DNA from: Chromera velia
Taxonomy: Eukaryota > Sar > Chromeraceae
DNA length: 20,551 bases
NCBI GenBank assembly: GCA_018398765.1
Contig: JAHBMJ010000643.1
Coordinates: forward strand, 22,993-43,543
Direction: 5' to 3'
Made by a program: the position numbers and the translations under genes. The notes beneath the pieces are model-generated. The model saw only the letters and a program-made list of their open reading frames with translations. It was not told where the DNA came from and searched no databases. This document shows, piece after piece, positions 1 through 20,551 of this stretch; positions within the stretch are counted from its first letter, which is position 1, and every line of letters starts with the position of its first letter.

Positions 1-486
1 GTGTTCAGCTTGCTTCTTCTCCTCTTCCACTGCCAGCTCTCTTGCTACTTGATCTGCGAAGTCTGCAGACGGACAGCGGTCTGGAATCGGTGAGGAGACT
101 GCCACGCTCCCATGAAAGGGAGGTGTCAGGAAAGCCTCCCTTCTCACTCCTGGGTGCTGTTGATGATGGGGGGGCAGAGGTGCTTTTCTTAGCAAACCTC
201 CTGAGGCGCCACCTGATGGGAGCTTATCTGGGTTCACTGCAGAGGGAGTGAGTGTGTGCATCATCTTCTGCTGGCCCAGGGGCTGCTTTTGCCCTCCCTG
301 AGCCTGAGAGTGGTTCTGTACAGCCTCGTACATGAAGGGACCCACAGGCTGTTGCGCAGCTGCCTCAATCGCCTTCCGCTGCCACTCTACCGATGGCTGT
401 GAATCGAATACGACTGCCATGATGGATCCAGTCGGCCAAAGAAAGCAAGTCTGGGGGTACTTTTGTGTCTGTGGTCTTGGAGTCTT
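1..486 (-). CDS. Open coding exon running off the left edge, Gln/Pro-rich hypothetical protein
   Basis: The minus-strand frame is open from 486 to base 1 (162 codons) and continues outside the window. A methionine at 420-418 lies in good initiation context (A at -3, G at +4) and starts MAVVFDSQPSVEWQRK. The rest is rich in Gln, Pro, His and Ala, and ends with a charged helix-like stretch (ARELAVEEEKKQAEH) that could begin a coiled coil. There are two readings. Either this is the next exon of the minus-strand gene to the right (acceptor TAG at 489-487, phase 0, matching the phase of the exon ending at 788), or a new gene begins at the ATG. The acceptor has only a modest pyrimidine tract. I recognise no domain. 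The lack of stops and the coherent composition support coding; the function is unknown. Confidence 0.6.
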
Positions 487-787
487 CTATCCTACGAAGG
501 GCGCAGGCAATTGCAAGCCAGGATACGCGTTGCCTAAACTGGCAGCAAAAGAACTGGGCAGAGGAAATTTTCAAACAGGAACGCACTCAACGCAAAGGAA
601 TGAATGTTTAGCCACCTTTCCTGTTGTCGTACAGATAAGAGAGACCATTGAGCCTTTAGGTGCCGTTGTTGTTGATGAGGGTGGCATCGATCCACCATGA
701 AAACCCGTTGCCCCATACCCCCTGCCCCTGTGAAAAACGGTGGAAAAGCGTGTGGCTAATTTGAAGGTCTACTGATCGATCCCGCAC

Positions 788-1257
788 CTCCTCTCGACCT
801 CGCAGGCCATGCACCCAAGCAGCCCCCTCCTGCAACGCGTCCAGGCAGCACGCAGCGACCAGTCCCGCCCTTCTCCGCCCTGCACACGGAGCGTTCATCT
901 GGAATACACACACATGCACACGCACACACACAGAAAGAGACAAGAGGGAGTGAGAAACAAAAAAAGGATGGCATATGCATGTGCACACACACATACACAC
1001 AGAGAGAGAGAGAGAGAAACACAAAAACACAAACACACGCATGCTCTGTATGTATTGCTGTACCATCAACAGTCCACGACACATCGAGGCGAGCCGCGGA
1101 GAAACGTCCCTGCATGTTCCCTCACGGGAACAATTAAGCCATCCCGGCACCCACCCAGCCCCTTCTCTCCCTCTTGCAGCACATCCAGACAGTTTGCCAC
1201 AACTTGCTGCTCTGCATGCAGGCCATACAGAACCGCACAGAACGTCAGGCAGATACA

Positions 1258-1300
<43 letters not shown>

Positions 1301-2860
1301 CGATGCACAAACAAACAAATGCGCCACTCTGTGTGTGCGGATGCATGGAGTGAGTGAAAAAAATCAACACAAAACTAAGAAGAAAGAGGGCTTGCACAGA
1401 CAAGAGAGCGACTGGACCATCTTACCCCCTTCTCCCCCCCTGCTTGAAGTGTACATGCGATGTTGTTTTTTGGGCTCAGGGTCGGTCCCTTGGATGTCAG
1501 CCTCGATCTCTGCCGGAGAATCTTCGCAGGTTGGCGACGAACGTGAGTCTGTCGAGTCCTCAAAGAAAGAGAGCCAGGTGACGGCAGCACTGAGCCTCCG
1601 TGTAATCGTCGGAGCGAGAGGGGCGGGGCCAATGCTGGCTGCTTGAGGTTGACCGCACGCCAGTGAAGATGTCTGACTCGGCTCCTGCACATGCAGGGAG
1701 CGCAAGAGTAGGGAGAGGTGGGAAAGGAGGCATGCAGAAACGCAGCGGGGAAAAGAAAAAAAGGGAATCAAAGGGGGACTCTTCAAATAGAGGCACACAC
1801 ATGCAGACAAAAGAGTGCAAAATCGATCAAGAGTGCACTCAACATCATCATGCCTTGCTGCGTGTCAACCAGGAGAGACGGTTACAATAAAGAATGGAAC
1901 AGCTACAAAGCCCTCCCCAGAGAATGCCTCTTCGTACCTGCTCTGTCGTTTTTGATCTCGGGGTCTGTACCGTGGATGACATTGTCATCCACCATCTCTT
2001 CGAGCAAGTGCTGTTGCCCTGCCTGTGCTGGCAGGCTTGCAACACGAAAGAGCACTGCCAGCCTTGATGAAAGTTTGTCCGCACGCTGCAACCTCTGCTT
2101 CTGTTTGTTGACTACAACGATCGGCTCCGTCTTCCCACGCTTCAACTGTCTGTGTGTGCTCGAGCAAAAATTGGCTGCGGGGTCCAGCACAAGCTCCACG
2201 CACATGCATCGCTGCATGCAGGTCGAGGCGGCATTCCCCAATGAGAACCCACAAACTTGAGGACAAGCTCATCCCGTTTGCAACAAGAAAAGAACGCAGA
2301 ACACAAAGACGTGGTAGAGAAAGGCCGGCGCGTAGGAACGTGTGTAGGTGAAGAAAAGGAAAGGTCTGGGAGAAGGGCTGCAGGGGAAGAAAATTCAAAG
2401 AGAATCATGACATGATGGACGAAGAGGAAGGAGGCTCGAGAAGGGACTGACCCCTTCGTTCTTCTTTTTCGGAGAAAGTTACAATCCATACATGCAGGAA
2501 AAAGCCCCTGAATGCTCAGAGCGTACCTGTGTTCCTTTTTATTGGTCGAGCACATTTCCACCATCACCTCCACGAGCAAGCTCTGTCCCCAGTTGGCTTG
2601 TTGACATTCCTTCCACACAACCAAAAAAGGAGCTTCGGAAGGTCTTGGAAACTCCTCCTGTACTCTTTTCACCAGACCAAAGCGGGAGCCCTGCATGACG
2701 AAAGTGTACACTTCTGTAGGGAGTCCATGCACATTCTTCTGAAGCCACAAACCTGTTGAGGAGCGGCTGGTCGGTCGTGGTCGATCAAGCAACTCGACAT
2801 TCAATCAGTCAACCAGAAAGTCGCTCACTCACCCCAAGTGCCGGCCGCTGGTGTTCTCAT
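788..2860 (-). CDS. Multi-exon hypothetical protein with duplicated exons
   Basis: Hand-built spliced gene on the minus strand, exons 2860-2833, 2752-2527, 2149-1938, 1509-1426, 1211-1126 and 898-788, probably continuing into 486-1. Joined, these total 1233 nt, a multiple of three, with compatible phases at every junction. Donors are GTGAGT, GTACGC, GTACGA, GTAAGA, GTGAGG and GTGCGG. The proposed start is the ATG at 2860, just before a strong GTGAGT donor. The second exon is the longest coherent block and includes NVHGLPTEVYTFVMQGS and a helix-like LVVWKECQQANWGQ segment. The third is Lys/Arg-rich, then helical. Exons three and four share GTDPE(I/P)K near their ends, and exons five and six share VAxCLDxLQEG, which suggests exon duplication and perhaps alpha-helical (ARM/HEAT-like) repeats. 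I do not recognise the family. The 3' end of the 1509-1426 exon is uncertain, because a GTAC donor also lies within it. Expression data could change individual junctions. Confidence 0.5.
900..1040. repeat. CA/GA microsatellites
   Basis: ACAC-rich stretches at 903-930 and 984-1000 are followed by a GA run at 1000-1018 and more CA-rich sequence. They lie in the presumed intron between the minus-strand exons 1211-1126 and 898-788. On the minus strand this gives the TG/CT-rich tract just upstream of the acceptor at 899, so it may double as the pyrimidine tract. Confidence 0.85.
1252..1300. repeat. (CA)n microsatellite
   Basis: A nearly uninterrupted CA dinucleotide run of about 20 units, inside the presumed intron upstream of the minus-strand exon 1211-1126. 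It makes long false open frames on both strands (His/Thr-rich on plus, Cys/Val-rich on minus) that are not genes. Confidence 0.95.
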
Positions 2861-4006
2861 CGAATCTTTTCGTTGCCGCGCCCTTAATTCCCACCTTTTG
2901 AAGAATCGAATGAAAAGAAAAGGAAAGAACGCAGGAGCCGGAACAAGGAACGGCCACCTCTGTTTTGCCTGTTATGCCCTCTGTCAGAGTCAATTGACGA
3001 AAGGAGCTTGCAATATGATGGCCGGATGAATCCAGGCTTCACATTGAATTTCCGGAAAACATTCATATGCGTGCTTCCATCCATCCGCAATCCGACCGAC
3101 TGACCGCACGACCGACCGACCGACCGACCTTGTCTCCTCCATGCATTTGCAGGTTCCCGCAGCCGCATGTGCATGCATTCAAGTTGAAATCTGCAACAGC
3201 AACGGAAGAAACAGAAGGGATTTTTGTTGACTGCGATTCGACGTGGCCACGAGTTTGTTCAAGGATCACGTCTCCCTCCAACTTTCCGATCACTCAACAT
3301 GCCTTCACGAATATATAAGAATGTGCGTGCGTAGAGCAGTTCCTTGACACTCTTTTGAAAGGTATGGCACGCAACATTTGGACAAGGAGCTTTTCTCATT
3401 CCTGAGGCGGAAAAGGCGTGTCAGATGGTATTGTCGTGGAGCGCTGTCCCATGTTCACACGAGGAAAGAAAAGGAAAGCGGAGTTGGGAAGCAAGGAAAA
3501 AGCGGAGGAGACAAAAGCAAAAGCTGCGTGGATAAAACAGCGACTGCAGAGGAATGAAAGAAAGTCGTATATGCTTCTGCAGCTGCAAAAGTAGAAACAC
3601 CACTCACTCAGAATGATCAATGCACCCCACCACTGTGGTCGACTGTTGTTTCATGCAGATGCCCTCGTGCAGTGCTGTCTCTCGCAGGTTCCTCAAATCA
3701 TCCTGCCGTCCAAAAAGGACTCTCGAAGGCCGTCTATGGCCAACCTCACTCGTTCTTTCTGAGTCTTGCGTATCGTATCACTAAGACTTTGTGCGGGGGC
3801 AGGAGAGTGCAAGAACACCAGTGGCATATGCAAAGAGACTGGACGACGCGCTACGTGCATGAACTGCATGTTGTTTTCCTTTGCGGAGGGAAAGTTGGCT
3901 CCGTCCGACAGGAAATGCGTAGAAGAAGCAGGGAAAAAAGTTCGTCGTTTTCGAGACCTCATTCTGAGGTAGATCCAAAATTTGGTGGCAGACTCGATCG
4001 AAGCTC
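2861..4006. other. Divergent intergenic region, no firm gene
   Basis: The region lies between the proposed start of the minus-strand gene (2860) and the first supported exon of the plus-strand LRR gene (4007 or 4217). It may hold a shared promoter and 5' leaders. Two acceptor-like sites on plus (ATTTGCAG ending at 3152 and CTCTCGCAG ending at 3689) precede open stretches that could be leader exons of the LRR gene, but I could not connect them in phase. No clear TATA box or other core promoter motif was seen. Confidence 0.4.
3092..3130. repeat. (GACC)n tandem repeat
   Basis: Imperfect tetranucleotide repeat GACC/GACT, about nine units, in the divergent intergenic region. The reverse strand reads GGTC, so it also creates many false GT donors and open frames of the VGRS type. 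Confidence 0.85.
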
Positions 4007-4117
4007 ATGCATTGTTTCGGAGTCTTGTCCTACTGTTGCCTCCGTGTGAAATTGGTTCTGGCGTCGATCGTTGTTCTGGTCGGCCTTATGTCAGCCTTAT
4101 ACAATGTTTTTTCTTTT

Positions 4118-4154
4118 CCGCGCGGCCGCGCGCGCGGGGCGCGCGGCCCGCGGG
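4118..4154. repeat. 37-bp tract of only G and C
   Basis: Thirty-seven consecutive G/C bases, largely alternating CG, with internal self-complementarity (NotI-like and BssHII-like palindromes). It sits just upstream of the first well-supported LRR exon. If the reading frame from 4007 is translated, it encodes an Arg/Gly/Ala cluster after a hydrophobic segment. It could equally be a CpG-rich leader element. Confidence 0.8.
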
Positions 4155-4216
4155 TCCATGCACAATGGGCCACAGTCTCAAAAGGCTCTGGCCCGTTAAG
4201 CACTGAGGATTTGAAG

Positions 4217-6062
4217 ATGATTCGAAGAGCATGCAGTTGCATGACCAACACCAAGTCCTTTACAGCACCAAAAGGTCTTGTATATGCACTTCTTCGTGCT
4301 TCGATAAACAAAGGGGAAGGTCTTCGGGAGTCCTTGTTGCGTTAGTCTTGGATTTCCTGACTCAAGGGGCATTAATTTGGAGACGGCACACACTCCAAAG
4401 CAGTTACATTCTTCTTTCTCTCTGAGTGTCTCCCGCTTTGTTGACAAAAAATATGTCCCGATCCGTACCTAGGCTCGAGAGCTCTCACCCAGGTATGACC
4501 TTCTTCTTTTCTTCCTGCAGCTGAACAAAGGGGTTTGCGCCAGACTCTCCTTCTGATCTTTCTTTCTGAGGGTCGAAGTTTCCCGTCTCCCATTCCGTAC
4601 TCAATGTTATTCTCCATGGTTGCAGCAGAAGGGCACCTACAGGGCGCTGGAGCAGAATCTACCCAGACGAGCGACAACGTGCTCTGTGCGCTGTTCGGAC
4701 ACGCTCGCCCGAGTGCGGAGGTGCGTTGGTGTCTGCTCAAAAATCAATGGGGTCCTTAATTCTCCGTCTCGTTTAGCTGCGATCGTATCAAAACCTCTTG
4801 TTGTCGCTTTTTGATGCCCATTGTTACTTTCAAATCACATACCTGACTGCCTTCTGCAGATGATATCGGGGATTGCATCAGAGAGAAGCGGCTTTGGGTT
4901 GGCCTGGGTTCTCCTGGAGTTCATCAAAACGGTCAGCTGGAAAGTGAGACGGACACTGCCTAGTTCAATAGATGGACCCGTGCTTGGATCCGATTGCAGT
5001 CCATGCTTTTGCAATGAACTTAAATCTTTACAAAAGCTCAAAACGTTCTGTCTGCACAAACGCTGCAGGGACGCTCCCAGTTGCCTTTTGAGAGCTTTGG
5101 CCTATCCGGTAGGTTCGGGGGGTGAGGTTTGATCTTTCAGTTTCTCCTTTCGCAAACTTTCTGCCCACTAAAGTGCTTTTGTGGAGTCAAGGCAGGCTCT
5201 GAACTTTTTGTGCCATTCTCTGCATGTGTGAGTTTTTCATTCTCGTTTTGCATGTCCTCGAATCCGTTCGTCCTCCAAGCACATTTCTGTTTTGCTTGTT
5301 TTTTCGCCCAGTTGACAGTTTTCTTCCCATTCCCTGTCAACTTCAATTCCGTAGATTCCGCCTTAAAAACGTCTCCGATCTGCTGCCTTCCCTTGCAACT
5401 CTCATCGCGTCCCTGTGAGTGCATGAATTGAAGGTCTTTCTCTGCTTCTTCCGTGCCCCCAACGGTTTTCTCTGCTTCCCCTGTCTCCAGGTTTCTCCCT
5501 CGGTGCACCAAAGCTGCGATGCCTCCTCTCTGCCCTTCCCTGGGGCCCTGCAATTCTCCAAACGCTCACCTTAGGTCAGTGGAGTGAATGACAATCCCTT
5601 TTCGCTTTCTGTCTTTGTCTTGTGACCATCCCTTTTCGCTGTCTGTCTTTGTCTCTCTGCAAATTTGCTGAAAGAAGGTCCAAGGGAGCGTATTTGTAAC
5701 CTCTGCTTTCGTGGTTGTCGAAGAAGGAAGGAATTCTCAAAGAAGACAATGACCACAGACAGAAAGAAAGAGACGCTCTGCATGCAGATGCAGCCACCAA
5801 CGAAAATGCCGACGTGCTTGTCGAAACGTATCCGTCGTCGCTTCCGCTTTTCGTGCTGTCACTCTCTTCCCTGCAGGTCCTCATGTCTGCAAGGATGCCT
5901 GCCTGCCGGTCCTTCTCGATTTCCTTCTGCGCCTGAAAACGGAAGAGAGATTAGGGCGGCAGGCAATCTGTCTGAAGACTCTCAATCTCTCCAGTCAGTC
6001 AGCTCTGTTTCTGTTCATTTGCCTATCTGTGCTTTTTGGAGAAGAAAGAAGCACGTACAGTC

Positions 6063-6115
<53 letters not shown>

Positions 6116-8801
6116 ATTGCCACGCAGTTTCAAGAAAAAGGAATTCACACAGCAGTCTGTCTCTCCGTCTGAAAAGGGAGAGTGATGCAGTATTTCTGTT
6201 CGACTGCCTGTCCTTCCCTGCTGGGGGTTCTGCTCGAGTATCTTATGGGATGCTGGCATGCCGAAAAAAACCCTGCAGGAATCTGCCGAGATGAGAAAGA
6301 GCAGGAACGAACACATAGGAACGTCTCTCTCTCTCTCTCTCTCTCTCGTCTAAGGGGTTGTCTGGATAGGTCACGAACACCAGTCCCGCCCTACCCCACA
6401 AAACTCCTTTCGTGCTTGAACTTCCCCCCCCTTCCTCTTTCCCTCTCCTTTCTGCAGAGTGCGATCTAGACGACAGAGTTGATGTGATGTTTCCCCTCTT
6501 CCCCCTCTCTGTGGAACATCTGGACTTGAGTGGTCGGTCAGACAGACAGATGTCAGGGAGAGAGGCAGAGTGTCATTGAGGCAGGGTATCGACTGAACGA
6601 GAGGAGAAGAAGGGCACAGCCTGCCATTCATCCTCCCCTCCCCACACCATTGCGGTGTCTGGAGCCCCTACGAAGCGGGATCAACAAAGGAGCAGACAAG
6701 AAGTGAGACAGATGGAAGGAAGTAAAGAAGGATAGATAGAAAATGAAATAGAAGAAAAATGAAGAAAGACAAAGAGAGCAAGAGACGGAGAAATGGAAAA
6801 GGAAAGAGTCAGCAATAGTGTTGCAGGGAGGGAGGAAGAAGAAGAGGAAGGTCCACGGAGACCAGACAAGAGGGCAAAAGAGGGCAATGCAGAACCGTGG
6901 TAAAACACGAACGATACAGAAGAAAAGTCTCCCACCCTCACGGAGAAATCGGGGAGAAGAAAAATTCTCTGGATCCAAGACGATGCATCATACAGGTGTA
7001 GTTTCCCTGCAGGCAAATCAGGAAGCTAGGAAGAAACGTCGCGAGATAAAGGAAAAGAAACAAAATTCAATCGATCGATCCATCACAGAGAAAGACAAAG
7101 AAAAAACACGCACCGAATGAAACAAACATTTAACGAGAACTGAGTGAGTGAGTAAGTGAGTGAGTGAGTGAGTGAGGGCAAGAGCCGATGTGTTTGTCTG
7201 ACCTTTTTGTTCAACCTTACCACTCATTCCAGGCACACATTCCCCTTTCTTGCTGCGTGCATCATGCAGGCAATCGATTCCAGGCTCCCACAATGAAGAT
7301 CCTGAGCTCTGTGATCACACACGATCTGCTCTCGAACATTCTGAGTCTGGACCTGAGTGACAACCCCCTCGGCCCCTCGGGGGTGAAGACGATTGCAAAG
7401 GCCCTCTCGTCTTCGACGAAGACACTCCCCCTGCAGTCCCTTAAACTGGCCAGAGTAAAGGCCAAAGCGGAGGGGATGGAAGCATTAGCAAAAGCACTGA
7501 AAGCAAAGAAGACAACCTCTCTGCAGACCCTCGACCTTGCAGAGAACGAGATGAGGCCGCCAGGGTTGAAGCACTTGGTATCTGCAATCAACGCAGAGGC
7601 ACTGCCTCACTTGCGGTTGTTGATCCTGAAGAAGAATGCACTGTCCCTTGTGACACCAGGGCAATTGGAGAGAGACTTCACATCGATTATCGATCTTCTT
7701 TCAACCTGTGCGTTACAAGAAATAGAGGAGATGAACTTGAGCGAGAACGAATTGTTTGGTCCAATTTTGGGGGTGGGGGCATCTGCTGCGGCCGTTGCAG
7801 TTCCGGGGCGTTTCCCCAACTTGCAACGTCTGAATATGAAAGGCACAATGTTGACCTCTCAGCAGTTGGCAGCATTTGCAACAGCATTAGGGGTAGAGGG
7901 GGCACCGTCTCTTGAAGAGCTTATTCTCCCTTGGGGAAGGTCTGAGGAGACCCCAGAGGGTGTGGTGGCTCTCGCGAATACCATTTGTTCTGGGCATTTG
8001 TCTCGGTTGACGACCTTTATGGTCAAGCGAATCGATAGATATCATGTCACAGGAGAGGGTTTTGCGGCTCTCTGTCGCAGTCTGGCATCAGGAAAAACGC
8101 CCCTGCTGCAGACCCTCGATCTCGAGACTGTGTCAAATGACGCTGCAGGGTGTGTAGGGGGACTAGCACAGGCTATGCGGGAACGAAGGTTGCCGTCTCT
8201 GGAAAATTTCCGTCTTGATATTGCAGGAGACAACACAGATGGGAGCGTGCTAGCAGAAGTAGGCGAGGCCCTTGGGGGTGGTGGGTGTCCGTTGATTCAA
8301 AAACTAAACTTGCAATGGGAGGAAACTGGGGACATGGGGCTGAGGGCACTTGCCGTGGGGTTGGGGGGTGGGAATCTGTCGTCACTTCGGGATCTGTCTC
8401 TTGAAATTGAGTGTGGGGGGGAAGGTGACGGGAGTGGATTTGTGACTTTAGGAAAGGTTTTGAGCACCGGAAAGTTGAAATCTCTGCGCAGAGTGTCGCT
8501 TTCTTTGGGTAGCGATGCGAACGTTTGTTCTTTTTGCGAAGGTTTTTCTCAAGGAGGGGGGCTGAGTCCACCCGTGCAGGTAGAGATCGAAATAGCTGCG
8601 TCGGGCATGGCTAATCCCGCTGTAAGTGCACTTGCAGACGTGATTCGTGCGGGTAAACTATCGGGGTTGCGGAGACTGTATCTTGATATTTTTGTCGGGT
8701 ACAACCAGCTGGGGCAAGTGGGGGGGGAAAGGTTTGGAGAGGCCCTTGCGAGTGCGCAGGCAAAGTTGGTGTGTCTAACGGACCTACAACTGGACTTGTA
8801 G
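4217..8801 (+). CDS. Nine-exon leucine-rich-repeat protein, ribonuclease-inhibitor type, up to the in-frame TAG
   Basis: Spliced model: exons 4217-4319, 4521-4571, 4626-4720, 4860-4931, 5069-5108, 5491-5574, 5877-5993, 6458-6532 and 7270-8801. Every junction keeps phase and all introns are GT-AG; seven of the eight acceptors end in GCAG. The joined protein, about 722 residues, has regular LRRs that run across junctions: FESFGLSGFSLG, LQTLTLG, LKTLNLSKCDLDD and VEHLDLSGNRFQAP are each made or completed by splicing. The last exon (about 510 codons) holds many 28-30-residue units such as LSLDLSDNPLGPSG and LQTLDLAENEMRPPG, typical of NOD/RNH1-like LRRs that form a curved protein-binding scaffold. 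No kinase, NACHT or TIR domain is visible. The start is uncertain: ATG 4217 is conservative, while the same frame is open from ATG 4007, which would add about 70 residues with a hydrophobic segment (KLVLASIVVLVGLMSALY). The partner and pathway are unknown; protein interaction is inferred from the fold. Confidence 0.8.
6066..6116. repeat. (CT)n(GT)n microsatellite
   Basis: A CT run of about 16 units changes directly into a GT run at about 6101. It lies in the intron between LRR exons 5877-5993 and 6458-6532. A second CT run is at 6323-6347 in the same intron. Confidence 0.95.
6690..6870. repeat. Polypurine-rich intron segment
   Basis: About 180 bases with very strong purine excess on the plus strand (GAA, GGA and AGA units, plus a short GATA run near 6731) in the 737-nt intron 6533-7269 of the LRR gene. 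It gives false basic (plus) and Phe/Ser/Leu-rich (minus) open frames. No gene is supported there. Confidence 0.75.
7139..7177. repeat. (GTGA)n tandem repeat
   Basis: About nine tetranucleotide units, GTGA with one GTAA variant, near the 3' end of the last LRR intron. It creates multiple potential GTGAGT donors on plus, which may complicate automated gene calling. Confidence 0.9.
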
Positions 8802-9638
8802 GGACAGTTGGTGGTAGCGCCTGGGGGTGGATTGGAACGCGATCCTGGGGGGGTGGGGGGAATTTTTGAGGGTCTCGCCAGAGGTCCGAGCTGTCTGCCT
8901 GCCCTGAGATCTCTCAGTGGTTCCAGGAGGGATGCGGTGTCAACTGAGGGGGTGTTGTCACTCTCCACCCTGCTCACTAGGGGGAGATTTCCTGCGCTCA
9001 GAGATCTGAACGTAAACATAGCCAGGGTAGGCCAAGAGGGCATGCAAGCATTCGCTGCCGCTTTGTCTTCTCCGGCTGCTTCTGTGCTGCGAAAGCTTGA
9101 GCTAGGCTTCAGCCAAGCAACTGATGCCGGCAATGCCATGCAGATTTCCATGCTGGCTGTTGCACTGAGCTCTGGGAACCTCAGCCGACTAGAGGAGCTG
9201 TGTGTCTCCGCCCTCGAGAGAGTGGCAGACGCCCGCACTCTGTTTGTCGGTCTTGGTAGCGGGAAATTGTCTTCGCTTCACACTCTTCATGTGCGTCGGA
9301 GCCGGTTGGGGCCAGAGGGTGGCAGTGCCCTTTCAGAGGCAGTTGTTGCAGAGAAGCTGCCTTCCCTAAAGAGACTAGATGTGAGCGGGGGAAAAATGAC
9401 GGATGGGGGCGTGAGGGCCCTCTCAGAGGCCTGGATGAATCGAACTCCCCCCCCTCTGCAGTGTGTCAATTTGAGCGATAACTCACTAACTGGTGCGATT
9501 ACAAGTGCTCTTTTGGCGCTTTTTGGATCGAGGCAGCTGACCGCTCTGCACAATCTGAATCTTTCAAGCAATGCCGAGTTTGACAACGAATCCAAAGGGT
9601 TGCTCTCTGCTGCGTTTGCTGACATCGTTGAACTGTGA
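8802..9638 (+). pseudogene. In-frame continuation of the LRR coding region beyond a TAG stop
   Basis: After TAG at 8799-8801 the same frame stays open for 278 codons to TGA at 9636-9638. It keeps the same LRR rhythm, for example LPALRSLSGSR, FPALRDLNVNIARVG, LSSLHTLHVRRSRLG, LPSLKRLDVSGGKMTDGG and LQCVNLSDNSL, and finishes with LHNLNLSSNAEFD. There is no good ATG at its start. The repeat unit spans the stop codon itself, so the two halves were one coding region. Possible explanations are a nonsense mutation (C to T in CAG would give TAG), stop-codon readthrough, or sequence error. A 39-nt in-frame GT-AG excision (8769-8807) would remove the stop, but it would also delete a core LRR strand and is very short. 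If whole, the protein would be about 1000 residues. Confidence 0.75.
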
Positions 9639-9994
9639 TGCGCGCTTTGCACCACATGGCCCTGCATTATGTAGGTATATGACTATATACATAACTACTA
9701 GTGACGACGTTTGATTTATGAAAATGAAAAATCATTTTGATTTCAAGTCAGGCTTAGTAAGCTAGAAATAGCATGATTGATATATGTGATGTTAATTAGA
9801 AATATTTTCGAAATATTATGGTATAAAAATCTGATTTATAAGAAACTTTGACTCTGACTCCTTGAGGCTAGGCGTGGGCTTTAGTTAGTTAGTTAGTTTA
9901 GTTTATGACCTTATGGAGAACTAACTAACTAACTAAACTAACTAAACAGTTTTAACCTAGTTGGACTCTAAGAATCAGGCTAAGATTTGACTAG

Positions 9995-10220
9995 GGTTTG
10001 CACTCTCGTTTCCCCAAAAGCTGCAGCCCTCTAAAAGCAAGTGCAAAAGCCCGTGCCTCTTGCTCTTCACGCGCAGCACCAGGTCCTCCCGCTGCTGCTA
10101 TTCAGATCGAAAGTGACTCAAAGCCTCTCATGCAGAGAAGAGTCTCACAAGACGTCTTCGACGCTAGCTTCAACAAGTGCTCCTTGACTCGAACTCACAC
10201 TAACTCAGACAATGAGTTAT
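9995..10220 (+). pseudogene. GC-richer coding-like fragment inside the inverted-repeat element
   Basis: This 220-bp patch has much higher GC than its surroundings and an open frame without an ATG, giving for example KASAKARASCSSRAAPGPP followed by AAAIQIESDSKPLMQ and QDVFDASFNKCSLTR. Composition and codon pattern resemble the host exons rather than the AT-rich island. It may be a captured gene fragment carried by the element. I recognise no family, and it could also be unrelated unique sequence. Confidence 0.35.
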
Positions 10221-10318
10221 CAAACTTTTTACAGTTTTACAATTAAATTAAACTAATATAAACTAACTAAACTAAAGACCGTATATCTAGCCACATATAA
10301 CTAGCTTGATTAGTTTTT

Positions 10319-10535
10319 AGACATGTCACAGAAAAAAAAAAGAAAAAAAATCTGTAGAAAAATGAGTTATCTACTTTTTTTTTTGCCTGCAACACCTTGT
10401 AACACTTATGCCACATGTACCCGTGCAAAAGCTAAACAACCGTTGTTTTAGACAAAAAAAAAAGAAAAAAAAAAAATCTGACCAAGAGAGTTATTTACTT
10501 TTTTTTTCTTTATGATACCTAGTGATACTCCTACT
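10319..10535. repeat. Two diverged copies of a poly-A / poly-T unit
   Basis: Unit 1 (about 10329-10410) and unit 2 (about 10451-10535) share the order: A-run, single G, A-run, ATCTG, a short spacer, GAGTTAT(C/T)TACT, a T-run, then a stretch ending near CTTGTAACACT or CTAGTGATACT. They look like a diverged tandem duplication inside the inverted-repeat element. Confidence 0.6.
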
Positions 10536-10980
10536 AGGCCTATAGTTCATAATTTAGTTAGTTAGTTTAGTTTTCCAGAGAAATAATATGAACTAACTAA
10601 AGAACTAAACTAACTAAAGTCCACGACTCCATGCCTAGCCTTGAGGCTAGACCATATTTCTAGCTTTTTTAGAAATTCAATCTGATTTTTTTATATGGCT
10701 ATAAGCCTATAAGATCTTAAGACACAATATACTCAAACACAAGCAACAGTAAACCAGGCTTAAATAGGATCTCAGGCTATTTACTAATATAATACCTATA
10801 ATGCTGCTATTAATTATGCAATGTACACTATGTAACACTGGAACAACTTTGATTCTTTGAACCTAGCTTTGAACAGTTGTATCATATTTTAAAGCAGCAT
10901 TTATCACTAAAGTATTGATATAGACATTGACTAAGCATTCAATGCAAAATGTTAGGATTAACTACCTTCTCAGAAAGCTT

Positions 10981-11056
10981 TTAGTTACCATCAAATTGGT
11001 AACCAAAACTTGGTAACTAAGGGGGTCTGAGGGGATTACCACTACCGCGGTAATCT
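10981..11056. repeat. GTTACC/GGTAAC palindrome cluster
   Basis: Several copies of GTTACC, GGTAACC and GGTAACT occur at 10984-11017, followed by a near-palindrome with arms GATTACC (11034-11040) and GGTAATC (11049-11055). The same arms recur in the 320-bp repeats at 11311-11347 and 15742-15778, which links this segment to those repeats. Confidence 0.65.
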
Positions 11057-11302
11057 GGCTGTATCTGCCCACAAATATGTTGCATCGAGATTTAATATAG
11101 GAGAAACACATCTTTAAAAACTATGTACGAGTACAGTACGATGTAAAAAAGATCATTTTTAAACTTTTTTTATCTAAGTTGTTTCTATAATATCAAGAAC
11201 TTGACTTTAACTTATATATACTTACACATATTTTTAGGCATAAGAGGATTTTACAATAAATCTATCTTTGGTACTCGATTTACCCACTAATTTGTTTTGT
11301 TT

Positions 11303-11622
11303 AAAAGAACGATTACCACTGTTTTGGTTACCGAAACAACGGTAATCAATGTGACTCTGCAGGATTACTGTAACCATGAAAATGGTTACCGAGCGGCCTA
11401 ACGGCCGCTTTGGTAACCAAACTAAGTTGGTTACTCCTAACAGCACAGTATATTGCATTGAAATTTACAACCGCCCCCCCCCTTTTTTACTTAGTTTTTT
11501 GCAACTTAGTTTACAACGGAGTTGTAAAAAAATCTAATGAAAAATCTTTAGTCTACGGCCTAACAGTAGACCCAACTTCTAGCCTAACTTAATTAAGCAT
11601 TTTATCCTAAATTTTATTAAGT
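11303..11622. repeat. 320-bp direct repeat, left copy (probable long target-site duplication)
   Basis: This copy aligns to 15734-16053 over 320 bases with a constant offset of 4431, no gaps and 16 mismatches (95% identity). It begins AAAAGAACGATTACC and ends TTTTATTAAGT. It abuts the LINE 3' tail directly at 11623. Internal palindromes: arms GATTACC/GGTAATC at 11311-11347, an 8-bp stem with GAAA loop at 11370-11389, and a 7-bp stem AGCGGCC/GGCCGCT at 11392-11409. It encodes nothing convincing: the short open frame shared by both copies lacks an ATG. Confidence 0.9.
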
Positions 11623-11764
11623 GATGATGATGATGATTGAGGGTTAAATCCTAAATTTAGCGACGCCAAATCCCAAGCCACTAACAAGGCTTTGAGGACA
11701 ACCCAGAGCACACATTCATAGGGGAAGGGTGAGGAAGCCTGCATGCCAGTCGGATTGATTCGCC
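11623..11764 (-). other. LINE 3' UTR and ATC-repeat tail
   Basis: After the stop codon there are about 140 non-coding bases (minus strand), ending in the ATC trinucleotide run at 11637-11623 right at the repeat junction. Short simple-repeat tails in place of poly-A are known from several LINE clades and mark the 3' end, where target-primed reverse transcription begins. Its exact contact with the 320-bp repeat fixes the element's left boundary. Confidence 0.7.
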
Positions 11765-13088
11765 TCAACTTGCCTTATTGACAGAATGGACCTGTTTGAG
11801 ACAGTCGGCTATAGCTTTAGAACCGCTTCTAGGCAGGATTGTACACAACAGCAACACCATATCCTTCATTTTCTTCTTATTATTAGAAGTGCCCCTTCCG
11901 GTTGCACCTGCAACGCGTTGTGCAATCTGTATTCTTATGTCAATGGGCGCTCTCTGCTTTGCAATTTTGTACAGTTCTTTCAGCCTGTTCCGTTCCCTTT
12001 CTGTGTCCTTACACTCCGTTAGGACATGAACCTTATCTTTGATCACACGCAACGGGGACAAACATTTATCGTACAGCCGTTCTGGTTGGGTTCTACCTAT
12101 ATCCTCCCCTGTGAGAGCCCTCAAAAGCATACGAAAGCCTGCAGAGGACTGTAGCAGACCCTTTGGCAGAGGTTCAACACTGCACTCTATCATTTCACTT
12201 CTTGGACGCCATTTCTTTTCACACAGAAGGTGCATGGCCAAACGCTGTCTGGTCGGATTCTCTGACTGGAAAGGGGAGAGATCCGCAAGGCGGGGGAAAA
12301 TTCCGTCTCTGTCTCTAACATTCCTAGTTTCTTTTTTCAACCAGTCGGACAGCCAGGCACCCTCCACGATCTTTTTTGCCGCCCTTTTCCTTCTGCCCTT
12401 GCCCTCCCTTTTAAACTTATCCCCTACCGTGCTTGGCAATGGAGGCCACAAAAGGGAGCAATCTAATGGAACGGCCAGCCATTTTACTGTCTTAACGAAG
12501 GGTTCGCACAAGCTAGCCAAGCACTCATTCCACACTGCCCGGAGTAGAGCACGGTCGATTGATTTGATGCACTGGATGAAGCCCCCACTCAGCTTACCAA
12601 GTAGAGAACTGAATGGCTCAAGAGAGAGAGAGAGAAGGGAAGGCGAAACAAAGGAGTGATAAGAGAGACCAAAACAACATCGAACAAAACGTAATTGTAA
12701 AGCATCGAGGCAAGCAATATCTGTCTTTCTCAGCGGGATCGTTTCCAGTCCATACAGCGCAACTGGCAGCCAGAAGGCCTTGAACAAAGTAATTTTAAAA
12801 AAGGAAAAAACAAAGCCCAAAGAAGAGAGAGTACCAAATACAGCCCCCAGTGCCTTCTCTGCCGCCTCAATACGGGCTTCGACTGTCTTGCGGAGGTCCC
12901 CACCCTCAAAAACCCAGTTGCCCAAATACTTATATTTACTCACCGCTTCCACTGGTCTGCCTTCATAAAGAAAAGGGGTCCGGGGCACTAGGTCAGGGTG
13001 GGGGGAGGAGAGACGCATTACTTTTATCTTTTTTAAATTCACCTTCAGGCCGTGCTCCTTACAATAGTCCTTGAGGCAAGACAGACGT
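11765..13088 (-). pseudogene. LINE RT thumb and C-terminal region
   Basis: The same frame as the RT continues past the TAG: KRLSCLKDYCKEHGLKVNLK, then KYKYLGNWVFEGGDLRKTVE (the conserved YLG motif after the palm), a helical thumb with FWLPVALYGLETIPLRK, and a distal region containing DKVHVLTECKDTERERNRLK that resembles the degenerate HxxxxC segment of the C-terminal zinc-binding region in many LINEs. Its upstream Cys pair is reduced to one Cys (YDKCLSPL). It ends with TGA/TAA-type stop at 11767-11765. The 440 codons are intact, the best-preserved part of the element. Confidence 0.8.
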
Positions 13089-13090
13089 TT

Positions 13091-13958
13091 CTACAAGTCT
13101 GAAACACTGTGGGCAAACAGAACAAGGTCGTCAACGTACCCGATGCTTTCGATTAAAACGTCAGACAGTCTGACAGGAGTCTCTCTATCAGTATCCCCAG
13201 CCGAGCTTTGATTCCTGTTTTCATTATCGGAGCTACCAGACTTATGCAGATTGTTGATGAAAAGAAGAAAGAGGAGAGGAGAGAGAGGATCGCCTTTTTT
13301 CACTCCTCTGCCTTCTGGAAAGCATTCTGTTGCCCCATCCACCCGAGCCTTCACCTGACTATACATTGAATGAATCATCCAAACATTGGCTTGGCTTACC
13401 CCTTCCTCCCTGAGCCTTTCTAATATTTTAACGCGAGGAACTGTATCAAACGCCTTACTGAAATCAACAAACGCGGCAATCAGAGGGCTCTTCTTGTTTT
13501 TGGAGCTGAAAATTAACAAAGACAGAGCAGCGAAGGCCTCCCTTGTCCCTACCCCCTGTCTGAAGCCAAGCTGCCTTTCGTCAATTTTCACCTCTTTCCT
13601 GATCTTTGAGTCCATCAATAAGCCCCATAATGTGGATCGGGCGCCATTTGTTACAGTCGAGACTCGGCGAGCCCTTAGGGACGGGAGCAATGCGCAACAT
13701 ATTCCAGCGTTCAGGCCAAAAAGAAAAAAGGTGAAACAAATTGAAAAAGACAAAGAGCAGCAAGCGGGAGAGAGGAGAAAAACCAAAACATAACGAGAAG
13801 TGACAGGGGCTAACCCCATCCAAATCCAACGCCTTCTTTGGGTCAATTCCTTTCAGTGTTTCCTCAATCATATGTATAGAGAAGGCGGGCTGAGAAGGAG
13901 GGGAGAAGGCCAGACCAACAGGTGCAAGCGGAAGACCAGGACCGTCGAAGACCCCAGC
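13091..13958 (-). pseudogene. LINE reverse transcriptase, fingers and palm
   Basis: The first frame (13958 to about 13640) carries GIDPKKALDLDGVSP, WPERWNMLRIAPVPKG and NKWRPIHI, the N-terminal RT motifs. A frame change near 13650-13690 leads to ERQLGFRQGVGTREAF, then motif A AAFVDFSKAFDTVPR, motif B GVKKGDPLSPLLFLLF and motif C GYVDDLVLFAHS, with both catalytic Asp present (YVDD where many LINEs have YADD). The stretch between RPI and QLGFR is shorter than usual, suggesting a small deletion with the frameshift. TAG at 13091-13089 interrupts the frame, and coding-like sequence continues directly after it. Confidence 0.88.
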
Positions 13959-14762
13959 TCAGAACTGAGTGAAGGAAGATGCAGCGGGTTTATTATTATC
14001 CCCTCCCCTCTGACAGTATGTTTTAATTTTCCTGTTCCATTGCCAAACTTTCGAGGGGTCAACTGCTACTTCTCTAGCTAGTCTCTCTGCTATCTGTTGC
14101 TCGAGCTTACTCCTTTTTGCTGCAAACAGTCGAGCTCTTTCCCTTCTCAGTTTGACACATTCTTTTCGCAGAGGGTGAGAAGGGTTCGGAATATATCTTG
14201 CCTTTTCCTCTGCCTCTTTCACCTTTAAATGAATCAGGCGGCATTGAGGGTCCCACCAAACTTGACGGGTGCTCTGCTTTCTCCCAGACTGTCTTCTCTT
14301 CTTAGATGCCTTTCCCCTGTCTACCACTGCACCCACTTTGCTGTTTGCCAGCCTTTCTTCCCAGGAAAGACCCAACTGTTCCAATTGGTTAAGATAAGAA
14401 GCCTTGCTGAGGGAGTTGGGGGGGGAAGCATTCTGAGGGGGAGGTGGTTGTAGGGGAAGGGGTGGTGGGTCAGGGGGAGGTGGGATAGGGGGAACAACTT
14501 GACCTCTTTCACGCAGTTCGTTTACCCCTCTGTTAAACAAGCCGGGAAAAACCGTCTCAGAAAACAGCAGGACCGCTCTGGTGAGAGGAATCATTTCATC
14601 ATTAGTCACCGGGGAAGCTCTATTAACAGTGAGGAGAGGGGGGAGAAAAGAGAAATTCTTTTCGCCCGTGGGGGTATGCGGAGGATTAGAAGACATAGGG
14701 GGAGGAGATGAATCAAAAAAAAAAAGAAAGAGAAAGAACAACATGTTGAGGGGCAAAGTCAA
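13959..14762 (-). pseudogene. LINE linker between endonuclease and reverse transcriptase
   Basis: The frame is open for 267 codons. A Pro-rich stretch (PPIPPPPDPPPLPLQPPPP) is followed by a basic, helical region with VWWDPQCRLIHLKVKEAEEK and KLRRERARLFAAKRSKLEQQ, then VWQWNRKIK. The W-x-D/N..C and long charged helix ending in a Trp-x-x-x-(R/K)-(K/I) pattern is typical of the region preceding the RT in APE-type LINEs. It is joined to the endonuclease frame by a poly-T run at 14715-14726 and closes with TGA at 13961-13959. The same frame then runs on without break into the RT start, so the TGA is probably a nonsense change. Confidence 0.75.
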
Positions 14763-15686
14763 CTTCCAGGTTTAAAGTGGCAGAGGACCAGGCTGTTAAA
14801 AGAAAAGGATCTACAAAAAACTGATCAATCGCTGTTGTTTCTTCTCCTGCTTTAAAAAAGGTGCACGGGCCCGGAAAGGAGACATCAACACCCCGTCTCT
14901 CACATTTCAAGGACAGACCGTGGAGAGGAATTAAGTTAGAGCGTTCACAAAGACGGATCAGCCAATTTCCTTGCTCGTCAGGTTGACTGCCATGGCTGCA
15001 GGCTGACAATCGAGAGGGCTTGCAAGCATCAACTTCGTTCTCTTCTCTGCTTTCATCAGTGGGACATAGCATTCTTTCCCAAGTCAGCCCTTCTCGCACC
15101 CGAGTCCCCAGCTTGCCGTTCATGTCCCCAACCAGGATACGCAAATCCTTGAGGTGTACCTAACACAGTGCATCGATCACACCCTCTCTCTCTCTCTGTC
15201 TCTTTGCTCCCTGTCTCTCTGTCTTAGGTCGGACCCTCTAGGTAGAAAGTACACACTGAAGACATGGAGGACTCTCATGGCTGACTCCCCCCCTTCTGAG
15301 GGAGAAAGCACATTCACTGACAGACGGACCAGATTTTGACCCACCAGCTCCCACCTTAGCTGCAGTTCATGAACTAAAGAATTCCTGACTAGGATGCATA
15401 CACCCCCTGTCCTTGCTTCTCCGATGGTTACGGCTTTCCTTCTTGACCCTTCCGCTTTGATTTTCCTTCTCAACCACTCAAAGTGATCGAAATTATGCCC
15501 TGTGTGAGTGAATGTTCTTACGGGCATGGAGGGGCACTTCGTTTTAGTCAATACCACAATGTCTACCTGGCAAGCGGCCAGCCACCGCTCGAGAGCCTTG
15601 CTTCGTATGCGTGACCCCAGCCCCCCCACATTTACCGTTTTTATTGTGAGTTTCCTTCTTCCTGAAGCCATGAGACCAGACCTCAC
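14713..15686 (-). pseudogene. LINE endonuclease (EEP/APE type), broken
   Basis: The first part, 15686-15177, starts plausibly at the methionine at 15671. It contains TVNVGGLGSR, then ACQVDIVVLTKTKCP, where related enzymes have a catalytic Glu (LTET type); residue 48 of this frame is Lys (AAA, 15545-15543). The second part, 15144-14713, is in another frame and contains ILVGDMNGKLG (the GDxN motif), an IDQFFVDP segment, and APQHVVLS at the place of the usual SDH motif, where only His is kept. Between the two parts sits a CT/CTGT microsatellite (15182-15222) that encodes a meaningless RDRE run, and the intervening region is shorter than usual. The nicking activity is therefore expected to be lost. 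Confidence 0.8.
15182..15222. repeat. CT/CTGT microsatellite within the LINE endonuclease
   Basis: CT dinucleotides with interspersed GT, inside what should be coding sequence. It replaces or expands part of the endonuclease and coincides with the frame change between the two endonuclease halves. Confidence 0.85.
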
Positions 15687-15733
15687 GTCGTAAGAAGGAG
15701 AGAAAACATTGTGAGAGGATGTGGATACAGAAA

Positions 15734-16053
15734 AAAAGAACGATTACCACTGTTTTGATTACCGAAACAACGGTAATCAATGTGACTCTGCAGGATTACT
15801 ATAACCATGAAAATGGTTACCGAGCGGCCTAACGGCCACCTTGGTAACTAAACTAAGTTGGTTACTCCTAACAGCACAGTATATTACATTGAAATTTATA
15901 ACCGCCCCCCCCTTTTTTTGCTTAGTTTTTTACAACTTAGTTTGCAACGGAGTTGCAAAAAAATCTAACGAAAAATCTTTAGTCCACGGCCTAACAGTAG
16001 ACCTGACTTCTAGCCTAACTTAATTAAGCATTTTATCCTAAATTTTATTAAGT
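15734..16053. repeat. 320-bp direct repeat, right copy (probable long target-site duplication)
   Basis: Colinear partner of 11303-11622: no indels, 16 mismatches, all transitions. It abuts the 5' end of the LINE at 15733 and is followed by AT-rich sequence that does not match the bases following the left copy. The 7-bp AGCGGCC/GGCCGCT stem of the left copy is disrupted here by a G-to-A (and a T/C) difference at 15838-15840. Confidence 0.9.
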
Positions 16054-16440
16054 AAACCATTTTCATACTGAAGTTAAACAACAGTCTATAGGCTGTATAG
16101 CGCCTAACTGATCGATATTAATCCAGACGTTATAATATTTTAGTATTGGTTTTTAATACAATTAATATACAATTAATCTTGAAACTGCTTTTTATAACTC
16201 TTAATCAATTCTACGTTTTAATAGTTTTTAAGAATTAAGAGATAGCTTCTTTTACAATTTTAATGTGAACGTTTTTTTTTTCTTAATGACTTTTAAGTTG
16301 AATTAATACTTTGTCTGTTTCAAGGCTCAGATCACAGTTTTCAGGTATTTTTTCATTTCCTTCCTTCGATCAGGCTTTTTGAATTAATTCTAGAATTAAT
16401 TACCTGGCTCTCTCTTCAGTCGAAATCACTGAATCAGTCA
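16054..16440. other. AT-rich island, right part
   Basis: Non-coding AT-rich sequence with ATTAAT motifs and a T-run at 16269-16279, ending in a GAATTAATTCTAGAATTAATT inverted motif around 16380-16400 before composition returns to about 50% GC. Taken with 9650-11622 it would form one continuous island of about 2.3 kb in the pre-insertion locus. No gene was seen. Confidence 0.6.
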
Positions 16441-17014
16441 CTCCCTTCAAGTTTCTCAAAGGATCGTCTCTCCCCCTTATTTTTAGGTTTTTTCGTCCCT
16501 GTTTGAGTAAGACATCAAAAAAATCCTACGAAGCCCGTGTGGTTTACATGGTTCTGGAATTACTTGGAAGAAAGCCCAGCTGAGCATTTCAAAAAACCAT
16601 ACACCCAACCCCCCGTCAACCCATGCAAAACCTTTTTATTTCGTGTCCTCGAATTTGCTGCAATGGGTTGGCTGAAAGGCAGAATGCCCTACAGACAGAA
16701 CAATTCCGTGCACAAGCCGCGCATTGGCACAGAGTCTGCACGTCTGTCCTTGAGTTCGCAGGCTCACTTCATGAGGTAATGAGCACAGAGAGGGCGCACC
16801 CCCCCCTCCCCCTCCTCCAGAAGAAAGGGAGGAAGCCCTGCATCATCTGACAGAGGTCGGAGGAGTCCCAAAACCCCCACCAGCCTGTTCAGGAGACGCT
16901 CATTCCCCTCGGCCCTGCTCAGTCGTGCCCTACATTCCCAGGGTTTCTGTGCATGGGGGGACGCAGAGGGGGCATCATGGGAGTCAACGAAGGCGCTGTC
17001 AGGAAGGTGCCCTG
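16441..17014. other. No firm gene; possible 3' UTR of the RING gene
   Basis: Open frames exist on both strands here (plus 16537-16779, minus 17126-16764), but neither shows a recognised motif. On the minus strand the stretch follows the proposed stop of the RING-H2 gene. An alternative frame of its last exon would read through 16764 (LCGVHRFGGGIPLLFWTV and onward), but splice phase favours the stop at 17015. Confidence 0.35.
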
Positions 17015-18464
17015 TCACAGTCCAGAACAGAAGAGGGATCCCCCCTCCGAATCGGTGCACCCCACAGAGCTGCATGCACATACACATGTAAGCACATGGA
17101 AGAGGAACAAGCAAAGATGTACACATTTGACATGGAGAAAAAGGCCATTAGGAAGTACCTGACGATATCCCCGCGACGGACAAAGAAGACCTCCTGCATT
17201 CCATAAAGCCTCAAGAGACAGAAGACTCAACTCTTCCCCCAACTGCTTCAAGGCACGTGCTCAAATTCCAGTCCATGTTTTTGACGAACAACACAGCACG
17301 ACCCTGATCAGTGAAAAAATCCAATTGCAATCCTAAGAAAACACAACAAGAAAGAACCCAAAGCAGGGACCCACCGACCGACCGTGAAAGCCATACAGTC
17401 CACGATGGCTGCCGCCTTCACGTTCACGTTCGTCCTGGCCTGGGGAAAAGCCATTCTGCAGGCAGGGCAGGAGGACTTCCTTGCCAGCCAGGATCCGATG
17501 CAGGGGGGGTGCCAGAAGTGGCCGCAAGGCATCATCAACACCTGCAAATACCCATGTGCATGCACAGATACACACATACATACATAGGAAGAAATGCAGA
17601 AAGAGCGCAGAGGTCTTCGAGGCGTTCTGTAAGGTTGCACAGGACCACAGATGAAAGGTCAGTCAGGCAAGGAAAACAACTTGCAGCAACTCACAGAATT
17701 CCCTAGCTGACGCACGCACAGCTGCTTGTCTCTCGATTTCCTGTCTCACATGCAACGGAACATTCAACAACTACCTGATAAACCATGCAGCAGGAGGAAA
17801 GGACGTTGATTGCGTGAATGCGACGTGTATTTGTACTATTCTTTTTCTTGGAACTGACCCTATCTGAAGCAGCGAAGTCATCCCAGCACACGTTGCATGT
17901 CTGCATACCGAGACATAGAAGGAAAAGGGAACATCCATAAGAATATGACAGAAGAATGAAAGGGCGGAGAGCCAACTGGGTGAGAGGGAGAAGAACAAGG
18001 ATAGGCACTTCATGAAATGCGGAGAGGAAAAGAAGCGCAGAGGCAGAAGGGCACTCGGACAAAGGAGAGAGGGTCTCGAGGGGAACAAAAGAAGGGAGAT
18101 AGAAACAACAGACAGAGCCTTTTCTCGTGGCTAGGCTTCTTTCTGACTTGCCTGCTCCCCCCAGTGGTCCCTCACTACTCTGTGCTCACACACAAGTTCG
18201 CCCTAACTAACTCCTTCGTCTTTCCATTTCATTGGGAAAATAATCAGGGTGACATATTCAAAAGACCGACCACCGCCACTGAAACTTCGAGATTCCCTTT
18301 CCTTTTCACAGCCCAAAACTTCATCTCTAATTGCAGAGGCACGATCTACTGACCTCTTGCGATCCTGAGCTCGGCTTCTGCCTCCCTCTCCAGACTTCTC
18401 TGAAAGGCATCTCTGGTTGAGTAGAGACAAACTGGGGGTCTGCGTAGGGGTGGACCCTTCGCTT
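17015..18464 (-). CDS. RING-H2 finger protein (probable E3 ubiquitin ligase), partial gene model
   Basis: Exons 17900-17859 and 17541-17383 join at phase 0 (acceptor TATTTGCAG, donor GTCAGT). The join gives a complete RING-H2: CNVC, 14 residues, CGHFWHPPC, 10 residues, CPAC, i.e. C-x2-C-x14-C-x-H-x2-H-x2-C-x10-C-x2-C, with the usual Trp after the sixth ligand (IGSWLARKSS). Such domains bind two zinc ions and recruit E2 ubiquitin-conjugating enzymes. Phase-compatible downstream exons are 17332-17303 (DCNWIFSLIR), 17193-17159 (EVFFVRRGDIV) and 17069-17015 (ending SLFCSGL then TGA). A likely upstream exon, 18464-18354, has strong splice sites and encodes DAFQRSLEREAEAELRIAR, helix/coiled-coil-like, but its phase does not connect directly to the RING exon, so at least one exon between them is missing. 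The N-terminus, and any membrane segment, are unresolved. Confidence 0.7.
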
Positions 18465-18623
18465 CTGCAAACAGACAGACAGGCAGGCGGCAGAAAGACA
18501 AAAGGTGAAAAGAAAATAGGTGATAAAGAACGCCTAGACGGTAGACAAGGATTAGCATCTTTTCGCACGCTCGATGCTTTCCTTCTTTTTTTCTTCCTGA
18601 CTTACTGACTTAGTTGCTTGATT

Positions 18624-18626
<3 letters not shown>

Positions 18627-18665
<39 letters not shown>

Positions 18666-18691
18666 CCCCCCTCTCTCTCTCTCTCTCTCCC

Positions 18692-18723
<32 letters not shown>

Positions 18724-18736
18724 GCTTTCTTTCTTT
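18627..18736. repeat. (CT)n C8 (CT)n (CTTT)n compound microsatellite
   Basis: About 110 bases of pyrimidines on plus: a CT run, eight to nine Cs, another CT run, then CTTT units to 18736. It lies between the RING-gene exons and the proline-rich gene, in an intron or intergenic space. The (TGAC)n run at 18774-18798 follows closely. Confidence 0.95.
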
Positions 18737-18764
18737 TGCCGCATCTTTCTCTTTAACTTACTGA

Positions 18765-20450
18765 TCACTTCACGGACTGACCGACTGACTGACTGACCAT
18801 TTTTGTTCTGTAGACGAGTCTCTTTGCTGTTTTGAGCTTCTTCACGAGAGGAAGTCTCTCATCGAACAGACCCATCAGCCAGGGAGGGTAGTTACTGCCC
18901 AACGAGCGTTCCTTCCCCACCCACAAAGCAAAAGCCCCAGAGGGTGAGATCACAAGAAGCACACGCAAGCCGTTCGGAAGGACAGCGTGAGAACGGGCCC
19001 AGTCCCCCAGTCTGGTCGTCAACTGATCAGGGATTGGGTGTCGGGGATGTCGGGAGGGGGTCAGATGGGGTCCTCTGTTCAACTTCATGGGTGGAGCGGG
19101 GGCGAGAGGAAGGCCGGTACGAAGTCGTTTGAAACGACTTGACATTGCAATTATCCCCCGTCTCTGAATTTCTTGGTGTGTCATTTCTTTCCGGGACAAC
19201 TGGTAAACCCTTCTTGCAACATGGGGTTCACGTTGGTCGTTGAAGGGACTCGCAATCTGCAAAACTCCTCGAGGCGGCAGTCCGGCTTCTTTGGCCTCTG
19301 GTGGAGGAATTCGTTGACGTATTTTGGCTTTGGCAACGGGGGGGAGAGGTTTTGCTTTGGCGGCCCTCTTAGGTGCTGGTGGGGGCGGCGGGGGTCCTAC
19401 AGCGACTGGGTGGGTAGTTTCGGGTCGTTGCATCATCTGGATCTTTGCCTTTGCAACTGGGTGCGTCGGGTTTGCCTTCCCTTTTGGGACAGGCTTCGGA
19501 AGGGGTCGAAGTGCCGCTGCAGCACGCTCCAGGGAGGCAATGGGAGGGGGAGGAACACCGGGTGGAGGTCTGAATGGAAGTCTCCGGCCTTGTTGAAGTC
19601 CCCTCGTGAGGTTTCTTTGAGTGGCGATGGAGAGGAGGAGCGGGCCCACTAGGGGAGGGGGGGGACCTGGAGGTGTGCCTAGGTTGAGGTACCTGATACC
19701 GAGTCTGTTGGGAGGTCCTGAGGGGCGGTGCTGGGGTAATCTCGCTTTGGGTCTTGGGGTAGAAGGAGGGGCAGGCCGAGTCTGGCGGGGCCTGATCTTT
19801 GCCTTTGCCGCCCTGAGAGCCCTGTGAACTCTGGCGAGTTGAGGATCAGCAGGCGGAGGATCTTCTGGCTGTTGTTGCTGGGTGACGTTGCGGTTGGGTT
19901 TGGGTCTGAGGCGAAGGATTCGAGCAATTCGAACTAGGGCGGGTCCCTGAGGGCGCTGTCCGGGTTGAATTGCAGGACGTGGGACTGGTAGAGGGGTTTG
20001 TATGGGAGGGGGGGCAGGAGGGACAAAAGTCTCAAAAGGCGGAGGGGGGGTTCCACGAGGAGGGGGAGTGACCCCCTCTGCCAACGCCTCAAAGAAGCCC
20101 ACGTGCGGCCTTCCTCCTCCAACACCTGTCCCCCCCCGTGCTTCTCTCTGTGCCTGTCTCTGTCTCCAAACAGAGAGGAGGTACTCCATTTGATGCATTT
20201 CAGTCCACTCAGGGGGCACTTGTAGAGTGAGCAGGTGGGAAGGGGGGGGTGGAGGGCGGGGATAAATTTCCATTTCTCTTTGGTCCTCAAAAGGAGTATC
20301 GGGTCTGTCCTGGAGTTCCTGAGGGGTGTGGGGGGGTTCTTCTGCTCTTCCTGTGTGCGGATCGGCATTGAGTCTTCTCACGTGGTAGCGAGGTCTCTGT
20401 CCTCTTCTGAGAGCTTCCAGTACATGGCCCTGGAAGTTTCGCTCTCTCAT
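18765..20450 (-). CDS. Proline-rich, basic hypothetical protein with KAKI repeats
   Basis: An uninterrupted 561-codon frame from ATG 20450 (A at -3; an in-frame TGA lies upstream at about 20499) to a stop at 18765. It is dominated by Pro, Arg, Ala and Lys: poly-Pro stretches such as PPPPPSHLL and VGPPPPPPAPKRAAK, and a short motif repeated about four times, (V/A)AKAKI(R/Q), for example RAAKAKIRPRQ, HPVAKAKIQMMQ and PPVAKAKIRQR. The N-terminal 130 residues are more complex (PPEWTEMHQMEYLLSVWRQR, FFEALAEGV). The C-terminal third is less repetitive and looks folded (ARRVYQLSRKEMTHQEIQRR, GLRVLLVISPSGAFALWVGK). The last residues (VSQSVGQSVK) come from a TGAC tandem repeat and follow a possible GTCAGT donor, so the true 3' end may be spliced earlier. 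I recognise no family. The basic Pro-rich make-up suggests a disordered, nucleic-acid- or SH3/WW-binding protein, but this is only a guess. Confidence 0.65.
   Translation of the reverse strand: MRERNFQGHVLEALRRGQRPRYHVRRLNADPHTGRAEEPPHTPQELQDRPDTPFEDQREMEIYPRPPPPPSHLLTLQVPPEWTEMHQMEYLLSVWRQRQAQREARGGTGVGGGRPHVGFFEALAEGVTPPPRGTPPPPFETFVPPAPPPIQTPLPVPRPAIQPGQRPQGPALVRIARILRLRPKPNRNVTQQQQPEDPPPADPQLARVHRALRAAKAKIRPRQTRPAPPSTPRPKARLPQHRPSGPPNRLGIRYLNLGTPPGPPPPLVGPLLLSIATQRNLTRGLQQGRRLPFRPPPGVPPPPIASLERAAAALRPLPKPVPKGKANPTHPVAKAKIQMMQRPETTHPVAVGPPPPPPAPKRAAKAKPLPPVAKAKIRQRIPPPEAKEAGLPPRGVLQIASPFNDQREPHVARRVYQLSRKEMTHQEIQRRGIIAMSSRFKRLRTGLPLAPAPPMKLNRGPHLTPSRHPRHPIPDQLTTRLGDWARSHAVLPNGLRVLLVISPSGAFALWVGKERSLGSNYPPWLMGLFDERLPLVKKLKTAKRLVYRTKMVSQSVGQSVK
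18774..18798. repeat. (GACT)n tandem repeat at the C-terminus of the proline-rich frame
   Basis: Five to six GACT/GACC units that on minus read GGTCAGTCAGTCAG. They either encode the final VSQSVGQSVK or offer a donor splice site that ends the exon at about 18799. Confidence 0.8.
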
Positions 20451-20551
20451 GATATTGAGGAAGCAGAAGAAGGGGAGGTGAAAGGGGAGGTCTTCTTCAT
20501 AGAAGCGATTGAGTGAAAGGAAGATTTGAAAGGGATCGGAAAGATTTTGGA
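20451..20551. other. Upstream flank of the proline-rich gene
   Basis: About 100 bases up to the window edge on the 5' side of the minus-strand gene. On minus it is pyrimidine-rich (CTTC, TTTC units), as expected for a 5' leader or an acceptor region. No TATA-like element was seen. Confidence 0.4.

What the first reader, a model, noticed from the sequence alone, without database searches (positions are those of the whole stretch)
11303..16053. All 16 differences between the paired repeats are transitions, mostly at CpA: RIP-like signature
Aligning the two 320-bp copies by hand gives 16 mismatches, zero transversions and zero indels. Read as C-to-T on either strand, 12 of 16 fall at CpA (2 at CpG, 2 at CpT). 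C-to-T change at CpA in duplicated sequence is the hallmark of repeat-induced point mutation, established in Neurospora and related fungi. Neutral ageing should also leave transversions and indels. If this genome is not fungal, this would point to an undescribed duplication-sensing or CpA-methylation/deamination process that acted on the duplicated target site.
Basis: partly seen in the sequence, partly recalled or inferred. Interest (0 to 1): 0.82.

Follow-up and report, generated by a model that had tools for sequence, protein, structure and literature searches.

The report
Repeat-targeted C-to-T decay in an alga
Copies of mobile DNA in this alga, a likely relative of malaria parasites, mostly change by C turning into T, which suggests that the cell chemically marks its repeated DNA and that the mark slowly erodes it.

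Summary
In detail: two flush 320-bp copies flank a LINE, 16 differences, all transitions, no indel. The context count is slightly off: 9 clear CpA, 2 CpG, 2 CpT, 1 CpC and one adjacent CA/TG pair. The genome is probably the chromerid alga Chromera velia, not a fungus. The signature is shared by other repeats: in 30 copies of the LINE, C>T/G>A number 1785 against 131 in reverse, equal on both strands, with rates CpG > CpA > CpT > CpC. A second element family agrees. Duplication and LINE carry similar per-cytosine loads, 6.3% and 6.2%. Hits show no clustering, strand runs or excess sharing. A tubulin gene pair has ts/tv near 1. CpG above CpA, no bursts, and tolerated gene duplicates argue against RIP proper. 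I favour cytosine methylation of repeats followed by deamination. An SRA-domain gene supports this, but the one methyltransferase search answered gave only DNMT2-like genes. Methylation itself is untested, no true single-copy control was possible, and one identical 237-bp duplication (L039) does not fit easily.

The parts
11303..11622 (+). Left copy of the 320-bp target duplication; its first 150 bp are the end of an older dispersed element, the other 170 bp matched nothing else among the 40 candidates scored (of 127), apart from overhangs of up to 21 bases
15734..16053 (+). Right copy of the 320-bp target duplication, 16 transitions from the left copy
11623..15733 (-). 5'-truncated, broken LINE (non-LTR retrotransposon) ending in a (TCA)n tail; its insertion made the duplication. 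662 first-look candidates in the genome, 40 scored
13091..13846 (-). Reverse transcriptase fragment of the LINE (PF00078, E 1.6e-14)
15177..15686 (-). AP-endonuclease-like fragment of the LINE (PF03372, E 2.6e-4, below the Pfam cut-off)
10950..11452 (+). Dispersed ~503-bp element with sharp ends and short inverted termini, the target of the LINE; its copies carry the same C>T bias
16054..16700 (+). Flank of the right duplicate, only its own match in the genome; 16054-16600 is 32% GC

Best explanation
A LINE inserted into the end of an older dispersed element and duplicated 320 bp of target DNA. Since then both duplicates and the LINE have decayed through a process that affects the repeats examined in this genome: cytosines in repeats are probably methylated by a C5-methyltransferase that prefers CpG, then CpA, then CpT and CpC, and spontaneous deamination of 5-methylcytosine slowly turns them into T on both strands. 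Shown: the directional C>T/G>A excess, equal on both strands, with next-base preference, in two repeat families and consistent with the duplication; no clustering or strand runs; contrast with a tubulin gene pair. Inferred: that the marked base is 5-methylcytosine, that the marking is aimed at transposons or their chromatin rather than at duplication as such, that the hits came gradually, and which enzyme makes the mark.
For: LINE, 30 copies, 2996 columns: C>T 851 and G>A 934 against T>C 67 and A>G 64, at columns with 70% agreement and unchanged neighbours. Counting each column once: C>T-type change in 945 of 1519 C/G columns, the reverse in 141 of 1477 A/T columns, 202 transversion types. Context CG .093, CA .066, CT .034, CC .025; CHG .038, CHH .042; the preceding base has a smaller effect, up to 2.7-fold within CpT. 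Second family, 15 copies: C>T/G>A 161 against 38; CG .099, CA .082, CT .059, CC .035 (70% level). Window LINE: 93 C>T/G>A at 1511 C/G sites against the majority of the 30 copies (.0615); duplicates: 16 over 2x126 inferred C sites (.0635). Hits are not clustered or strand-coordinated against 300 permutations. Sharing of C>T between copies does not exceed independence (2920 observed, 3721 expected). C>T load rises with private transversions (rho .53, P .003). The duplicated target was not reverse-transcribed, so reverse-transcriptase error and RNA editing cannot explain it. A following-base preference is typical of C5-methyltransferases (recalled). SRA-domain gene. Tubulin pair at 230 fourfold sites: 27 transitions, 25 transversions.
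Against: No methylation data were available. PF00145 gave only DNMT2-like genes (L051, L052/L053; L054 weakly), and DNMT2 mainly methylates tRNA (recalled); no DNMT1, DNMT3 or DNMT5 was seen, though short exons may be missed. The best single structure match of the SRA frame is a bacterial restriction enzyme (TagI, 2.2e-9), just ahead of UHRF2 (2.7e-9). L039 has a 237-bp duplication without a difference although its LINE body carries 30 C>T at 830 C/G sites against its subfamily consensus, about 5 expected. The two closest LHC gene pairs are also transition-only or nearly so (8/0 and 5/1). The tubulin pair shows a mild order of its own: next base G .052, A .035, C .026, T .021. Private LINE changes alone give 507 transitions to 180 transversions, and the second family has ts/tv 4.5, or 3.0 at the 90% level. 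C>T hits per site are overdispersed even within one context (CpA mean 1.85, variance 3.23), so hot sites or shared descent remain. C>T load does not follow all transversions (rho .05).
Confidence: 0.55

Rival explanations
1. A RIP-like process outside fungi: duplicated DNA is recognised by homology and its cytosines are mutated enzymatically, with CpA among the preferred sites.
For: Repeats are hit, including the second half of the duplication, which had no other match and holds 11 of the 16 differences, while a tubulin gene pair is not. CpA is the commonest context in the 320-bp pair. The dispersed element and the second half of the duplication have RIP-like composition (TpA/CpA odds 1.07/.93 and .98/.65) against .32/1.22 at 1-7100; the LINE itself is intermediate.53/1.05.
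Against: CpG is hit more than CpA. No clusters or strand runs. LHC genes at 95 to 99% identity over 551 to 690 bp coexist without CpA excess: CpA in 2 of 21, 2 of 8 and 0 of 5 scorable transitions. No RID- or DIM-2-type methyltransferase seen, inconclusive. The L039 237-bp duplication is unmutated.
Confidence: 0.16
2. A genome-wide C>T mutation bias, not aimed at repeats; repeats show it only because they are unconstrained.
For: No direct single-copy control was possible. CpG is mildly depleted outside the repeats too (odds .70 at 1-7100). 3' flanks of LINE copies are AT-rich near the insertion, 34% GC rising to 50% over 1.5 kb in 27 of 29 loci, and a flank with no other match is 32% GC.
Against: Fourfold sites of the tubulin pair have ts/tv of about 1. 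The stretch 1-7100 has 51% GC and TpA odds of .32, far from the roughly 7% GC to which the measured C>T and T>C rates would drive neutral DNA (inference, transversions ignored); but that stretch holds CA microsatellites, parts of it match a gene family, and 1-2799 was not searched.
Confidence: 0.17
3. Direct deamination of unmethylated cytosine in single-stranded DNA by an AID/APOBEC-type deaminase.
For: C>T on both strands; a modest preceding-base effect within CpT and CpC.
Against: Such enzymes read the preceding bases and leave strand-coordinated clusters (recalled); here the following base dominates and there are no clusters.
Confidence: 0.04
4. Chance or selective reading of one pair.
For: The pair holds only 16 sites and the context was chosen after looking.
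Against: The same bias in 30 copies of the LINE and 15 copies of another element.
Confidence: 0.03

Closest known systems
Repeat-induced point mutation (Neurospora and other fungi; PMC12543289, passages seen)
   Same: C>T in repeats, CpA among the preferred sites, AT-rich decayed repeats
   Different: CpG preferred over CpA, no bursts or strand runs, near-identical gene duplicates tolerated, no RID or DIM-2 seen in one profile search, not a fungus
5-methylcytosine deamination in methylated transposons (plants, animals, dinoflagellates; recalled)
   Same: CpG highest, both strands equal, no clustering, SRA-domain gene present
   Different: Strong non-CpG component ordered CpA > CpT > CpC without CHG effect; no maintenance methyltransferase of the kind usually paired with an SRA protein was seen
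Symbiodinium SymbioLINE-Dnmt CG depletion (PMC5890265, passages seen)
   Same: LINEs of another alveolate with CG loss that its authors link to methylation
   Different: There CG only; here CpA and other contexts too, and the five window LINE ORFs scanned show no methyltransferase match

Membership tests
Repeat-induced point mutation | Excess of C>T in repeated DNA | tested here: met
Repeat-induced point mutation | CpA is the preferred context (PMC12543289 passages) | tested here: not met
   CpG .093 against CpA .066 in LINE copies; CpA leads only in the 16-site pair, and equals CpG in the second family at the 50% level
Repeat-induced point mutation | Hits duplicated DNA as such, genes included | tested here: inconclusive
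   LHC copies at 95-99% identity lack CpA excess, but coding DNA is under selection and numbers are small
Repeat-induced point mutation | RID or DIM-2 cytosine methyltransferase | tested here: inconclusive
   PF00145 gave only DNMT2-like genes, exon by exon; a TIGR00675 search did not complete
Repeat-induced point mutation | Many mutations per event, strand-coordinated (recalled) | tested here: not met
5mC deamination of methylated repeats | C>T and G>A equal, CpG highest | tested here: met
5mC deamination of methylated repeats | Gradual, independent accumulation | tested here: inconclusive
   No clusters, no excess sharing, C>T follows private changes; but hits are overdispersed among sites, C>T does not follow all transversions, and private counts depend on which relatives were sampled
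5mC deamination of methylated repeats | DNA methyltransferase and reader genes | tested here: inconclusive
   SRA gene found; only DNMT2-like methyltransferases
5mC deamination of methylated repeats | 5mC present in the repeats | not testable with these tools
   No methylation data held
AID/APOBEC-type editing | Preceding-base motif, clustered hits (recalled) | tested here: not met
   Following base dominates, preceding base up to 2.7-fold within CpT; no clusters

The most novel reading that the evidence does not exclude
A chromerid alga, relative of apicomplexan parasites, runs a repeat-directed cytosine-marking or mutating system with CpG > CpA > CpT > CpC preference and without canonical DNMT1, DNMT3 or DNMT5, possibly through DNMT2-like enzymes and an SRA-domain reader, and recognises duplicated DNA itself, since target sequence with no other copy decayed like transposon sequence once it was doubled.
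Probability: 0.14. Interest if true: 0.88.

Novelty: new variant of a known kind. Interest (0 to 1): 0.56.

Why it matters
Apicomplexa and their algal relatives are usually treated as poor in or free of DNA methylation (recalled). A mutational fossil of cytosine marking, concentrated in repeats and not restricted to CpG, would mean that a genome-defence layer existed in their photosynthetic cousin. It also gives a sequence-only way to look for it in other protists: compare target duplications and transposon copies with gene duplicates. I saw no report of it, within limits: searches pairing chromerid names with DNA methylation, repeat-induced point mutation, cytosine methylation, DNA methyltransferase and related words listed none by title and start of abstract, but searches listed only 15 of 728 and 8 of 11,044 papers. 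The Chromera genome paper (PMC4501334, word counts and passages) has neither 'methylation' nor 'methyltransferase' in its main text.

Tried and rejected
My first alignment of LINE copies mixed orientations, because genome-search loci lie on the contig strand. Its flat C>T context result is void and was replaced; the part on the 320-bp pair stands.

Plant-like CHG methylation: CHG .038, CHH .042. Deaminase-type clustering: none. Long target duplications as a rule for this LINE: of 12 other copies whose two flanks I could compare (9 truncated; L056, L060 and L064 with apparent 5' ends), one (L039) has a long one, 237 bp. The first fourfold-site count used wrong reading frames and was replaced. 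LHC structure searches gave no match that named the species. PHROGs gave nothing for the reverse transcriptase. Four papers opened hold no mention of Chromera in the main text: PMC9998398, PMC5890265, PMC12344493, PMC10538959 (PMC10538959 has one mention of Vitrella that was not among the passages shown).

Selection effects: the 30 LINE copies (window copy included) are the best 30 of 40 scored out of 662 first-look candidates, ranked by similarity to the window copy. Of 39 other element matches, 18 were fetched, and 4 interrupted or partial ones (L004, L005, L012, L017) were dropped before the counts. For the flank gradient L029 (809 unread bases) and L048 (cut by the contig end) were dropped from 29 loci. 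Pooled comparisons with one window copy are not independent, so the Fisher values that rest on them are too small.
Full report
WHAT IS THERE. The two copies reported are real: 11303-11622 and 15734-16053, 320 bp, 16 differences, 16 transitions, no gap, with homology ending sharply on both sides. Between them, flush with both, lies a LINE on the minus strand (11623-15733) with a reverse transcriptase match (PF00078) and a weak, sub-cut-off endonuclease match (PF03372) in separate broken frames and a (TCA)n tail. Other copies continue further upstream than the window copy, so it is 5'-truncated. The left edge of the duplicate falls inside a dispersed element of about 503 bp (10950-11452); the duplicate runs past the end of that element into 170 bp that matched nothing else among the 40 candidates scored, apart from overhangs of up to 21 bases. 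The pair is therefore best read as a target duplication made by the insertion, not as two independent repeats. A 320-bp target duplication is long for a LINE (recalled). Of 12 other copies with two comparable flanks, one (L039) has one of 237 bp.

THE CONTEXT COUNT. Site 11327 was misread. The adjacent pair is most simply one CpG hit on opposite strands in the two copies. Without regard to the repeat spectrum the CpA excess is nominally significant (P .008; P .006), but the context was chosen after looking.

THE ORGANISM. The window is part of a 177.8-Mb assembly with 58 light-harvesting matches and an alpha-tubulin whose two best structures among 46 listed are 7tnt and 7miz, which I recall as Toxoplasma. 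The published Chromera velia assembly is 193.6 Mb with about 30 Mb of transposons, Vitrella 72.7 Mb (PMC4501334, passages). Chromera velia is the likely source; no record names it. It is not a fungus.

THE SIGNATURE IS SHARED BY REPEATS. In 30 correctly oriented copies of the LINE (2996 columns), C>T and G>A are 851 and 934 while T>C and A>G are 67 and 64, at columns with at least 70% agreement and unchanged neighbours. Counting every column once, 945 of 1519 C/G columns have a C>T-type change, 141 of 1477 A/T columns the reverse, and there are 202 transversion types. Private changes alone are less extreme: 408 C>T, 99 T>C, 180 transversions, because recurrent C>T sites drop out. Per-site C>T by next base is CG .093, CA .066, CT .034, CC .025; there is no CHG effect (.038 against .042), and the preceding base has a smaller effect, up to 2.7-fold within CpT. 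The dispersed element gives the same picture in 15 copies: 161 against 38, CG .099, CA .082, CT .059, CC .035, with ts/tv 4.5; at the 90% level the counts shrink to 33 against 25 and ts/tv is 3.0. The 5 differences of the pair that fall in this element all agree with C>T or G>A, though one (11407) rests on 8 G against 6 A.

THE DUPLICATION AS A CLOCK. Both duplicates should have been identical at insertion and were not reverse-transcribed, so their differences are DNA-level changes since then. Their load is 16 over 2 x 126 inferred cytosines.0635. The window LINE has 93 over 1511 against the majority of the copies.0615, of which 18 are private. The agreement suggests that LINE and target decay at one rate. 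Under the unpolarised LINE spectrum the pair is ordinary: P .16 for no transversion.15 for its CpA share.

HOW THE HITS FALL. Spacing and strand of neighbouring hits stay within two standard deviations of 300 permutations. Sharing of C>T between copies does not exceed independence overall (2920 observed, 3721 expected), apart from a subfamily around L029, L039, L040, L043 and L044, whereas T>C changes are shared by subfamily; but hits are overdispersed among sites even within one context, so hot sites or some shared descent remain. C>T load rises with private other changes (rho .40 to .47) and with private transversions (rho .53, P .003), not with all transversions (rho .05); private counts depend on which relatives were sampled. 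The picture favours slow, independent damage over bursts.

CONTROLS. A tubulin gene pair at 92% DNA identity has 27 transitions and 25 transversions at 230 fourfold sites; by next base its transition rates are G .052, A .035, C .026, T .021. LHC gene pairs gave 24/10, 8/0 and 5/1 transitions/transversions, with CpA at 2 of 21, 2 of 8 and 0 of 5 scorable transitions; the two closest pairs are thus nearly transition-only, and only their contexts differ from the repeats. The stretch 1-7100 has TpA odds of .32 and CpA odds of 1.22, the second half of the duplication .98 and .65, the LINE .53 and 1.05; 1-7100 holds CA microsatellites and parts of it match a gene family. These controls are few and partly coding; a true single-copy spectrum needs a second strain. 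Flanks of LINE copies are AT-rich next to the insertion (34% GC rising to 50% over 1.5 kb, 27 of 29 loci), and the flank 16054-16600 is 32% GC, so spread into flanks or a preference for AT-rich targets is possible.

MACHINERY. An SRA domain, split over two frames as by an intron, lies on contig C2797; its first frame matches TagI restriction endonuclease (2.2e-9) and UHRF2 and UHRF1 (from 2.7e-9) about equally. PF00145 gave four matches at three loci: two clearly DNMT2-like and one fragment whose only, weak matches are DNMT2 (E .035). No other methyltransferase class was seen, but the search goes exon by exon and a second model could not be run.

JUDGEMENT. The favoured reading is methylation of repeats with CpG then CpA preference, followed by deamination. 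RIP proper fails on context and on clustering; a duplication-sensing trigger is not excluded, because target DNA with no other copy decayed like the LINE. The main tension is L039, whose identical 237-bp duplicates (67 C+G) contrast with a mutated LINE body (30 of 830 against its subfamily consensus): recent homogenisation, an assembly effect, inherited LINE mutations, or sparing of short duplicates could explain it.

Noticed in passing
11303-11622 and 15734-16053; L039: Target duplications of 320 and 237 bp for a LINE; both lie at least partly in copies of the same dispersed element.
   Followed up: partly
L039: The 237-bp duplicates are identical although the LINE between them carries many C>T changes; not explained.
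   Followed up: partly
G000 contig C2797, L075: SRA-domain gene in a probable chromerid genome in which only DNMT2-like methyltransferases were seen.
   Followed up: partly
L022-L050, 3' flanks: Mean GC content rises from 34% beside the LINE to 50% at 1.5 kb in 27 of 29 loci: target preference or spreading decay.
   Followed up: partly
7188-8801: Leucine-rich-repeat gene of a large family in this genome: the search with 2800-9700 gave 102 other matches of 64-95% identity from 40 scored candidates, many of them in this stretch.
   Followed up: no
9700-10949: AT-rich stretch built of further dispersed elements, one of about 200 bp with about 33 other matches among 40 scored candidates.
   Followed up: no
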